Assembly (NCBI RefSeq): GCF_900129395.1
Contig: NZ_FQVP01000007.1
Span: forward strand, 62,001 to 126,000
Reading direction: 5' to 3'
From: Pseudosulfitobacter pseudonitzschiae
GTDB lineage: Bacteria > Pseudomonadota > Alphaproteobacteria > Rhodobacterales > Rhodobacteraceae
Length of the DNA: 64,000 nt
Part shown: positions 1 through 64,000 of the stretch, in pieces
How the letters are laid out: each line of letters starts with the position of its first letter
Numbering within the stretch: the first letter of the stretch is position 1
Program-made: the position numbers and the translations under genes
Notes under the pieces: generated by a model
Databases searched by the model: none
The model's input: the letters and a program-made list of their open reading frames with translations, nothing else
What the model was told of the DNA's origin: nothing

Positions 1-10
1 CGAAGCCGAG

Positions 11-886
11 ATGGTCCACGAACGGCCCGGACGGCTGCGTGAATTCTGGTTCTATTTCCGCGAAAACCGAGGCGCCCTATTCGGGTTGGCCATTTTTGCG
101 GTCTTTGCCTTTTTGGCCGTGTTCGGCCCCTGGGTTGCGCCACATGACGCCACCCAGCAGTTTCGTGGCGCGACGCTGCAACCGCCGGTCTGGCAGGATG
201 GGGGGACCTGGAACCACATCCTTGGCACCGATCCGCTGGGCCGCGATATGCTGTCCCGCCTGATCGTGGGCGCGCGGTTCTCGTTCTTTGTCGGGGTCTT
301 TGTTGTGACGATCGCGGCCACGGGCGGGATCATCATCGGGTTGATCGCAGGGTTCTCGCCCAGGTGGGTCGACAGCATCATCATGCGGATCATGGACATT
401 GTCCTGGCGTTTCCGTCGCTGCTGCTGGCGCTGGTGCTGGTGGCCATTCTGGGGCCGTCGCTGACCAACGCGATGATCGCAATCGCCATCGTGCTGCAAC
501 CGCATTACGTCCGCCTGACGCGCGCCAGCGTGTTGTCCGAGCGGCAAAAGGACTATGTAACTTCGGCGCGTGTGGCGGGGGCGGGCACGCTTCGGCTGAT
601 GTTCGTGACCGTGCTGCCGAACTGTCTTGCGCCGATCATCGTGCAGGCGGCGCTGTCGTTCTCGACGGCGATCCTTGATGCCGCGGCCCTTGGGTTCCTG
701 GGGATGGGGGCACAACCGCCAACCCCGGAATGGGGCACCATGCTGGCCGAAGCCCGTGAATTCATCTTGCGCGCGTGGTGGGTCGTCACCTTTCCCGGTC
801 TTGCGATCCTTGTCACCGTTCTGGCCATCAACCTGATGGGCGACGGTCTGCGTGACGCACTTGATCCGAAACTGAAGCGGAGCTAG
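11..886 (+). CDS. dppC: Peptide ABC transporter permease, DppC type (start may lie upstream)
   Basis: Inner-membrane permease subunit of a dipeptide/oligopeptide importer of the DppBCDF/OppBCDF kind. The 291-residue product has an N-terminal membrane helix (about residues 21-42), the signature stretch GTDPLGRDMLSRLIVG (about residues 74-89), and a permease core with several more helices ending in the EAA-type loop. Two ATPase genes follow directly, with a 3-base gap, so the three form one operon; the other permease and the binding protein must lie outside the window. No Shine-Dalgarno is visible before the ATG at 11 and the frame is open to the window edge, so the true start may be a few codons upstream. 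Confidence 0.9.
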   Translation: MVHERPGRLREFWFYFRENRGALFGLAIFAVFAFLAVFGPWVAPHDATQQFRGATLQPPVWQDGGTWNHILGTDPLGRDMLSRLIVGARFSFFVGVFVVTIAATGGIIIGLIAGFSPRWVDSIIMRIMDIVLAFPSLLLALVLVAILGPSLTNAMIAIAIVLQPHYVRLTRASVLSERQKDYVTSARVAGAGTLRLMFVTVLPNCLAPIIVQAALSFSTAILDAAALGFLGMGAQPPTPEWGTMLAEAREFILRAWWVVTFPGLAILVTVLAINLMGDGLRDALDPKLKRS

Positions 887-889
887 CGC

Positions 890-1867
890 ATGGCCCTTTT
901 GCGTATCAGAAATCTGAGTGTCGAATTCGCCACCGCAACCGGACAGTTCCGGGCTGTGGACGGGGTGGACCAGGATGTAAACGAAAGCGAAATCCTGGCC
1001 ATTGTCGGTGAAAGCGGGTCGGGTAAATCAGTGTCGATGCTGGCGGTGATGGGGCTGTTGCCGTGGACCGCGACCGTGACAGCGGACGAAATGACCTTTG
1101 ACGGACAAGACCTGTTAAAGATCGATCCGGCAGCCCGTCGCAAGATCATCGGCAAGGACATGGCAATGATCTTTCAAGAGCCGATGTCGTCGCTGAACCC
1201 GTGCTTTACCGTAGGATGGCAAATCCGCGAGGCCCTGCGCAAACATCTTAAGATGGGCCGCCAGGAACGGCAGACCCGTGCCATCGAGCTGTTCGAACAG
1301 GTGGGTATTCCCGATCCCGAGAAGCGCCTGTCGGCATTTCCGCACCAGATGTCGGGTGGCATGAACCAGCGGGTGATGATCGCCATGGCGATTGCATGCA
1401 AACCCAAGCTGCTGATCGCGGACGAACCGACGACCGCGCTGGACGTGACCATTCAGGCGCAAATTCTGGACCTGCTGGCCAAGCTGCGTGACGAAAACGG
1501 CATGGGGCTGGTGTTGATCACACACGATATGGGCGTGGTGGCTGAAACGGCGGAACGCGTCAGCGTGCAATACGCAGGCCAGAAGATCGAAGAGCAGCCG
1601 GTGATGCCGCTGTTCCGCACGCCACACCATCCCTACACCTCGGCGTTGCTGGATGCGCTGCCGGAACGGGCGACGGAAAAGCGGCTGCCGACAATTCCGG
1701 GCGTGGTCCCCGGTCAGTTCGACAGGCCCGCTGGCTGCCTGTTTTCGCCACGGTGCAAATTTGCGACTGACAAATGTCGCACCGATCCGCCGCCGCCCCT
1801 TGGTCCCGACCTTGGATATGCACGGTGTTTCTACCCCCTCAATGTGGACGAAAGGGTTGCGTCATGA
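890..1867 (+). CDS. dppD: Peptide ABC transporter ATP-binding protein, DppD type
   Basis: Cytoplasmic ATPase of the peptide importer. Walker A is GESGSGKS with Lys46. The signature motif here reads MSGGMNQR rather than the usual LSGGQ form, and Walker B is [12 protein letters not shown]. The C-terminal part carries the oligopeptide/dipeptide extension with the Cys-rich CLFSPRC...C...C pattern typical of DppD/OppD, some of which bind an Fe-S cluster. Length 325 residues is normal for the family. The stop overlaps the start of the next ATPase as ATGA, which indicates translational coupling. Confidence 0.93.
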
Positions 1868-2835
1868 CGAAACCGGTGATGACAGCAACCGCGCTGGAAC
1901 GGCACTATGACGTCTCGGGCGGCTGGCTGCGCGCGTCGCGCACGTTGAAAGCCGTGGCGGGCTTGGACTTTGCTCTCTACCCCGGCAAGACGCTGGCCGT
2001 GGTGGGCGAAAGCGGCTGTGGCAAGTCGACGTTGGCGCGCATGGTCACGATGATCGAAGAGCCCACGGCAGGTCAACTGACCCTCGACGGCGAAGAATTG
2101 GTGCCGGACAACTGGGCATCGCATCGCGAGGCGGTGCAGATCGTGTTTCAGGACCCCTATGGATCGCTGAACCCGCGCCAGCGCATCGGCGCTATCCTTG
2201 AAGAACCGCTGAAGATCAATCGCAAGTCGATGTCCAAGGAAGAGCGCCAGAAAAAGGCGCGTGATATGCTGGCCTTGGTCGGATTGCGCCCCGAGCATTA
2301 TGATCGCTATCCGCACATGTTTTCGGGCGGTCAACGCCAGCGTATCGCCATCGCACGCGCACTGATGCTGGACCCCAAGGTGCTGGTATTGGACGAGCCT
2401 GTTTCGGCGCTGGATCTGTCAATTCAAAGCTCGGTTTTGAACCTGCTGGTCGACCTGCAAGAGCGGTTGCAACTGGCCTATCTGTTCATCAGCCATGACC
2501 TGAGCGTGGTGCGTCACGTCGCTGACGAGGTGATCGTGATGTATCTGGGGCGTGCCGTCGAAAAGGGCAGCCGGGATGCGGTGTTCAGTGCGCCCTATCA
2601 CCCCTATGCCAAGGCGTTGCTTTCGGCCACGCCAAAGGCTGATCCGGGTGGGGCAAAGGAACGGATCAAACTGCAGGGCGAATTGCCGTCACCGCTGTCG
2701 ATCCCGGATGGTTGCCCCTTTGCACCGCGTTGCTGGAAGGTGCAGGACAAATGCCGCGCCGAGCGCCCGGTGTTGCCGGATCTGCCGCACGCTGCAGCCT
2801 GCTTTTTCCCCGAGAACGGGGGCGAGCCTGCCTGA
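1864..2835 (+). CDS. dppF: Peptide ABC transporter ATP-binding protein, DppF type
   Basis: Second ATPase of the same importer, 323 residues. Walker A GESGCGKS (Lys54), signature FSGGQRQR, Walker B VLVLDEPVSALD, and the C-terminal oligopeptide-transporter Cys pattern CPFAPRCW...C. I place the start at the ATG overlapping the dppD stop (ATGA) because family members begin close to this point; a longer frame from 1774 would read through the C-terminal coding part of dppD and add 30 residues without homology. An inverted repeat at 2942-2979 follows and probably ends the operon. Confidence 0.93.
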   Translation: MTKPVMTATALERHYDVSGGWLRASRTLKAVAGLDFALYPGKTLAVVGESGCGKSTLARMVTMIEEPTAGQLTLDGEELVPDNWASHREAVQIVFQDPYGSLNPRQRIGAILEEPLKINRKSMSKEERQKKARDMLALVGLRPEHYDRYPHMFSGGQRQRIAIARALMLDPKVLVLDEPVSALDLSIQSSVLNLLVDLQERLQLAYLFISHDLSVVRHVADEVIVMYLGRAVEKGSRDAVFSAPYHPYAKALLSATPKADPGGAKERIKLQGELPSPLSIPDGCPFAPRCWKVQDKCRAERPVLPDLPHAAACFFPENGGEPA

Positions 2836-2941
2836 TTTGGCAAGGCTTTTGCGGCGCGATTAAAAGCCACGCAATCACGTCCGCCACGCGAAATCGCGTT
2901 CTTTCGACCAGCAGTCTGGTGGCAGAGATTGGGTAAAAGTA

Positions 2942-2979
2942 GTTCAGGGGTATCTGAAAATGCTCAGATACCCCTGAAC
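2942..2979. terminator. Bidirectional terminator hairpin
   Basis: Perfect 16-bp inverted repeat (arms 2942-2957 and 2964-2979, beginning GTTCAGGGG) with a 6-base loop. It lies between the convergent dppF and gabD genes. Read on the minus strand it is followed by a T-rich stretch, so it fits best as the gabD terminator and can also stop dppF transcripts. Confidence 0.8.
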
Positions 2980-2989
2980 GATGATAATC

Positions 2990-4465
2990 TTACACGCTCA
3001 TGCAGATGTATTTCATCTCTTGGTAGTCTTCCATGCCGTGGTGACTGCCTTCGCGGCCCAGACCCGACTGTTTGACGCCGCCAAAGGGGGCCAGCTCGGT
3101 GCTGATGATGCCGGTGTTGATTCCGACGATGCCATACTCCAGCGCCTCGGCCACCTTGTACACGCGGCTCAGGTCCTTGGCGTAGAAATAGGACGCCAGA
3201 CCAAAGATCGTGTCGTTCGCCATCGCGATCACTTCGTCCTCGTTCTCGAACTTGAACAGTGGCGCCAGCGGGCCAAAGGTTTCTTCGGTCGCAACCGCCA
3301 TATCGGATGTCACACCGGTGATGATGGTGGGCGCAAAGAAGTTGCCTTCCATCGTGTCCTGTGCGTCGCCCAGGATGACGGTCGCACCTTTGGATTTGGC
3401 GTCCTTGATGTGTTCGATCACCTTGTCACCGGCTTCGGGGTTGATCAGCGGACCCAGATCCACGCCCGCTTCAAGACCGTCGCCGACTTTCATCTTCGAC
3501 ACGCGGTCCTTCAGCTTTTGGGCAAAGGCGTCGTAGACACCGGCCTGGACGTAGATGCGGTTGGCGCAGACGCAGGTCTGTCCGTTGTTGCGGAACTTGC
3601 ACATGATCGCGCCCTCGACCGCGGCGTCCAGATCGGCGTCGTCAAAGACGATGAACGGCGCGTTGCCGCCCAGCTCCATCGAGCATTTCATGACCTGTTC
3701 CGAGGCTTGTTTCAGCAGGATGCGCCCCACTTCGGTCGACCCTGTAAAGGTCAGCTTGCGGACCTTGGGGTTCTCGCAGAATTCCTTGCCCACGGCAGAG
3801 GACGACGACGACGGCACCACGTTGAACACGCCCGCAGGGATGCCCGCGCGTTCGGCCAGCACGCCCATAACGATGGCGCTCAGCGGGGTTTCAGCGGCAG
3901 GGCGCGCGACGAATGCGCAACCGGCGGCCAGCGCTGGACCAGCCTTGCGGGTGATCATCGCGTTGGGAAAGTTCCACGGCGTGATCGACGCGGCCACACC
4001 GATGGGCTGCTTGATCACAGTGATGCGCTTGTCGCGCTGGTGGCCGGGGATGGTTTCGCCATAGTTGCGCTTGGCCTCTTCGCCGAAGAATTCGATGAAG
4101 CTGGCACCATAGGCGATCTCGCCTTTGGCTTCGGCCAGCGGCTTGCCCTGTTCAGCGGTCAGGATGGTGCCCAGGTCGTCCTGATTTTCCATCATCAGGT
4201 CGAACCATTTGCGCAGTACGGCGGCGCGTTCTTTGCCTGTCCATCTGGCCCATTCTTTTTGCGCGGATTCGGCGGCGTCGATGGCTTTGCCCACCTGAGC
4301 ACGCGACAGATCGGCCACCTGGGCGATGACATCGCCACGCGCAGGGTTGGTCACGTCGAAGGTGCCGTCGTCACCGTCGATCCACTGGCCGTTCACATAG
4401 GCACGTGTTTCCAGCAGCGAGGGGTCTTTCAACAGGCTTTTCAGGTCGGTCTTTGCACTTGGCAT
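2990..4465 (-). CDS. gabD: NAD(P)-dependent succinate-semialdehyde dehydrogenase
   Basis: Oxidises succinate semialdehyde to succinate, the last step of 4-aminobutyrate breakdown, in the cytoplasm. The 491-residue product is full length for an aldehyde dehydrogenase. It shows the cofactor-binding TPWNFP, the GSTEVG glycine motif, the general-base Glu in MELGGNAPF, the catalytic Cys298 in NNGQTCVCANR, and the C-terminal GGVKQSGLGREG typical of GabD. The ATG at 4465 is preceded by GGAGAG at good spacing. No GABA transaminase lies beside it, so the substrate is inferred from family resemblance. Confidence 0.9.
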   Translation of the reverse strand: MPSAKTDLKSLLKDPSLLETRAYVNGQWIDGDDGTFDVTNPARGDVIAQVADLSRAQVGKAIDAAESAQKEWARWTGKERAAVLRKWFDLMMENQDDLGTILTAEQGKPLAEAKGEIAYGASFIEFFGEEAKRNYGETIPGHQRDKRITVIKQPIGVAASITPWNFPNAMITRKAGPALAAGCAFVARPAAETPLSAIVMGVLAERAGIPAGVFNVVPSSSSSAVGKEFCENPKVRKLTFTGSTEVGRILLKQASEQVMKCSMELGGNAPFIVFDDADLDAAVEGAIMCKFRNNGQTCVCANRIYVQAGVYDAFAQKLKDRVSKMKVGDGLEAGVDLGPLINPEAGDKVIEHIKDAKSKGATVILGDAQDTMEGNFFAPTIITGVTSDMAVATEETFGPLAPLFKFENEDEVIAMANDTIFGLASYFYAKDLSRVYKVAEALEYGIVGINTGIISTELAPFGGVKQSGLGREGSHHGMEDYQEMKYICMSV

Positions 4466-4545
4466 TGCATCTCTCCAGATTTGGTCTCGTGCAGCAAAAC
4501 CAACTCCTGCTATGAATGTCCAGTTCCAGACGCAAAGGAAGCGAT

Positions 4546-5334
4546 ATGCCAGTTAACGACGACGCCTACGCCAACGGTGCCCACATCCCTGACGGGGCCA
4601 GTTTTCCGGCCCGCTGGGCGCGTGATGCGACAGCCTTTCGCGACAGCCTGGGCGCGCGCGCGCAGACGTGCCTTCGGTATGGTCCCAGCCCACGCCAGAG
4701 CTTTGACCTGTTCCAGCCCGAAGGCACGTCCAAGGGCACGTTGATCTTTGTGCATGGCGGGTTCTGGCGGTTGTTTTCACCCGGCGACTGGTCGCATCTG
4801 GCGGCGGGCGCCGTGGCGCGCGGTTGGTCGGTGGCCTTGCCGGGGTACGAGCTGTGCCCAGATTGGCGGATTGCCGGTATCACACAGTCGATTGCGCAAG
4901 CCGTTCAGGTGATCGCAGGCCAGACCACGGGGCCGCTGGCCTTGGCGGGACACAGCGCAGGCGGGCACCTGGTGGCCCGGATGTGTGCAGAAGGCATGCT
5001 GCCCGTCGATGCGATGGCACGTGTGAGCCATGTCATGCCAATCTCGCCGTTGTCGGATCTTGAGCCGCTGTTGTTGACCACGATGAACGATGATTTTCAG
5101 TTGGACGCCGCCATGGCACGTGCAGAAAGCCCGGTTCACCAGCCTGCTCCTGCCTGCGCTGTCACGGTCTGGGTTGGTGGCGCAGAACGTCCTGCCTTTC
5201 TGGATCAGGCGCAATGGTTGGCCGAGGCCTGGGGTTGTGATCACCACATCGCGCAGGACAAACACCATTTTGACGTGGTCGATCCGCTGACCGAACCGGA
5301 CAGCGCCATGTTGGGCCGGTTGCTGGGCATGTAA
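4546..5334 (+). CDS. Alpha/beta hydrolase, arylformamidase/esterase-like
   Basis: Alpha/beta-hydrolase fold enzyme of 262 residues. The oxyanion-hole motif HGGFW and the nucleophile elbow GHSAGGH, with the catalytic Ser, are the pair seen in the kynurenine formamidase / hormone-sensitive-lipase-like esterases; a late His (DKHHFD) would complete the triad. I choose the ATG at 4546 because AAGGAAG precedes it; an in-frame ATG 10 codons upstream has no such site. It is transcribed divergently from gabD across about 80 bases. No tryptophan-catabolic genes are nearby, so kynurenine formamidase is only one possibility. Confidence 0.8.
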   Translation: MPVNDDAYANGAHIPDGASFPARWARDATAFRDSLGARAQTCLRYGPSPRQSFDLFQPEGTSKGTLIFVHGGFWRLFSPGDWSHLAAGAVARGWSVALPGYELCPDWRIAGITQSIAQAVQVIAGQTTGPLALAGHSAGGHLVARMCAEGMLPVDAMARVSHVMPISPLSDLEPLLLTTMNDDFQLDAAMARAESPVHQPAPACAVTVWVGGAERPAFLDQAQWLAEAWGCDHHIAQDKHHFDVVDPLTEPDSAMLGRLLGM

Positions 5335-5352
5335 GGTGAGTGGGTCCAGAGC

Positions 5353-6447
5353 CTAGGCCATGTGCTCGACCGGCTTCTTGCCGTTCTTGGCCAGACGTTG
5401 GGCAAACCGGTCGATCATCGCCCCCTTGGCGAACGGACGGACAGCCGGTTGTGTGTGGGACCTGAGGTCGGGGAAAAGGTTCAGCACCTCGTCCAGCGCC
5501 TCTGGCAGTATGGACTTGCGCGCCTCCTGGCCCAGGTACAGCGTTTCGGCGGGGGCTCCGTTGGCAAAGACGATTTCATGGGCGTCGCACATAAAGTGCC
5601 AGTAGGTCACGAACCCCATGCTGTTTTCGATGTCGAACCCGCTCAGGTTACACAATTTGTGGGCCGGCATCAGAACTTCGCGCTGGCCGAACATGCGGGT
5701 TGCCACCGGGGAGCGGACCATCATGCGATGTTGTCGGGACACCCACAGGGGACGTGTCGGCATCCCACGCCCCAAGGCGTCGGGGGCAATGCGCACCGGG
5801 CGCATGTCACCGATGGCGGGCACCATGCGTCCCTTGATCCAGCGGACCGTTTGGGCGCCGCTGTCCAAGGTCGTTACCCTGTCACCCACGTTGAGGGTTT
5901 CCACGGCGCGGTCGCCGTCCGGTGTGCGGATCAGCGTGCCTTCGGCGAAACAGACCATGAAATTTGTGGTTTGCCGCGATGCGGTCAAACCTGAATAGTT
6001 CGTCCCCTCCAGGCTGTTCAGTTTCAGCGACTGGATCGGTTTCGCTTGCAACGCCGTCTGGTCGCTGTTGGCCGAGAATTCGGGGGCCAGATAGGTGTTG
6101 CCATTGGTGTCCTGAAAAATAACGGCAGTGATCCGCGCGGTGGTGCCGTCGGTATAGGTAATTGTGGCGTTGTAGATGGCAGTGCCGTCAAACACCTGGT
6201 TTGGACCGCCGTTGATCCTAAAGTTTTCGGACGCGGCGTTGTTGTTCATGTCGTAGGCGTCGTTTGTCCCACGACCATAGCTGTTGGTGCCTGGTGAAAA
6301 CGACTGCACGTTCTCCCACAGCGGGTCGCGCACGTTCCCAAAGGTCAACCCAACAAGGCTGGACGCGTTCTCTGCGGTTGTGTTGCCCTCGGTCGGGTCG
6401 ATCAGCGTTTGAACACCCAGGCTGATGACGTTGAACGTGGTGGCCAT
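5353..6447 (-). CDS. Hint-domain (hedgehog/intein) protein
   Basis: A 364-residue protein with two parts. Residues 1-160 are Asn/Thr/Gly-rich and look like a secreted or surface domain of unknown function. The C-terminal half is a Hint domain beginning at Cys166 in CFAEGTLIRTPDG, with the later block LWVSRQHRMMV that matches the conserved HR region. Hint domains can cleave or splice their own backbone at this Cys, but autoproteolysis has not been shown for this bacterial group. There is no classical signal peptide; such proteins in Rhodobacterales are often thought to leave by type I secretion, which is inference here. A second, broken Hint gene lies at 51951. Confidence 0.82.
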   Translation of the reverse strand: MATTFNVISLGVQTLIDPTEGNTTAENASSLVGLTFGNVRDPLWENVQSFSPGTNSYGRGTNDAYDMNNNAASENFRINGGPNQVFDGTAIYNATITYTDGTTARITAVIFQDTNGNTYLAPEFSANSDQTALQAKPIQSLKLNSLEGTNYSGLTASRQTTNFMVCFAEGTLIRTPDGDRAVETLNVGDRVTTLDSGAQTVRWIKGRMVPAIGDMRPVRIAPDALGRGMPTRPLWVSRQHRMMVRSPVATRMFGQREVLMPAHKLCNLSGFDIENSMGFVTYWHFMCDAHEIVFANGAPAETLYLGQEARKSILPEALDEVLNLFPDLRSHTQPAVRPFAKGAMIDRFAQRLAKNGKKPVEHMA

Positions 6448-6572
6448 GTGCGAGACATCCTTTGGCGCGGGGTATTGGTTAACACGTTCCTGCCTTGACC
6501 GAGTCGCATGGCGGAGATGGGGCAGAAAAACGGCATCGCTTCAATTTGTCGAAAAATGTGTGAGAAATTTGG

Positions 6573-6596
6573 GCAATGTCCCGTTTGCGACATCGC
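6573..6596. promoter_or_regulatory. Inverted repeat upstream of creatinase
   Basis: GCAATGTC (6573-6580) and GACATCGC (6589-6596) form an inverted repeat with 7 of 8 positions matching and an 8-base spacer. It lies about 130 bases upstream of the creatinase start, within the intergenic stretch between two divergent genes. It could be an operator for either gene; no regulator is encoded next to it. Confidence 0.35.
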
Positions 6597-6728
6597 AAGG
6601 GTAGATAGGGGGCTTTTGCCAGATTTGCGCCTGCCTTATTCTGGTGTCAGACCGCGCGATGGCGTCGCCGGTGTCATTCCCAAAATATGTCCTGAACGCC
6701 GGGATCTTTCTGCAAAGGAGGGTCTGAC

Positions 6729-7961
6729 ATGACCATTCAAAACCCAATCCCAACCACTGCGCGCCCTGATTTCCACCGCGTGCACAATGGCACCAAGGCA
6801 CCCTTGCATTTCGCAGGTGCTGAATATGACGCGCGTATCGCCGGCCTGCGGGCGATCATGGCGCAAGCAGGTACATCGGCCGCCGTTCTGACCTCGATGC
6901 ACAACGTGTCCTATTACTCCGGCTTCACCTATTGTTCGTTCGGGCGTCCCTATGCGTTGGTCGTGACGGATACGCAGGTGGTGACCATTTCGGCGGGCAT
7001 TGATGCGGGCCAGCCGTGGCGGCGTTGCCATGGCGACGCGATTACCTACACCGACTGGACCCGCGACAACTTTTGGCGGGCGGTGGCACATGTGGCGGGC
7101 ACCGGCGCGGTGGTCGGGTTCGAGGGCGATCACCTGACGCTGGACCAGCACCGCAAGTTGCTGGCCTTCCTCTCGCCATCACAGGTGGTGGACATTGCCC
7201 CGGCGACGATGCGTCAGCGGATGCACAAAAGCGCCGCCGAGTTGGAGTTGATCCGCGCGGGCGCGGCTGTGGCCGATGTGGGCGGCTATGCCATCCGCGA
7301 TGCGGTACGCGCGGGCACGCGCGAGATTGACGTGGCCATGGCCGGCCGCGATGCGATGGAGTTGGAAATAGCCCGCCGGTTTCCCGACGCAGAATACCGC
7401 GACACATGGGTCTGGTTCCAATCCGGCCTGAACACCGATGGAGCGCACAACCCAGTCACATCGCGACAGTTGGAGCACGGCGATATCCTTTCGCTGAACG
7501 CCTTTCCTATGATCTCGGGCTATTACACCGCGCTGGAACGCACGATGTTCGTGGGCGAGGTCGACGATGCATCGCTGGCGATCTGGCAGGCGAACGTCGC
7601 TGCGCATGAATATGGCATGAGCCTGCTGAAACCCGGCGCCACCTGCGCCGAGGTCACGCATGCGATCAACGATTTCTTCGCAGAACGCGGCTTGCTGCAA
7701 TATCGCACGTTTGGTTACGGCCATTCGTTCGGCGTGCTGTCACATTACTATGGCCGCGAGGCGGGGCTGGAACTGCGCGAGGATGTGGACACGGTGATCG
7801 AGCCGGGCATGGTGATCTCGATGGAGCCGATGCTGACCTTGCCGCAAGGTGCTCCGGGTGCGGGCGGATACCGCGAGCATGATATTTTGATCATCACCGA
7901 AGACGGTGCCGAGGATATTACAAAATACCCATATGGCCCGGACTTTAACGTGGTCGGTTAG
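6729..7961 (+). CDS. Creatinase (creatine amidinohydrolase)
   Basis: Hydrolyses creatine to sarcosine and urea; cytoplasmic. The 410-residue product has the creatinase N-terminal domain followed by a pita-bread (peptidase M24) domain. From memory it matches the well-studied Pseudomonas creatinase closely through long blocks such as CSFGRPYALVV, QPWRR, INTDGAHNPVT-like GLNTDGAHNPVTS (His240, equivalent to the catalytic His232 there), YGHSFG.LSHYYGREAGLEL and PGAGGYREHDIL. Family members of this branch are metal-independent. A strong AAGGAGG site precedes the ATG. No creatininase, sarcosine oxidase or urease gene adjoins it, so the pathway must be completed elsewhere. The DMSP lyase DddP belongs to the same superfamily, but the motifs fit creatinase better. 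Confidence 0.92.
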   Translation: MTIQNPIPTTARPDFHRVHNGTKAPLHFAGAEYDARIAGLRAIMAQAGTSAAVLTSMHNVSYYSGFTYCSFGRPYALVVTDTQVVTISAGIDAGQPWRRCHGDAITYTDWTRDNFWRAVAHVAGTGAVVGFEGDHLTLDQHRKLLAFLSPSQVVDIAPATMRQRMHKSAAELELIRAGAAVADVGGYAIRDAVRAGTREIDVAMAGRDAMELEIARRFPDAEYRDTWVWFQSGLNTDGAHNPVTSRQLEHGDILSLNAFPMISGYYTALERTMFVGEVDDASLAIWQANVAAHEYGMSLLKPGATCAEVTHAINDFFAERGLLQYRTFGYGHSFGVLSHYYGREAGLELREDVDTVIEPGMVISMEPMLTLPQGAPGAGGYREHDILIITEDGAEDITKYPYGPDFNVVG

Positions 7962-7981
7962 GTCGATACCCCTGCGAAAAG

Positions 7982-8010
7982 GCGCAAGGCCTGCTCTGGC
8001 CTTGCGCTTT
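7982..8010 (+). terminator. Terminator after creatinase
   Basis: Perfect 10-bp stem (GCGCAAGGCC at 7982-7991 with GGCCTTGCGC at 7998-8007), a 6-base loop, and TTT at the end. It starts about 20 bases after the creatinase stop and separates that gene from the cluster beginning at 8150. Confidence 0.8.
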
Positions 8011-8149
8011 ACCGCGTGCAGACACGCTTGGTTCTTTCCTTTGAACGCCGGATTTGCGAGAGTTTTTGCAAAATCGGGCTTCTGCCTGATGTAAATGCAA
8101 GTAACATTGCCTATATAGATGGCAACACATTGATACGAGGGAGAATTTG

Positions 8150-9226
8150 ATGGCGAACTTTGATGCACAGGTGCGCGAGTCCCAAAGCCAGGTGGCCGAA
8201 GCACAGGCCAAGATCAGCGAGCTGACAAGCCGCATCGAAACCGCCCGCGCCAAGTTGAAGGCCGGCGACGACGCGATGATCGACATCGAGAACGCCACGC
8301 TGGAAGACGTGCACGCCCACACCGACGTGATGAACGCGAACATCGCCGAGCTGATCATGGGTCTGGACGATGTGACCTCGGCCTTCTCCAAAGACTTTGA
8401 CGAGATGCGCAACAAGACGGGCTGGGAAAGCTTTGTCGGCATCTTCTCGCGCGGCAAATCCGACAGCATGCGTCAGGAACGGGTACGTGCGGCGTCGATC
8501 GACGACAAGCTGCAGGACCTGATCTCCAAATCGGACGTCATCGTGCAATTGCTGCAAGGGCAGTTGAACATGCTGGAAGAGCAAAAGGTCAAGGTCGAGA
8601 GCAACCTGACCGAAACGCTGGACGAGCGTGAATTCACGGTGCAGGAACTGACCGCGCTGCAAAACGACATCAAGGCGATGGACCCGAAAATCATCGGTCT
8701 GGAAAACCAGATCGCGTCGGAAACAGATGCGGCAAAGCGGACCAAGCTGGAGACCGAACTGGCCGATCTGAACAGCCAGTACAACCAGATGGTGCAGACC
8801 GAACAGGTCAAGCTGGCCAAAAGTCAGACGCTGGAACGCTATATCGAAAAAGGCAAAACCTGGATCGACTCGCTGCAAAACCAGGCAGCGACGCAGATGG
8901 TGCTGATCAACAAGCTGCAAACAGACACCAAGCAGCGTGTGGTTCTGTACGACGCGTTGACCAAATCGCTGAAGACGGCGCAACAGCAGGACGTGGCACA
9001 CCGCATCAACGAAATCGGCGTGAAAACCGACCAGGAGGCACAAACCGCCATGGCCGGTATCGGTGCTGCCACCAACGCGCGGATGGCCGACATGCTTGAG
9101 GCGCACGAGGATCACATGGTCTTTGCCCGCGACGTGCTGGAACAAAAGGCCAAGGCTGACGAACGCTTTGCCCGCCGGTTTGAGGCCATCGTGAAAAAGC
9201 ACGACAGCAATGCGTATGGCGGGTGA
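8150..9226 (+). CDS. Coiled-coil protein of unknown function, first gene of AAA+ cluster
   Basis: A 358-residue soluble protein that is almost entirely predicted alpha-helix and coiled coil, rich in Gln, Glu, Lys and Asp; it has no signal peptide or membrane helix. Residues about 1-60 and 130-230 look like the strongest coiled-coil segments. The ATG at 8150 has GAGGGAGA upstream; a TTG three bases earlier is possible. The general build recalls TelA-type (toxic-anion-resistance) helical proteins and a family I remember as DUF6384, but I cannot confirm either. It leads a run of co-directional genes with short gaps or overlaps that includes an AAA+ ATPase, so it may act as an adaptor or scaffold. 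Confidence 0.75.
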   Translation: MANFDAQVRESQSQVAEAQAKISELTSRIETARAKLKAGDDAMIDIENATLEDVHAHTDVMNANIAELIMGLDDVTSAFSKDFDEMRNKTGWESFVGIFSRGKSDSMRQERVRAASIDDKLQDLISKSDVIVQLLQGQLNMLEEQKVKVESNLTETLDEREFTVQELTALQNDIKAMDPKIIGLENQIASETDAAKRTKLETELADLNSQYNQMVQTEQVKLAKSQTLERYIEKGKTWIDSLQNQAATQMVLINKLQTDTKQRVVLYDALTKSLKTAQQQDVAHRINEIGVKTDQEAQTAMAGIGAATNARMADMLEAHEDHMVFARDVLEQKAKADERFARRFEAIVKKHDSNAYGG

Positions 9227-9251
9227 GCGGGCGAAAAGGACAGCCTGAGCA

Positions 9252-10367
9252 ATGACCGCCCTGAATGACACCGTCGGCCTGACCGACCTTTTCGCCTCGC
9301 GCCGCTATTTCCGCAAGTTCGAGGGGATCATGGCCCACATGACCCGCGTCGCGGGCGTGATGGAGGCCGAAGGCACGCTGACCCGTGACGAAGTGAACAT
9401 CCTTGTCGGCTATGCCGCGGCGCTGAACTATACGTTCAAGGCGCTCAGCCTGAAATACCTGTTGGTCGGGCGCGATACCGGGCGGTTCTTTGGATCGCTT
9501 GCCATCGACGCCACCGAAAGCGGCTTTCCAACGGCGGACGAGCTGATCACCATGGCATCGGACGCGCAACAGGCCGAGAAACACCTGTTGGGCATGCCCT
9601 CGGCGGCTGAGCTGAAGACGCAGATGGTGCAGGTGATCCTGGGCGAACGCACGGTGCCGACCAAGCTGCAATTCGCGCTGTCGCAACGGCTGTATTACGA
9701 GGAACTGCTCAAGGGCAAACTGTTCTGGCCGCGCAATGATCCGGCGATCGACTGGCTGGGCAACATGGGCGAACGGCGGCGGTTCCGTATGCACTGGGCG
9801 GTGTATGACAGCCAGGTGAACCTGCCGGTGATCTACATGATGGAGCTTGAGGACACGGGCCGCACTGCCCTGCCCAAGGATCAGCGCCGCTGGCCCGAGG
9901 TGCAGGCGCACCTGATGGCGCAGTCGCTGGGGGGGCTAAAACTGATGACCATCGCCAAGGGCTTTGACGAGGATTTCAACGACCTGCACCCCAAACGTCT
10001 GCGTCGGTTTCACGTGGGGCCGATGTATTCGGATGCGTTCACCAAACAGTCGGGGCCGATTGGCGACGTGCTGTCACAGGCGCGTGCGCCGGACGGGCAG
10101 GACTGGGCGCTGGTCTGGACCGAGGAAGATTTGCAATCTGACCGCGTGGTTGAAGAGCGCGCAGGCTGGTTTTCGTCCGTCGAGCGCGAGATATTCAAGC
10201 TGGACCCCTTTGCCGGGCGCGGCGCCGATACGGGCACCACGCGGATGGAACGCAGCATCATCCTGCCTCAGCGGCCCTATCAGGTGTTGGAAGAATTGAA
10301 CCCGCCGGGGTTCCGGTCAGTAGCCAAGTTCGTGGTCAGCGATGCGGGGCGTGTGCTTCGGTACTAA
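9252..10367 (+). CDS. Uncharacterised conserved protein of the AAA+ cluster
   Basis: A 371-residue protein that I do not recognise. It has no signal peptide and no clear membrane segment. The N-terminal 140 residues look helical; the centre has a strand-rich stretch (MHWAVYDSQVNLPVIYMMELEDT at about residues 178-200 in part) and the C-terminal 60 residues again contain strands. It begins 25 bases after the coiled-coil gene with AAGGA about 10 bases before the ATG and is followed, 70 bases later, by the AAA+ ATPase. The position suggests a partner in the same machine. G+C content and codon use match its neighbours. Confidence 0.7.
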   Translation: MTALNDTVGLTDLFASRRYFRKFEGIMAHMTRVAGVMEAEGTLTRDEVNILVGYAAALNYTFKALSLKYLLVGRDTGRFFGSLAIDATESGFPTADELITMASDAQQAEKHLLGMPSAAELKTQMVQVILGERTVPTKLQFALSQRLYYEELLKGKLFWPRNDPAIDWLGNMGERRRFRMHWAVYDSQVNLPVIYMMELEDTGRTALPKDQRRWPEVQAHLMAQSLGGLKLMTIAKGFDEDFNDLHPKRLRRFHVGPMYSDAFTKQSGPIGDVLSQARAPDGQDWALVWTEEDLQSDRVVEERAGWFSSVEREIFKLDPFAGRGADTGTTRMERSIILPQRPYQVLEELNPPGFRSVAKFVVSDAGRVLRY

Positions 10368-10390
10368 TCGGGGCGTTTTTGGCGCTCCGG

Positions 10391-10423
10391 CCCTCCGGGG
10401 GGAGTTTATTTTGCAAGATGAAG
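10391..10423 (+). repeat. Dispersed intergenic motif, copy 1
   Basis: The 33 bases here end with GGAGTTTATTTTGCAAGATGAAG minus its outer bases: the core GGAGTTTAT is followed four bases later by GCAAGATGAAG. The same core with the same ending recurs at 31480-31510. Both copies lie just downstream of a stop codon and upstream of the next gene on the same strand. Confidence 0.5.
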
Positions 10424-10437
10424 ATTGAGGAAACGAG

Positions 10438-12366
10438 ATGAGCCAGACAGCCGACCAGATGGAGCTGCGTGAGGAAGAGATCACCGCGCATTACGCGATG
10501 GCCCTGGCGATGTTGCAGGGATTCGACCACGCGCCGCGGATTGGCAAGGCGGCCGAGGCCCCGCAGCAAGAGGCGTCATCCGGCATCGGCACGCGGCGGC
10601 GGTTTCGTACCACGACACCCGGCCTGGTGACACGGCGCAGCACGGTGACGGGTGCGGTGCAGTTGATCGCGCGGGTCGAGGGGGAGGACGATGCGCTGAT
10701 GTCGCCCTTGCAGGCGACTGTGCTGAACGGGCTGCGGCGGGCGATTTCCATCGCCTTGGCGGTGGCCGAGAATTACGCCGACGTGTCGGGGCTGGGGGAT
10801 TTGAAACGTGCGAACCTTGAGGGCAATTTGCCCGACGCGCGCAAAGTCGAGTTTTCGGAGCTGCTGGCGGGCGAGGCATTGGTCACGCTTTATGTGTTTG
10901 GCAATGCCACTGCGTACCTCATGTCTTCGCACCAGTCCGAAGTGACCGTCGAAGTGGGCGATGTGCAGGAAATGCTGACCGACAACGGCCAGACCGCCCT
11001 GCACGGTGCGCTGTGGGAGCTGGATCAGGACATCGCCGCCCACGCCACCGACGACGCGCGTCTGGTGGCGACGGTTGCCGCTTTTGCCGAGGCGCTGATG
11101 GAAAAGGTCGCCCTGCGCGCGCAAGAGGCCCCGCGCCTGTCCGGCTTTACCAACGCCGTCTGGCGGGTCGAGGCGGATGATTTCACCATTGCGGGCTTTA
11201 CCCCCGCGACCAAGGCGAAATCGACCAAGCTGACGATGACCTTCAAGAAACCCAACGAGGTCGTGGGCAACCATATCGCCAAATATCAGGCGATGAAGCT
11301 GGCCAAGATGCTGATGGCCTATGACTTTGAACGCAAGCTGAACCCCTTTGCCGAACTGGGCGGGTTCATCTTTACTTTTATGGGCGATGGCAAGCCGGGC
11401 ACGGGCAAGACGACGCTGATCCAGATGATGGCGGGGCTGATCAACGATTATTGCGCGGTTGCGGGCTATCCCTTCCGCTATCAGAACCTGAGCACCGACA
11501 ACATCGACAGCTATCAGGGCAAGTCGGGCCAGAACGCCAAGGCGTTTATCAACACAATCATCGACTCCAATGCCATCGGCTTTGGCACCATCGACGACAT
11601 CGACCAGCTTGCCGGCAAACGCGGCGACAGGCAGTCCAGCGCGGGGCAGCTTGAGATCACGGCGGTGCTGATGGAAAGCTTTGCCGGGGCCAACACCGTG
11701 GTGCGGGGCAACTGCACCTTTGGCATGTTCTCGAACTATCCCGAGAACGTCGACGATGCCCTGCGCCAGCGGGCAGGCGCGCGGTTTCTGGTGGACGGGC
11801 CGCAAACGCGCGAGGATTACATCGACATCCTGTACCTGCTGATGGGCAAGAACCACGATATTCCGGTCGGCGCACACGAGGTGTTCTCGGCGCAGGAGAT
11901 CAAGAAGGCCGTGGCCGCATCCTTTGAAAGCCACAGCCGCCCGCACGAGGCGGGGTTGATGCAGGTGTTTGACCGCGTGCACGACCAGATCGGCGAGTTG
12001 GACACGATTGCCAAGCTGGGGACCTATCTGAAAGGCATTCAGGAGGCGGATGAGCGGTTCACGGGCCGTGCGATCAAGAACATCACCGACGCGGTCAAGG
12101 TGCGGGCGATGGATTTTGAACTGCCGGATGAGTGGATGGAGAACCCCGAGCTGTTCCTGTTCAAAAGCTATGACGCCAAGAAGGACATGATCGCCGAGCT
12201 GCGCCAGCCGATCACCGTGGAAATGGTGATACAAGAGATCAACCGCTATGCGGATTCCGAGTTCCGCTATGCGGACAAGTCGGACGAGGTGGCGATTGAC
12301 GCGATGGTGCGGGAGTTTGGGCGGCAGGAAGCGGCGAAGAAGCGGTATTTGGAGGGGAAAGGGTGA
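10438..12366 (+). CDS. AAA+ family ATPase
   Basis: Central ATPase of the cluster, 642 residues. Residues 1-290 form an uncharacterised N-terminal region; the AAA+ module follows with Walker A GKPGTGKT (residues 318-325, Lys324), Walker B around Gly383-Thr-Ile-Asp-Asp-Ile-Asp389, a sensor-like NYPENVDD and an arginine-finger candidate in ALRQRAGARF. The C-terminal 200 residues are helical and hydrophilic. There is no membrane helix, so membrane contact would come from the two small membrane proteins encoded downstream. The stop overlaps the next start as GTGA. By family knowledge such ATPases remodel or unfold protein partners; the substrate here is unknown. Confidence 0.85.
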   Translation: MSQTADQMELREEEITAHYAMALAMLQGFDHAPRIGKAAEAPQQEASSGIGTRRRFRTTTPGLVTRRSTVTGAVQLIARVEGEDDALMSPLQATVLNGLRRAISIALAVAENYADVSGLGDLKRANLEGNLPDARKVEFSELLAGEALVTLYVFGNATAYLMSSHQSEVTVEVGDVQEMLTDNGQTALHGALWELDQDIAAHATDDARLVATVAAFAEALMEKVALRAQEAPRLSGFTNAVWRVEADDFTIAGFTPATKAKSTKLTMTFKKPNEVVGNHIAKYQAMKLAKMLMAYDFERKLNPFAELGGFIFTFMGDGKPGTGKTTLIQMMAGLINDYCAVAGYPFRYQNLSTDNIDSYQGKSGQNAKAFINTIIDSNAIGFGTIDDIDQLAGKRGDRQSSAGQLEITAVLMESFAGANTVVRGNCTFGMFSNYPENVDDALRQRAGARFLVDGPQTREDYIDILYLLMGKNHDIPVGAHEVFSAQEIKKAVAASFESHSRPHEAGLMQVFDRVHDQIGELDTIAKLGTYLKGIQEADERFTGRAIKNITDAVKVRAMDFELPDEWMENPELFLFKSYDAKKDMIAELRQPITVEMVIQEINRYADSEFRYADKSDEVAIDAMVREFGRQEAAKKRYLEGKG

Positions 12367-13076
12367 AGAATTTACCGCATTGGTGCACTGGGCCGGCTGA
12401 AATCCTCAAGCATGGCTTTTCATTATTGTCGGAAGACACTGATTCCAACCGCCGACTTGCAATGATATGTATAGACAATGCAGTGGAGCTTACGGCAAAG
12501 ACATTTCTTTCCTTACCCAAGAGAATCACGGCTGTAGAGATTTCACGCAAGCAAAGAGACGCTTACTCTGCGACATTTCCAGACCTGCTTGATGGCTTGG
12601 AAACACATGCTGCTGCGAAAGTAATCGGCCTGAACTTAGGTGAAGTAGAGTGGTTTCATCGGCTTAGAAACCAACTGTATCATCAGGGGGATGGGCTTAC
12701 CGTTGAGCGAGCAAAAGTTGAAGCTTACGCAGAGATAGCCGAGCAATTGTTCAACTCGCTTTTTGAAGTGTCATTTTCGTTTTCAAATACGCGGGCTACA
12801 ACTAAATTAGGAGAGTTCTTTGCACTTTGGATACGTATCGAAAAAGCGATTGTCGGTCGCAACATGTTGCGCCAAGGAAATCTCGACGGGTACGCTCGGG
12901 AAATGTTGGCAGAGCCGTCTAACTCTCATTCTGAGAATTGGATGAAATATAGATTCCTTAGAGAGCTAAGAAATAAGGTGGCCCACGGTGAGGTGGCCGC
13001 CGAGGAAGCAATAAGCGACGAGGTTATAGCTGACGCCGAAGTCATTGCTGATATTTTAGAGGCACAAAGAAAATGA
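12363..13076 (+). CDS. HEPN-like protein with two RNxxxH motifs, inserted in AAA+ cluster
   Basis: A 237-residue, mostly helical soluble protein. Two copies of the HEPN nuclease signature R-N-x3-H are visible: Arg102-Asn103...His107 (RNQLYH) and Arg203-Asn204...His208 (RNKVAH), 101 residues apart, consistent with two tandem HEPN-like bundles. HEPN proteins include RNase toxins and phage-defence effectors. The gene is about 46% G+C by my count, while a sample line of the flanking ATPase gene is 70%, and it uses rare codons such as AGA, CTA, TTA and ATA. Its GTG start overlaps the ATPase stop (GTGA) and its TGA overlaps the next ATG (ATGA). It looks acquired. Nuclease function is inferred from the motifs alone. 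Confidence 0.75.
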   Translation: MKNLPHWCTGPAEILKHGFSLLSEDTDSNRRLAMICIDNAVELTAKTFLSLPKRITAVEISRKQRDAYSATFPDLLDGLETHAAAKVIGLNLGEVEWFHRLRNQLYHQGDGLTVERAKVEAYAEIAEQLFNSLFEVSFSFSNTRATTKLGEFFALWIRIEKAIVGRNMLRQGNLDGYAREMLAEPSNSHSENWMKYRFLRELRNKVAHGEVAAEEAISDEVIADAEVIADILEAQRK

Positions 13077-14437
13077 ACCGCCTCATCCGCCTCGGCCTCA
13101 TGTTTGGCAACCTCTACCCTGTCACCAGCCCCGCGCTGGTGGAACGCTATAACCGCGCGCTGGAGCATCTGACCGGCAAGCGTACCACGCTGAGCGATTT
13201 CTACATCGACCTGTCCGGCTTTTCCCCCGAAGTGGGCGCCGATCTGGGCGATCCGCTGTACCTGAACAAGGGCGGCGTGAACCGGCAGTTTATCCTGCTC
13301 AGCACCGACCAGAAGCGCGCGCCGCTTCTGGATGCGAAATTCTCGACCTCGCGCACCATCCTGCGGCGGTTCATCGAGGACAACGAGGCGGCGCTGTTTG
13401 CGCTGACCGCACGGGATGCGGTGGCGGGCGAGCTGGTGAATTCGGTTTATGACGTGTCCAACCCGCAGCGCCTGTTCGACATTCGCGCGATCAGCATTGA
13501 TGCGGACACCACCGCAGGCACCGTGCGCAATGCCGAAAAACTGGCGGGCAAGGTTGACCGATTTCTGGAAGGCGAAGACGCGTGGTTTGACGATGTGCTG
13601 ATCGCCGAGATGATCGGCCTGGCTGCGCAAACCGGTGACGTGACCCGCAACCCGGTGAAGCTGAAAAAAACGCGGTTCGAGCAGGGCAATTTCTGGACGG
13701 CGCATTTTGGCGGGCTCTACGTGTTCCAGAAGGTCGAGCATCCGGCGGTGATTGCCAGTGGGGATGCCGCAGCACTGGGTGAATTGCCCATCAAGCATGT
13801 GTTCGAGACCACCCAGCGCAACCAGATCGCGCGGTTTCTGGAACTGAACGGGCTGGCCGAACCCATCGTGGCGGCGCGGGGCATCGATTCCGCCGCGATC
13901 CTGCGCCAGAAGATGGATTTCATTCTGGTCGATGCGGTCACCTCGGCGGGCGTCGACCTGTCGGGGACCACCCGCGCCGACATGCGGCGGCTGGCGCGCA
14001 ACCATGCCGAACACCTGCCCGAGGAATTTCACGCGCTGGCGTCACTGGTCAACTGGGCCGAGAACGGCGGCGCGTGGCCGCGCATCACCTCGGACCATCC
14101 GGCCTATTTCTACACGCTGCGGGCGGCGGCGCATGCCGATGCCGATCTGGTCAACATGATGCTGGCCGAGCTCACCCCAAAGGACGTCCGCCAATTGTTC
14201 ATCTGTCACAAGCAGTTGTTCTATGACACCTATGCCCGCTGGCCCGAACCCAAGAAGGAATATGTCGCGCAGTATCTCGCGGCCGAATATCAGGCGGACA
14301 AGGTCGGCACGCGCGATGCGCTGTTCGGCCATGACGCGCCGATGGAAGAGCCGCCCGTTTCCGCCACCCGCACCCAGCCGCAGACGATGGACGATCTGAT
14401 CGCCCGCGTTGGCCCCTGGGGCGCAGTCAGGAGATAG
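13073..14437 (+). CDS. DUF6638-like conserved protein of the AAA+ cluster
   Basis: A 454-residue cytoplasmic protein with no signal peptide or membrane helix. It has a conserved-looking N-terminus (MNRLIRLGLMFGNLYPV), a mixed alpha/beta central part and a helical C-terminus ending in a Pro/Thr-rich tail. I recall similar Rhodobacterales proteins annotated as DUF6638, and I give that name with caution. The ATG at 13073 overlaps the stop of the HEPN-like gene; without that inserted gene the reading frame would start with GTG overlapping the ATPase stop. It returns to the high G+C of the cluster. Confidence 0.75.
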   Translation: MNRLIRLGLMFGNLYPVTSPALVERYNRALEHLTGKRTTLSDFYIDLSGFSPEVGADLGDPLYLNKGGVNRQFILLSTDQKRAPLLDAKFSTSRTILRRFIEDNEAALFALTARDAVAGELVNSVYDVSNPQRLFDIRAISIDADTTAGTVRNAEKLAGKVDRFLEGEDAWFDDVLIAEMIGLAAQTGDVTRNPVKLKKTRFEQGNFWTAHFGGLYVFQKVEHPAVIASGDAAALGELPIKHVFETTQRNQIARFLELNGLAEPIVAARGIDSAAILRQKMDFILVDAVTSAGVDLSGTTRADMRRLARNHAEHLPEEFHALASLVNWAENGGAWPRITSDHPAYFYTLRAAAHADADLVNMMLAELTPKDVRQLFICHKQLFYDTYARWPEPKKEYVAQYLAAEYQADKVGTRDALFGHDAPMEEPPVSATRTQPQTMDDLIARVGPWGAVRR

Positions 14438-14440
14438 ACC

Positions 14441-14719
14441 ATGTTCGCCTTGCTTCGTCTGATCGGTATCGGCTTTGTGGTGCTGACGATCATCTATATC
14501 GCCCTGTCGCTCTATTCGCGCAGCGTGCGCAAAGGCAAGCTGCGGGCGGAATGGCGCGAACAGGCGCTGGCCGGTGTGGCCGAACAGACCGAAGAGGCGT
14601 TTGTAGATATCGGCATGATCGAATACGACAATTCCTTGCGGCGCAAGCTGATCCTTGGCGTCTACGTGGTGCCCACGGTTCTGGTGGGCGTCATTATCTA
14701 TCTGACCAATTTCGCCTGA
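14441..14719 (+). CDS. Small two-helix membrane protein
   Basis: A 92-residue protein with one membrane helix at about residues 4-25 and another at about 69-89, separated by a charged, cytoplasm-like segment (KGKLRAEWREQALAGVAEQ). The gene starts 3 bases after the upstream stop and is 13 bases before the DUF1523 gene, so it belongs to the same operon. The function is unknown; it could anchor or gate the ATPase complex at the inner membrane, which is inference from position only. Confidence 0.72.
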   Translation: MFALLRLIGIGFVVLTIIYIALSLYSRSVRKGKLRAEWREQALAGVAEQTEEAFVDIGMIEYDNSLRRKLILGVYVVPTVLVGVIIYLTNFA

Positions 14720-14732
14720 ACGGAGGCCCCCT

Positions 14733-15380
14733 ATGCGCTACCTCAAATGGTTTTTCATCATCGTGTTCTGGGTCTTTGTGGCGGCCTTTTTCCACTATAC
14801 CCTGCCGCAAAAGGACATCGTGCGGATCGTGGATACGTTCGAGCAGCGCATTGATCCGGGCGAAAACCGCTGGTTCTGGGCGCAGGCCGATGTGGGCACC
14901 GACGGCACGCTGGTCAACCGCGATGTTCTGTTCATTCAGGCCGTGCGCACCAACGGACGGGTGATCGTTTACCGCAACGAAGACACTGGCTGGAGCTGGC
15001 CGCCCTATTTCAAGTTCGACACCAAGAACCTGCAGACCGAAGCGGCGGATCTGAAATCGACAAAGGCCAATCCGCAATATGCCATCATCAAGCATTATGG
15101 CTGGCGGAACGAATTCTACTCGATCTTTCCCAACGCCATCTCGGTCACACCGGTGGACGGGCCGGATGCGTCCAAGGGCATTCCGTTCCTGAATATCTTC
15201 ATCCTGACGCTGTTCTTCATGGTGGTCTATTTCATCTGGGTGCGCTGGCGCCGCTTCCGGCAGGCGCGGATCGACCCGCGGCTGGAGGAATTGCAGGACA
15301 ACTGGGAGGCCGCAGGCGATGCGATGGCCGACCGTCGCAGCCGGTTCTCGCGCTGGCTGGATTCGTGGAAGTCAAAATAA
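14733..15380 (+). CDS. DUF1523 family membrane protein
   Basis: A 215-residue protein with an N-terminal membrane helix (about residues 4-24), a periplasmic-looking domain of about 130 residues containing YRNEDTGWSWPPYFKFD and HYGWRN, and a second helix at about residues 153-172 followed by a basic cytoplasmic tail (WVRWRRFRQAR). The domain matches my memory of DUF1523, an alphaproteobacterial family without known function. GGAGG lies upstream of the ATG. It closes the run of overlapping genes that starts at 8150. Confidence 0.8.
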   Translation: MRYLKWFFIIVFWVFVAAFFHYTLPQKDIVRIVDTFEQRIDPGENRWFWAQADVGTDGTLVNRDVLFIQAVRTNGRVIVYRNEDTGWSWPPYFKFDTKNLQTEAADLKSTKANPQYAIIKHYGWRNEFYSIFPNAISVTPVDGPDASKGIPFLNIFILTLFFMVVYFIWVRWRRFRQARIDPRLEELQDNWEAAGDAMADRRSRFSRWLDSWKSK

Positions 15381-15469
15381 ACATGATCGGCTGTTCCGTT
15401 GCGTTGATCATCTCTATGTGATCGCGCCAAGGGTGGACTTGACGCGGTGCATCCGCCATTTCGGGCGAT

Positions 15470-15798
15470 ATGACGGTTTTGCGCGCTCTTTTCCTGGCCT
15501 TGACGGTCCTCGTGGTGATGCCATGGGGTGCGTTTTCGACTGTCTATCCGACATTGGCCCAACCCGCGCACGCAAGCGCCTCGGATGCATCGCAAGTGTC
15601 CGCGGTGCCCGCATCGGTCGAGCGTCCGCGCAAACGGCGACGCTGCCGGGGTCGCCCTGTGCGCAGGACATGCGTTTGCACGATGGCGTGACGCTGAACG
15701 CGCCCGCCCGTGACGCCGAGGTGCCCGTGCCACAGGACCGGGTGTTGCGCAGCAGCGTGCCAAAGCCGCCCCCGCAAGGCCCGCCGCGCCTGATCTGA
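15470..15798 (+). pseudogene. Possible frameshifted small exported protein
   Basis: The 472-base gap between the DUF1523 and L,D-transpeptidase genes holds no intact gene with good support. A frame from 15470 encodes a good signal peptide (MTVLRALFLALTVLVVMPWG) and then a basic stretch, but stops at 15691. From about 15637 a different frame reads TATLPGSPCAQD and continues to 15798. I remember small Rhodobacterales exported proteins in which a basic stretch is followed by a sequence like the latter, so a small deletion near 15635-15650 may have broken the gene. A sequencing or assembly error is equally possible. Confidence 0.35.
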
Positions 15799-15852
15799 CC
15801 GGACCACCGGCGCAGCCCGCGCCATCCCCGATCAGTTCAAAGGATACCCCAA

Positions 15853-16542
15853 ATGTTAACCAGACGTATGTTCGTCGCCTATGGCGTGGCAGCAGGCCTT
15901 GGTGCCTGCACCCAACCCGAACCCACACCGGTGGCCGCTCCGGCGCCGGTGATCCCGCCGTTGCCTGCCTTTTATCAGGCGATCCCGGATGAACCCTATC
16001 CTGTGCCCGCGGTGCCCGAAGGCGTCCTGAAGCCCGAATATTGGCGACAGGAGGTCACCAATCTGTGGCCGCAACACGCCCGTGGCACCATCGTCGTCGA
16101 TCCCGATGACGCGATGCTGTATTTCATCGAAAGCCCGGAAAAGGCGACCCGCTATGGCGTCAGCGTGGGGGCCGCAGGCTTTGACTGGGAAGGCACTGCG
16201 CGGTTGCAATTTCGCCGTGAATGGCCGGTGTGGAAAGTGCCCGCCACAATGATTGCCCGCAAGCCCGAGCTGGCCCCCTATTCCGTGGCCAAGGGCGGCA
16301 TGCCCCCCGGTCCGGGCAACCCGATGGGCGCGCGGGCGCTGTACCTGTTCGAAAACGGTGTGGATACACTGTACCGCATCCACGGCGACGCCGATCCGCG
16401 TGAACTGGGGCGGAACGTGTCCTCGGGCTGTATCCGGATGCTGAACCAGGACGTGATCCACCTGTATGACCGCGCATTGCACGGGGCAGATGTGATCGTG
16501 TTGCCCTCGATGAAACCCAAAGGGACCGATGCGGTTTATTAA
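15853..16542 (+). CDS. L,D-transpeptidase (YkuD family) lipoprotein
   Basis: Peptidoglycan cross-linking or lipoprotein-attaching enzyme acting in the periplasm. The 229-residue product starts with a Tat/Sec-like signal (LTRRMFVAYGVAAG) and a lipobox-like LGAC, followed by a Pro/Ala-rich linker. The YkuD catalytic motif is present as HGDADPRELG...SSGCIRM with the nucleophile Cys193 and its partner His. Length fits single-domain ErfK-type enzymes. It follows the AAA+ cluster in the same direction but after a 470-base gap, so it is probably transcribed separately. Confidence 0.88.
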   Translation: MLTRRMFVAYGVAAGLGACTQPEPTPVAAPAPVIPPLPAFYQAIPDEPYPVPAVPEGVLKPEYWRQEVTNLWPQHARGTIVVDPDDAMLYFIESPEKATRYGVSVGAAGFDWEGTARLQFRREWPVWKVPATMIARKPELAPYSVAKGGMPPGPGNPMGARALYLFENGVDTLYRIHGDADPRELGRNVSSGCIRMLNQDVIHLYDRALHGADVIVLPSMKPKGTDAVY

Positions 16543-16549
16543 AGCAATA

Positions 16550-16584
16550 CGCGGTGCGCGCAGGGATGACCTGTGCGCGCCGCG
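16550..16584. terminator. Bidirectional hairpin between convergent genes
   Basis: Arms 16550-16563 and 16571-16584 can form a 14-bp stem with two G-U pairs and a 7-base loop. It lies between the convergent L,D-transpeptidase and glycosyltransferase genes and ends directly at the glycosyltransferase stop. There is no clear T-run. Confidence 0.5.
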
Positions 16585-18162
16585 TCAGTCCGCGAACAGG
16601 TAGTCGGCGTTTGCAATCTCGCGGCCCTTGTCTTCGCCAATGCTCAGAAAGGTCGCAAGGGCGCGGGCGTTCTGATCGACGGGGGCACCCTCGCGCATCC
16701 GGCTCATGTTCTCGAATTCGGCATCGCGGATGCGGTCGCTTTCAAACACCATGTCGTTGCGGATCGTGGGCAGCAGCCGTTCCAGTGTTTCCGCGCTGGT
16801 CTGTTCGCCCGCCAGCCCGACGCGCATTGCGTGGCCGATCAGATAGTCGTCGCTAAACTTGCACTGGATTTCCAGCATGCGCGTGATCGACCGATCCCCT
16901 GCGAAATCCTGCAACAGGTCCAACTCGCCCGGGTCCATGCACACGATCAGCCGGTCGGTTTCGTAATAATCAAACAGCATCCGCATCAGCGCACGCCTGT
17001 GGCGGGTACGTTTTCCCAGCGTTTTCTGGATGCCGCCCAGATCCGGCAGCGGTGTGTCCTCTTCGTTGAACAGGTACTCGATCGCAGGCACGTTGGTGAC
17101 CTGTCGTATGCGCTCAAGCACACGTTTGGCGACATGCCATTTCTTGCAGATGACGATCATCAGTTCCCGCTCGCGGCCAAGCGTTGATTCCGTTTCCCAG
17201 AATCGCGTGGCAAAGCGCCGCCCGATCCGGCCGCGCCCGCTGAGGAATTTGAACAGGCTGCGTCCTTCGTTCGAAATCTGGAAGTGTACCCCCTCTGCCG
17301 CATACAAAAGCCCCAAGCGACGCTTGAGATCGCGCGCTTCGGGGCTGATCTTGCGGGCGAAGAGAAAGTCCTGGCTGAGCAACAGGTCGTAATGGTCGTC
17401 ATAGAAAACGACGGGCATGCCGTAATCGGTGAACATCAGGAACGTCAGCGTGCGGGTGCGGATTTCTTTCTCTGGGACCACATGGCGTACGATGGTCTGA
17501 AAGAAGGTTTCGTCGGGAATCCAGGTGGTGCGGAAAAACCGCATGACATCACGGCGCTTCTTGGTGAACTCCAGCACCCATTCCACCGTGCGGCGGCGCA
17601 GGCACCACCACTGGCTGCCGATCTGCACCTGGATGTCGCCGGGGATCTCGCGGGTCAGGCCAAAGCGTTTTTGCAAATGATAGCTGGTGTAGAACAGCCA
17701 TTTCTGCCTGCGTTCGTTGAAGAAGTGGCGGTAAATCAGCCGCTCTTCTTTCATCCCGGTCTTGATCCAGTCGCTTTCGAAATAATCGAAGCTCTCGATA
17801 AAGTCGGCGTCGTTGTCGTCCAGGAACTGGTGCGTGTATTCGGCGGATTTGATCGCCATGCAATCGCCCGACAGCATGTAGAAATGCGTGGCGCGGGGGA
17901 ATGCCTTGACGGCGGATTCGACCGCATAGAGCGTCGCCTGCACCAGCGACCATTCCCCCCAGCCGCATTTGATCCGCTTGTGGGCAAAAACCACGTTGGG
18001 ATTGTCGTCCAGCGCCGCGCGGATTGTCCTGAAATGTTCGACACTGGCCGAGGCGTCAAAGTGGATCGCCATATAGTCGCCAGCCGCAGTCAGACGCTCC
18101 GCCTGCTTGATGATGGCATCGGGGTCCTTGTGACACAGCAATATATAGGCGATTTTGGCCAT
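16585..18162 (-). CDS. Core-2/I-branching-type glycosyltransferase with DUF5928-like C-terminus
   Basis: A 525-residue cytoplasmic-side glycosyltransferase. The first 250 residues resemble GT family 14 (beta-1,6-N-acetylglucosaminyltransferase-like): MAKIAYILLCHKDP, IHFDASAS, KRIKCGWGEWSLVQATL, FYMLSGDCMAIKS, QWWCLRRRTVEWVL and IPDETFFQT occur in the usual order. The remaining 270 residues match what I remember as DUF5928. Its sugar acceptor is unknown. A sulfotransferase gene starts divergently about 145 bases away, and an SGNH hydrolase follows that, which suggests synthesis and decoration of a surface glycan. Confidence 0.82.
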   Translation of the reverse strand: MAKIAYILLCHKDPDAIIKQAERLTAAGDYMAIHFDASASVEHFRTIRAALDDNPNVVFAHKRIKCGWGEWSLVQATLYAVESAVKAFPRATHFYMLSGDCMAIKSAEYTHQFLDDNDADFIESFDYFESDWIKTGMKEERLIYRHFFNERRQKWLFYTSYHLQKRFGLTREIPGDIQVQIGSQWWCLRRRTVEWVLEFTKKRRDVMRFFRTTWIPDETFFQTIVRHVVPEKEIRTRTLTFLMFTDYGMPVVFYDDHYDLLLSQDFLFARKISPEARDLKRRLGLLYAAEGVHFQISNEGRSLFKFLSGRGRIGRRFATRFWETESTLGRERELMIVICKKWHVAKRVLERIRQVTNVPAIEYLFNEEDTPLPDLGGIQKTLGKRTRHRRALMRMLFDYYETDRLIVCMDPGELDLLQDFAGDRSITRMLEIQCKFSDDYLIGHAMRVGLAGEQTSAETLERLLPTIRNDMVFESDRIRDAEFENMSRMREGAPVDQNARALATFLSIGEDKGREIANADYLFAD

Positions 18163-18306
18163 ACCGGAAATTTACAAGCCCTTTACCTGATGTTGTTTAC
18201 CTAGATAGAGGTGAAGGGTCATTGAATAAACAGCATTTATTTGCTTTTTTGCTGCGACAGACAACTGCTGCCATTTGAAACAGCAGGGAATCAGAGGACG
18301 ACAGGT

Positions 18307-19125
18307 ATGGGTTTCCCCGGAACGTGGATGACGGAAAGCGAAAGCGTGGTGTACCGCGTGGTGCCCAAATGTGCCTGTTCGACCATTGGTCAGATCATGT
18401 ACTATTCGGATCATGGTGAATTTTACGACGGTGACATTCACGACTCTCAGGGCGGTCTGCACAAATGGGCGCTGGAGGACAGCCAGGCACCGATCACTGC
18501 GAACGTGCAAAACCACACGTCCTATGCGTTCACCTGCGTGCGCAATCCCTACACCCGCATCCTGTCTTCGTTCTTCGACAAGATCTGTGGCATCCAGCGC
18601 AATGGCAAACGGTATCGCGGCAACCTGGTGCCCCTGTTGATCCAGAAATACGGGATCGAAGTGGGCGGCGACGACGGCAAGCAAGAGTTTGACCAGATCG
18701 CCAGCTTTCGCCGGTTCCTGCTGTTCACCCGTGACACCATCCGCTTTCGCAAGCCGATGGAGCCGGACATCCACTGGTCTGCGATGTCAGGCCACGTGTC
18801 GACCTACATCGTGAATGGCGGGCGATACGACAAGATTTTCTGGACCGAGAAATTCAACGAAGGCATGCAAGAAGTGCTGGATGCCATCGAGACACCACAA
18901 AAGGTGAACTTGGCAGAGATTCCGCGCTTCAACGAAAGCGAGGGGCACGGCCCCAAGCGGTTGCACCCGGTCGAGGATTACTTTGACGATCTGTCGATGC
19001 ATCTGGTCTATGAAATCTACAAGCGCGATTTCGAAGTGTTCAAATACGACTTTGAAAACCCCGCCAACAAGATGCCGATTGCCGAGATCGACCTTGATGA
19101 AGTCCACAAGAAACTGGGCGACTAG
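18307..19125 (+). CDS. Sulfotransferase family 2 protein
   Basis: A 272-residue enzyme expected to transfer sulfate from PAPS to a carbohydrate or other acceptor. The 5'-phosphosulfate loop is VPKCACSTI near the N-terminus and the 3'-phosphate-binding strand is CVRNPYTRILSSFFDK, the pair typical of Golgi-type/bacterial carbohydrate sulfotransferases. I use the ATG at 18307 (MGFPGTW) preceded by AGGACGACAGG; the frame is open further upstream only from a TTG. It lies between a glycosyltransferase (divergent) and an SGNH hydrolase (convergent, 4-base tail overlap). Confidence 0.85.
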   Translation: MGFPGTWMTESESVVYRVVPKCACSTIGQIMYYSDHGEFYDGDIHDSQGGLHKWALEDSQAPITANVQNHTSYAFTCVRNPYTRILSSFFDKICGIQRNGKRYRGNLVPLLIQKYGIEVGGDDGKQEFDQIASFRRFLLFTRDTIRFRKPMEPDIHWSAMSGHVSTYIVNGGRYDKIFWTEKFNEGMQEVLDAIETPQKVNLAEIPRFNESEGHGPKRLHPVEDYFDDLSMHLVYEIYKRDFEVFKYDFENPANKMPIAEIDLDEVHKKLGD

Positions 19126-19790
19126 CCGCCTGTTTGTGCAATGATTTTCGCCACGCGTTTGCCGGCCGCCGCAGCACCTTTGTAGCTGGGATGGATCATG
19201 TCGGCGGCGTGGAAAGAGCGGTCGCCGTAGGGCACCATGTCGGCCATCGGCACGAACCATACACCCTGATCGCGCTGGGCCATGCGCGCGATGCGTGCGT
19301 CCAACTCGTCCCCTTCGTCGCGGCAATGTTCGATCGGGGACCCGCGCCCGGGGCTGCGCAGGTATCCCACATAGATCACCTGTGCACCGCCGCTGCGTAT
19401 TTTGGACACCAATGACGGAATTTCACCGCGCGTTCCGTCCTTGGAAATCATCTTGGTCATTTTGCGGTCGCAGCGCGAACAATTGCAGCCCAGCCACAGG
19501 TCATTGCCACCGCCGTTCATGATGACCCATTTCCATGGGCCGGGCCGATACTGGCGCGCGATATTGAACCCCATCGCACCGGTCAGCGGCAGCTTGTAGA
19601 TCATCCGCGCGCCCATCACCGACCGGTTCGTCACCCGCTGCCCCAGTTCATGCGCAACCACGTCGGGAATCGACCGGTCCGACTGCGAATAGGTGGCAAA
19701 AAACGAATCTCCGATGGCCAGAATCCGCGCCTGATCCGCGCCCACAGGCGTGGACAGCAGCATCAGGACCATCAACAAGAGCGGTTTCAT
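19122..19790 (-). CDS. SGNH/GDSL hydrolase, secreted
   Basis: A 222-residue exported esterase-like enzyme. It has a clear signal peptide (MKPLLLMVLMLLSTPVGA), block I as AIGDSFF (nucleophile Ser), block III as NGGGNDLW and block V as DMIHPSYKG (catalytic Asp/His). The four-cysteine element CNCSRC...C is unusual and might bind metal or form disulfides. The ATG at 19790 has AAGGA upstream. It may remove acyl or acetyl groups from the glycan made by the neighbouring glycosyltransferase and sulfotransferase, which is inference from proximity. Confidence 0.82.
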   Translation of the reverse strand: MKPLLLMVLMLLSTPVGADQARILAIGDSFFATYSQSDRSIPDVVAHELGQRVTNRSVMGARMIYKLPLTGAMGFNIARQYRPGPWKWVIMNGGGNDLWLGCNCSRCDRKMTKMISKDGTRGEIPSLVSKIRSGGAQVIYVGYLRSPGRGSPIEHCRDEGDELDARIARMAQRDQGVWFVPMADMVPYGDRSFHAADMIHPSYKGAAAAGKRVAKIIAQTGG

Positions 19791-19902
19791 CGGGATTCCT
19801 TCGTGCAAGATATACCGCTTCTTTGCATCACAGTTCTGAGAAATTGTGAATGTGGTGCGACGATATTGTGAAATGCGCCGCTTCGCCCTACATCCCCATT
19901 CT

Positions 19903-20382
19903 ATGGCACAGGTAAAGAACGCAGACCCGAATTACAAAGTGATCGCCGAGAACCGGCGGGCACGGTTTGACTATGCCATCGAGGAGGACCTGGAATGCGG
20001 GATCATCCTCGAAGGGTCCGAGGTCAAATCCATGCGTCAGGGCGGGTCGAACATCGCGGAAAGCTATGCTGCCGTCGAGGATGGCGAGCTGTGGCTGGTG
20101 AACAGCTATGTCGCCCCCTACGATCAGGCCAAGACATTCCGCCACGAGGAGCGCCGCCGCCGCAAGCTGCTGGTCAGCCGCAAGCAGATGTCGCACCTGT
20201 GGAATGAAACCCAGCGCAAGGGCATGACGCTGGTGCCTTTGGTGCTGTACTTCAATCATCGTGGCATGGCCAAGATCAAGATCGGCATCGCCAAGGGCAA
20301 GAAGAACCACGACAAGCGCGAAACCAGCGCCAAGCGGGACTGGAGCCGTCAAAAGGCGCGCTTGCTCAAGGATCACGGCTAA
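19903..20382 (+). CDS. smpB: SsrA-binding protein SmpB
   Basis: Binds tmRNA and carries it to stalled ribosomes for trans-translation. The 159-residue product has the family hallmarks [20 protein letters not shown](M)R, NSYVAPY, RRRKLL and the basic C-terminal tail [17 protein letters not shown] start at the ATG in [12 protein letters not shown] because homologues begin there; the frame is open 19 codons further upstream without similarity. The ssrA gene is not in the window. Confidence 0.95.
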
Positions 20383-20466
20383 CAACGCGGTCTCCGGCGA
20401 TCTGTCTTGCGAAGACGGCCCTGCGAGGGTAGGGAAAACACGTTTATTCACGCACGGAGGCCACCC

Positions 20467-21321
20467 ATGTCTGACGACCCCAAAACGCTTGTCTCGACCG
20501 AGTGGCTGGCCAAGCACATCAAGGACCCGGATTTGCGGATTCTGGATGCGTCCTGGTATCTGCCCGACGCCAAACGCGACCCCAAGGCCGAATATGAAGC
20601 GGCCCACATTCCCGGTGCGCGTTTCTTTGACATCGACGATATTTCCGACGCGCGGTCCGACCTGCCACATATGGCGCCCCCGGTGGAAAAATTCATGTCC
20701 CGGATGCGGGCCATGGGTGTGGGCGACGGCCATCAGGTTGTGGTCTATGACGGCGCCGGCATCATGTCCGCGCCGCGCGTCTGGTGGCTGTTCCGCCTGA
20801 TGGGCCACGAGAATGTGGCCGTTCTGGACGGCGGCTTCCCCAAATGGCAGGCCGAAGGGCGCGCCGTCGAGGATCTGCCGCCCGTGGTCAAGGACCGCCA
20901 CCTGACCGTGCGTTTCCAGAACCACCTGGTGCGCGATGTCACGCAGGTGTCGCAGGCGTCCAAGCTGGGCGACGCGCAGATCGTCGACGCCCGCAGCGCC
21001 GCGCGTTTCCGTGGTGACGCGCCCGAGCCGCGCGAAGGCCTGCGGGCGGGGCATATCCCCGGATCGCGCAATGTGCCGTTCAACACGCTTTTGAACGACG
21101 ACAACACCCTGAAATCCCCCGCCGATTCGCGTGCGGTCTTCGAGGCAGCGGGCATCGACCTGTCCCGCCCGATGATCACCACCTGCGGATCGGGCATCAC
21201 CGCATCGGTTCTGGCGCTGGCGCTGGAACGCATCGGCGTTGATGCATGGTCGCTTTACGATGGATCCTGGGCCGAGTGGGGGATGTTCCCCACCGTGCCC
21301 GTCGCAACCGGAGACGCATGA
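20467..21321 (+). CDS. sseA: 3-mercaptopyruvate/thiosulfate sulfurtransferase
   Basis: Two-domain rhodanese of 284 residues. The N-terminal inactive rhodanese domain contains PGARFFDID, and the C-terminal domain carries the active-site loop CGSGITAS, which is the mercaptopyruvate sulfurtransferase form rather than the thiosulfate form. GGAGG precedes the ATG. The TGA stop overlaps the start of the aminotransferase gene; coupling a mercaptopyruvate enzyme with an aspartate/aromatic aminotransferase suggests cysteine breakdown via 3-mercaptopyruvate. Confidence 0.9.
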   Translation: MSDDPKTLVSTEWLAKHIKDPDLRILDASWYLPDAKRDPKAEYEAAHIPGARFFDIDDISDARSDLPHMAPPVEKFMSRMRAMGVGDGHQVVVYDGAGIMSAPRVWWLFRLMGHENVAVLDGGFPKWQAEGRAVEDLPPVVKDRHLTVRFQNHLVRDVTQVSQASKLGDAQIVDARSAARFRGDAPEPREGLRAGHIPGSRNVPFNTLLNDDNTLKSPADSRAVFEAAGIDLSRPMITTCGSGITASVLALALERIGVDAWSLYDGSWAEWGMFPTVPVATGDA

Positions 21322-22505
21322 TGTTCGAAACTCTCAAGCCGCAGGCCCCTGACAAGATCCTGTCGCTGATGGCGCAATACAAAGAAGACCCGCGCACCAC
21401 CAAGATCGACCTTGGTGTGGGTGTCTACAAGGACGCCTCGGGCCTGACGCCGGTGATGCGCGCAGTCAAGGCGGCCGAGCACAAGCTTTGGCAAGAGCAG
21501 GACACAAAGACCTACACAGGCCTCGTTGGCGATCCTGCGTTTTCGGACGCGATGATCAAGCTGGTTCTGGGCGATGCCGTGCCGCGCAACACGGTTGCGG
21601 CGGCGGCGACCCCCGGCGGTACGGGCGCGGTGCGTCAGGCATTTGAACTGGTCCAGATGGCCAACCCCAAGGCGCGGGTGTTCGTATCTGATCCGACATG
21701 GCCGAACCACCTGTCGATTCTGAAATACCTGGGCATCGAAGCCGTGCCCTACCGCTATTTCGACAGCGAAACGCGCAGCGTGTCCTTTGACGCAATGATC
21801 GAGGACCTGAAAACCGCGACCAAGGACGACGTGATCCTGTTGCACGGCTGCTGCCACAACCCGACCGGCGCCAACCTGACGATGGACCAGTGGGGCGAAG
21901 TCATCAAGGTGCTGCAAGCCACCGGTGCCACGCCGATGATCGACATCGCCTATCAGGGCTTTGGCGACGGTCTGGACGCCGATGCGGCGGGCACACGTGC
22001 AGTGGCGGCGGCTGTGCCGGAATGCCTGATTGCGGCAAGCTGCTCGAAAAACTTTGGCATCTACCGCGAACGGACCGGCATTCTGATGCTGGTGTCGGCG
22101 AATGCGGAAGCGCAGGCGTTGAACCAGGGCACGCTGGCCTTCCTGAACCGCCAGAACTTCAGCTTCCCGCCCGACCACGGCGCACGGCTGGTGACGATGA
22201 TCCTGACCGACGATGAACTGCGCGCCGATTGGCAGGCGGAGCTGGAAGAGGTCCGCCTGGGTATGTTGAACCTGCGCAAGCAGCTTGCGGGTGAGTTGAA
22301 ACGTCTGTCGAATTCGGACCGCTTCGATTTTCTGGCCGAACATCGCGGCATGTTCTCGCGGCTGGGCACCACGCCCGAGCTGGTTGAGAAACTGCGGGTG
22401 GATCATGGAATCTACATGGTGGGCGACAGCCGTATGAACATCGCCGGTCTGAACGAAAACACAATTCCGGTGCTGGCACGGGCGATCGTCGACGCGGGCA
22501 TCTGA
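21321..22505 (+). CDS. Aromatic amino acid / aspartate aminotransferase
   Basis: PLP-dependent class I aminotransferase of 394 residues, in the TyrB/AspC group. It shows CHNPTGANLT (cofactor contact), D-IAYQGFG, and SCSKNFGIYRERTG with the PLP-binding Lys, and a C-terminal substrate Arg in DSRMNIAGL. Two adjacent ATG codons (21318 and 21321) are possible; I choose the second because GGAG is 7 bases from it. It overlaps the sseA stop, forming a two-gene operon, and a strong terminator follows at 22530. Confidence 0.92.
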   Translation: MFETLKPQAPDKILSLMAQYKEDPRTTKIDLGVGVYKDASGLTPVMRAVKAAEHKLWQEQDTKTYTGLVGDPAFSDAMIKLVLGDAVPRNTVAAAATPGGTGAVRQAFELVQMANPKARVFVSDPTWPNHLSILKYLGIEAVPYRYFDSETRSVSFDAMIEDLKTATKDDVILLHGCCHNPTGANLTMDQWGEVIKVLQATGATPMIDIAYQGFGDGLDADAAGTRAVAAAVPECLIAASCSKNFGIYRERTGILMLVSANAEAQALNQGTLAFLNRQNFSFPPDHGARLVTMILTDDELRADWQAELEEVRLGMLNLRKQLAGELKRLSNSDRFDFLAEHRGMFSRLGTTPELVEKLRVDHGIYMVGDSRMNIAGLNENTIPVLARAIVDAGI

Positions 22506-22529
22506 TCCACCTCTGATGTGGCAAATTTG

Positions 22530-22562
22530 AAAGGGCGGTCCTGCGGGGCCGCCCTTTTTTGT
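22530..22562 (+). terminator. Rho-independent terminator of the aminotransferase operon
   Basis: AAAGGGCGG (22530-22538) pairs with CCGCCCTTT (22549-22557), and the inner bases extend the stem to about 12 bp with a TGCG loop. Six T residues follow the stem. It starts 25 bases after the aminotransferase stop. Confidence 0.92.
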
Positions 22563-22591
22563 TCGGGCTGTGCCGCCGTTCTGCAAAAGAA

Positions 22592-22624
22592 AAGCCGGGC
22601 GCATCGCTGCGCCCGGCTTGTTTT
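22592..22624 (-). terminator. Terminator of the glnK-amt operon
   Basis: Perfect 12-bp stem, AAGCCGGGCGCA (22592-22603) with TGCGCCCGGCTT (22608-22619), and a 4-base loop. On the minus strand it is followed by TTTTCTTTT-like sequence, fitting termination of amt; on the plus strand TTTT also follows after one G, so it may work both ways. Confidence 0.88.
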
Positions 22625-22655
22625 CTCAAGGCTGATCGGTGGGAAGAAGGAGACC

Positions 22656-23996
22656 TCAGCCTTTGGAGAATTCGGGATAGGCTTCCATGCCCATTTCCGC
22701 CATGTCCAGACCGGTGATCTCGTCCTCTTCCGAGACACGGATGCCCATGGCCACTTTCAGGATGAACCAGACGATGCCCGATGCGATCACGGTGAACAGA
22801 CCCACCACGACGATCGAATACAGCTGTGTCGCCAGCGAAGCGTCCGAGTTGGTCAGAACCACCGCGATTGTACCCCAGATGCCGCAGAACAGGTGCACAG
22901 GGATCGCGCCGACAACGTCGTCGATCTTCAGCTTGTCCAGGAAGGGTACCGCAAAGACCACGATGATACCGCCGATGGCACCGATCAGTGTCGCCGCGCC
23001 CAGCGAGGGGGTCAGCGGCTCGGCCGTGATCGACACCAGACCGGCCAGCGCGCCGTTCAGGATCATGGTCAGGTCAGGCTTCTTGTACAGGATCTGCGTC
23101 AGGATCAGCGCCGCGATGGCACCACCGGCAGCCGCCGTGTTTGTGTTTGCAAAGATACGGCTGATGTCAGCCACGTCGCCCACGGTGCCCATCGCCAGCT
23201 GCGAGCCGCCGTTGAAGCCGAACCAACCCAGCCACAGGATGAACGTACCCAGTGTTGCCAGTGTCAGGTTCGAACCGGGCATCGGAATGGTACGGCCGTC
23301 TTTGTATTTGCCGATACGCGGACCCAGGATCAGCGCGCCAACCAGAGCAGCCCAGCCACCGACCGAGTGCACGACAGTCGAACCCGCGAAGTCGAGGAAG
23401 CCCATGGCATCCAGGAAGCCGCCGCCCCATTTCCACGACGCCTGAACCGGATAGATCACGGCTGTGAGGGCGATGGTGAAGATCAGGAAGGGCCACAGCT
23501 TGATGCGCTCGGCCAAGGTGCCCGAAACGATCGACGCGGTTGTTGCGCAGAACATCAGCTGGAAGAAAAAGTCGGAACCGGTCGAGGCATAGTCATATGC
23601 ATCTGCATCGGCCGCCGTAACGCCCACAGGCTCAAGCCCGGCAGTGCCGAATGCGCCCAGAACGCCGTCAATGCTCCAGCCGTCGCCGGGATACATCAGG
23701 TTATAGCCCAGCAGGTAGTAAAAGATCGCCGCCAGCGAGAACAGCGCGATGTTCTTGGTCATCTGCATGGTGACGTTCTTCGAGCGGACAAGCCCGCCTT
23801 CGAGCATGGCAAAGCCTGCGGCCATCCAGAACACCAGGAAGCCGCCCACAAGGAACAACAGCGAGTTCAGGATATAGACAGTGTCAGTCGACGCGTTCAC
23901 GCCGACTGCGGGTTCTGCGTCCTGGGCAAAGCCCAGCGTCGGCAGCAGCGCGACAGACGCGGCGGCTGCAAGGGTAAAGGTTACGGTACGTTTCAT
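22656..23996 (-). CDS. amt: Ammonium transporter Amt
   Basis: Inner-membrane ammonium channel of 446 residues. A cleavable signal peptide (MKRTVTFTLAAAASVALLPTLGFAQ) precedes 11 membrane helices. Recognisable blocks are NSLLFLVGGFLVFWMAAGFAM, DFAGSTVVHSVGGWAAL with the pore His, and WGTIAVV near the end. The start at 23996 is 28 bases after glnK, the classic operon order, and GlnK is expected to block this channel under nitrogen sufficiency. Confidence 0.95.
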   Translation of the reverse strand: MKRTVTFTLAAAASVALLPTLGFAQDAEPAVGVNASTDTVYILNSLLFLVGGFLVFWMAAGFAMLEGGLVRSKNVTMQMTKNIALFSLAAIFYYLLGYNLMYPGDGWSIDGVLGAFGTAGLEPVGVTAADADAYDYASTGSDFFFQLMFCATTASIVSGTLAERIKLWPFLIFTIALTAVIYPVQASWKWGGGFLDAMGFLDFAGSTVVHSVGGWAALVGALILGPRIGKYKDGRTIPMPGSNLTLATLGTFILWLGWFGFNGGSQLAMGTVGDVADISRIFANTNTAAAGGAIAALILTQILYKKPDLTMILNGALAGLVSITAEPLTPSLGAATLIGAIGGIIVVFAVPFLDKLKIDDVVGAIPVHLFCGIWGTIAVVLTNSDASLATQLYSIVVVGLFTVIASGIVWFILKVAMGIRVSEEDEITGLDMAEMGMEAYPEFSKG

Positions 23997-24024
23997 TGTT
24001 GGAATGTCCCCGGTTGCAATCGCG

Positions 24025-24363
24025 TTAAAGCGCGTCTTGGTTTGTTTCGCCGGTGCGCACGCGCACGGCCTGTTCGACATCGAGCACGAAAATCTTGCCA
24101 TCACCGATTTTGCCGGTGTGGGCCGTTTTCTTGATGGTCTCGACCACCTGATCGGCGGACGCTGCATCAACGACGATTTCCAGTTTGATCTTCGGCACGA
24201 AGTTCACGGCGTATTCAGCACCGCGATAAATTTCGGTATGGCCGGACTGAGAGCCAAAGCCCTTGATCTCGGTTACCATCATGCCGCGAACGCCTGCTTC
24301 GGTCAGAGCCTGACGGACATCCTCCAGCTTGAATGGTTTGATCGTTGCTATGATCAGTTTCAC
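24025..24363 (-). CDS. glnK: Nitrogen regulatory PII protein GlnK
   Basis: PII signalling protein of 112 residues that senses ATP/ADP and 2-oxoglutarate and controls Amt. It begins MKLIIATIKPFKLEDVRQAL with a GTG start at 24363 (AAGGGGA upstream); the T-loop contains GFGSQSGHTEIYRGAEY with Tyr51, the uridylylation site, and the C-terminal signature is TGKIGDGKIFV. A longer frame upstream has no family similarity. In this group the pair is usually under NtrC/sigma-54 control; I did not find a convincing site in the 258 bases upstream. Confidence 0.96.
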   Translation of the reverse strand: MKLIIATIKPFKLEDVRQALTEAGVRGMMVTEIKGFGSQSGHTEIYRGAEYAVNFVPKIKLEIVVDAASADQVVETIKKTAHTGKIGDGKIFVLDVEQAVRVRTGETNQDAL

Positions 24364-24621
24364 GCATTTTCCCCTTGTCGCTTGGCCGCATTTCCAGCCG
24401 TTTTCCTGATGGCAACAGAGGGAACCCAGGGCTTTTGGGGAAGGTCGGGCGCACATTTGCACCGGATGAATCCGCAATATGTGCGTAAAAAATGCGCAAA
24501 TTTAATATTTCGATGAAAAATTAATCGAAAAAATGATGGCCTTAACTGAACAGTTCCCCGTGTATCTCGGAGCGCAGACAGGTATTGTGTGCGAAACAAA
24601 CAAGGCCGAGCAGGGGTCTAG

Positions 24622-26814
24622 ATGAAGAACACGACACGCGGCAAGCGTCCTTTGGTGGCAGACAAACGGTCTGGTGCCGCCTCCAGGAAAAAACCGACCA
24701 CACCACGCAAACCCCCGGTGAAACGCCGCAAGCCGTCGCCGCCCCGGCGTGGTGGCATTGTCGGGTTGTTCCTGTGGATCATCCGATTCATCGTGCGCCT
24801 GTTCTGGGCGGTGACCTGGCGCGGCACGCTCGCCCTGGTTGTCGTGATCGGCCTGTGGGTGGGCTATACCGCCACGACCTTGCCCGACCTCGAAGAGTTG
24901 TTGGACGGTCGCGCTCGCGGCTCGGTGACGCTCAAGGACTACCAGGGCGCTACATTTGCGTGGCGCGGTGACCAGTTCGGCGGCGTCGTGACCGCGAAAA
25001 CGGTGTCCCCGAACCTTCTGCACGCGATTGTCGCCACCGAGGACAAGCGTTTCTACAAACACATCGGTGTCAGCCCGCGCGGCATCGCCAGCGCCATCCG
25101 CATCAACCTGCGTGAAGGACGCGGCCCGCTGGACGGGCACGGCGGTTCGACCATCACACAGCAGGTGGCAAAGTTGCTGTGCCTGGGCACACCCTATGAT
25201 CCGACCACCGGGCAATCCGAGAAGGAATATGAACAGGAGTGCCGTCGCGGGACCCTGCAACGCAAGATCTACGAGGCCGTCTATGCGATGGCGATGGAAG
25301 CCAAGTATTCCAAGGATGACATTCTGACGATCTACATGAACCGCGCCTTTCTGGGCGCCGGTGCCCGTGGGTTCGAGGCGGCAAGCCAGCGTTACTTTGG
25401 CAAGTCGGCGGCCAACGTGAGCCCCGCCGAGGCCGCGATGCTGGCCGGTCTGCTGGTCGCGCCCACCCGCTTTGCCCCCACCAACGACCTGGCGCGGTCG
25501 CAGAACCGCGCGGCGACGATCATCCGCCTGATGAACGAACAGGGCTATCTGACCGCTGACCAGGCCGCCGACGCACAGGCCAATCCGGCTGAACTGAGCG
25601 AGGCCGCAGCGGCACGTGCGGGCGGGTATTTCGCCGACTGGGTGATGTCGTCAGGTCCCGAATTCTTTACCCGTCAAACCACCGAGGACGTGATCATCCG
25701 CACCACGCTGGACCAACGCATCCAACGCGCAGCCGAAGAGGGCTTGCGGTGGATCTTTGAAAACAAGGTCCGCGAGGGCTCCAACGCGCAGGCCGCGATT
25801 GTCGTGATGGACGCCGACGGTGCCGTGCGCGCCATGGTGGGGGGCCGCGAGAACCAGGTGGCCGGTGCCTTTAACCGTGCCACGCAGGCGCTGCGCCAGA
25901 CCGGTTCGGCCTTCAAGCCATTCGTTTATGCCACCGCGCTGGACCTGGGATATTCGCCGCTTGATACCGTCGAGGATGCACCTTTGACGATCAATATCCC
26001 CGGTTCCGGCCCATGGTCCCCCAAGAACTATACCAACCGTTACCTGGGCACCGTGACACTGGCCAAGGCGCTTGAGGAATCGCTGAACATTCCGGCCGTG
26101 AAGATTTCAGAGTATGTGGGCCGCGATCTGGTCCGGCGTGTCGCCAGTGGCTTTGGCATCGACAGCGATCTGGCAGCGGGGCCTGCGCTGGCGCTGGGCG
26201 CATCGGAAAGCACGCTGATCGAGATGACAGGTGCCTATGCCGGTTTTCTGAATGGTGGATCGTCGGTCACGCCCTACGGTCTGACCGAACTGCGCCTGCT
26301 GGGCGATGATGAACCCCTGATGGGCACCGGTGGCGGGATCGGCGAGCGGGTGATCCAGGAAGAGGCTGCGCGTCAACTGGTCTGGATGATGGAAAAGGTT
26401 GTCAGCGAAGGCACCGGCACGCGGGCGCAATTCGGCGGACGCGAGATTGCAGGCAAGACCGGCACAACCCAAGCGGCGCGGGATGCGTGGTTCATTGGGT
26501 TCACTGGCAACTATGTGGCCGGTGTCTGGATGGGCTACGACGACAACACGCCGCTGACAGGGGTCACAGGCGGCGGGTTGCCCGCAGAAATCTGGCGCGA
26601 GGTCATGGTGCGTGTGCACGAAGGTGTGCCAGACACGCCGCTGCCGATGGACGCGCCGCGCGGGGCACAGCATGTCGTGGATACACCGGTTGAACAGCCG
26701 CGGCCATCGACGACTGAAAACATCATCAACAACCTGCTGCGGGACATTCTGGGGGGTGGTGGTGGCAACGCGTCGCCGCCGTCTCAGCCGAAAATCAACG
26801 GCGGGGAGCGGTAA
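24622..26814 (+). CDS. Class A penicillin-binding protein (PBP1A family)
   Basis: Bifunctional peptidoglycan glycosyltransferase/transpeptidase, 730 residues, inner membrane with the bulk in the periplasm. A basic, Pro/Lys-rich cytoplasmic tail of about 45 residues precedes one membrane helix (about 58-86). The glycosyltransferase domain has ATEDKRFYKH (Glu140) and GGSTITQQVAKLL; a Cys-containing insertion follows (CLGTPYDPTTGQSEKEYEQEC), where many homologues are shorter. The transpeptidase domain has S429-A-F-K, a SLN motif and KTGTT. The C-terminus is Pro/Gly-rich. It is transcribed divergently from glnK. Confidence 0.93.
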   Translation: MKNTTRGKRPLVADKRSGAASRKKPTTPRKPPVKRRKPSPPRRGGIVGLFLWIIRFIVRLFWAVTWRGTLALVVVIGLWVGYTATTLPDLEELLDGRARGSVTLKDYQGATFAWRGDQFGGVVTAKTVSPNLLHAIVATEDKRFYKHIGVSPRGIASAIRINLREGRGPLDGHGGSTITQQVAKLLCLGTPYDPTTGQSEKEYEQECRRGTLQRKIYEAVYAMAMEAKYSKDDILTIYMNRAFLGAGARGFEAASQRYFGKSAANVSPAEAAMLAGLLVAPTRFAPTNDLARSQNRAATIIRLMNEQGYLTADQAADAQANPAELSEAAAARAGGYFADWVMSSGPEFFTRQTTEDVIIRTTLDQRIQRAAEEGLRWIFENKVREGSNAQAAIVVMDADGAVRAMVGGRENQVAGAFNRATQALRQTGSAFKPFVYATALDLGYSPLDTVEDAPLTINIPGSGPWSPKNYTNRYLGTVTLAKALEESLNIPAVKISEYVGRDLVRRVASGFGIDSDLAAGPALALGASESTLIEMTGAYAGFLNGGSSVTPYGLTELRLLGDDEPLMGTGGGIGERVIQEEAARQLVWMMEKVVSEGTGTRAQFGGREIAGKTGTTQAARDAWFIGFTGNYVAGVWMGYDDNTPLTGVTGGGLPAEIWREVMVRVHEGVPDTPLPMDAPRGAQHVVDTPVEQPRPSTTENIINNLLRDILGGGGGNASPPSQPKINGGER

Positions 26815-26836
26815 CGCCCCCCGAAAGGGCGTTACC
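26810..26836. terminator. Hairpin overlapping the PBP stop codon
   Basis: GGTAACGCCC (26810-26819) and GGGCGTTACC (26827-26836) form a perfect 10-bp stem with a 7-base loop that includes the PBP stop codon. It lies between convergent genes; no long T-run follows, so termination strength is uncertain. Confidence 0.5.
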
Positions 26837-26851
26837 GATTCGATTTGTGGC

Positions 26852-27445
26852 TCAGCCCATGCGGGCGAGGTCTGCGATCATCTTGTCGATATTGCCGCCG
26901 TTGCGGTCCAGCAGGGAACCGATTTCGGTGCGTTCCGTCAGCAGCAGGTTCACGCCTTCGATGAACATGTTGTAGAACAAGTTGCGTCCCGATTTGTCCG
27001 ACACCAGGAAAGTGACCTCAAAGGGCGCTTCGCCACGCAGGTAGGCCGTTGTCTTGATCTCGTAGCCTGCCTTGATCTGGCGCGCGGATTTCACCTCGAT
27101 CCGGCCGCCGATGAATTCGCGGAACCGCTTGCCGTACTTGCGTGAGATATAGCCGGCGAACACATCGCCGAACTGGCGTTTCTGCGCCGCGGACGCACTG
27201 CGCCCGTCCACGCCCAGGGCATATTGGGCCATGATCGGCACATCGCCGTATTTGGCGAAGATATTCTTGAAATCGCCGATCATCGCCGCTTCGGACTTGC
27301 CCGAACCGATCACCCGGTTGATCTCGGCCACCAGCCCGTCAACGAGCGTGCGGGCCTGTGCTTCGGTCAGGGCCCAGACCGGACCGGCCACAAGGGCACC
27401 GCCGGAAGCTGCAAGGAATGTGCGTCGTGTCAGGTTATTGAGCAT
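26852..27445 (-). CDS. mlaC: MlaC-type phospholipid-binding periplasmic protein
   Basis: Periplasmic shuttle of the Mla pathway that moves phospholipids from the outer membrane back to the inner membrane. The 197-residue product starts with a twin-arginine-like signal (NLTRRTFLAASGGALVAG) and has the Ttg2D/MlaC fold, including YGDVPIMAQYALG and GYEIKTTAYL. The ATG at 27445 lies inside the 3' end of mlaA (11-base overlap), so the two are co-translated. The MlaFEDB transporter genes are not in the window. Confidence 0.88.
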   Translation of the reverse strand: MLNNLTRRTFLAASGGALVAGPVWALTEAQARTLVDGLVAEINRVIGSGKSEAAMIGDFKNIFAKYGDVPIMAQYALGVDGRSASAAQKRQFGDVFAGYISRKYGKRFREFIGGRIEVKSARQIKAGYEIKTTAYLRGEAPFEVTFLVSDKSGRNLFYNMFIEGVNLLLTERTEIGSLLDRNGGNIDKMIADLARMG

Positions 27446-28229
27446 ATGGGTCCTCGTAAATGTCAGAGTACGGGTCGTCAGAGTATGGATCGCCGCCACT
27501 GGCACCGTCACCCGACCCCAGTTCAAAACGCCGGTTCTGTAGATAGATCAGGCGCGTTTGGGCATAGCTGTCTGCACTTTCGTACAGGATCGAATCGACC
27601 GTTTCGGAATACCGTCCACGATCCCCCAGCCGCGAGGCCAGTTTGGCGCCGGTGCTGTAATATTTCTCGGGGCTGGGCAGCGAATAGGTCAGCGGGTTGG
27701 TAAACAGATCGACAACACGGCCCGCCGCGTCCCGGCGGGTTCCGGGGCCGACGATCGGCATTTCGACATACGGCCCCTCACCTACGCCCCAGACATAGAG
27801 CGTTTCGCCGAAATCGGTGTCATGCTGGGGCACGTTGAACTCGGTGGCGGCATCGACCAGCCCGCCAAAGCCCAGAACCGTGTTGGTCAGGAACCGTACC
27901 GTGGACAGGCCCGCACCGCGAAAATCACCCTGCAGCAGCGAATTCACCATGACACTGGGCTGTGCCAGGTTGGTGGCAAAATTTCCGATGCTGTCTTCGA
28001 TCTCATCCGGGACAGCCTGCGAATAGCCGCGCCCCGCAGGCCGCAAGACAGCCTTGTCCAGGCTGCGGTTGAACGCATGAACCTTGCGGTTCCTGGCCTC
28101 GTTGGGGTCATAAATGCCGTCACGGCTGACCGCCGCAGGGTCGGGCGCAGCGCAAGCTGAGACAAGGGCCAGAGCCAGTACGACAATCGGCAGGCGCGCC
28201 ACAGAGGGCAGGAAGCGATAAACTGGCAA
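27435..28229 (-). CDS. mlaA: MlaA (VacJ) outer-membrane lipoprotein
   Basis: Outer-membrane partner of MlaC, 264 residues. It has a lipoprotein signal with lipobox VSAC (Cys26), and the VacJ blocks DPNEARNRKVHAFNRSLDKAVLRP, FATNLAQPSVMVNSLLQGDF, RFLTNTVLGFGGLVDAA and DFGETLYVWGVGEGPYVEMP, all in order. The C-terminal tail is Asp/Tyr/Gly-rich (DPYSDDPYSDIYEDPY). The gene precedes and overlaps mlaC, as in other alphaproteobacteria, and is divergent from the type I secretion pair. Confidence 0.93.
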   Translation of the reverse strand: MPVYRFLPSVARLPIVVLALALVSACAAPDPAAVSRDGIYDPNEARNRKVHAFNRSLDKAVLRPAGRGYSQAVPDEIEDSIGNFATNLAQPSVMVNSLLQGDFRGAGLSTVRFLTNTVLGFGGLVDAATEFNVPQHDTDFGETLYVWGVGEGPYVEMPIVGPGTRRDAAGRVVDLFTNPLTYSLPSPEKYYSTGAKLASRLGDRGRYSETVDSILYESADSYAQTRLIYLQNRRFELGSGDGASGGDPYSDDPYSDIYEDPYAQ

Positions 28230-28397
28230 TGGAAATCTCCGTTTTTTAACTTTAGACCGTACCTAATACTTTCATGGGCGATGCCCAGACGTGTAACATG
28301 CGAATTATATCTTTGTGGCAGTTCAGCGACAGGGACTCTAAAGTCTTTACGCCCGAAAGGGCATAGCAATCGCCGTATATCAGGCGAAAAGGTGCCG

Positions 28398-30134
28398 ATG
28401 CAAAACCGGGTCCAGAAACTTGGGGTGGCCGAACTGCGGCGTGCCCGTTCCGAAAGCCGAAGCCTGTATTGGCTGGTGGGTGTGTTCAGTCTGTTTGCCA
28501 ACCTGCTGATGCTCACGGGGCCACTTTACATGCTTTCGGTCTATGACCGCGTGCTGGGCAGCCGCTCCGAGGCGACGCTGATCGCGTTGTCGCTGCTGGT
28601 TCTTTTCCTCTATGGCGTCATGGGCATTCTGGACTACACCCGCAGCCGGATCATGGCCCGCGTTGGCGCACGATTCCAGATGCGGCTGGACCGTCGCGTG
28701 TTCGATGCCGTGGTGCGCAAATCCGCCGTGGCACCCGACCTGCAAACCCAATCCGGCCTTGCCGATCTGGAAGCCGTGCAACGGTTCCTGACGTCTCCGG
28801 TTCTCATCGCGTTTTTTGACCTGCCCTGGACACCGATCTTTATGGCCGGGATTTTCATGTTCCACCCTATGCTGGGCTGGCTGGCGGTGGGCGGCGGCGT
28901 GCTGCTGATCATCATCGCATTCCTGAACCAGTGGCTGTCGCGTGAACCGCAACTGCGCGCCGGTATCGCGGGCCAGCAAGCCGGGTCGATGTCGGACCAG
29001 CTTCGGATCGAGGCCGAGATGGTACAGGCCATGGGCATGCGCGATGCCGCCTTTACCCGCTGGTCCAAGACGCGGACCCGCGCCTTGCAGGAACAGATCG
29101 CGGCAACCGATGTGGGCGGTACGTTTACCTCGATGACCAAAACCCTGCGCCTGTTCCTGCAAAGCGCGATGCTGGGTCTGGGGGCTTATCTGGTGCTACA
29201 GAACGAAATGACGGCCGGTGCGATGATCGCGGGTTCGATCCTGCTGGGACGGGCGCTCGCGCCGATCGAGATGATGCTGAACCAGTGGTCGCTGGTCCAG
29301 CGTGCGTCAAAGGGCTGGGACAACCTGGCCGAGCTTCTGGGCACGGTCCAGCCCGAGCAGCCGCGCACCGCATTGCCAAAACCAAAGGCGCGGCTTGTGG
29401 CCAAATCGCTGACCGTGGTGCCGCCGGGCGAAAAGCAGGCATCGTTGCGCGGCCTGAACTTCGAGCTGAAGCCGGGTGAGGCGCTGGGCGTGATCGGGCC
29501 TTCGGGTGCCGGTAAATCGACGCTGGCGCGCTGTGTGACCGGCGTGTGGCGGCCTGCGGGCGGGTCGATCCGTTTGGACAGCGCCGCGCTGGATCAATAC
29601 GATCCTGACGTTCTGGGCCAGCATATCGGATACCTGCCGCAGCGGGTGCAGTTGTTTGATGGCACCATTGCCGAAAACATCGCCCGTCTGGCCGAGGTGC
29701 CCGATGATGCCGCCGTGGTGGCCGCCGCCAAAAAGGCGGATGCCCACGAGATGATCCTGGAATTTCCGGAAGGCTATGACACCCGCATCAACGCAGGCCA
29801 GCAGCGCCTGTCAGGCGGCCAGATCCAGCGCATCGGGCTGGCCCGTGCGCTTTATGCCGATCCGGTGATCATGGTGCTGGACGAGCCGAACTCGAACCTC
29901 GACAACGACGGCACCGAGGCGCTGAACCGCGCCATCCGCGCGATGAAGGCGGACGGGCGGTCGATCATGATCATGGCGCACCGGCCTTCTGCTATTGAAG
30001 AATGCGAAATGCTGCTGATCCTGGATCAGGGGATGCGCGTGGCATTCGGTCCCAAGGACGAAGTTCTGCGGTCGAACGTCCAGAACCACCAGCAAATCAC
30101 GCAGGCACCCCGCCGCGCGGGAGGAATCGCATGA
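28398..30134 (+). CDS. Type I secretion system permease/ATPase (PrsD/AprD type)
   Basis: Inner-membrane ABC exporter of 578 residues for proteins with C-terminal secretion signals. Membrane helices occupy residues 25-290, and the nucleotide-binding domain has Walker A GPSGAGKST (Lys373), signature RLSGGQIQR and Walker B VIMVLDEPNSNLD. It lacks the N-terminal C39-like domain, as PrsD/AprD exporters do. The ATG at 28398 has AAGG upstream. It overlaps the fusion-protein gene as ATGA. No outer-membrane TolC-type gene or RTX substrate gene adjoins; a shared TolC is likely. Confidence 0.93.
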   Translation: MQNRVQKLGVAELRRARSESRSLYWLVGVFSLFANLLMLTGPLYMLSVYDRVLGSRSEATLIALSLLVLFLYGVMGILDYTRSRIMARVGARFQMRLDRRVFDAVVRKSAVAPDLQTQSGLADLEAVQRFLTSPVLIAFFDLPWTPIFMAGIFMFHPMLGWLAVGGGVLLIIIAFLNQWLSREPQLRAGIAGQQAGSMSDQLRIEAEMVQAMGMRDAAFTRWSKTRTRALQEQIAATDVGGTFTSMTKTLRLFLQSAMLGLGAYLVLQNEMTAGAMIAGSILLGRALAPIEMMLNQWSLVQRASKGWDNLAELLGTVQPEQPRTALPKPKARLVAKSLTVVPPGEKQASLRGLNFELKPGEALGVIGPSGAGKSTLARCVTGVWRPAGGSIRLDSAALDQYDPDVLGQHIGYLPQRVQLFDGTIAENIARLAEVPDDAAVVAAAKKADAHEMILEFPEGYDTRINAGQQRLSGGQIQRIGLARALYADPVIMVLDEPNSNLDNDGTEALNRAIRAMKADGRSIMIMAHRPSAIEECEMLLILDQGMRVAFGPKDEVLRSNVQNHQQITQAPRRAGGIA

Positions 30135-31441
30135 CCGAGGCCACGGAAAAAGCATGGAGCGCACGCGCCCCGGTTCTGTTCGGCCTGTTCGGCCTGATCG
30201 TCTTGTTCGGTGGTTTTGCCCTGTGGGCGACGCAAACCAACATCGCCGGGGCGATCATCGCTTCGGGCCGGATCGAGGTCGACCGCAACCGCCAGATCGT
30301 ACAGCACCCGACCGGCGGTGTTGTCGCCGAAATCGCCGTACAGGAAGGCGACACCGTCAAAGCGGGCGATCTGCTGCTGGCGCTGGATGACCGGCAGGCG
30401 CAGTCGCAACTGGCGATCATCGAAGGCCAGCTTTACGAACTGATGGCGCGGCGCGGGCGGCTGGAGGCCGAGCGCGACCAGACAGACGAAGTGGTCTTTG
30501 AAGAAGAGTTGATGCAGGCGGGCGCAGGCAACCCCGATCTGGAAGAATTGATCAGCGGCCAGCGCAACCTGTTCTTTGCCCGCCGCGACAGCGTGGCCGG
30601 TGAGACCGAGCAATTGCAAAAACGTCAGGGCCAGATCCAGAATCAGATTGACGGGATCGAAGCGCAGGAAAAGGCACTGGCGCTACAACTGGGCTTTATC
30701 GAGGAAGAGCTGGCCAGTCAGCAGGCGCTGCTTGAAAAGGGGCTGGCACAGGCCACGCGGGTTCTGGCGCTGCAACGTCAACAGGCCAGCCTGGACGGAC
30801 AATTGGGCGAACTCGCGGCCAGCAAGGCACAGGCCGAAGGGCGCATCACCGAGATTGACCTTGAGGTGCTCAAGCTGGGTGCCGCGCGGCGCGAAGAGGC
30901 GATCACCCGCCTGCGCGATCTGCGCTACCGCGAGCTGGAACTGGTGGAACAGCGCGCGTCCCTGTTGCAGGACATCGACAAGCTGCAAATTCGCGCGCCG
31001 GTGTCCGGGATCGTCTATGCGATGCGGGTCCAGACACCGCGCTCGGTGATCCGTGGCGCCGATCCCGTGCTGTTCCTGATCCCGCAGGATCGGCCATTGG
31101 TGATCGTGGCACAGGTGGACCCGATCCACATCGACGAGGTGCACGTGGGCCAGCAGGTCAACCTGCGGCTTAGCGCACTGGACCAGCGCAACACCCCCGA
31201 ACTGGTGGGCGAGGTGGCGTTGATCTCTGCCGACGCCTTCGAGGATGAAACGTTGGGACGGACCTATTACCGCGCCGAGATCACGCTGAACCCGGGCGAG
31301 TTGACCAAGCTGAAAGAAGGTGACGTGTTGATCCCCGGCATGCCGGTCGAGACTTTCATCCGCACCGCCGACCGCACCCCGATGGCCTACCTGATCAAAC
31401 CCTTTGCCGACTATTTCAAACGGGCCTTCCGCGAGACCTGA
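30131..31441 (+). CDS. HlyD family type I secretion membrane fusion protein (PrsE type)
   Basis: Periplasmic adaptor that links the ABC exporter to an outer-membrane channel. The 436-residue product has one N-terminal membrane helix (about residues 17-36), a biotinyl-lipoyl-like segment around VVAEIAVQEGDTVKAGDLLLALDD, a long coiled-coil hairpin (about 110-280) and a beta-barrel C-terminal part with RAPVSGIVYAMRV. Its start overlaps the ABC gene stop. The substrate is not encoded nearby; the Hint-domain proteins in this window are candidates only by general association. Confidence 0.92.
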   Translation: MTEATEKAWSARAPVLFGLFGLIVLFGGFALWATQTNIAGAIIASGRIEVDRNRQIVQHPTGGVVAEIAVQEGDTVKAGDLLLALDDRQAQSQLAIIEGQLYELMARRGRLEAERDQTDEVVFEEELMQAGAGNPDLEELISGQRNLFFARRDSVAGETEQLQKRQGQIQNQIDGIEAQEKALALQLGFIEEELASQQALLEKGLAQATRVLALQRQQASLDGQLGELAASKAQAEGRITEIDLEVLKLGAARREEAITRLRDLRYRELELVEQRASLLQDIDKLQIRAPVSGIVYAMRVQTPRSVIRGADPVLFLIPQDRPLVIVAQVDPIHIDEVHVGQQVNLRLSALDQRNTPELVGEVALISADAFEDETLGRTYYRAEITLNPGELTKLKEGDVLIPGMPVETFIRTADRTPMAYLIKPFADYFKRAFRET

Positions 31442-31479
31442 GCGTTGCAAACGGGGGCCAGCCCCCCGACGATGCGCGC

Positions 31480-31510
31480 GGTCCCGCGGAGTTTATCCGG
31501 CAAGATGAAG
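31480..31510 (+). repeat. Dispersed intergenic motif, copy 2
   Basis: The 31 bases contain GGAGTTTAT followed four bases later by GCAAGATGAAG, as in copy 1 at 10391-10423. It is 39 bases after the fusion-protein stop and about 70 bases before the next start. Confidence 0.5.
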
Positions 31511-31577
31511 CTTTGGGCCTTTTGCTTTTGCGGGCGAAGGACTAGCGTCGCGGCGAAAATCAGCATTGGAGAACGCG

Positions 31578-32036
31578 ATGAGCTTTGCAAAGAAACTGGC
31601 AGACCTGGGTGTGGAACTGCCGAATGCACCGGCCCCTGCGGCGAACTATGTGCCCTTTGTTCAGGTGGGCGATATGGTTTACGTGTCGGGTCAGATTTCC
31701 AACGGGCCTGATGGGTTCATCACCGGCAAGCTGGGCGCGGATATGGATGTGGAGGCGGGCGCTGCTGCGGCGCGGACCTGCGCGATCAGCCTGTTGGCGC
31801 AGGTCAAGGCGGCGTGCGGCGGCGACATCGACCGTCTGGTGCGGGTGGTCAAGCTGACCGCATTTGTCAATTCGACGCCAGAGTTCACCGAACAGCCCAA
31901 AGTGGTCAACGGCGCATCGGATTTCCTGGTCGAAGCACTGGGCGATGCAGGGCGGCACTCGCGTTCGGCGGTTTCGGCGGCGTCCTTGCCCCTGGGCGTG
32001 GCAGTCGAGATCGAAGGCATCTTTCAGGTCAAATGA
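31578..32036 (+). CDS. RidA/YjgF family protein
   Basis: A 152-residue protein of the RidA superfamily, the longer YjgF subfamily whose members deaminate or hydrolyse reactive enamine/imine intermediates, or act in related chemistry. Blocks NYVPFVQVGDMVYVSGQI and HSRSAVSAASLPLGVAVEIEG match the family. The canonical imine-binding Arg (usually in the IR-SVR-T region) appears as Arg in HSRSAVS. The ATG at 31578 has GGAGA upstream. Its stop overlaps the GDPD start as ATGA. Confidence 0.85.
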   Translation: MSFAKKLADLGVELPNAPAPAANYVPFVQVGDMVYVSGQISNGPDGFITGKLGADMDVEAGAAAARTCAISLLAQVKAACGGDIDRLVRVVKLTAFVNSTPEFTEQPKVVNGASDFLVEALGDAGRHSRSAVSAASLPLGVAVEIEGIFQVK

Positions 32037-32800
32037 CCATGCGACTGCCGCAGGGGTTTCTGACCGTGCCGATTGCGCATCGGGCCCTGCATGATGTGGC
32101 CGATGGCCGCCCCGAAAACAGCCGCGCGGCGATCCGCGCGGCGATTGCTCATGGCTATGGCATCGAAATCGACCTGCAACTGAGCGCCGATGGCCGTGCG
32201 ATGGTGTTCCACGACTATGCGCTGGACCGGTTGGCCGAGGCCAGCGGGCCGCTGCGCCTGTGCGATGCGGCGATGCTGGGGCGGACGGTCTTGCGTGGCT
32301 CGGACGAGGGCATTCCCGATCTGGCCGAAGTGTTGGAGATCGTCGCGGGCCGTGTGCCGTTGCTGATCGAGATCAAGGACCAGGACGGCGCAATGGGCCC
32401 CGATGTGGGGCCGCTGGAGGACGCGGCGGCAAAGGAGTTGCGCGGCTATCGCGGCCCGGTGGCGGTGATGTCATTCAACCCCCATTCCGTGGCGCGCATG
32501 GCAGAGGCTCTGCCGGATGTGCCACGCGGGCTGGTGACCAGCGCCTATACCCCCGAGGAGTGGCCGCTGAGCCTCGCGGTGTGCGAGCGGTTGCGCGACA
32601 TACCGGATTACGCCCGCGTTGGTGCCTGTTTCATCAGCCACGAGGCCGAGGATCTGCATCGCCCCCGCGTCGCCGCGTTGAAGGCCGCCGGTGCGGATGT
32701 GCTGTGCTGGACGATCCGCACCCCGGAAGCCGAGGCCGAGGCCCGCCGCGTGGCGCAGAACGTGACCTTTGAGCAGTATCTGCCGCGCCTGAAAGGTTGA
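32033..32800 (+). CDS. Glycerophosphodiester phosphodiesterase
   Basis: Cytoplasmic enzyme (255 residues, no signal peptide) cleaving glycerophosphodiesters to glycerol 3-phosphate and an alcohol. It has the family motif IAHRALHDVADGRPENS with the catalytic His and the Glu of PEN, then GIEIDLQLSADGRAMVFHDYALDRL with the second His, and the metal ligand in LLIEIKD. It starts at the ATG overlapping the ridA stop. The short form resembles UgpQ-like enzymes that recycle phospholipid head groups. Confidence 0.9.
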   Translation: MTMRLPQGFLTVPIAHRALHDVADGRPENSRAAIRAAIAHGYGIEIDLQLSADGRAMVFHDYALDRLAEASGPLRLCDAAMLGRTVLRGSDEGIPDLAEVLEIVAGRVPLLIEIKDQDGAMGPDVGPLEDAAAKELRGYRGPVAVMSFNPHSVARMAEALPDVPRGLVTSAYTPEEWPLSLAVCERLRDIPDYARVGACFISHEAEDLHRPRVAALKAAGADVLCWTIRTPEAEAEARRVAQNVTFEQYLPRLKG

Positions 32801-32871
32801 TCCGGCGTCATCGCACCACACATAGAACCTGTGGCCGAACCCACCACGGCAAGAACAAGAGTTAGGCGGAC

Positions 32872-34059
32872 ATGGACGGGCAAGAGGTAGAGATCAGGGT
32901 CGTACCCACGCTGGCACAGATCGACGCCGCGGCGTGGGACGCCTGCGCCTGTCCCGAGGCTGTGGACGGCGAACGGCCGAACGATCCGTTCACGACCTAC
33001 CGATTCCTGCGGGCGCTGGAAGACAGCCGGTCTGTCGGCACCGGCACCGGATGGCAGCCGCAATACCTTGTGGCATCCATCGGCGGTCAGGTGATCGGCT
33101 GCGCGCCCATGTACGTCAAATCGCACAGCCAGGGCGAATACATCTTTGACCACAACTGGGCCCATGCCTACGAGCGGGCAGGCGGGCGCTATTACCCGAA
33201 ACTCCAGATCGCGGTGCCACATACACCCGCCACCGGGCGGCGGTTTCTGGTGCATCCCGACTTTGCCGAGGCGGGGTTTGCCGCTTTGGTTCAGGGTGCC
33301 GTGCAACTGGCGCAGAGCAACGGCATCTCGACCCTGCACGCCACATTCTGCACCGAAGCCGAGGCCGAGCTGGGCGTTGAAATGGGTCTGATGCGCAGGG
33401 TTACGCAGCAATTTCACTGGCACAACGACGGCTATGCCAGCTTTGACGATTTCCTGGCGACCCTGTCCAGCCGCAAGCGCAAGAACATCCGCAAGGAACG
33501 CGCGCAGGCGCAGGATTTTGGCGGCGAGATCGAGGTGCTGACGGGCGACGCGATCCAGCCGCACCATTGGGATGCCTTCTGGGAATTCTATCAGGACACC
33601 GGCGCGCGCAAATGGGGCACACCCTATCTGACGCGGGATTTCTTCAACCAGGCGCAGGCGCATCTGCGTGACGACATCTATCTGGTGCTGGCACGGCGCG
33701 ACGGGGCATATGTGGCAGGCGCGCTGAATTTCATCGGCGCACACGCGCTTTATGGCCGCTATTGGGGCTGCACAGAGCATCACCCCTGTCTGCACTTCGA
33801 GCTGTGTTACTATCAGGCCATCGACATCGCCATCGCCCAGGGGCTGAACACGGTCGAGGCCGGCGCGCAGGGCGAACACAAACTGGCGCGGGGGTATCTG
33901 CCGACACAGACCCATTCGCTGCATTGGGTGGGGGACCCGGGTTTCTCTGACGCCATAGCGTCCTATCTAAAGGCCGAAGGCGAAGCCGTGGCCGAAGAGA
34001 TCGAGATTCTGACGGATTACGGCCCGTTCAAGAAAATACAAATCGAGGAACAGGAATGA
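32872..34059 (+). CDS. FemAB-like / COG3146 GNAT-fold protein
   Basis: A 395-residue protein of the family often labelled peptidogalycan biosynthesis protein or DUF482 (COG3146), built of two GNAT-like halves. Visible landmarks are [31 protein letters not shown] and the C-terminal [23 protein letters not shown], all conserved in the group as I remember it. The reaction is not established; aminoacyl transfer as in FemABX is an inference from fold. Its stop overlaps the phhB start as ATGA. Confidence 0.85.
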
Positions 34060-34352
34060 CTGAAAAATTAAGCACCGAGACCCGCAAGACATTGCTTGCG
34101 CCGTTGAAGGAAACCGGATGGGAGATGGTCGAAGGTCGCGATGCCATCGCCAAGACATTCAAGTTCAACGATTTCGCAGATGCTTTCGGCTGGATGACCC
34201 GCGCCGCGTTCTGGGCTGAAAAATGGGATCACCACCCCGAGTGGGATAACACGTACAATACTGTTAACGTGGTGCTGACCACGCATGATGTTGACGGTCT
34301 CAGCACATTGGACGTCAAGCTGGCGCGTAAAATGGACAGCCTCGCAGGATAA
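34056..34352 (+). CDS. phhB: Pterin-4a-carbinolamine dehydratase
   Basis: Dehydrates 4a-hydroxytetrahydrobiopterin in pterin recycling; also called PCD/DCoH. The 98-residue product has the active-site block [13 protein letters not shown] with the two catalytic histidines and the partner His of [10 protein letters not shown]. No phenylalanine hydroxylase gene is nearby. It overlaps the COG3146 gene and is 3 bases before mscS, so all three share an operon. Confidence 0.93.
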
Positions 34353-34355
34353 GCT

Positions 34356-35207
34356 ATGTTTCAAGATTTAATGAATACCGAGATTTTTGGCGGCAACACG
34401 ATTGCCGATTTCCTGACACTGAACATGCTGGCGTCGATTGCCGGATCGGTTGTCGGGGCGATTGTCATCATCATTGTCGGCTGGGTCATTGCCGCATGGC
34501 TGGGCAGCCGTGTGCGCAAGATCGGCACGGCGCACGCGCATCTGGACAACACGCTGTTCAACTTCCTGGGCTCGATCGTCCAATACGTCATTATCGGCTT
34601 TACGATGCTGATCGTGCTGAACACCTTCGGCATCCAGACCACGTCGATTGTCGCCGCGGTCGGTGCGGCCGGTCTGGCGATTGGCCTGGCCTTGCAGGGC
34701 ACGCTGTCGAATGTGGCGGCGGGGGTCATGCTGATCCTGTTCCGCCCGCTGAAAATCGGTGATTTCGTCGATGTGGCGGGGCAAATGGGCACGGTCAAGG
34801 ACGTGACGCTGAACTTTACCGAACTGGCCAGCCTGTCAAACACCCAGGTGATCATCCCGAACAAGGAAGTCTGGGGCAACGTGATCGAGAATTACTCGGT
34901 CTATCCCACCCGCCGTGCCGAATGGTATTTCGGGGTGGGCTATGGTGCGAACCTGAAGGATGCCGAGGAGACGATCCGCGACACCATCATGGCCGATCCG
35001 CGCGCGCACAAAGAACCCGAACCGTTCATTCAGGTCGGCAACCTGGGCGACAGCTCGGTCGATTTCCGGGTGCGGGTGTGGTGCAATGCGTCGGATTACT
35101 TTGCCTTTACCAACGACATGAACCGCAAGGTCAAGGAAGCGCTGGACGCCAAGGGCGTCGATATTCCGTTCCCCACGCGCACCATTTATCAGGCGGCTGC
35201 AGAATAG
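34356..35207 (+). CDS. mscS: Small-conductance mechanosensitive channel MscS
   Basis: Inner-membrane channel of 283 residues that opens under osmotic downshock. Three N-terminal membrane helices (about residues 23-47, 65-87, 90-112) lead into the glycine/alanine-rich pore helix AAVGAAGLAIGLALQGTLSN, followed by the beta domain (PLKIGDFVDVAGQMGTVKDV, VIIPNKEVW) and the C-terminal vestibule. The length equals that of E. coli MscS. A strong terminator follows at 35228. Confidence 0.94.
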   Translation: MFQDLMNTEIFGGNTIADFLTLNMLASIAGSVVGAIVIIIVGWVIAAWLGSRVRKIGTAHAHLDNTLFNFLGSIVQYVIIGFTMLIVLNTFGIQTTSIVAAVGAAGLAIGLALQGTLSNVAAGVMLILFRPLKIGDFVDVAGQMGTVKDVTLNFTELASLSNTQVIIPNKEVWGNVIENYSVYPTRRAEWYFGVGYGANLKDAEETIRDTIMADPRAHKEPEPFIQVGNLGDSSVDFRVRVWCNASDYFAFTNDMNRKVKEALDAKGVDIPFPTRTIYQAAAE

Positions 35208-35227
35208 GCACGGCAATGCTGACATGA

Positions 35228-35256
35228 AAAAGGCCCCCGTTGCGCGGGGGCCTTTT
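35228..35256. terminator. Bidirectional terminator after mscS
   Basis: AAAAGGCCCCCG (35228-35239) pairs with CGGGGGCCTTTT (35245-35256) around a 5-base loop. The stem ends in TTTT on the plus strand and A-rich sequence precedes it, so it can act for mscS and, in reverse, for the convergent peroxiredoxin gene. Confidence 0.9.
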
Positions 35257-35263
35257 GCGTTGG

Positions 35264-35308
35264 GGTAACCCATGGGTGACCTGCGTCGAGGGTAACCCAT
35301 GGATTACC
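35264..35308. repeat. Pair of imperfect 18-bp palindromes
   Basis: Two nearly identical palindromes, GGTAACCCATGGGTGACC at 35264-35281 and GGTAACCCATGGATTACC at 35291-35308, share their first 12 bases and differ from perfect symmetry at one base pair each. Their centres are 27 bases apart. They sit between the mscS terminator and the last codon of the peroxiredoxin gene. Confidence 0.6.
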
Positions 35309-35309
35309 T

Positions 35310-35798
35310 TTACATGCTGTCCAACAGGCCTTCGCCGCCGGAAACGTCACAGACGCCGGAGTTTTCTTCGGCCTGGAACAGGGTCACCTTGCCGTCGTCG
35401 ACCAGCATCGCATAGCGTTTGGACCGCGCGATCAGGCCGGCGGGCGGCGCGTCAAAGTTCATGCCGATGGCCTTGGTGAATTCGCTGCTTGCGTCCGACA
35501 GCATGGTGATGCCAGCAGCGGTGGCGCCGGTGGCTTCGCCCCAGGCTTTCATCACGAAAGGATCGTTGACCGACACGCAAATGATTTCGTCCACGCCCTT
35601 GGCGTCGAACTGGTCCTTTGTGCGGATGAACGACGGCACGTGGGCCGAATGGCAGGTGGGGGTGAATGCGCCCGGAACGGCAAAAATTACCACTTTGCGG
35701 CCTTTGATCTTGTCGGCCAGATTGACCGGGGCGGGACCTTCGGCCCCCATTTGCACCAAAGTTGCGTCGGGCAGCTGGTCGCCTTGAGAGAGTGCCAT
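35310..35798 (-). CDS. Peroxiredoxin, Prx5/AhpC-TSA family
   Basis: Thiol peroxidase of 162 residues. The catalytic motif PGAFTPTCH contains the peroxidatic Cys, and a C-terminal Cys in NSGVCDVSGG may serve in resolving or glutathionylation. The size and the VFAVPGAFTPTCH / SVNDPFVMKAW blocks are typical of the Prx5 subfamily that works with glutathione or glutaredoxin. AAGGAG lies 6 bases before the ATG. Confidence 0.93.
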   Translation of the reverse strand: MALSQGDQLPDATLVQMGAEGPAPVNLADKIKGRKVVIFAVPGAFTPTCHSAHVPSFIRTKDQFDAKGVDEIICVSVNDPFVMKAWGEATGATAAGITMLSDASSEFTKAIGMNFDAPPAGLIARSKRYAMLVDDGKVTLFQAEENSGVCDVSGGEGLLDSM

Positions 35799-35901
35799 TT
35801 TAGGCTCCTTTCGGGAATTGTGTTGTCGTCGTTACCCGATATAGGGTCCGACAGGGACTTGGGCTATCAAATTCGCCCGAAATGTCAGGGAAGGGATCTG
35901 T

Positions 35902-37104
35902 ATGCACGTGATTGTTATTGGAGCCGGTCAAGCCGGATCATCCTGTGTGGCCAAGCTGCGCAATGGCGGCTTTGAGGGTCAGGTGACATTGATCGGCGCA
36001 GAAAGCGTGCCGCCCTACCAGCGTCCGCCATTGTCCAAGGGGTACCTGCTGGGCGATATGACATTGGAACGGATGTTCCTGCGTCCCGAGAGTTTTTACG
36101 CCGAGAACAACATCGACCTGCGCATGGGCGTCCGGGTCGAGGCGATTGATCCCGTTGCACAAACCGTGACCGTGCCGGGCGAGGTGCTGCATTATGACCA
36201 GCTTGTTCTGACCACCGGGTCAGACCCGCGCCGCTTGCCCGCTGCCATTGGCGGCACCTTGGACGGCGTCTGCACCGTGCGTGATCTGATGGACGTGGAC
36301 AGCATGGCACCGCGCTTTACCGCGGGTGCACGGGTGCTGATCGTGGGCGGCGGCTATATCGGCCTCGAGGCTGCGGCTGTGGCCTCCAAGCTGGGGTTGC
36401 AGGTGACCCTGGTCGAGATGGCCGACCGTATTTTGCAACGGGTGGCATCGCCGGAGACCAGCGATTATTTCCGCTCCCTTCACGCCGGTCACGGCGTCGA
36501 TATTCGCGAAGGCGTCGGTCTGGACCGGCTGCTGGGCGAGGGGGCTGTGCGTGGTGCGCGGCTGACCGACGGCAGCGAGATCGAGGTTGATTTCGTGATC
36601 GTCGGCGTCGGTATCGCGCCCGCCTCGGCGCTGGCCGAAGCGGCTGGGGTGGCGATGGACAACGGCATCAAGGTCGATGCGCATGGCCGCACCTCCGATT
36701 CGCATATCTGGGCCGCGGGCGATTGCGCTTCCTTCCCCTATCGCGGCAACCGTATCCGGCTGGAAAGCGTGCCCAACGCCATTGATCAGGCCGAGGTGGT
36801 GGCCGAGAACATCATGGGGGCCGACAAGGAATACGTGGCAAAGCCGTGGTTCTGGTCGGACCAATACGATGTGAAACTGCAAATTGCCGGGCTGAATGTG
36901 GGCTATGACCGCGTGGTGACCCGCAACAGCGGTGATGCGGTGTCATTCTGGTACTATCTGGGCGATCAGCTTTTGGCGGTGGATGCGGCCAACGATCCAC
37001 GCGCCTATATGATCGGCAAGCGGCTGATCGAGGCGGGCAAGACCGCAGACCCTGCCATCGTGGCCGACCCTGATGCCGACCTGAAACCGCTGTTGCAGGC
37101 ATGA
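35902..37104 (+). CDS. FAD-dependent ferredoxin/rubredoxin-type reductase
   Basis: NAD(P)H-dependent flavoprotein of 400 residues resembling putidaredoxin/rhodocoxin reductases. The FAD motif GAGQAGSSC is near residue 7, the NAD motif is GGGYIGLEAAAVA, and the second FAD motif is IWAAGDCASFPY. The C-terminal ferredoxin-reductase domain contains WFWSDQYDVKLQIAGL. It probably passes electrons to a [2Fe-2S] ferredoxin for an oxygenase or Fe-S assembly. Its stop overlaps rsmD as ATGA; that pairing has no evident functional link. Confidence 0.9.
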   Translation: MHVIVIGAGQAGSSCVAKLRNGGFEGQVTLIGAESVPPYQRPPLSKGYLLGDMTLERMFLRPESFYAENNIDLRMGVRVEAIDPVAQTVTVPGEVLHYDQLVLTTGSDPRRLPAAIGGTLDGVCTVRDLMDVDSMAPRFTAGARVLIVGGGYIGLEAAAVASKLGLQVTLVEMADRILQRVASPETSDYFRSLHAGHGVDIREGVGLDRLLGEGAVRGARLTDGSEIEVDFVIVGVGIAPASALAEAAGVAMDNGIKVDAHGRTSDSHIWAAGDCASFPYRGNRIRLESVPNAIDQAEVVAENIMGADKEYVAKPWFWSDQYDVKLQIAGLNVGYDRVVTRNSGDAVSFWYYLGDQLLAVDAANDPRAYMIGKRLIEAGKTADPAIVADPDADLKPLLQA

Positions 37105-37652
37105 GGATCATCGCAGGCACATGGCGCGGCACGGCGCTGGCCCATGTGGGCAAGGGCGACACCGGCGCGCATTTGCGGCCAACGTCCGACCGTGTGCGCG
37201 AAAGCCTGTTTTCGATCCTGACCAGCCGGGGCGTGATCAACGGCGCGCGGGCGCTGGACCTGTTTGCAGGCACCGGTGCACTGGCGCTCGAGGCCCTGTC
37301 ACGTGGTGCTGTGCAGGCGGTGCTGGTTGAGAATGGCCGTGTCGGGCAGCAGTTGATCACCGAGAACATCAAGAAACTGCACGCCGAGGACACCGCCACG
37401 CTGATGCGCAATGATGCCACGCGGCTGGGTGCGTGGATCGCTGCCCCCTTTGACCTGGTGTTCCTTGATCCGCCCTATGGCAAGGGCATGGGCGACAGCG
37501 CCCTGCGCTCTGCCGTGGCCGGTGGCTGGATCGCCAAGGGAGCCTGCGTGGTCTGGGAAGAGAACGCGCCGATGCCTCCGCCGCCGGGATTTTTCCAGGT
37601 GGACGCACGCCGTTTCGGCGACACCCACGTGACGCTGCTGGAAAAGGGTTAA
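37101..37652 (+). CDS. rsmD: 16S rRNA (guanine(966)-N2)-methyltransferase RsmD
   Basis: Methylates G966 of 16S rRNA in the assembled 30S subunit. The 183-residue product has the N-terminal RIIAGTWRG, RPTSDRVRESLFSIL, the SAM-binding ALDLFAGTGALALEALSRGA and the catalytic LDPPYGKG, all in family order. It starts at the ATG overlapping the upstream stop. Confidence 0.95.
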   Translation: MRIIAGTWRGTALAHVGKGDTGAHLRPTSDRVRESLFSILTSRGVINGARALDLFAGTGALALEALSRGAVQAVLVENGRVGQQLITENIKKLHAEDTATLMRNDATRLGAWIAAPFDLVFLDPPYGKGMGDSALRSAVAGGWIAKGACVVWEENAPMPPPPGFFQVDARRFGDTHVTLLEKG

Positions 37653-37784
37653 CGCGCACACTTGCGTGACAAGCGGAATTCATGCTGCATAAGGAAATAG
37701 ATCAACACTTACTGGCCCTTGCAGGTGCCACCCAAGAGGGTTAGCCCCCACCACTCAGACTCCTCGCTCAAGGAACGTTGCAGC

Positions 37785-38582
37785 ATGACCCGACTACTCG
37801 CCGCGCTGGCTTTGGTGCTGACGGCCTGTGCCGCGCAGGCCGAAACCTTGAAGCTGGCGGTGACCACGTCCTTTGCAGCGTCCGGTTTGCCTGATGTTCT
37901 GTTGCCTGCGCTGAAACTGGGCACCGGCATCGACGTTGAGTTGATGGTGGGCGACACGGAAAATACGCTGGCATGGGGCGAGACGGGGCAGGTGGACGCG
38001 CTCCTGATTCAGGGCCAAAGGGATGAGGAAACCTTTGTCGCGGCCGGGTTTGGTACACATTGTCGTAAGATTATGTACGATGATTTCGTCTTGCTTGGAC
38101 CAATCGACGACTATGCGGGCATTGCGCAATCGGTTTCCGTGACCGAAGCGTTGCAACGCATCGCCAAGAGCGAACGTCAGTTTGTCAGCATGGACGATGA
38201 CAGCGACCTGTACAAAAAGGAACAGGCGCTTTGGGCCGACGCGGGGCTGATGCCGCAGCAATTTCCCAACTGGTACGCGATGGCGAATGCCGGACCCAAG
38301 GCCGGCCTGACCGCCGCTGTGGACCGCGAGGGTTATATCCTGATGGACCGCCAAAGCTGGCTGCAATTCGGGGGCAAAACCGAACTGGCCCTGCTGTTCT
38401 CGGGCGATCCGGTGTTGTTCAACCAGTACACTTTCGTTCCGGTAAACCCCGAGCGCCATCCGCATGTGGCCCGTGATCTGGCGGATCGGGTCGAGCGTTG
38501 GCTGACCGGTGCGCAGGCGGCAGAGCTGATCAACGGCTATACCATCGAGGGACAGCCGCTGTTCACCTTTAACGCCGAGTGA
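37785..38582 (+). CDS. Tungstate/molybdate-type substrate-binding protein, orphan
   Basis: Periplasmic binding protein of 265 residues with a signal peptide (MTRLLAALALVLTACAAQA). The blocks LKLAVTTSFAASGLPDVLLPAL, DALLIQGQRDEETFVAAGFGTHCRKIMYDDFVLLGP and the later SMDDDSDLYKKEQALW resemble the TupA group of tungstate ABC transporters. No permease or ATPase gene lies beside it, so it may work with a distant transporter. The TupA-like assignment of ligand is inference. AAGGAAC precedes the start. Confidence 0.72.
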   Translation: MTRLLAALALVLTACAAQAETLKLAVTTSFAASGLPDVLLPALKLGTGIDVELMVGDTENTLAWGETGQVDALLIQGQRDEETFVAAGFGTHCRKIMYDDFVLLGPIDDYAGIAQSVSVTEALQRIAKSERQFVSMDDDSDLYKKEQALWADAGLMPQQFPNWYAMANAGPKAGLTAAVDREGYILMDRQSWLQFGGKTELALLFSGDPVLFNQYTFVPVNPERHPHVARDLADRVERWLTGAQAAELINGYTIEGQPLFTFNAE

Positions 38583-38586
38583 GGGT

Positions 38587-39396
38587 TTAGTAGGTCGGGT
38601 GAAACTTGCCCGCTTCGGACAGGGTGAAAATCTCGACCCCGGTTTCCGTCACACCCACCGAATGCTCGAACTGGGCCGACAGCGATTTGTCGCGTGTCAC
38701 GGCGGTCCAGTCGTCGGCCAGCGTCTTGGTCTCGGCGCGGCCCAGGTTCACCATGGGTTCAATCGTGAAGAACATGCCCGGTTCCAGCCGCGCGCCTGTG
38801 CCCGGACGACCATAGTGCAGCACATTGGGCGGCGCATGGAACACGCGGCCCAGCCCGTGACCGCAGAAATCGCGGACCACCGACATGCGGTGCGCCTCGA
38901 CAAAGCTTTGGATGGCGTGGCCGATGTCGCCAAAGGTGTTGCCCGGCTTGACCGCATCAATCCCCCGCATCAGCGCGTCGTGGGTGACCTGGATCAGGCG
39001 TTCGGCCTTGCGGGGCAGTTTGCCGGCGACGTACATGCGGCTGGTGTCGCCGAACCAGCCGTCGACGATCACGGTCACGTCGATGTTCAGGATGTCACCA
39101 TCCTTCAGCGTCTTGTCACCCGGGATGCCGTGGCACACCACGTGGTTCACGCTGATACAGCTTGCGTGTTCGTAGCCTTTGTAACCGATGGTTGCCGATT
39201 TGGCGCCGGCCGCATCGACCATGTCGGTGATGATCCGGTCAATCTGGGCTGTTGTCTGGCCGGGAAAGACGTGTTCGGACATCGCGTCAAGAATGCGCGA
39301 GGCCAATGCGCCGGCGGCGTACATGCCTGCGGAATCGGACGGATCGTAGATGCGTATGCCGTCCTTGGTCAGACGGCCCCGGTTTTCTTGTTTCAA
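38587..39396 (-). CDS. map: Methionine aminopeptidase, type I
   Basis: Removes the initiator methionine from nascent proteins. The 269-residue product has GHGLG and the metal ligands in NIDVTVIVDGWFGDTSRMYVAG (two Asp), the His in GHGLGRVFH, the Glu of IEPM and the terminal Glu of QFEHSVGVTE. I select the TTG at 39396 (MKQENRGRLTKDG) because GGAG lies 7 bases before it and family members begin about here; an upstream ATG at 39450 would add 18 residues without similarity. It is convergent with the binding-protein gene, 4 bases apart. Confidence 0.9.
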   Translation of the reverse strand: MKQENRGRLTKDGIRIYDPSDSAGMYAAGALASRILDAMSEHVFPGQTTAQIDRIITDMVDAAGAKSATIGYKGYEHASCISVNHVVCHGIPGDKTLKDGDILNIDVTVIVDGWFGDTSRMYVAGKLPRKAERLIQVTHDALMRGIDAVKPGNTFGDIGHAIQSFVEAHRMSVVRDFCGHGLGRVFHAPPNVLHYGRPGTGARLEPGMFFTIEPMVNLGRAETKTLADDWTAVTRDKSLSAQFEHSVGVTETGVEIFTLSEAGKFHPTY

Positions 39397-39465
39397 CAGA
39401 AGTCTCCGTTGGCCTTGGTTGTTTCCACAATTATAATGCAGGTGCAGCAAAATTGCCAGTCTTGC

Positions 39466-40170
39466 TTACATGTCTAGCGCTAAAGGTTGAGCAATCGTGA
39501 TAGCTTGGGGTGTAATATGGGTGCCGATACACAGGGTTTCCACCCCTGCGTGACGTGCGGTGGCGTAGGCTGCCGCATAGGTCGGGTCGATGTCATCCGC
39601 CAGTGAAAAGCGGCTGCAGTCGGTGCGCTGCACCAGATACAGCATTATGGCGCGATGGCCGTCCTGCGCCATGCGGGTCAGTTCGGCCAGATGTTTGGCC
39701 CCGCGCGCGGTGACGCTGTCGGGAAACTCGGCCAGTCCGGGCTGGCGGTTCAGGGTCACCGATTTGACCTCGACATAGGCGTCGGGCAGGCCCGGTGCGC
39801 CAAGCAGAAAGTCGATGCGGCTGTTGGTGCCGTATTTCACTTCGGCGCGGCAAGTGGTGTAGGCGGCGAGCGGCGCGATGGCTTGGGTCTCAAGCGCGGT
39901 GCGTAGGGCGCGGTTCGGCACCGACGTGTCGACGCCGGTGAAATGCCCGTTCTCGTGATCGACCAGCCGCCAGCCGAATTTCAGCTTTTTCCTGGGGTCG
40001 TCATTGGGTTCAAGCCAAATTTTCATACCCGGTTCGGCCAGTCCCATCATCGAGCCGGGATTGGCGCAATGGGCGGTCACCTCGGTGCCGTCCTCCAGCA
40101 CACAATCGGCAAGAAAGCGTTTATATCGCCGGATCAGCCGGGCCGGAACAAGTTGGGTTTGAAAGCGCAT
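39466..40170 (-). CDS. sfsA: DNA/RNA nuclease SfsA family
   Basis: A 234-residue member of the SfsA family, first described as a sugar-fermentation stimulation protein and with a PD-(D/E)XK-like nuclease core. Conserved segments are ARLIRRYKRFLADC, HCANPGSMMGL, GVDTSVPNRAL, RIDFLLG...YVEVKSVTL (the putative nuclease residues Asp, Glu and Lys) and FPDSVTARGAKHL. I start at the ATG at 40170 (MRFQTQLVPARL). It may share a transcript with map. Confidence 0.92.
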   Translation of the reverse strand: MRFQTQLVPARLIRRYKRFLADCVLEDGTEVTAHCANPGSMMGLAEPGMKIWLEPNDDPRKKLKFGWRLVDHENGHFTGVDTSVPNRALRTALETQAIAPLAAYTTCRAEVKYGTNSRIDFLLGAPGLPDAYVEVKSVTLNRQPGLAEFPDSVTARGAKHLAELTRMAQDGHRAIMLYLVQRTDCSRFSLADDIDPTYAAAYATARHAGVETLCIGTHITPQAITIAQPLALDM

Positions 40171-40219
40171 GTGGGCGGGCCTATACCTTGGGCAACACAG
40201 GCTTAAGGGAACCACCCGG

Positions 40220-40942
40220 ATGACACAACCAACCGCAGCCATGCTGGTGATCGGCGACGAGATCCTGTCGGGGCGCACCCGCGACAGCAACATGTATCAT
40301 CTGGCCGGACGGCTGACCGAACGCGGGATCAACCTGTGCGAAGTGCGTGTGGTCAGCGATGATGCAGAGGCGATCACGGGGGCGGTCAAGGCGTTGTCGG
40401 GAGCCTATGATCACGTGTTCACCAGCGGCGGGATCGGTCCGACCCATGACGATATCACTGCCGATTGCATCGCTGCGGCCTTTGGTGTGCACATCGACGT
40501 GCGCGACGATGCGCGGGCGTTGCTTCAGGCGCATTACGACCGGCAGGGAACAGAATTCAACGCCGCACGGCAGCGTATGGCCCGCATTCCCGATGGTGCG
40601 ACGCTGATCGAGAACCCGGTGTCGGTGGCCCCCGGCTTTACCATGGAGAACGTGCATGTGATGGCGGGTGTGCCGGCGGTGTTTCAGGCCATGGTGGAAA
40701 GCATCCTGCCAACCCTGACGGGCGGCGCCCCCCTGATCAGCCGCACGCGGCGCATTGATCGTGGCGAAGGCGACATTGCCGGTCCCCTGGGGGAACTGGC
40801 GCAGGCCTATCCGGCGCTGTCGATTGGCTCTTATCCATTCCAGAAGGATGGACGTTACGGCGCGAACATCGTGCTGCGCGGCACCGATGCGGCGTTGCTG
40901 GACGAAGCCATGGCGAAACTTGATGCGGCGTTTCCGGCATGA
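40220..40942 (+). CDS. Competence/damage-inducible protein A-like, molybdopterin-binding fold
   Basis: A 240-residue stand-alone MoCF/CinA N-terminal domain, without the C-terminal CinA amidase domain. It shows AMLVIGDEILSGRTRDSN, FTSGGIGPTHDDITADCIA and NARQ-like FNAARQRMARIP. Proteins of this kind may hydrolyse ADP-ribose or act in pyridine-nucleotide repair, but the role is not settled. The start at 40220 is divergent from sfsA, and the stop overlaps the GNAT gene as ATGA. Confidence 0.9.
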   Translation: MTQPTAAMLVIGDEILSGRTRDSNMYHLAGRLTERGINLCEVRVVSDDAEAITGAVKALSGAYDHVFTSGGIGPTHDDITADCIAAAFGVHIDVRDDARALLQAHYDRQGTEFNAARQRMARIPDGATLIENPVSVAPGFTMENVHVMAGVPAVFQAMVESILPTLTGGAPLISRTRRIDRGEGDIAGPLGELAQAYPALSIGSYPFQKDGRYGANIVLRGTDAALLDEAMAKLDAAFPA

Positions 40943-41661
40943 CAACCGCACAACAGCTTTATGACGTATGCGACGCGACATGGCCGCCGGCGCGGTTCAT
41001 TTCCTGCGGGCCATGGACCCTGCGCGAGGGGCAGGGCGGCGGCAAGCGTGTTTCGGCGGCCTCGGCCAATGGACCCGTGACCGAGGCCGACATTGACACG
41101 GCCATCGCGGGACTGGCCGAGCTGGACCAGAAACCGCTGTTTCAGGTGCGCGATGGTGATGATGCGCTGGACGCGATGCTGGAGGCGCGCGGGTTTGTCG
41201 TGATTGACCCTGTTGTGCTGTACATCACACCGGTTGAGACGCTGACCGACAAGCCGATCCCGAAGGTCACCGCCTTTTCCATTTGGGAGCCGCTGGCGAT
41301 CATGGAGGAAATCTGGGCCAAGGGGGGCATCGGCCCCGCCAGGCTGGCCGTGATGGCACGCGCCAAGTTGAAAACAGGGATACTGTCACGCTGGAACGAA
41401 CAGCCCGCGGGCGTGGCCTTTGCCGCCATTCACGACGGTGTATGCATGGTCCATGCGGTCGAGGTGTTGGAACATCAGCGCCGCCAGGGCGTTGCCGATT
41501 GGATGATGCGCAAGGCGGCGTTCTGGGCGCAGGAAAATGGCGCGCACAGCTTGTCTGTCTTGTGTGTGGCGACCAACGTGGCGGCGAATGCGCTGTATCA
41601 AAAAAGCGGTTTTGTCGAAGTCGGGCGCTATCATTACAGACATCTGGAGGACGCATCATGA
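40939..41661 (+). CDS. GNAT family N-acetyltransferase
   Basis: A 240-residue protein whose C-terminal half is a GNAT domain with AAIHDGVCMVHAVEVLEHQRRQGVADWMMRKAAFWA, in which RRQGVA is the acetyl-CoA loop, and VATNVAANALYQKSGFVEV. The N-terminal part is less conserved. The substrate is unknown. It overlaps both neighbours by ATGA and is part of a four-gene run to 43177. Confidence 0.85.
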   Translation: MTTAQQLYDVCDATWPPARFISCGPWTLREGQGGGKRVSAASANGPVTEADIDTAIAGLAELDQKPLFQVRDGDDALDAMLEARGFVVIDPVVLYITPVETLTDKPIPKVTAFSIWEPLAIMEEIWAKGGIGPARLAVMARAKLKTGILSRWNEQPAGVAFAAIHDGVCMVHAVEVLEHQRRQGVADWMMRKAAFWAQENGAHSLSVLCVATNVAANALYQKSGFVEVGRYHYRHLEDAS

Positions 41662-42230
41662 GCGACAAGACACAACCCACCGCGCTGGACCTGCCGATGG
41701 TCGACCCGCTGCCCGCAGCGACCCAGAAATATTTCGATGTGTGTCAGGACAAGCTGGGCATGGTTCCCAACGTCTTGCAGGCCTATGCATTTGACATCGA
41801 CAAGCTGAACAGCTTCACGGCGCTGTATAATGACCTGATGCTGGGCGATTCCGGTCTGACCAAGCTGGAGCGCGAGATGATCGCGGTTGTCGTCAGTTCG
41901 ATCAACAAATGCTATTACTGCCTGACCGCCCATGGCGCTGCCGTGCGACAGCTGTCGGGTGATCCGATGCTGGGCGAGCAAATGGTGATGAACTGGCGCG
42001 CTGCCGATCTGGAACCGCGCGTGGCGGCGATGCTGGCGTTTTCCGAGAACCTGACCGTTGCCAGCGCCAGGATCACCGAGGCCGACCGCCAGGCCTTGCG
42101 TGATCACGGGTTCAGTGACCGCGACATCTGGGACATTGCGTCGGTTGCGGCCTTTTTCAACATGACCAACCGCGTGGCCAGCGCGACCGACATGCGTCCC
42201 AACGACGCCTATCATAGCCAATTTCGGTGA
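41658..42230 (+). CDS. Peroxidase-related AhpD/carboxymuconolactone decarboxylase-like protein
   Basis: A 190-residue alkylhydroperoxidase-like protein with the redox motif CYYC within SSINKCYYCLTAHGAAVR, the signature of the AhpD core of the uncharacterised peroxidase-related family. The C-terminal NRVASATDMRPNDAYH block also fits the family. Its stop overlaps the next start (GTGA). Confidence 0.9.
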   Translation: MSDKTQPTALDLPMVDPLPAATQKYFDVCQDKLGMVPNVLQAYAFDIDKLNSFTALYNDLMLGDSGLTKLEREMIAVVVSSINKCYYCLTAHGAAVRQLSGDPMLGEQMVMNWRAADLEPRVAAMLAFSENLTVASARITEADRQALRDHGFSDRDIWDIASVAAFFNMTNRVASATDMRPNDAYHSQFR

Positions 42231-43177
42231 GATTGCGTCTCGCGATCATAGCTGTGGCCTCGCTGGGTCTGACAGCGCCGGTTTGGGCGGTTGAGCTGAC
42301 CTTGCCCACGAACGCCCGCGAAACGGTCGAGCGGAACACGACGCTGGACAGGTACCTGGCGCCGACAGGGGCGTTTGATTATGGCACGGGCGTGCCGACA
42401 CTGGCCATCGAGGGCGAGGTGCGCCGTCAGGCCTGGCGGATCGCGTCGCCGGGGTTGACGACATTGCAGGTTCTGGTGCCGCTGCGCACGCAACTGAAAT
42501 CCGCAGGGTTCGAGGTTGTGCTGGACTGTGACCAGATCAGCTGTGGCGGTTTCGATTTCCGGTTCAACACCGAGGTGCTGCCCGCGCCGAACATGCGGGT
42601 CAACATGCGCGCCTATCGCTTTGTCACGGCGGTTCAGGGGCCGGTGTCGGACCCGTCGCGAATTGTCACGTTGATGGTGTCCACCACTGCAACGGCGGCC
42701 TTCGTGCAGATCATCGAGGCCGGCGCGCTTGAGCCGGAACAGGCGGTTGCGACCACGGACGAACCGATCCAGACGCCACAGGCCGAGCCCGAAGCGGCCA
42801 CGGATTTTGACGCGCAGCTGATTGCGGATGGTCATGTCGTGCTGCAAGGGCTTGAATTCGACACTGGCACCTCGGCGCTGGGCAAGGGGCCGTTTGCATC
42901 GCTGAAATCCCTGGCGGATTTCCTGCTGGCCCACCCGGAGATCATCGTGGCCGTTGTCGGTCACACCGACAGTGTTGGCAGTCAGGACGTCAACGTCACC
43001 CTGTCGCGCCAGCGCGCTGCGGCGGTGCGGCAACGGTTGATCGATGCCTTTGACGTTGACCCGGCGCAGGTTCAGGCCGAGGGCATGGGCTATCTCGCAC
43101 CGATCGCGTCGAACCTGACCGCCGGGGGCCGCGAGCAGAACCGGCGTGTCGAGGCGGTGCTGCTGTCAGAACGCTGA
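42227..43177 (+). CDS. OmpA family outer-membrane/peptidoglycan-binding protein
   Basis: A 316-residue exported protein with a GTG start overlapping the AhpD stop. Residues 1-20 form a signal peptide (RLAIIAVASLGLTAPVWA). Residues about 25-160 are an uncharacterised N-terminal domain with two Cys (LDCDQISCGG). The C-terminal OmpA domain begins around LQGLEFDTGTSAL and contains VGHTDSVGSQDVNVTLSRQRAAAVRQRLI and NRRVEAVLL, the diaminopimelate-binding region. It probably links the envelope to peptidoglycan. Confidence 0.9.
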   Translation: MRLRLAIIAVASLGLTAPVWAVELTLPTNARETVERNTTLDRYLAPTGAFDYGTGVPTLAIEGEVRRQAWRIASPGLTTLQVLVPLRTQLKSAGFEVVLDCDQISCGGFDFRFNTEVLPAPNMRVNMRAYRFVTAVQGPVSDPSRIVTLMVSTTATAAFVQIIEAGALEPEQAVATTDEPIQTPQAEPEAATDFDAQLIADGHVVLQGLEFDTGTSALGKGPFASLKSLADFLLAHPEIIVAVVGHTDSVGSQDVNVTLSRQRAAAVRQRLIDAFDVDPAQVQAEGMGYLAPIASNLTAGGREQNRRVEAVLLSER

Positions 43178-43184
43178 AGCGTAG

Positions 43185-43210
43185 AAAACCCCGCACGAGG
43201 GCGGGGCTTT
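43185..43210. terminator. Hairpin between ompA-like and lysR genes
   Basis: CCCCGC (43189-43194) and GCGGGG (43201-43206) form a G+C stem that is flanked by AAAA and CTTT. It is placed to end the convergent OmpA-like and LysR-type genes from both sides. Confidence 0.75.
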
Positions 43211-43240
43211 CCACGAGGGAGGTTTGTCCGGTGGTTGAAT

Positions 43241-44146
43241 TTACCAGTCCGAAGGGCCTTTGTCGGCAAACTCATGGACCAGAAAGTCGATGAACGCGCG
43301 CACTTTGGGCTGGGTGAAGCGGCCGGGAGGATAGACCGCATAGATGCCTTGTGTGTCCATCGGCAGGTCGGGCATTGCATCCTCGACCAGGCCTTTTTCC
43401 ATAGCGTCCGAATACAGGAACGACGGCAGATAAGCGATGCCCAGCCCCGAGATGGCAGCGTTCAACAGCGATTGCCCGTCGTTCACCGACAGCCAGCCCG
43501 CCGTGCGCACCTGACGTTTCTCGCCCGAGGGCGCGGTCAGCTTCCACACGTTGCCCGAAGACTGGTTGGAATAGTGCAGCAGCTTGTGGTTGTTCAGATC
43601 GTCGATCTTTTCGGGTTTGCCGTATTTCTGGAAATAGGCAGGCGAGGCGATCATCCGTTTGGTGGTTTCCGTCAGCTTGCGGGCGCGCAGGGTGCTGTCT
43701 TCCAGCTCGCCGATGCGCACGGCCATGTCGAAACCTTCCGAGATCAGTTCGACATAGCGGTTGTTCAGCACCATGTTGACGGTGATGTCGGGGAAATCTT
43801 CAAGGAAAGAGGACAGGGCAGGCGACAGGTGATTGACGCCAAAGTCAGTCGCCACGCTGATCCGCAACAGGCCGGACGGGGCAGATTGCATCGACGTGAC
43901 CAGCGCATCCGCTTCGCCTGCGTCGTTCAGCACGCGGCGCGCGCGGTCGTAATATGCCAGCCCGATTTCGGTCGGGGACACGCGGCGCGTGGTGCGGTTC
44001 AGCAGCCGCGCACCAAGGCGTGCCTCAAGCGAAGAGACGTGTTTGGAGACGGCCGATTTGGAAATGCCCATCTTCTTGGCCGCATCGGTAAATCCGCCCT
44101 GATCCACGACAGTGGCAAAAGCTTCCATTTCAGTAAGGCGGTCCAT
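43241..44146 (-). CDS. LysR-family transcriptional regulator
   Basis: DNA-binding regulator of 301 residues. The winged helix-turn-helix is MDRLTEMEAFATVVDQGGFTDAAKKMGISKSAVSKHVSSLEARLGARLLNRTTR in parts, followed by the substrate-binding domain. The start at 44146 has AAGGGG upstream; a longer frame exists but adds 41 unrelated residues. LysR proteins usually control a divergent gene, but here the upstream 332 bases carry no divergent gene. The target is not evident. Confidence 0.92.
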   Translation of the reverse strand: MDRLTEMEAFATVVDQGGFTDAAKKMGISKSAVSKHVSSLEARLGARLLNRTTRRVSPTEIGLAYYDRARRVLNDAGEADALVTSMQSAPSGLLRISVATDFGVNHLSPALSSFLEDFPDITVNMVLNNRYVELISEGFDMAVRIGELEDSTLRARKLTETTKRMIASPAYFQKYGKPEKIDDLNNHKLLHYSNQSSGNVWKLTAPSGEKRQVRTAGWLSVNDGQSLLNAAISGLGIAYLPSFLYSDAMEKGLVEDAMPDLPMDTQGIYAVYPPGRFTQPKVRAFIDFLVHEFADKGPSDW

Positions 44147-44478
44147 GCCATCCCCTTTTCTCGGTATTCGGTTTCTGAGAGTGGGTATCGCTGCCAATCG
44201 CGGCAAGATCGGGGCACGGGTGGGATAATCTTGAGGTAATTCCATCAATCGTTTCAGGCGCGGAAACATGAAAACGCTGTGTTTCCGGCACGCGTAATTC
44301 CTGTATCACGCTGAATTATATATTAAAATTATACATACTGCGTTGCGCGTGCAGATCTACCCAAGCGCTACCGGCTGAATAATTGATCTCTTCAGGGTTG
44401 AAACAATCGCACATTGCCGGATTCGATTTTGGCGGCAATTTGCGCCAGCCGCCATCGCCTGAAGCGCGATTCCGTCTG
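44147..44478. other. 332-base intergenic region with hairpins and an A+T-rich core
   Basis: No gene is supported here. It contains a perfect 8-bp inverted repeat CGGAAACA (44261-44268) / TGTTTCCG (44280-44287), an A+T-rich stretch at about 44313-44338 that could hold the lysR promoter, and a 7-bp inverted repeat TGGCGGC (44430-44436) / GCCGCCA (44448-44454) shortly beyond the zntB stop. The last lacks a T-run on the zntB strand. Confidence 0.5.
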
Positions 44479-45417
44479 TCAGATCCACTTGAGCCAGCGC
44501 ATCACGACCAGTGACACCACCGAGACGGCAGCCATGGAAATGCACAGAATCGTAAAGGCTGCGGGGTTGTCGACACCGGGCATTCCGCCCACGTTGACGC
44601 CGAACAGGCCGGTGATGAACCCCAGCGGCAAAAAGATCGCGGCGACGATGCTCAGGATATAGCTGTTGCGATTCTGGGCCTCGGCGGCGCGGGCGTTGTG
44701 GTGGTCGTTGATTGCGGTCAGACGGCCCTGAAGCGAATCCAGCTCTTCCACGGTCAGCATCGCAAGGTTGGCCAGTTCGCGGCGGTGCAGGGGGCTGTTG
44801 CCTGCGGGCGTGTCGGTGGCGGCCAGCGCCATCAGCGCATCGCGTTGCGGTCCCAGATAGCGGCGCAGGCGGATCGCGGTGCGGCGCAGTTCGGCCAGAT
44901 TGTCGGGCAGCGGTGCGTCGTCGTCATCGTGGATGGCGTCCTCCAGGTCGTCGACTTGATCCGCCAGTTCGAACACGGTGTTCTGCACACGTTCGGTCAG
45001 GCGGCTGGCCAGCGCTTCGACAAAGGCGGCGCTGCTGTCGGGGCCTGTACCGGCTTCCAGCGCCTTGCGAATATCCTCGATGGCAAAGACGCGGCGCATG
45101 CGCACGGTGACCACGGTTTGATCGGTCACCCACATCCGCACGGCGACCATCTGGTCAGCAGGTCCGTCAGAGTTCAGGTTCACGCCGCGCAGGTTCAGCA
45201 TCAACCCGTCGTCATGCACATCACAGCGTGGTCGGGTTTCGGTTTGCAACAGGGCACCTGCGGGGATCGGGTGCAGATGCGCGTTGGCCCATTGCGGCAG
45301 TTCAGGGTCTTTCAGGTCGAAATGGAACCAGCGATAACCGCTGACGCCGGTGGGCGATGTGTCGGTCGTGGGGGTCGCGGTTCCGTCGGACAGGATGTCG
45401 TAGATATAGAGGGGCAT
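44479..45417 (-). CDS. zntB: CorA-family zinc transporter ZntB
   Basis: Inner-membrane cation transporter of 312 residues. A large cytoplasmic domain with a long acidic helix ([14 protein letters not shown]) is followed by two C-terminal membrane helices (about 252-272 and 283-304). The pore motif reads GVN in [15 protein letters not shown], the form used by ZntB, where CorA has GMN. It is 3 bases downstream of the ArsR-family regulator gene, so expression may follow that regulator. Confidence 0.9.
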
Positions 45418-45420
45418 GGG

Positions 45421-46107
45421 TCAGTCCTGTTTCGCAAATGTGGCGTCAAAGGCGGCGCGGCCTTTGGGGGTAAAGCGGATGATGCGGGTGTCCGGCACAC
45501 GCGCGGCCCAGCCAACCGTTTCGAAATGGGTCAGCAGCGCGCGCCCCAGCTTGCCCGCAAGATGCGAGCGTCGCGCGCTCCAGTCCAGACATTCGCGGCA
45601 CATGGGTGCGCGGGATTTTGCAAGGGTTTCAAGGGGCAGGCCAAGGCGCTGCATCAGCTCGGCGCCCTTGGCAGTCAGGTCCAGCCCGTTCGCACCCGTG
45701 GCGATGTGTCCGCCCGATACCAGCGCGCGAAACATCTGCACGCCGGTGTCGCCGGCCAGATGGTTGTAGCAGACCCGCGCGGTGCGCAATTCAATGTCTT
45801 TTGGTCCCTGACGGGTTCGCAGGTGGCCGTGGTTCGCCGCCAGCCCCATCATCGCCTCGATGGTGTGCGCAACCTCTTCGCTGGCCAGCACGAAATAGCG
45901 ATGCCGCCCCTGTTTGCGGCGCAGCAGCAGCCCGCCCTGTTCCAGCTTGGCCAGATGCGACGAGGCGGTGGCCGCGGTCACCCCCGCTTCGGCGGCCAGT
46001 TCGGATGCGGTCAGCGCGCGGCCCGACATCAGCGCCGTCAGGATGTTGGCACGCGCGGGGTCGCCCATCAGCGTGGCGATCTGGGTGAAATCGGGGCCTT
46101 CTTTCAT
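45421..46107 (-). CDS. ArsR-family transcriptional regulator
   Basis: A 228-residue repressor-type regulator. The N-terminal winged helix-turn-helix reads [48 protein letters not shown], followed by [12 protein letters not shown]. The C-terminal 120 residues carry [19 protein letters not shown], a Cys-containing helical region that might sense a ligand. It is followed by zntB after 3 bases and is divergent from the NIPSNAP gene. A 6-6-6 inverted repeat in the divergent region (46113-46130) is a likely operator. Confidence 0.9.
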
Positions 46108-46112
46108 AGTTC

Positions 46113-46130
46113 GATGCTAATCAAAGCATC
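46113..46130. promoter_or_regulatory. Candidate ArsR operator
   Basis: Perfect inverted repeat GATGCT-AATCAA-AGCATC. It starts 5 bases upstream of the ArsR-family start and lies about 50 bases before the divergent NIPSNAP gene, so binding could control both directions. Confidence 0.6.
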
Positions 46131-46179
46131 ACCGCCGGGCAATCGCCTATCACGGGATCAGCAAGAAGGAGACCAAACC

Positions 46180-46485
46180 ATGCTGACATGCGTGATCCGC
46201 TATCAGATCGATCCCACGCAACACGATGCCTTTGCGCAATATGCGCGCAACTGGGGGCAGGCGATCCCGCGGTGTGGGGCCGACCTTGTGGGCTATTTCA
46301 CCCCGCACGAGGGGTCGTCAACGCTGGCCTATGGGATCTATCATGTGAAATCGCTGGCCGACTACGAGGCCTATCGGGCACGATTGGCCAGTGATCCGCT
46401 GGGGCAGGAGAATTATGCCTTTGCGCAGGCGCAGAAGTTCCTGCTGCGCGAGGACAGGACGTGGTTGAGAAAGGTATCGGGATGA
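46180..46485 (+). CDS. NIPSNAP family protein
   Basis: A 101-residue dimeric alpha-beta-barrel protein. The start [40 protein letters not shown] and later [16 protein letters not shown] match bacterial NIPSNAP proteins, which have no settled function. AAGGAG precedes the ATG. It overlaps the monooxygenase-like gene by ATGA and lies opposite an ArsR-family gene, which probably regulates both. Confidence 0.87.
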
Positions 46486-46844
46486 TTGCGGTTATATTCG
46501 AAGTTGAACCGGCAGAGGGCAAGCGCGCTGCCTATCTGGACATCGCCGCGGCGATGCGTCCGCTGGTGGACGAGGTCGAGGGGTTTCTGGGTGTCGAGCG
46601 GTTCGAGAGCCTGACGACACCGGGCAAGCTGTTGTCGCTGTCGTTCTTCGAGGACGAGGCGGCGGTGGAACGCTGGCGGACCCTGACCGCGCATCGCGGG
46701 GCGCAGAGCAAGGGGCGGGGCGGTGTCTTTGCCGATTACCGCCTGCGCGTGGCGCATGTGATCCGGGATTACGGGATGTTTGACCGCACGGATGCGCCAG
46801 AGGACAGCCGCGCGGCGCATGGTGGATCGGGGCAAGGCACCTGA
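46482..46844 (+). CDS. Antibiotic biosynthesis monooxygenase-like (ABM) protein
   Basis: A 120-residue protein with a ferredoxin-like ABM fold: [60 protein letters not shown] and a C-terminal [15 protein letters not shown]. Members degrade heme or quinones, or simply scavenge. It is co-transcribed with the NIPSNAP gene by a four-base overlap. The C-terminal 20 residues are low-complexity. Confidence 0.85.
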
Positions 46845-46885
46845 CGGTGCAGGCGATGTTTCGCGCCTTGCACCTTGTGGCGCGG

Positions 46886-46911
46886 TGAGGGGGCTTTCGG
46901 CCCCCTCATTT
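46886..46911. terminator. Terminator between the ABM gene and fadH
   Basis: TGAGGGGGC (46886-46894) and GCCCCCTCA (46900-46908) form a perfect 9-bp stem with a TTTCG loop followed by TTT. It separates two convergent transcripts and can act on the plus-strand one. Confidence 0.87.
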
Positions 46912-46931
46912 CATAAACCGGAAGAATGCGC

Positions 46932-48989
<2,058 letters not shown>

Positions 48990-49089
48990 CTATTTCGCCC
49001 CAGTTGGGCGGGAAAGTCATGTGCAACGCGGCGTAAGGCAATATATCACGACTTCAATATTGACCCGGCCCAAGCTGCAGGAGAGCACG

Positions 49090-49572
49090 ATGACACCAGA
49101 TGAAATTAACGCGCTGCCATATCGGCGCAATGTGGGCGTGATGCTGGTCAATGCGGCGGGGCAGGTCTGGGTCGGGCAGCGTCATGACCGGTTCCGCGAA
49201 TTCTGGCAGATGCCTCAGGGGGGCGTGGACAAGGGTGAGGATGCGCGCGCCGCCGCCCTGCGTGAGTTGGAAGAAGAGACCGGCATCCCGTCGTCACTGG
49301 TCGAGGTCGAGGCCGAGACCGATGGCTGGTTGCCCTATGATCTGCCGCACGAGGTGGTGCCGGACATCTGGGGCGGCAAATATCGCGGGCAAGAGCAGAA
49401 GTGGTTCCTGTTGCGGTTCAAAGGGTCGGATAAGGATGTGAACATCGCCACCGAGCATCCGGAATTTGTCGCATGGAAATGGGTCGCGCCCGCGCAGGTG
49501 GTGGACGGGATCGTGCCGTTCAAGCGGGATGTTTATGCGGCTGTGTTGGCGGAGTTCGAAGCCTATCTGTGA
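49090..49572 (+). CDS. rppH: RNA pyrophosphohydrolase RppH
   Basis: Nudix hydrolase of 160 residues that removes pyrophosphate from the 5' end of mRNA and triggers decay. It starts [23 protein letters not shown], has [29 protein letters not shown] with the complete Nudix box, and [11 protein letters not shown], all diagnostic for RppH/NudH. AGGAGAG precedes the ATG at 49090. Confidence 0.94.
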
Positions 49573-49575
49573 CGT

Positions 49576-50172
49576 TTAGGGCGCAAAGATCGGCACATGC
49601 GGGGCCAGGGCGGTGTCATACCCTTTGGACACGCGCGGGTCTTCGGCGATTTCGATCTGCTGGCGGATGGGGACAAACCCGGCACGGCGGTAGAATCCCA
49701 GCGCCTGAGGGCTGTCCAGCGTGCAGGTGTGGACGTGAAGCCGGCTGATGGCGCGCGCCCATGCCTGATCGATTGCCACGTCCATCAGGAATCGCCCCGC
49801 ACCTGCACCAATCAGGTCAGAGGTGACACCGAAGAACGCCAGTTCACATTCACCCGCCGTACGGAAATCCAGTTCCAGAAGGGCGGCGTCGGTGCCGTCC
49901 TTGGACAGGGTCCAGATGGCAACATCGTCGTGGTGGACGATTGCGGCCAGGTCCTTGTCGGACATGAAGCGCCGCGAGAACCACAGCCAGTCTTCGCCCA
50001 CCGCCTGAAAGATTTGACGATACCAGTCCAGATCGGGCGTTGCGACGCGGCGCAGGGTCCAGCCGTGGGGGGCGGCGCGTCCCGAAAGGTCGGCGCGGGC
50101 GCGCATTTCCAGATGGGTCACGACCGTGGCGACCTTGCCCGGGGGCACGTCGTGCATGCCGTCGGCCAGCAT
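49576..50172 (-). CDS. GNAT family N-acetyltransferase
   Basis: A 198-residue acetyltransferase with the GNAT core FFGVTSDLIGAGAGRFLMDVAIDQAWARAISRLHVHTCTLDSPQALGFYRRAGFVPI in parts; the loop GAGAGRF is the acetyl-CoA site. The ATG at 50172 overlaps the adenosine kinase stop as ATGA, so it is the third gene of the nth-adenosine kinase-GNAT operon. Substrate unknown. Confidence 0.87.
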   Translation of the reverse strand: MLADGMHDVPPGKVATVVTHLEMRARADLSGRAAPHGWTLRRVATPDLDWYRQIFQAVGEDWLWFSRRFMSDKDLAAIVHHDDVAIWTLSKDGTDAALLELDFRTAGECELAFFGVTSDLIGAGAGRFLMDVAIDQAWARAISRLHVHTCTLDSPQALGFYRRAGFVPIRQQIEIAEDPRVSKGYDTALAPHVPIFAP

Positions 50173-51161
50173 CAGACCAGACCTTCCTTGCGGAATATCT
50201 CCATCATGTCTGCTTCGGGACGGGGGCCGATGTGGCTGATAACTTCGGCGGCACAGGCGTTGCCCATGCGTCCGCAGGTCGCCAGGTCGCGGCTGGTGGA
50301 CAGGCCATACAGGAAGCCGGCGGCAAACTGGTCGCCCGCCCCTGTGGCGTCGACCGGCACGATCTTGGTCACCGGCACGTCCACCCGTTCGCTGTTGCGG
50401 ATCAGAGTGACGCCATCGCCCGAGCGGGTGCAGACCACGGTGGGGCACATGGCGGCGGTCTTGGTCAGCGCCGCCTCGAGGTCGTCTGTCTCGAACAGGG
50501 ATTTGATCTCGGCGGCGTTGCCGATGACGTAGTCCAGTTCCTCGCCGATCATGCGCAGAAAGTCCGCGCGGTGGCGGTCAACGCAGAAGGGGTCGGAAAT
50601 GGCGATGCCGGCCATGCCGCCCGCTGCGCGGGTCAGCCGCGAGGCTTGCAGGAACGCCTGTTTGCCTTCGTCCTTGTCGAACAGATACCCTTCGAGAAAC
50701 ATGATCTTGGCAGCCGAGGCGACAGCGTCGGGCACATCGGCCGGGCCAAGGTCGGTCGAAATGCCCAGATAGGTGTTCATCGACCGTTCGCCATCGGGAG
50801 ATACGAAAATCATCGAGCGTGACGTGGGCAGAGTGCCACCCACCACCGGAGCGTTGACGAACTCGGCGCCGCCGTCCGTCAGGGCGTCGGCATAAAACCG
50901 GCCCAGCGTGTCATCGTTCACCCGCCCGATAAATGCGGTTTTCATCCCCAGCGCCGCGACTCCTGCCACGGTGTTGGCCACCGATCCGCCGGGGGTCTGC
51001 AAGCGATCCTTCATCGCACCATAAAGCACCTCGGCGCGTTCGCGTTCGATCAGCTGCATGATGCCCTTTTCGATGCCCATGTTGCCCAGAAACTGGTCGT
51101 CGGCATGCGAGATGACATCGACAACGGCATTGCCGATGCCAACGAGTTCGTATTGCGTCAT
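50172..51161 (-). CDS. Adenosine kinase, PfkB family
   Basis: Phosphorylates adenosine (or a related nucleoside) to AMP in purine salvage. The 329-residue product has the PfkB signature PVDATGAGDQFAAGFLYGL with the catalytic Asp, the N-terminal GIGNAVVDVIS and GGSVANTVAGVAALG. The combination is typical of the bacterial adenosine kinases of alphaproteobacteria. It overlaps nth upstream and the GNAT gene downstream by four bases each. Confidence 0.88.
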   Translation of the reverse strand: MTQYELVGIGNAVVDVISHADDQFLGNMGIEKGIMQLIERERAEVLYGAMKDRLQTPGGSVANTVAGVAALGMKTAFIGRVNDDTLGRFYADALTDGGAEFVNAPVVGGTLPTSRSMIFVSPDGERSMNTYLGISTDLGPADVPDAVASAAKIMFLEGYLFDKDEGKQAFLQASRLTRAAGGMAGIAISDPFCVDRHRADFLRMIGEELDYVIGNAAEIKSLFETDDLEAALTKTAAMCPTVVCTRSGDGVTLIRNSERVDVPVTKIVPVDATGAGDQFAAGFLYGLSTSRDLATCGRMGNACAAEVISHIGPRPEADMMEIFRKEGLV

Positions 51162-51802
51162 TGGGTCTTGTCCTCGAATTGGCAGAGATCGCGGATGATG
51201 CAGGTGGGGCACTGCGGCTTGCGCGCCTTGCAGTGATAGCGTCCGTGCAGGATCATCCAGTGGTGGGCGTGTTGCTGGAATTCAGCGGGAATGTTGTCTT
51301 CGATGGCGCGCTCGACCGCGTCCACGGTTTTGCCCGGGGCGATGCCGCTGCGGTTGCCCAGACGGAAGATGTGGGTATCGACCGCCTGCGCGGGATAGTT
51401 CCACCACATGTTCAGCACCACGTTGGCCGTCTTGCGCCCCACGCCGGGCAGCGATTGCAGGGCAGCACGGGACGAGGGCACGACGCCGCCGTAATCATCC
51501 ACCAGAATCTGGCTGAGCTTTATCACGTTCTTGGCCTTTTGTCGGAACAGGCCGATGGTTTTGATATGCTCGGTCAGACCCTCAAGCCCCAGGTCCAGCA
51601 TCTTTTGCGGTGTGTCTGCGACGGGGAACAGCGATTTGGTCGCCTTGTTTACGCCCGCATCGGTGGCCTGCGCGCTGAGCGCCACGGCGACCACCAGCGT
51701 ATAGGCGTTGGTGTGATCCAGTTCGCCCTTGGGTTCGGGCTCTGCATCACGGAAACGGTCAAAGATCTGATAGATCGTCTGATAATCAAGCTGTTTTGCC
51801 AT
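51158..51802 (-). CDS. nth: Endonuclease III
   Basis: DNA glycosylase/AP lyase that removes oxidised pyrimidines. The 214-residue product contains the helix-hairpin-helix LPGVGRKTANVVLN with the catalytic Lys, VDTHIFRLGNR with the catalytic Asp, and the [4Fe-4S] pattern C-x6-C-x2-C-x5-C at the end (CKARKPQCPTCIIRDLC). Two adjacent ATG codons at 51805 and 51802 are possible; I prefer the inner one. It heads an operon with adenosine kinase and a GNAT gene. Confidence 0.95.
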   Translation of the reverse strand: MAKQLDYQTIYQIFDRFRDAEPEPKGELDHTNAYTLVVAVALSAQATDAGVNKATKSLFPVADTPQKMLDLGLEGLTEHIKTIGLFRQKAKNVIKLSQILVDDYGGVVPSSRAALQSLPGVGRKTANVVLNMWWNYPAQAVDTHIFRLGNRSGIAPGKTVDAVERAIEDNIPAEFQQHAHHWMILHGRYHCKARKPQCPTCIIRDLCQFEDKTQ

Positions 51803-51950
51803 CATTCCCCTATGCGGGTTTTGCGGCCTGCGGGCAAGTGCGCAAGCTTTGAATCCGAACAATCCTATCGACTGCGTGTCCCTGCGGTCAGGCCACGTTA
51901 AGTTTTGGCCGATATGCGCTGATTTGTGTTTAATATCGGGGCTTTTACAG

Positions 51951-52628
51951 ATGGATACGACGAAACTGCTACAGGATGACCGGATCGACGTGCTGCGCGC
52001 AGCGGCCGTATTGACCAGTTTTGGCCCGGGCACGATGTTGTAAACGGACGAGGGCGAAGTTCCGGTCGAGTGGTTGGACACCCAGCACAAGCTGGTCACA
52101 CGCGACCACGGATTGCAGCCGATCCTGCGCGTCAGCCGCACGCGGCTCTTGCGGTCCGATCTGCAGACTCATCCCGAGTTTGCACCGGTGGTGATTCCGC
52201 CCGATGCCTTTGGCCCGTCGATCCCGGGCCATCACGTGCGCCTGTCACCCAACTCGCTGGTTCTCTACCGGTCGCCGCGGGCCGAGCTATACTATGGCAC
52301 GAACGAGGTGCTGGTGCCCGGTACGGTACTGGCCGACCCGATGCCGCTGCGCCGTCCGGGAGATTCGACCTTTGTTTACACACAGATCCTGATGCAGCGG
52401 CACGAGCTTCTCTGTGTCGAGGGGATGTGGGTCGGGTCGTTGTTCGTGGCAGATTTCAACGCGGTTTGCGCCGACGAGGACCCAAAGATTGCCGCCGCAT
52501 TGGGCGCCGGACCAGCGGTCGCCGCGCGTCCGGTGCTGACACAGGCCGAGGCGCGGGCGCTGGTGGATCAGGATCTGGGCAAGGCACAGCCGGACCTGCT
52601 GCGCGATGCGCCCAAGCACACCCCATGA
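51951..52628 (+). pseudogene. Hint-domain protein gene interrupted by one in-frame TAA
   Basis: One reading frame runs from the ATG at 51951 to 52628 with a single TAA at 52041-52043. Upstream it encodes MDTTKLLQDDRIDVLRAAAVLTSFGPGTML; downstream it continues TDEGEVPVEWLDTQHKLVTRDHG, then a Hint-like domain with HHVRLSPNSLVLYRSP. The stop aligns with the Arg following CFAEGTLI in the intact Hint protein at 5353-6447. A single base change from CAA or AAA would explain it. No second start with a good ribosome site is visible just after the stop. It may be a pseudogene, a strain polymorphism or a sequencing error. Confidence 0.75.
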
Positions 52629-52679
52629 ATGCGCAGCTTTCGGGTCGCAGGACGCGCGGGCGCGCGCTAGATTGGCGGC

Positions 52680-53534
52680 ATGGAACAACACAACGACACA
52701 GAAACCGGTTACCACTATCAGGTCGTGCGGCGCGCGATCGAATTGGTGGATGACAGGGGCAGCGCCCTGACGCTGGACGATCTGGCGGGGGAAATGGGGA
52801 TGAGCCCCGCGCATTTCCAGCGGGTGTTCAGTCGGTGGGTGGGGGTGTCCCCCAAGCGCTATCAGCAGTACCTGGCCTTGGGCCATGCCAAGGCGCTGTT
52901 GGCCAACCGCTTCACCACGCTGGAGGCCGCCCACGCAGCCGGGCTGTCGGGGGGCGGGCGCCTGCACGATCTGTTCCTGCGCTGGGAGGCGATGAGCCCC
53001 GGCGACTATGCCAAGGGCGGTGCGGGCCTGACGATTTTCTGGGGCTGGTTCGAAAGCCCCTTTGGCCCCGCAATCGTCATGGGCACCGAAAAGGGTATTT
53101 GCGGCATGGGCTTTGCCGCCGAAACCGGCGAGGCCGCGGCCCTTGAGGATCTGATCGCACGTTGGCCCGCAGCGCGATTCGTCGAGGACCCGATGCGGCT
53201 GCGGCCCTGGGTCCTGGCGGCCTTTGGTGCGGCGGACGCCAAGCTGAACACCGCGCCGCTGTACCTGATCGGGGCGCCTTTTCAGATCAAGGTGTGGGAG
53301 GCGCTGCTGCGCATCCCGTCGGGCCACGTGACCACCTATTCCGAAATTGCGCAAAGTATCGGAAACCCGCGTGCAGTCCGCGCGGTGGGCACTGCCGTGG
53401 GGCGCAATCCGGTCAGTTGGCTGATCCCGTGCCACCGTGCCCTGCGCAAATCAGGGGGACTGGGCGGCTATCACTGGGGCTTGCCCGTCAAACGGGCGAT
53501 GCTGGCCTATGAATCGGCCCGCGTCGAAGCCTGA
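52680..53534 (+). CDS. Ada-type regulator/methylated-DNA-cysteine methyltransferase (no N-terminal Ada domain)
   Basis: A 284-residue fusion of an AraC-type DNA-binding domain (about residues 14-115, LDDLAGEMGMSPAHFQRVFSRWVGVSPKRYQQY) with an O6-methylguanine-DNA methyltransferase domain. The acceptor Cys251 is in WLIPCHRALR and the helix motif is PSGHVTTYSEIAQSIGNPRAVRAVGTAVGRNP. The zinc-binding N-terminal domain of E. coli Ada, which senses methylphosphotriesters, is absent, so the usual switch for autoinduction is missing. It probably repairs alkylated guanine or thymine and may regulate by its second domain. Confidence 0.92.
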   Translation: MEQHNDTETGYHYQVVRRAIELVDDRGSALTLDDLAGEMGMSPAHFQRVFSRWVGVSPKRYQQYLALGHAKALLANRFTTLEAAHAAGLSGGGRLHDLFLRWEAMSPGDYAKGGAGLTIFWGWFESPFGPAIVMGTEKGICGMGFAAETGEAAALEDLIARWPAARFVEDPMRLRPWVLAAFGAADAKLNTAPLYLIGAPFQIKVWEALLRIPSGHVTTYSEIAQSIGNPRAVRAVGTAVGRNPVSWLIPCHRALRKSGGLGGYHWGLPVKRAMLAYESARVEA

Positions 53535-53582
53535 ACCGTGCCTGTCGCAGATCGTGTCAGGGGGCCGTCGCGCCGTCGCGCC

Positions 53583-53603
53583 GCGCCGTCGGCCGGCGTT
53601 TTT
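53583..53603 (+). terminator. Probable terminator of the ada-like gene
   Basis: CGCCG (53584-53588) and CGGCG (53594-53598) form a short stem with a 5-base loop directly followed by five T residues, about 50 bases after the ada stop. Confidence 0.55.
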
Positions 53604-53671
53604 GGGACAGAAAAGGCAGGCGGGTTATTGCCGAGTTGAAACGCCTCTTATTTTTATAGGGAACCAAGCTA

Positions 53672-53677
53672 TATAAT
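53672..53677 (+). promoter_or_regulatory. Possible -10 element upstream of the OmpA lipoprotein gene
   Basis: A perfect TATAAT in an A+T-rich stretch 56 bases before the start at 53734. No convincing -35 element is found at 16-18 bases upstream; TTGAAA at 53636 is 30 bases away. Tentative. Confidence 0.35.
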
Positions 53678-53733
53678 AAGACGTACATCACAAGATGCCC
53701 TGCCCGAACGGGGCCCAACTTAGGCAGTATGAT

Positions 53734-54402
53734 ATGAACGTTTCGAAAATTTCAATTGCAGCGATCCTGATGGGCAGCATGGCGCTGACCGCTTGTACCG
53801 CTCCGGGCCAACTGGGCGGCAACCCCAACGACCCCAAGCGTAACACCAAAACCGGCGCGCTGGCCGGGGCTGTGTCCGGTGCATTGCTGGGCGCGGCTGT
53901 AAGCGACGATGGCGACCGTGGTGACGGTGCCCTGATCGGCGCCGTTCTGGGCGGTGCCGTGGGTGCAGGTGTCGGCTATAACCTCGACAAGCAAGAGGCA
54001 GAGCTGCGCCGTTCCATGGACAGCAATGTGCAGATCACCAACACCGGCGACCGGTTGATCGTGACCCTGCCGCAGGACATCCTGTTCGCGACAGACAGCT
54101 TTGCCGTGCGTCCGGACCTGCGTGACGATCTGTCGGCGGTTGCGGCCAGCCTGCAACGCTATCCCGGCAGCACCGTGCAGGTGATCGGTCACACCGATAG
54201 CGACGGCGATGCCGCCTATAACCAACAGCTGAGCGAACGCCGGGCGACCGCCGTGTCCGAGGTGCTGTTGCAAAACGGTGTGCCCTATTCGCGGATCCAG
54301 TCGTTTGGCCGCGGTGAATCGCAGCCGGTGGCGACCAACCTGAATGCCGCGGGCAAGGCGCAGAACCGTCGCGTTGAAATCGTGATCTTGCCGAACGCCT
54401 GA
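53734..54402 (+). CDS. OmpA family lipoprotein with glycine-zipper segment
   Basis: A 222-residue outer-membrane lipoprotein. Signal and lipobox are ISIAAILMGSMALTAC. Residues about 43-85 are a glycine-zipper stretch (TGALAGAVSGALLGAAV, GALIGAVLGGAVGAGVGYN) that may insert in a membrane. The OmpA domain follows with LPQDILFATDSFAV, VIGHTDSDGDAAYNQQLSERRA and NAAGKAQNRRVEIVILP, which bind peptidoglycan. The build is that of YiaD/Pal-like proteins. The start at 53734 (MNVSKIS) is preferred to an in-frame ATG 13 codons upstream that has no signal-like sequence. Confidence 0.92.
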   Translation: MNVSKISIAAILMGSMALTACTAPGQLGGNPNDPKRNTKTGALAGAVSGALLGAAVSDDGDRGDGALIGAVLGGAVGAGVGYNLDKQEAELRRSMDSNVQITNTGDRLIVTLPQDILFATDSFAVRPDLRDDLSAVAASLQRYPGSTVQVIGHTDSDGDAAYNQQLSERRATAVSEVLLQNGVPYSRIQSFGRGESQPVATNLNAAGKAQNRRVEIVILPNA

Positions 54403-54451
54403 TCGGTTTTGATCGGGACGATTGCAGGGGGCGTGGCATTGCTGCGCCCTC

Positions 54452-54514
54452 ACGCATTTTTGCCCCCCATGCATTTTTGCCCCCCATGCATTTTTGCCCT
54501 CCACGCATTTTTGG
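54452..54514. repeat. 17-bp tandem repeat, 3.7 copies
   Basis: Units start at 54452, 54469, 54486 and 54503 (last one partial) with consensus A(C/T)GCATTTTTGCCCCCC. Copies differ by C/T at position 2 and one T in the C run of the third. It lies 50 bases after the OmpA lipoprotein stop and 45 bases before the next start. Confidence 0.9.
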
Positions 54515-54558
54515 ACGTTCGCTGTGGTCTTTGCGTGACGGACTGAGAAGGAGCCAAC

Positions 54559-55101
54559 ATGGCCAAGCCAAAACTATTCGGAATTTCAGGGTCGCTGCGT
54601 GCGGACTCGTGCAACAGCAAGCTGATCCGCGAAGCCGCGCGCCTGTTTGGCGACTGCAGCTTTGCCGAGGCAGACCTGCGGTTTTCGCTTTATGACGGAG
54701 ACGAAGAGGCCGCATCCGGCGTGCCCGAGAACGTCAAGGCGGTAGAGCGCCAGATTGCCGAGGCGGACGCGGTGGTGATTTCGACCACGGAGTACAACAA
54801 GGGTCCGTCGGGAGTGCTCAAGAATGCGCTGGACTGGATCAGCCGTTGCGAAGGCAACTGCTGGGCGGGCAAGCCGGTGGCCGTGATGTCCGCCGCTGCA
54901 GGGCGCGCCGGTGGCGAGCGGGCGCAGCTGATCCTGCGCAGTTTCATGGTGCCGTTCCGTCCGCGAATCTTGCAGGGGCCGGAAATTCATGTGGCCAATT
55001 GTTCCAACGCATTCGACGAACAGGGCCAGCTGAAAGGCGAGATCTACGTCAAGGAACTGGGCCAGCTGATGCAGCAGTTGCGGGCCGAAATCCCAGCCTA
55101 G
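54559..55101 (+). CDS. NAD(P)H-dependent FMN reductase family protein
   Basis: Flavodoxin-fold reductase of 180 residues. The FMN-phosphate loop GSLRADSCNSKL and the block STTEYNKGPSGVLKNALDWISR are the two signatures of the NADPH-dependent FMN/azo-reductase family. It may reduce quinones or flavin. GAAGGAG is present before the ATG. It converges on the VOC gene with a 4-base tail overlap. Confidence 0.9.
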   Translation: MAKPKLFGISGSLRADSCNSKLIREAARLFGDCSFAEADLRFSLYDGDEEAASGVPENVKAVERQIAEADAVVISTTEYNKGPSGVLKNALDWISRCEGNCWAGKPVAVMSAAAGRAGGERAQLILRSFMVPFRPRILQGPEIHVANCSNAFDEQGQLKGEIYVKELGQLMQQLRAEIPA

Positions 55102-55499
55102 ACGCGGGTGCTGACCTCAAGCAGGTTGCCATCGGGGTCGCGGATGTAAAGTGACATCAGCGGACCGGTGGCACCTGTGCGTTCGACCGGGCCTTCTTCG
55201 ATCGGCACATCGTTGTTCTCGAAGTGGGCCTGCCAGACATCCAGCGGGGTGTCGGACAGCAGGCACATGTCGGCCGTGCCGGGGCCGGGGTAGGCGGCCT
55301 TGGGGTCATATTCGGCACCCCAGCGGTGCACGTTGATCTTCTGGGTTCCAAACTGCAACGCATGGCGTTTTGATCCGTCGGCGCCAGTGAACCGTTCGAC
55401 CTTCATGCCAAGGATGTCCGAGTAGAAGGCCAGCGTTGCTTCGAGATCGCCTACAGTGAGGACGAGGTGATCGAGGCTGGCTATTTCAGGGTGTTTCAT
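55098..55499 (-). CDS. VOC family (glyoxalase-like) protein
   Basis: A 133-residue metalloprotein of the vicinal oxygen chelate superfamily. IASLDHLVLTVGDLEATLAFYSDILGM carries the first metal His, and the C-terminal YIRDPDGNLLEVSTRV has the conserved Glu. Function unknown: it could be a lyase, dioxygenase or resistance protein. The start at 55499 (MKHPEIA) is chosen because longer frames lack similarity; the upstream ribosome site is weak. Confidence 0.88.
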   Translation of the reverse strand: MKHPEIASLDHLVLTVGDLEATLAFYSDILGMKVERFTGADGSKRHALQFGTQKINVHRWGAEYDPKAAYPGPGTADMCLLSDTPLDVWQAHFENNDVPIEEGPVERTGATGPLMSLYIRDPDGNLLEVSTRV

Positions 55500-55668
55500 C
55501 AAAGGGGCTTTCGTACCGTGAGTGTACAGAGGGTGAAACAGATGACACATATGTGCAAGTGGACGTGTGGAACGTGATTGCATGGCTGCTATGCAAATGT
55601 CACCGGTCACCTGTGCGCAGCAGGGGACTGGCAATATCTTGCCGCCTGCGCCTGCGGTGGTCTGCCTG

Positions 55669-56697
55669 CTAAGCCGAAGCGTTCACCTCGAAACCAGTGG
55701 GGATGGTATTGTCGCCCTCCAGGATCAGCGCAGCCATCGTTTCAGCCACCTTCGGGGCCATGCCAAAGCCGATCTTGAAGCCGCCGTTGGCGATATAGTG
55801 GCCGGGGCGATCCGGCCATGCGCCCAGCATCGGGGCGCGTGACCGGGCACGGGGCCGCACGCCGGCCCAGCGCCCGATGACCGGCGCATGGGCCAGCGCT
55901 GGCACCGCCAAACGCGCGCGCGCAACGATGTCGTCAAGTTGGCCGTCAGGTTGCAGGTGGTCGTATTGGTTCTCTGACGTGGACCCGATGGCGGTGGTCC
56001 CATCCGCATGTGGAATGATGTGCAGCCCGTCGGCATAAAGCTGCGGCGCGCCGGCCATGTCGTATTGCAGCAGGGCCGCCTGACCTTTCACACCTGCCCC
56101 CATCGGGCGGGATGCGGTCTTGTTCAGCTCTTGCAGGCCGACGATGCCGGTGGCCCACAGGGTCGGGCCGTCTGATGCGCCGTCTTGGTCCACCGTGACC
56201 CCGCGCGCCTCCAGCGCGCCAACCAGTGCGGCGCAGGCCTGTGCCGGATGCAAATGCGCGCTGAGATCGTCATGGATCAACTGGCCGGTGGCGCTGTCGG
56301 GTTCCCACGGGCTGCCGGATGTGGGGCGCAGGGTCCAGCTTGCCTGTCCGTGCCACAGCGTACGGGCCGTTTCGATACGTGCCTGCGCCAGAGCCAGCGC
56401 ATGATCGTCCGCCACCGGTTGCAGCCGCCCCGACCGGATATAGCCGGAGTGCCGTCCGCCTGCGTCCGACACGCCGCGCCAGAAGCTTTCGGCCATCAGC
56501 AGGCTTTCAAGCTGGAATTGCTTCTTGGGGTTCCAGTTCTCTGGCACATGCGGGGCCAGTGCGCCGACAATGCCCCCCGACGCGCCCGAGGCGGGGCCGT
56601 TTGGGTCGATGACGCGCACGGTGGCGCCTTTCTGAGCACAGGCCCACGCCGTCGCCAGGCCAAAAATGCCCGCGCCGCGTATGGTGATGTCGGGCAT
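55669..56697 (-). CDS. FAD-dependent oxidoreductase, probable MnmC-type oxidase
   Basis: A 342-residue DadA/ThiO-like flavoprotein. The FAD motif GAGIFGLATAWACAQKGATV is at the N-terminus, followed by GPASGASGGIVGALAPHVPENWNPKKQF, which resembles the FAD-oxidase half of MnmC, and FKIGFGMAPKVAETMA near the end. The MnmD methyltransferase gene starts divergently 57 bases away. In enterobacteria the two activities are fused in MnmC for making mnm5s2U in tRNA; here they are separate and divergent. A more general D-amino-acid dehydrogenase role remains possible. Confidence 0.75.
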   Translation of the reverse strand: MPDITIRGAGIFGLATAWACAQKGATVRVIDPNGPASGASGGIVGALAPHVPENWNPKKQFQLESLLMAESFWRGVSDAGGRHSGYIRSGRLQPVADDHALALAQARIETARTLWHGQASWTLRPTSGSPWEPDSATGQLIHDDLSAHLHPAQACAALVGALEARGVTVDQDGASDGPTLWATGIVGLQELNKTASRPMGAGVKGQAALLQYDMAGAPQLYADGLHIIPHADGTTAIGSTSENQYDHLQPDGQLDDIVARARLAVPALAHAPVIGRWAGVRPRARSRAPMLGAWPDRPGHYIANGGFKIGFGMAPKVAETMAALILEGDNTIPTGFEVNASA

Positions 56698-56754
56698 TGC
56701 CAAGGTTGGGACCTTTCGTCATGGATGCACGAAACTTCCTTACAGGGTGACAGG

Positions 56755-57414
56755 ATGCAGGACCAGCGCGCAGACTTGGAATGGCGGGACGGCGACGTGC
56801 CGGTCAGCACGCGGTTTGACGACCCTTACTTCAGTCTTGAAAACGGTCTGGATGAAACACGCCACGTGTTTCTGGCGGGCAACGGGCTGCCTGCGCGGTT
56901 TCGGGACGGGTTTCACATCGGCGAACTGGGGTTTGGCACGGGGCTGAATTTCATGGTCACGCTGGCGGCATGGCGTGCGGCGGGCGTGGATGGTGTGCTG
57001 CAATTCACCAGCTTCGAAGCCTATCCGATGTCGGTAGAGGAAATGGCCCGCGCGCTTGCCGCCTTTGGGATCGGGGACGAACTGGTCGCGGTCTGGAACG
57101 GGCGCGGCGGGCGGTTTGAGTTTGGCGATGCGGTGCTGGAGGTGATCGCGGGCGATGCACGCACCACCTTGCCCGCTTGGCAAGGCAGGGCAGATGCGTG
57201 GTTTCTGGACGGATTTTCGCCGGCCAAGAACCCCGAACTGTGGGACGAAACCCTGATGCAGGCCGTGGCCGATCATACGGCACCGCAGGGCACGATCGCC
57301 ACCTACACGGCTGCAGGCTTTGTCCGCCGCGGGCTGGATGCGGCAGGGTTCGAGGTCAGCCGGATTTCCGGTTATGGCCGCAAACGGCATATGACGGTGG
57401 GAACAAAACGATGA
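56755..57414 (+). CDS. mnmD: tRNA (mnm(5)s(2)U34)-methyltransferase MnmD
   Basis: SAM-dependent methyltransferase of 219 residues that performs the last step of wobble-uridine modification. The blocks FDDPYFSLENGLDETRHVFLAGNGLP, FHIGELGFGTGLNF and WFLDGFSPAKNPELWDETLM are typical of the MnmD half of MnmC. The FAD-oxidase gene, which is the other half, lies divergent. The stop overlaps the EamA gene as ATGA. Confidence 0.92.
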   Translation: MQDQRADLEWRDGDVPVSTRFDDPYFSLENGLDETRHVFLAGNGLPARFRDGFHIGELGFGTGLNFMVTLAAWRAAGVDGVLQFTSFEAYPMSVEEMARALAAFGIGDELVAVWNGRGGRFEFGDAVLEVIAGDARTTLPAWQGRADAWFLDGFSPAKNPELWDETLMQAVADHTAPQGTIATYTAAGFVRRGLDAAGFEVSRISGYGRKRHMTVGTKR

Positions 57415-58280
57415 GCGCAGGCAACAACACACGGCTGGGCGTCGGCCTGATGGTGCTGACCACATTCGTGTTCGCCATGCAGGACGGCATCTCGCGGCAT
57501 CTGGCGTCGGAGTACAACGTGCTGATGGTGGTAATGATCCGCTATTGGTTCTTCGCAGCTTTCGTGGTGGCGATTGCGCGGGCCAAGGCGGGCGGCATCC
57601 GCGCCGCTGCACGCACCGAGCAGATGGCGCTGCAGATCTTTCGCGGGCTGCTGCTGGCGGCCGAGATTTGCGTGATGGTGCTGGCCTTTACCATTCTGGG
57701 GCTGGTCGAGAGCCTGGCGGTGTTCACCTGCTACCCGCTTTTGGTGGCAGCCCTCAGCGGGCCGATCCTGGGGGAAAGCGTCGGCTGGCGGCGCTGGGCA
57801 GCCATCGGTGTCGGCTTTGTCGGGGTGCTGATTATACTGCAGCCGGGCATCGGTGTGTTCAATCCGGCGGCGGTGATCCCATTGGTCTCGGCGATCATGT
57901 TCGCGCTTTATGCGCTGCTGACCCGCTATGTCGCGCGCAAGGACACATCAGCAACCAGCTTTTTCTGGACCGGCGTTGCGGGGGCCGTTGCGATGACAGG
58001 CGTCGGCATCTGGTTCTGGGAGCCGATGGCACCAACCGACTGGGCGTGGATGGCAACCCTGTGCGTCACCGGCGCGTTCGGCCACTGGTTGCTGATCCGC
58101 GTCTACGAAGTGGCCGAGGCCAGCGCGGTCCAGCCCTTTGCCTATATGCAACTGGTGTTCGGGTCGATGCTGGGCGTGACCGTCTTTAACGAGGTGATCG
58201 CGTGGAACGTGGCGACAGGGGCAGGGATTGTCGTCGCGGCGGGCCTATTTACCCTTTGGCGCGAACGACAAAAGGGTTGA
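57411..58280 (+). CDS. DMT-superfamily EamA transporter
   Basis: A 289-residue inner-membrane exporter with about 10 predicted helices in two EamA repeats (the second begins near residue 150). The substrate is unknown. Its start overlaps mnmD as ATGA. Its 3' end overlaps the convergent lytic transglycosylase gene by 36 bases, an unusually long tail overlap. Confidence 0.9.
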   Translation: MSAGNNTRLGVGLMVLTTFVFAMQDGISRHLASEYNVLMVVMIRYWFFAAFVVAIARAKAGGIRAAARTEQMALQIFRGLLLAAEICVMVLAFTILGLVESLAVFTCYPLLVAALSGPILGESVGWRRWAAIGVGFVGVLIILQPGIGVFNPAAVIPLVSAIMFALYALLTRYVARKDTSATSFFWTGVAGAVAMTGVGIWFWEPMAPTDWAWMATLCVTGAFGHWLLIRVYEVAEASAVQPFAYMQLVFGSMLGVTVFNEVIAWNVATGAGIVVAAGLFTLWRERQKG

Positions 58281-60218
58281 GCCCTTCAGCTCTTGCGAAA
58301 ACGGAATCGGCAACGGCTCCTTGCCCAGCCGCGCGCGGTAGACCGGCAGGCTTTCGGTGACGCGCATCACATAGTTGCGGGTTTCGCGGAAGGGGATGTT
58401 CTCGATCCAGTCAACGATGTCGATGTTGTCCTTGCGCGGGTCGCCGTACATTTCCATCCAGCGGATCGGACGGGATGGTCCGGCGTTATAGGCCGCCGAC
58501 ATCATCACCACATTGCCGTCGAACCGCCCCGCCAGCGTGGACAGGAACGTCGACCCAAGCTTTGCGTTATAGGCCGGATCGGTGATCAGCCGGTCGGTCG
58601 TATGCGCCTCGCCCAGCCCCAGTTGGCCAGCAACTTCCTTGGCCGTGGCGGGCATCAACTGCATCAATCCGCGCGCGCCGACACCCGATTGCACAACGGG
58701 ATCAAACTCGGATTCGCGCCGCGCGATGGACAGGGCCATTTCCGGGGCGATGGGCAGGTCCTGTTCGGTCAGCGGGTGCAGCGGATAATATGGCGCGGCC
58801 AGCGTGATCCCGCGATAGGCGACGGTCTTGCCGATCATCACGGCCAGATGCGGCTGGTTCACATCGATGGCCGCCTGTCCCAGTTGCGCGGCCTGTTCTT
58901 CGTCCAGCTGGTCGGCCAGATGGGTCCAGAACCGTTCCGCCACGCTCAGCTCGCCCGAGGCTTGCAGCAGCATACCCGCCTCGAACAGCGGGGAATGGAT
59001 CAGCGGACTGGTGCGCCAGTCGGATGCTTCGGCCTGTGGTCCCAGGCCGATGTCAAAGGGCTGTCCCGCCTTTTCGGCGGCAAGGATGCCATAGAACGAG
59101 GTCTGGAATTGCGCCCCATCGGCAAAGGCCTGATCGGCAGCAGCTGCATCGCCCAGGGCCTGATAGGCCAGACCGGTCCAATAGCCCGCACGCCCGCGCG
59201 AAATCGGGCTTTCCACGGCGTTGCGGTGATTCTGGAAATGCTTCAACGCGATGGCCGGATCGTTCAGTTTGCGCAGCGCCACATACCCCGCGATCCATTC
59301 CAGATCGGCATAGTCGGACCCCGAGGTCAGGAAATGCCGCGACGCCAGTTGATAGGCGCGTTTCGGGTCACCGTCGCGCATTTCGTCGCGGGCCAGCGCG
59401 CGGCGCTGATTGGACCATGCATCGGGCCGGCCAAGGGCTGCGGCACTGGTGGACCGCTCCAGCAACAGCGCCTTGGCGTCGGCAGAGCGCCCCTTGCGCA
59501 GACGCCAGACAAAGCGGGCATGTTGCAGGCCGGGGTCGGATTGCAGTGCGGCAGGTACGGCTGCAATTCTGGCGTCCACATCGTCGCGGCGCTGGGCCAG
59601 TGCGATGCGCGCCTCCACCAGCGCCTGGTGGCCCTCGTCCAGCAGCGGGCGCAGGCGTTGCGCCTCGTTCAACTCGCCCAGCCACAACATCGTGTCGGCC
59701 CGCGCTGCGTGGTGGGGTTTCAACAGGGCGCTGTGCCGCGACAGGAACAGCGCCTCTTCGTCCTTGTCCATCGGCAGCGTGGTCCACGCCAGGACAAGGC
59801 TGGCCTGTGCCTCGCCGGTCTGGCCCTGTTCGGTCATCGCATCGGCATAGGCCAGCACGCCGCGCGGGGTCTGCGGTTCGGCCTCGGCGAAATAGGCACG
59901 CACGGCGGCGGCGCCAGCCTTGATCGCGGCCTCTTCGCCCTGTCGGCGCAGGTAATCCATGCCGGGCCAGTCAAAGCGGCGGTTCAGGAAGTCCATATAC
60001 TCGGTATAGGTGCCGCGCCCCGTGCGCAGGCGGTGCCATTCGATCACATCTGCAGCCACAACACCGTCGCGGGCCGCAATCCGCTGGGCCGTGTCCCAGT
60101 TGCCTGCGCGCATTGCATCCATTGCCCAGCCCAGTGGACGCGGACGCTCTGGCTGAGCGGTCGCAGTGGTGGCAAAAAGGCACAGCAAAAGGGCTGCGAG
60201 GCGTGTGATCACTTGCAT
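58245..60218 (-). CDS. Soluble lytic murein transglycosylase
   Basis: Periplasmic peptidoglycan lyase of 657 residues. A signal peptide (MQVITRLAALLLCLFATTATA) precedes a long helical superhelical (U-domain-like) region, and the C-terminal SLT domain holds the catalytic Glu in ARRESEFDPVVQSGVGARGLMQLMPATA, then LGSTFLSTL and SAAYNAGPSRPIRW. The layout matches Slt70 of E. coli. The ATG at 60218 is preferred over a longer frame. It converges on and overlaps the EamA gene. Confidence 0.92.
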   Translation of the reverse strand: MQVITRLAALLLCLFATTATAQPERPRPLGWAMDAMRAGNWDTAQRIAARDGVVAADVIEWHRLRTGRGTYTEYMDFLNRRFDWPGMDYLRRQGEEAAIKAGAAAVRAYFAEAEPQTPRGVLAYADAMTEQGQTGEAQASLVLAWTTLPMDKDEEALFLSRHSALLKPHHAARADTMLWLGELNEAQRLRPLLDEGHQALVEARIALAQRRDDVDARIAAVPAALQSDPGLQHARFVWRLRKGRSADAKALLLERSTSAAALGRPDAWSNQRRALARDEMRDGDPKRAYQLASRHFLTSGSDYADLEWIAGYVALRKLNDPAIALKHFQNHRNAVESPISRGRAGYWTGLAYQALGDAAAADQAFADGAQFQTSFYGILAAEKAGQPFDIGLGPQAEASDWRTSPLIHSPLFEAGMLLQASGELSVAERFWTHLADQLDEEQAAQLGQAAIDVNQPHLAVMIGKTVAYRGITLAAPYYPLHPLTEQDLPIAPEMALSIARRESEFDPVVQSGVGARGLMQLMPATAKEVAGQLGLGEAHTTDRLITDPAYNAKLGSTFLSTLAGRFDGNVVMMSAAYNAGPSRPIRWMEMYGDPRKDNIDIVDWIENIPFRETRNYVMRVTESLPVYRARLGKEPLPIPFSQELKGSTLLSFAPKGK

Positions 60219-60343
60219 TTCCTGTCGTGGCAAGGGTAGTGCGTTGCAACATATGATCTTGGCGCAACTGTGCAACTCACGTCTGCTTCAGGTCTATGTA
60301 ATCCGGCCAATTCCGGCCACCATTTTGAAAAAGGAGCGTGAAT

Positions 60344-61216
60344 ATGTTCAAGGGTTCTATGCCCGCACTCGTCACGCCGTTCCAGGACGGCGCACTGGAT
60401 CTGGACACGCTCAAGAAGCTGGTGGACTGGCAGATCGAACAGGGGTCCTCGGGGCTGGTGCCTGTGGGCACAACCGGCGAAAGCCCGACCCTGACCCATG
60501 GCGAACACGACAAGGTTGTCGAAGAGGTGGTCAAAGCCGCCGCGGGCCGCGTCAAGGTGATTGCCGGGGCCGGATCGAACAATACGGTCGAGTCTGTTCG
60601 CTTGGCAAAGCACGCGGAAGCCGTGGGCGCCGATGCGGTGCTGGTGGTGACGCCCTATTACAACAAACCGACGCAGGCCGGCGTGATCGCGCATTTCGCT
60701 GCCGTGCACGAAGCGTGCAAATTGCCGATCATTGTGTACAACATTCCGGGCCGCTCGGTTGTCGACATCTCGAACGCGACCATGGCCGAGCTGGCCAAGA
60801 TGGAGCGGATCGTGGGCGTCAAGGATGCCACGGGCGACCTGCAACGGGTCAACGACCAGCGGTTGATGTGCGGGCCGGACTTCATCCAGCTTTCGGGCGA
60901 AGATGGCACTGCACACGGGTTCAACGCCCAGGGCGGCGTCGGCTGCATTTCGGTCACGGCGAACGTGGCACCGAAGCTGTGCGCCGAAGTGCAGGCGGCC
61001 TGTGCTGCGGGCGACTATGCCAAGGCGCTGGAGTTGCAGGACAGGCTGATGCCGCTGCACAAGGCGATCTTTACCGAGCCGGGGCTGGTGGGTGTGAAAT
61101 ACGCCATGTCGCGTCTGGGCCTGTGCAGCGACGAGGTGCGCCTGCCGCATGTGCCGTTGACAGAAGCCACGCGCAAGCTGGTGGACAAAGGGCTGGCGCA
61201 CGCGGGTTTGCTGTAA
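60344..61216 (+). CDS. dapA: 4-hydroxy-tetrahydrodipicolinate synthase
   Basis: Condenses pyruvate and aspartate semialdehyde in lysine and diaminopimelate synthesis. The 290-residue TIM-barrel enzyme has [11 protein letters not shown] (substrate loop), [11 protein letters not shown] with the catalytic Tyr, and [10 protein letters not shown] with the Schiff-base Lys160. AAGGAG is 7 bases before the ATG at 60344; a GTG 6 bases upstream is less well placed. It is divergent from the lytic transglycosylase gene. Confidence 0.96.
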
Positions 61217-61249
61217 GCGTTCAGGGTTAAAACACCGAGAAGTTCAAAC

Positions 61250-61275
61250 AAGGGGCTGCAAATTGCGGCCCCTTT
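61250..61275. terminator. Terminator between dapA and soeC
   Basis: AAGGGGCTGC (61250-61259) pairs with GCGGCCCCTT (61265-61274) around a 5-base loop, with one G-T pair, followed by a T. It serves the convergent dapA and soeC genes and overlaps the soeC stop codon by a base or two. Confidence 0.82.
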
Positions 61276-62146
61276 ATCGTTTCCCGTAGTACAGCCCGAC
61301 CACATGTTCCGCCTGCGCAAAGAACAACCACCGCGCAACCAGTACCCCCGCCACATGACTCAGCACCGCCACCAGCGCCAGCCAGTGTGAAAACGGCACC
61401 AGCAGCAGGATCACCGGCAACGCAATCGCCAGCACAAAGGCGATGATGCGCAGTTTCATCCCGTGCTTGCGCCCCACCACAAAGACAAACTCGCGCAGCA
61501 GATAGTTGGTGCCGGTGTGCGGCGGCTCGAACGCGCGGGGCGTGCCGATGGAGCCAAGTCCCGTGGCCGTCGCGAGTGTCGTGCCCGACCGCGCGAACGC
61601 GCCGTCGCCGTGCACCCACGTGGCAACAAGCGCGCCCCCTGCCAGAAGCAGCAAGATCACCGCCGCAGTGGTCTGCCCGGCCAGCAACGCCCCGCCCGCG
61701 ACGGCCATCGCCAAAAACATCACCGGCGTCAGCGGCGAGTGCCAGCGCGGCACGGTTTTCAGCTGGGTGTAGATCATAGACGTTGTGAACACGGTCAGCA
61801 GGCACAGCACGGCACCCAAAACCCCAACCAACGACAGGGCGGTGGCAAAAAAGATCGTCCCGATGGCATAGACGCCCATCACCAGCAGGGCGGCCACCGA
61901 CATCACCGCCTCGCGGCTCAGCCAGCTTGTGCGCCATTGCGTGAACGCCTTAAGCGCGCGTTCGGGGCGGCCAAGGTGAAAGGCCGAGGCCATCAGCCCG
62001 CCCACCGCGCAGACATAGGCGATGGTGAAGAACACAAATGCAGTCAGCCCCGTAACCGCCGGATAGCCCAAGCCAAGCCATGCCAGCAGCCCAAAGCCCA
62101 GCCCCGAGAAGGTGGTGAAGAGGATGACAGAGGGTGCGGGATGCAT
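61274..62146 (-). CDS. soeC: DmsC/SoeC-type membrane anchor subunit
   Basis: Quinone-reactive membrane subunit of 290 residues with eight predicted helices, of the DmsC/NrfD-like group. PSVILFTTFSGLGFGLLAWLGLG and AFHLGRPERALKAF are typical of DmsC proteins. It lies 1 base after the Fe-S subunit gene. Together with soeA and soeB it would form a periplasm- or cytoplasm-facing molybdoenzyme; sulfite oxidation is inferred from the SoeB-like sequence. Confidence 0.82.
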   Translation of the reverse strand: MHPAPSVILFTTFSGLGFGLLAWLGLGYPAVTGLTAFVFFTIAYVCAVGGLMASAFHLGRPERALKAFTQWRTSWLSREAVMSVAALLVMGVYAIGTIFFATALSLVGVLGAVLCLLTVFTTSMIYTQLKTVPRWHSPLTPVMFLAMAVAGGALLAGQTTAAVILLLLAGGALVATWVHGDGAFARSGTTLATATGLGSIGTPRAFEPPHTGTNYLLREFVFVVGRKHGMKLRIIAFVLAIALPVILLLVPFSHWLALVAVLSHVAGVLVARWLFFAQAEHVVGLYYGKR

Positions 62147-62147
62147 C

Positions 62148-62912
62148 TCAGAGCTTCTCCAAGGTCTTGTCGAGCCAGCCAAGGAAACCGCCCGGTGCCT
62201 CATCCACGGGGGCAAGGTAGGGGGCCAGCACGTCAATCTCGGGCAGGGCATCCTTGGGCCGTGGCGGCAGATATTTGTTCACGGGCTTGGTGCCCATTTC
62301 CGGCATCAGGTCCATGCCGCCCCGTTCCGCCGTCAGGCGCGACACATGGCTGTCGGGGTCGGCAAAGTCGCCAAAGTGGCGCGCGCCGGCAGGACAGGTG
62401 CGCACGCAGGTCGGGATGCGGTCCACCTCTTCAAGGTTCTCGTTGTAGATGCGGTCGACACAGAGGGTGCATTTTTTCATCACCCCCTCGGCCTCGTCCT
62501 TTTCGCGCGCACCGTACGGGCAGGCCCAGGCGCACAGGCCACAGCCGATGCAGTCGTTTTCGTTGACCAGAACGATACCGTCCTCGACCCGTTTATAGCT
62601 GGCTCCGGTGGGGCAGACGGTGACGCAGGGCGCATCCTCGCAGTGCAGGCAGGATTTGGGGAAGTGGAACAGTTGCGCAGGCGGCTGGACCTTGGCCGAG
62701 GTCGCCAGCGGCTGCACCTCGTAGCTGTGCACGCGGTTCAGGAAGGTCCCGGATGGGGCCGCGCCATAGGGGTCCTGATCGGACAGCGGTGCGCCGTAGT
62801 TTTCCGTGTTCCAGCCCTTGCACGAGATCACGCAGGCATGGCAGCCGACGCAGGTGTCGAGGTCGATGACAAGGCCCAGCTTCTTTTCGGTGTTGTCGGG
62901 AAGAGTGGTCAA
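62148..62912 (-). CDS. soeB: SoeB-type 4Fe-4S ferredoxin subunit (sulfite dehydrogenase/DMSO reductase family)
   Basis: Electron-transfer subunit of 254 residues binding four [4Fe-4S] clusters. Visible clusters are TCVGCHACVISC, CLHCEDAPCVTVCP, CIGCGLCAWACP and C-LC...C-RTCP. The TTG start at 62912 gives MTTLPDNTEKKLGLVIDL, and GGAGG is 8 bases upstream; an ATG at 62927 would add five residues. The long N-terminal block resembles SoeB of the sulfite-oxidising SoeABC enzyme of roseobacters as I remember it, but a DMSO-reductase-type role is also possible. The stop of the inserted gene overlaps the TTG. Confidence 0.82.
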   Translation of the reverse strand: MTTLPDNTEKKLGLVIDLDTCVGCHACVISCKGWNTENYGAPLSDQDPYGAAPSGTFLNRVHSYEVQPLATSAKVQPPAQLFHFPKSCLHCEDAPCVTVCPTGASYKRVEDGIVLVNENDCIGCGLCAWACPYGAREKDEAEGVMKKCTLCVDRIYNENLEEVDRIPTCVRTCPAGARHFGDFADPDSHVSRLTAERGGMDLMPEMGTKPVNKYLPPRPKDALPEIDVLAPYLAPVDEAPGGFLGWLDKTLEKL

Positions 62913-63469
62913 TGCTCTGGCCTCCATTTTGGATCGGTGATCGCAAAGAACATTTGCAATGTCTCAGAGACCGGGGCGGCGTAAACGCCCTTGGATTTGG
63001 ATACTGACGCTGCAACCTTTGCGAGGTGCCAAGCATCATCCAGAGACAGCCAAACAAGCTTGGAAGTAAGGGGGCGAAAACCTCGCTGTTCCCCAAACTC
63101 TTGGGCCTTTTGTGCAACTGCCGTTTGATATTCGGAAATGTATTCGTTTCCCCAACTCCATAGAAACTCGTTCCGGGGTTCAAACCAGCTCCCAATGGTT
63201 TCCAGTGGGGTCTCGCAAATTTTTCCATCAGGGAAATGGAATTCCAGCAGGCCGACCTCTTCGTCATATTGCCAGTTACCGACACCGTTCCCGATACCAA
63301 ACTTTGCGGCCAGCTGGACCATGCACGCATCTTGTTTGATGCAGCTTCGCTGGACCAAAGCGCCAAAACCCTCATCCTCGTATGAATGTGGTGCGCCGCA
63401 ATCGGGGCATTCGATTTCACATGAGAATGCCGATCGGCCGTTTTGTGCTTTTCGAAATGGCCAGATCAT
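62909..63469 (-). CDS. Uncharacterised gene inserted between soeA and soeB (DUF6882-like)
   Basis: A 186-residue cytoplasmic protein without a clear relation to molybdoenzymes. It starts MIWPFRKAQNG and has a paired-Cys element CEIECPDCGAPHSYEDEG near residues 16-33, then W-rich blocks (GSWFEPRNEFLWSWGNEYI) and a C-terminal LDDAWHLAKVAASVSK. The W-W-N pattern recalls DUF6882, with low certainty. The gene is about 51% G+C by my count, lower than its neighbours. The ATG overlaps the soeA stop (ATGA) and its TGA overlaps the soeB TTG. It looks like a seamless insertion. Confidence 0.7.
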   Translation of the reverse strand: MIWPFRKAQNGRSAFSCEIECPDCGAPHSYEDEGFGALVQRSCIKQDACMVQLAAKFGIGNGVGNWQYDEEVGLLEFHFPDGKICETPLETIGSWFEPRNEFLWSWGNEYISEYQTAVAQKAQEFGEQRGFRPLTSKLVWLSLDDAWHLAKVAASVSKSKGVYAAPVSETLQMFFAITDPKWRPEH

Positions 63470-64000
63470 TTGCCAACCTTCCAAGCCAGGCTGTCAGGTC
63501 CCTGACCCACGGGCGATTTGATCGGCTCCATGACCGGTTTCGACTGATCCTGTGACGCCGCCTTGGCGATGCGCACTTTCAGATCGAACCACGCCGCCTG
63601 CCCGGTGATCGGGTCAGAATTGGCCCACCGCAACCCGTCGCCCTTGGGCGGCAGCAGTTCGTGGATCAGGTGGTTCAGCAGGAACCCCTTGGTCGCCTCG
63701 GGTGCGTCCTTGTCCAGCGCCCACGCGCCTTTGCGCTTGCCGATGGCGTTCCAGGTCCAGACGGTATTGGGGTTCAGCGCCGCCATTTCCAGCACCGGCA
63801 CCGTGATTTCGCCGTGGGGCGAGGTGACGGTGGCCCAATCGCCATCCTTCAGGTCGTGGTCGCGCATCAGGTTGGTCGGCAGGTACAGCGGGTTGTGCCC
63901 GTGCAATTGCCGCAGCCATGCGTTCTGGCTGCCCCAGGAATGGTACATGGCCATCGGGCGCTGGGTCAGCGCGGTCACGGGATATTCGGCGGCGCGGTTG
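63466..64000 (-). CDS. soeA: Molybdopterin oxidoreductase catalytic subunit, 3' part (SoeA/DmsA type)
   Basis: C-terminal 177 residues of a molybdopterin-binding subunit; the rest lies beyond the window. It contains the molybdopterin-dinucleotide-binding domain: YPVTALTQRPMAMYHSWGSQNAWLRQLHG, LPTNLMRDHDLKDGDWATVTSPHGEI and GAWALDKDAPEATKGFLLNHLI. The stop overlaps the start of an unrelated inserted gene, which separates it from soeB. By family logic, it oxidises sulfite (or reduces a related substrate) and passes electrons to soeB and soeC. Confidence 0.8.
   Translation of the reverse strand, partial: NRAAEYPVTALTQRPMAMYHSWGSQNAWLRQLHGHNPLYLPTNLMRDHDLKDGDWATVTSPHGEITVPVLEMAALNPNTVWTWNAIGKRKGAWALDKDAPEATKGFLLNHLIHELLPPKGDGLRWANSDPITGQAAWFDLKVRIAKAASQDQSKPVMEPIKSPVGQGPDSLAWKVGK

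Follow-up and report, generated by a model that had tools for sequence, protein, structure and literature searches.

How can a gene that close relatives lack come to lie between two genes of an operon so exactly that its start overlaps the stop of the gene before it and its stop overlaps the start of the gene behind it? The question is raised by the soeA/soeB junction in the 64,000-nucleotide stretch of Pseudosulfitobacter pseudonitzschiae DNA analysed here (the window). A Mo-oxidoreductase, a 4Fe–4S subunit and a DmsC/NrfD-like membrane subunit are encoded there in one operon, which is the SoeABC architecture (Table 1), and Pfam searches of the homologues in locus L040 identified PF00384 and PF04879 in SoeA, Fer4 domains in SoeB and PF04976 in SoeC. 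NCBIfam searches of the SoeA and SoeB homologues of L040 returned just related families, all below their cut-offs, and no dedicated model above its cut-off; by similarity, we take the operon to be soeABC.

Table 1 Features of the soe locus and of the slot compared with it, in window coordinates
Feature	Position	Strand	Basis or remark
soeA 3' end, molybdopterin catalytic subunit	63466..64000	minus	PF01568; gene continues past the window
Guest gene, DUF6882 protein, 186 aa	62909..63469	minus	ORF call and PF21813 match
GGAGG, Shine-Dalgarno-like site for soeB	62921..62925	minus	Within the 3' end of the guest gene
soeB, 4Fe–4S subunit	62148..62912	minus	TTG start at 62912 or ATG at 62927
soeC, membrane anchor subunit	61274..62146	minus	ORF; L040 homologue matches PF04976 (DmsC)
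Imported tract, largest extent	62857..63483	minus	Smallest extent 62883–63475; columns converted to coordinates by hand
Cargo gene, weak HEPN-like matches	12363..13076	plus	Between AAA-ATPase and DUF6638 genes

The guest ORF, of 187 codons, occupies the insert between soeA and soeB entirely, and a DUF6882 protein with an N-terminal CxxCxxxH motif is its sole product. The 3' end of soeA reads ...GGCAAATGA, whose ATG (63469) is the start of the guest ORF; the latter ends in ...CATTGA (stop at 62909–62911), and soeB reads TTGACCACT from 62912, giving overlaps of ATGA with soeA and TTGA with soeB. GGAAGG lies in the soeA tail ahead of the guest ATG, and the GGAGG near the guest stop is 8 nt upstream of the soeB TTG and recurs in Sulfitobacter sp. 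DFL-14, Epibacterium ulvae and genome G104. The first-pass annotation had described an insert of about 51% G+C with TGA on both sides, whose excision (62909–63465) leaves AAATGACCACT. Reading of the printed sequence bears out the excision, and the G+C content of the insert is 0.515 (GC3 0.52), against 0.645 for the soeA part and 0.640 (GC3 0.82) for soeB. The annotation's statement that soeB is forced to use TTG stands only in part, since TTG is a possible start but an in-frame ATG is available as an alternative. The overlap geometry is ordinary in itself; a home-made gene caller gave four-base overlaps for 16 of the 87 pairs of same-strand neighbours on the window's contig and for 55 of 285 in congener G003, and TGA on both sides is expected of any TGA-ending gene inserted at such a junction. 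No inverted repeats were found in 62850–63530, and an Rfam search of 62000–64000 gave no match. A transposon, insertion sequence or integron cassette was considered and rejected on these two results and because the ORF fills the insert (attC sites being sought by Rfam only).

The distinctive point is that all five congeners lack the gene and have a clean empty junction in its place; four of them read ..AAATGAC and the fifth (G002) ..CGAATGAC. The comparison with sister genomes proposed by the first-pass annotation therefore agrees with a precise insertion of lower G+C content into a clean empty site. The inserted DNA is 97.8% identical to that of DFL-14, and the DFL-14-like segment runs from the last ~6–14 bases of soeA through the gene to the first ~30–56 bases of soeB, with sequence outside it matching the congeners. 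In steps of 100 bases, soeA is 95–99% identical to congener G004 and 62–88% to DFL-14, a relation that is reversed in the first 100 bases of soeB (G004 86%, DFL-14 97%). Further on in soeB and soeC, identities are 85–98% to G004 and 60–85% to DFL-14, two badly aligned steps aside, and G004 is the closer in every informative step beyond those first 100 bases.

Sites at which the window agrees with DFL-14 and with none of the five congeners cluster at 63475 in soeA and at columns 0, 6, 8 and 27–29 of soeB, the last of them at 62883; sites of the G004 type, not shared with DFL-14, stop at 63484 on the soeA side (249 sites) and start again at 62856 on the soeB side (100 sites). The tract is thereby 593 to ~627 bases long, edges that are best estimates because donor-private sites also exist far away (soeA columns 77 and 989; soeB columns 107, 275, 401 and 522). 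In the DFL-14 genus, where 30 loci were read out of 57 matching genomes, residues 9–12 of SoeB end in KKL at 28 loci, that of DFL-14 among them; they are EKKL in the window, whereas all five congeners have RKL, so the tract is foreign to the window's genus. KKL is found in some further genera too (e.g., in L014, L022, L024 and L025), and a Sulfitobacter-like donor hence fits, short of proof. Of the 30 loci examined in the DFL-14 genus (57 matching genomes), only that of DFL-14 has DUF6882, and while we infer a Sulfitobacter-like donor, a third donor to both the window and DFL-14 is also conceivable. Judged by these sites, the SoeB start MTTLPDN is itself imported. The first-pass annotation had presented this N-terminus as restored by excision; it is indeed regained, but it is not the ancestral SoeB start because those codons came with the insert. 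At this one recombinant junction examined, recombinant flanks surround an accessory gene in a conserved context.

The locus is probably best explained by a functional DUF6882 gene, in this bacterial family a patchy resident of the soeA/soeB junction, that entered through homologous recombination with the soe operon of a related, Sulfitobacter-like marine bacterium. The donor operon would already have carried DUF6882, and double homologous recombination in the flanking genes, with a conversion tract of ~0.6 kb ending in soeA and soeB, would leave the observed mosaic. Because the flanking genes are common to donor and recipient, entry exactly in register would require no dedicated integrase. Translation of the guest gene is probably coupled to soeA through ATGA, and the guest gene would in turn supply soeB with a start overlap and the GGAGG ribosome site, so that the operon would still work. 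Homologous recombination accounts for the transfer alone, and the original fit of a DUF6882 gene to an ATGA junction would need another explanation.

The guest protein is a member of PF21813 (DUF6882), a family of unknown function, by profile score (residues 38–180; E-value 1.8e-24; 86.6 bits against a gathering cut-off of 23.9), and a literature search found no paper naming DUF6882 (PF21813). Used as a query, the protein matched in 8 of 394 genomes of the bacterial family, and the PF21813 profile in 13. The soeA/soeB junction holds the gene in 8 of these 13 carriers (G000, G092, G104, G173, G182, G187, G359 and G420); the others have it at cobJ/cobM (G357, G093 and G408), at soxB/soxD (G083) or inside a larger protein (G012). 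Genome contigs provided further copies at the soe junction, in DFL-14 (97%) and E. ulvae (50%). Of 398 genomes sampled across the phylum, 16 gave a match: six copies lie behind glpK, mostly with a short spacer before the gene, one overlaps pdxJ, two accompany metH genes (that of G536 lying inside a split metH and overlapping both sides), three are at soe (G000, G104 and G621, the last diverged), and four have no obvious coupled neighbour (G738, G798, G502 and G790, the last below the family cut-off). A second copy in G668 likewise lacks an obvious coupled neighbour. NCBIfam supplied the names of the neighbours in G357 (both over cut-off), G083 (soxB over and soxD just under), G536 (MetH parts partial and thus under cut-off), G498 (PdxJ) and G683 (GlpK); those at the corresponding places in other genomes were named by eye. 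Stop/start overlaps on one or both sides join DUF6882 to its neighbours in other metabolic operons as well, at cobJ/cobM (L046, L047 and L053), soxB/soxD (L043), the split metH (L063) and after pdxJ (L064).

Searches beyond chromosomes matched six plasmid records, all from Escherichia and conjugative, at ~29% identity over 53% of the protein; on one conjugative E. coli plasmid (L171, 3839–4366), the DUF6882 gene follows a lactate-utilisation gene set. The phage records searched contained no match to the guest protein, and a three-row alignment found no relative in the viral contigs searched. A PDB profile search returned nothing below an E-value of 0.64, and an AlphaFold2 model built from three sequences (window, L040 and L041) had a mean pLDDT of 38.7, too poor to use.

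The junction itself varies among relatives. Among the 30 relatives' loci listed, 19 have a −4 overlap, one −1, one +1 and eight a gap of 74–868 bp, the remaining one being the window; two of the eight wide gaps hold an alpha/beta hydrolase gene, identified by Pfam in L015 and by eye in L024. Intermediate forms with spacers, which the first-pass annotation had held to count against its reading, do exist outside the genus: of the 30 DFL-14-genus loci read (57 matching genomes), 26 have spacers of 49–184 bp, two have −4 overlaps, one (L195) has a hydrolase gene recognised by eye, and DFL-14 itself has DUF6882. The hydrolase genes of L015 and L195 have ATGA overlaps at both ends. Many of the DFL-14-genus spacers (L173–L199) contain a palindrome-like stretch rich in G+C (GGGGTCCGGGGCAGCGCCCCGG and variants) that may be a REP-like repeat. 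In G092 (L038, reverse complement 1348–2525), two tandem DUF6882 genes lie between soeA and soeB, the first with a signal-peptide-like start and the second stop-broken and truncated; this broken copy indicates that loss of DUF6882 also occurs.

Nine soe-junction DUF6882 rows form one clade (support 99/98), and the first G092 copy and that of G621, both with signal-peptide-like starts by eye, are placed elsewhere in the trees. A single clade of all soe-junction rows was not rejected (p-AU 0.09, with the long rows G408 and G502 left out), and two independent arrivals are therefore not claimed. Values of dN/dS were 0.19 for the window against DFL-14 (7 synonymous and 5 other changes), 0.16 for E. 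ulvae against G104 and 0.37 for G187 against G359, a saturated pair, and the divergence between the window and E. ulvae was too great for scoring; with 0.16–0.19 in the two close pairs, the guest gene looks to be under purifying selection. In G182, G173, G187 and G359, the copy differs from its locus by no more than 0.01 in G+C content, which a long residence would lead one to expect.

Given the signs of selection and the usual place of the gene behind a single enzyme gene, we slightly favour an accessory protein that would work with its partner enzyme (in assembly, stability or feedback) over mere cargo, although we rate even this accessory role a little short of probable. Counted against a Soe-linked role are the dispensability of the gene, which five of five congeners lack, the unrelated genes found at the same junction and the signal-peptide-like starts in the first G092 copy and in G621. 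Self-sufficient cargo is almost as probable, a somewhat doubtful but serious contender, in which the protein would serve a non-sulfite task (e.g., immunity-like or stress-related), ride the operon for expression and have arrived by the same homologous recombination. The patchy distribution in both genome samples agrees with it, as do the relatives at cobJ/cobM, at soxB/soxD, in the split metH, after pdxJ and behind glpK, those without an obvious coupled neighbour or on the six Escherichia plasmids, and the hydrolase that takes the same soe junction in three genomes. Residence of eight of the 13 family carriers at one junction and the depth of the nine-row clade speak against cargo, although flank-mediated recombination would also hold DUF6882 at the soe junction; also counted against it is that PADLOC matched none of its anti-phage defence families to the guest protein at E-values up to 0.1.

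The first-pass annotation had compared the insert with an unrelated gene in an unrelated operon of the window (12363–13076) and suggested a recurring integration route that targets stop/start overlaps, for which a site-specific or cassette-like element would be needed. Two unrelated inserts of the same geometry in one window do favour such a route, as do the 9 of 28 cargo ORFs that overlap both neighbours at the compared slot and the hydrolase that overlaps both soe neighbours in L015 and L195, but the mosaic tract indicates plain homologous exchange, and the insert is filled by an ORF encoding the DUF6882 protein alone. The shared terminal sequence that the annotation proposed to look for is scarcely there: 5 of the first 40 and 16 of the last 40 bases agree between the two inserts, with little in common beyond NTGA. 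Nor was an excess of insertions at overlaps seen when four genomes of the genus, one of them that of the window, were compared. Their aligned parts contain 13 distinct clean insertions, of which six lie between convergent genes, four in loose same-strand gaps, one between divergent genes, one within a gene and one, the soe insert, at a tight junction, against 122 tight pairs among 428 neighbour pairs in G003 (probability of at most one, 0.08). In this survey, replacement and mixed gaps were dropped, events seen in several pairs were merged by hand and genes came from a home-made caller, and the number of events is small. In two of the three pairs the caller had extended soeB and so placed the soe insert within a gene; the junction counts as tight on the strength of the third pair and of the sequence itself. 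With a single tight junction in this small sample and no inverted repeats, we regard a special route seeking stop/start overlaps as very unlikely.

The part of that suggestion that stands concerns 12363–13076, a hypervariable one-gene slot in which different genes are found again and again. The AAA-ATPase and DUF6638 genes were both in reach in 32 of 36 genomes (the window and five further members of its genus, G233, and 25 taken from the best 29 of 47 other matches in a sample of 100 genomes; loci L072–L079 and L142–L170), and 28 of the 32 have an ORF of at least 60 aa in the gap, often low in G+C and falling into 20 clusters. These cargo ORFs were called mechanically, and those that are short or rich in G+C are not necessarily genes. 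The gap is G+C-poor in five of six genus members (0.40–0.46 against about 0.61; the exception is G001), and the HEPN matches of the window's own slot gene are below the Pfam cut-off; from the Pfam searches of slot genes the row for L149, which fell on DUF6638, was left out. The slot protein of the window (P0002) recurs at 53% in G233, where its gene overlaps the ATPase gene and is followed by a 118-bp spacer to DUF6638. Slot guests vary between genera, and mostly between the species of a genus too; the slot is well suited to a study of what keeps certain junctions within operons open to foreign genes. Some such junctions do serve as standing slots. It is possible, if on the unlikely side, that DUF6882 is a guest family of such coupled-junction slots, spreading between genera by short homologous tracts and probably tuning the preceding enzyme; it would lodge at soeA/soeB, cobJ/cobM, soxB/soxD, in the split metH and after pdxJ, and could carry with it a Shine-Dalgarno site that serves the gene behind it. 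The analysis points to DUF6882 as a family that repeatedly adjoins single metabolic enzymes.

An ancestral gene retained in the window's genome and cleanly lost from all congeners is very unlikely: the gene is widely present at the same junction in the bacterial family and the broken G092 copy shows that loss happens, but the gene, together with the sequence right next to it, resembles DFL-14 within an operon that is otherwise congener-like, and losses restoring the ATGA junction would be needed in all five congeners.

Homologous import from a Sulfitobacter-like operon can be set beside known systems. Mosaic operons, described by Omelchenko et al. in 2003, reportedly arise through gene displacement in situ; like them, the window has a foreign gene in a native operon, but it gains an extra gene where they displace an orthologue. 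The sulfite dehydrogenase operon soeABC of Sulfitobacter is described in passages of PMC11034169, and the window shares its A, B, C order and its Mo, 4Fe–4S and membrane subunits; the window's operon has an additional gene between A and B, of which those passages make no mention. For hotspots, passages of Oliveira et al. 2017 (PMC5635113) propose exchange by double homologous recombination in the flanking genes, and there as in the window an accessory gene is swapped between conserved flanks by housekeeping recombination, with no mobile element. The window differs from those hotspots in that one gene within an operon is concerned, its coding sequence overlaps that of either neighbour, and the edges of the tract are visible; these edges illustrate how the entry of a gene into an operon can be exactly in register with no integrase.
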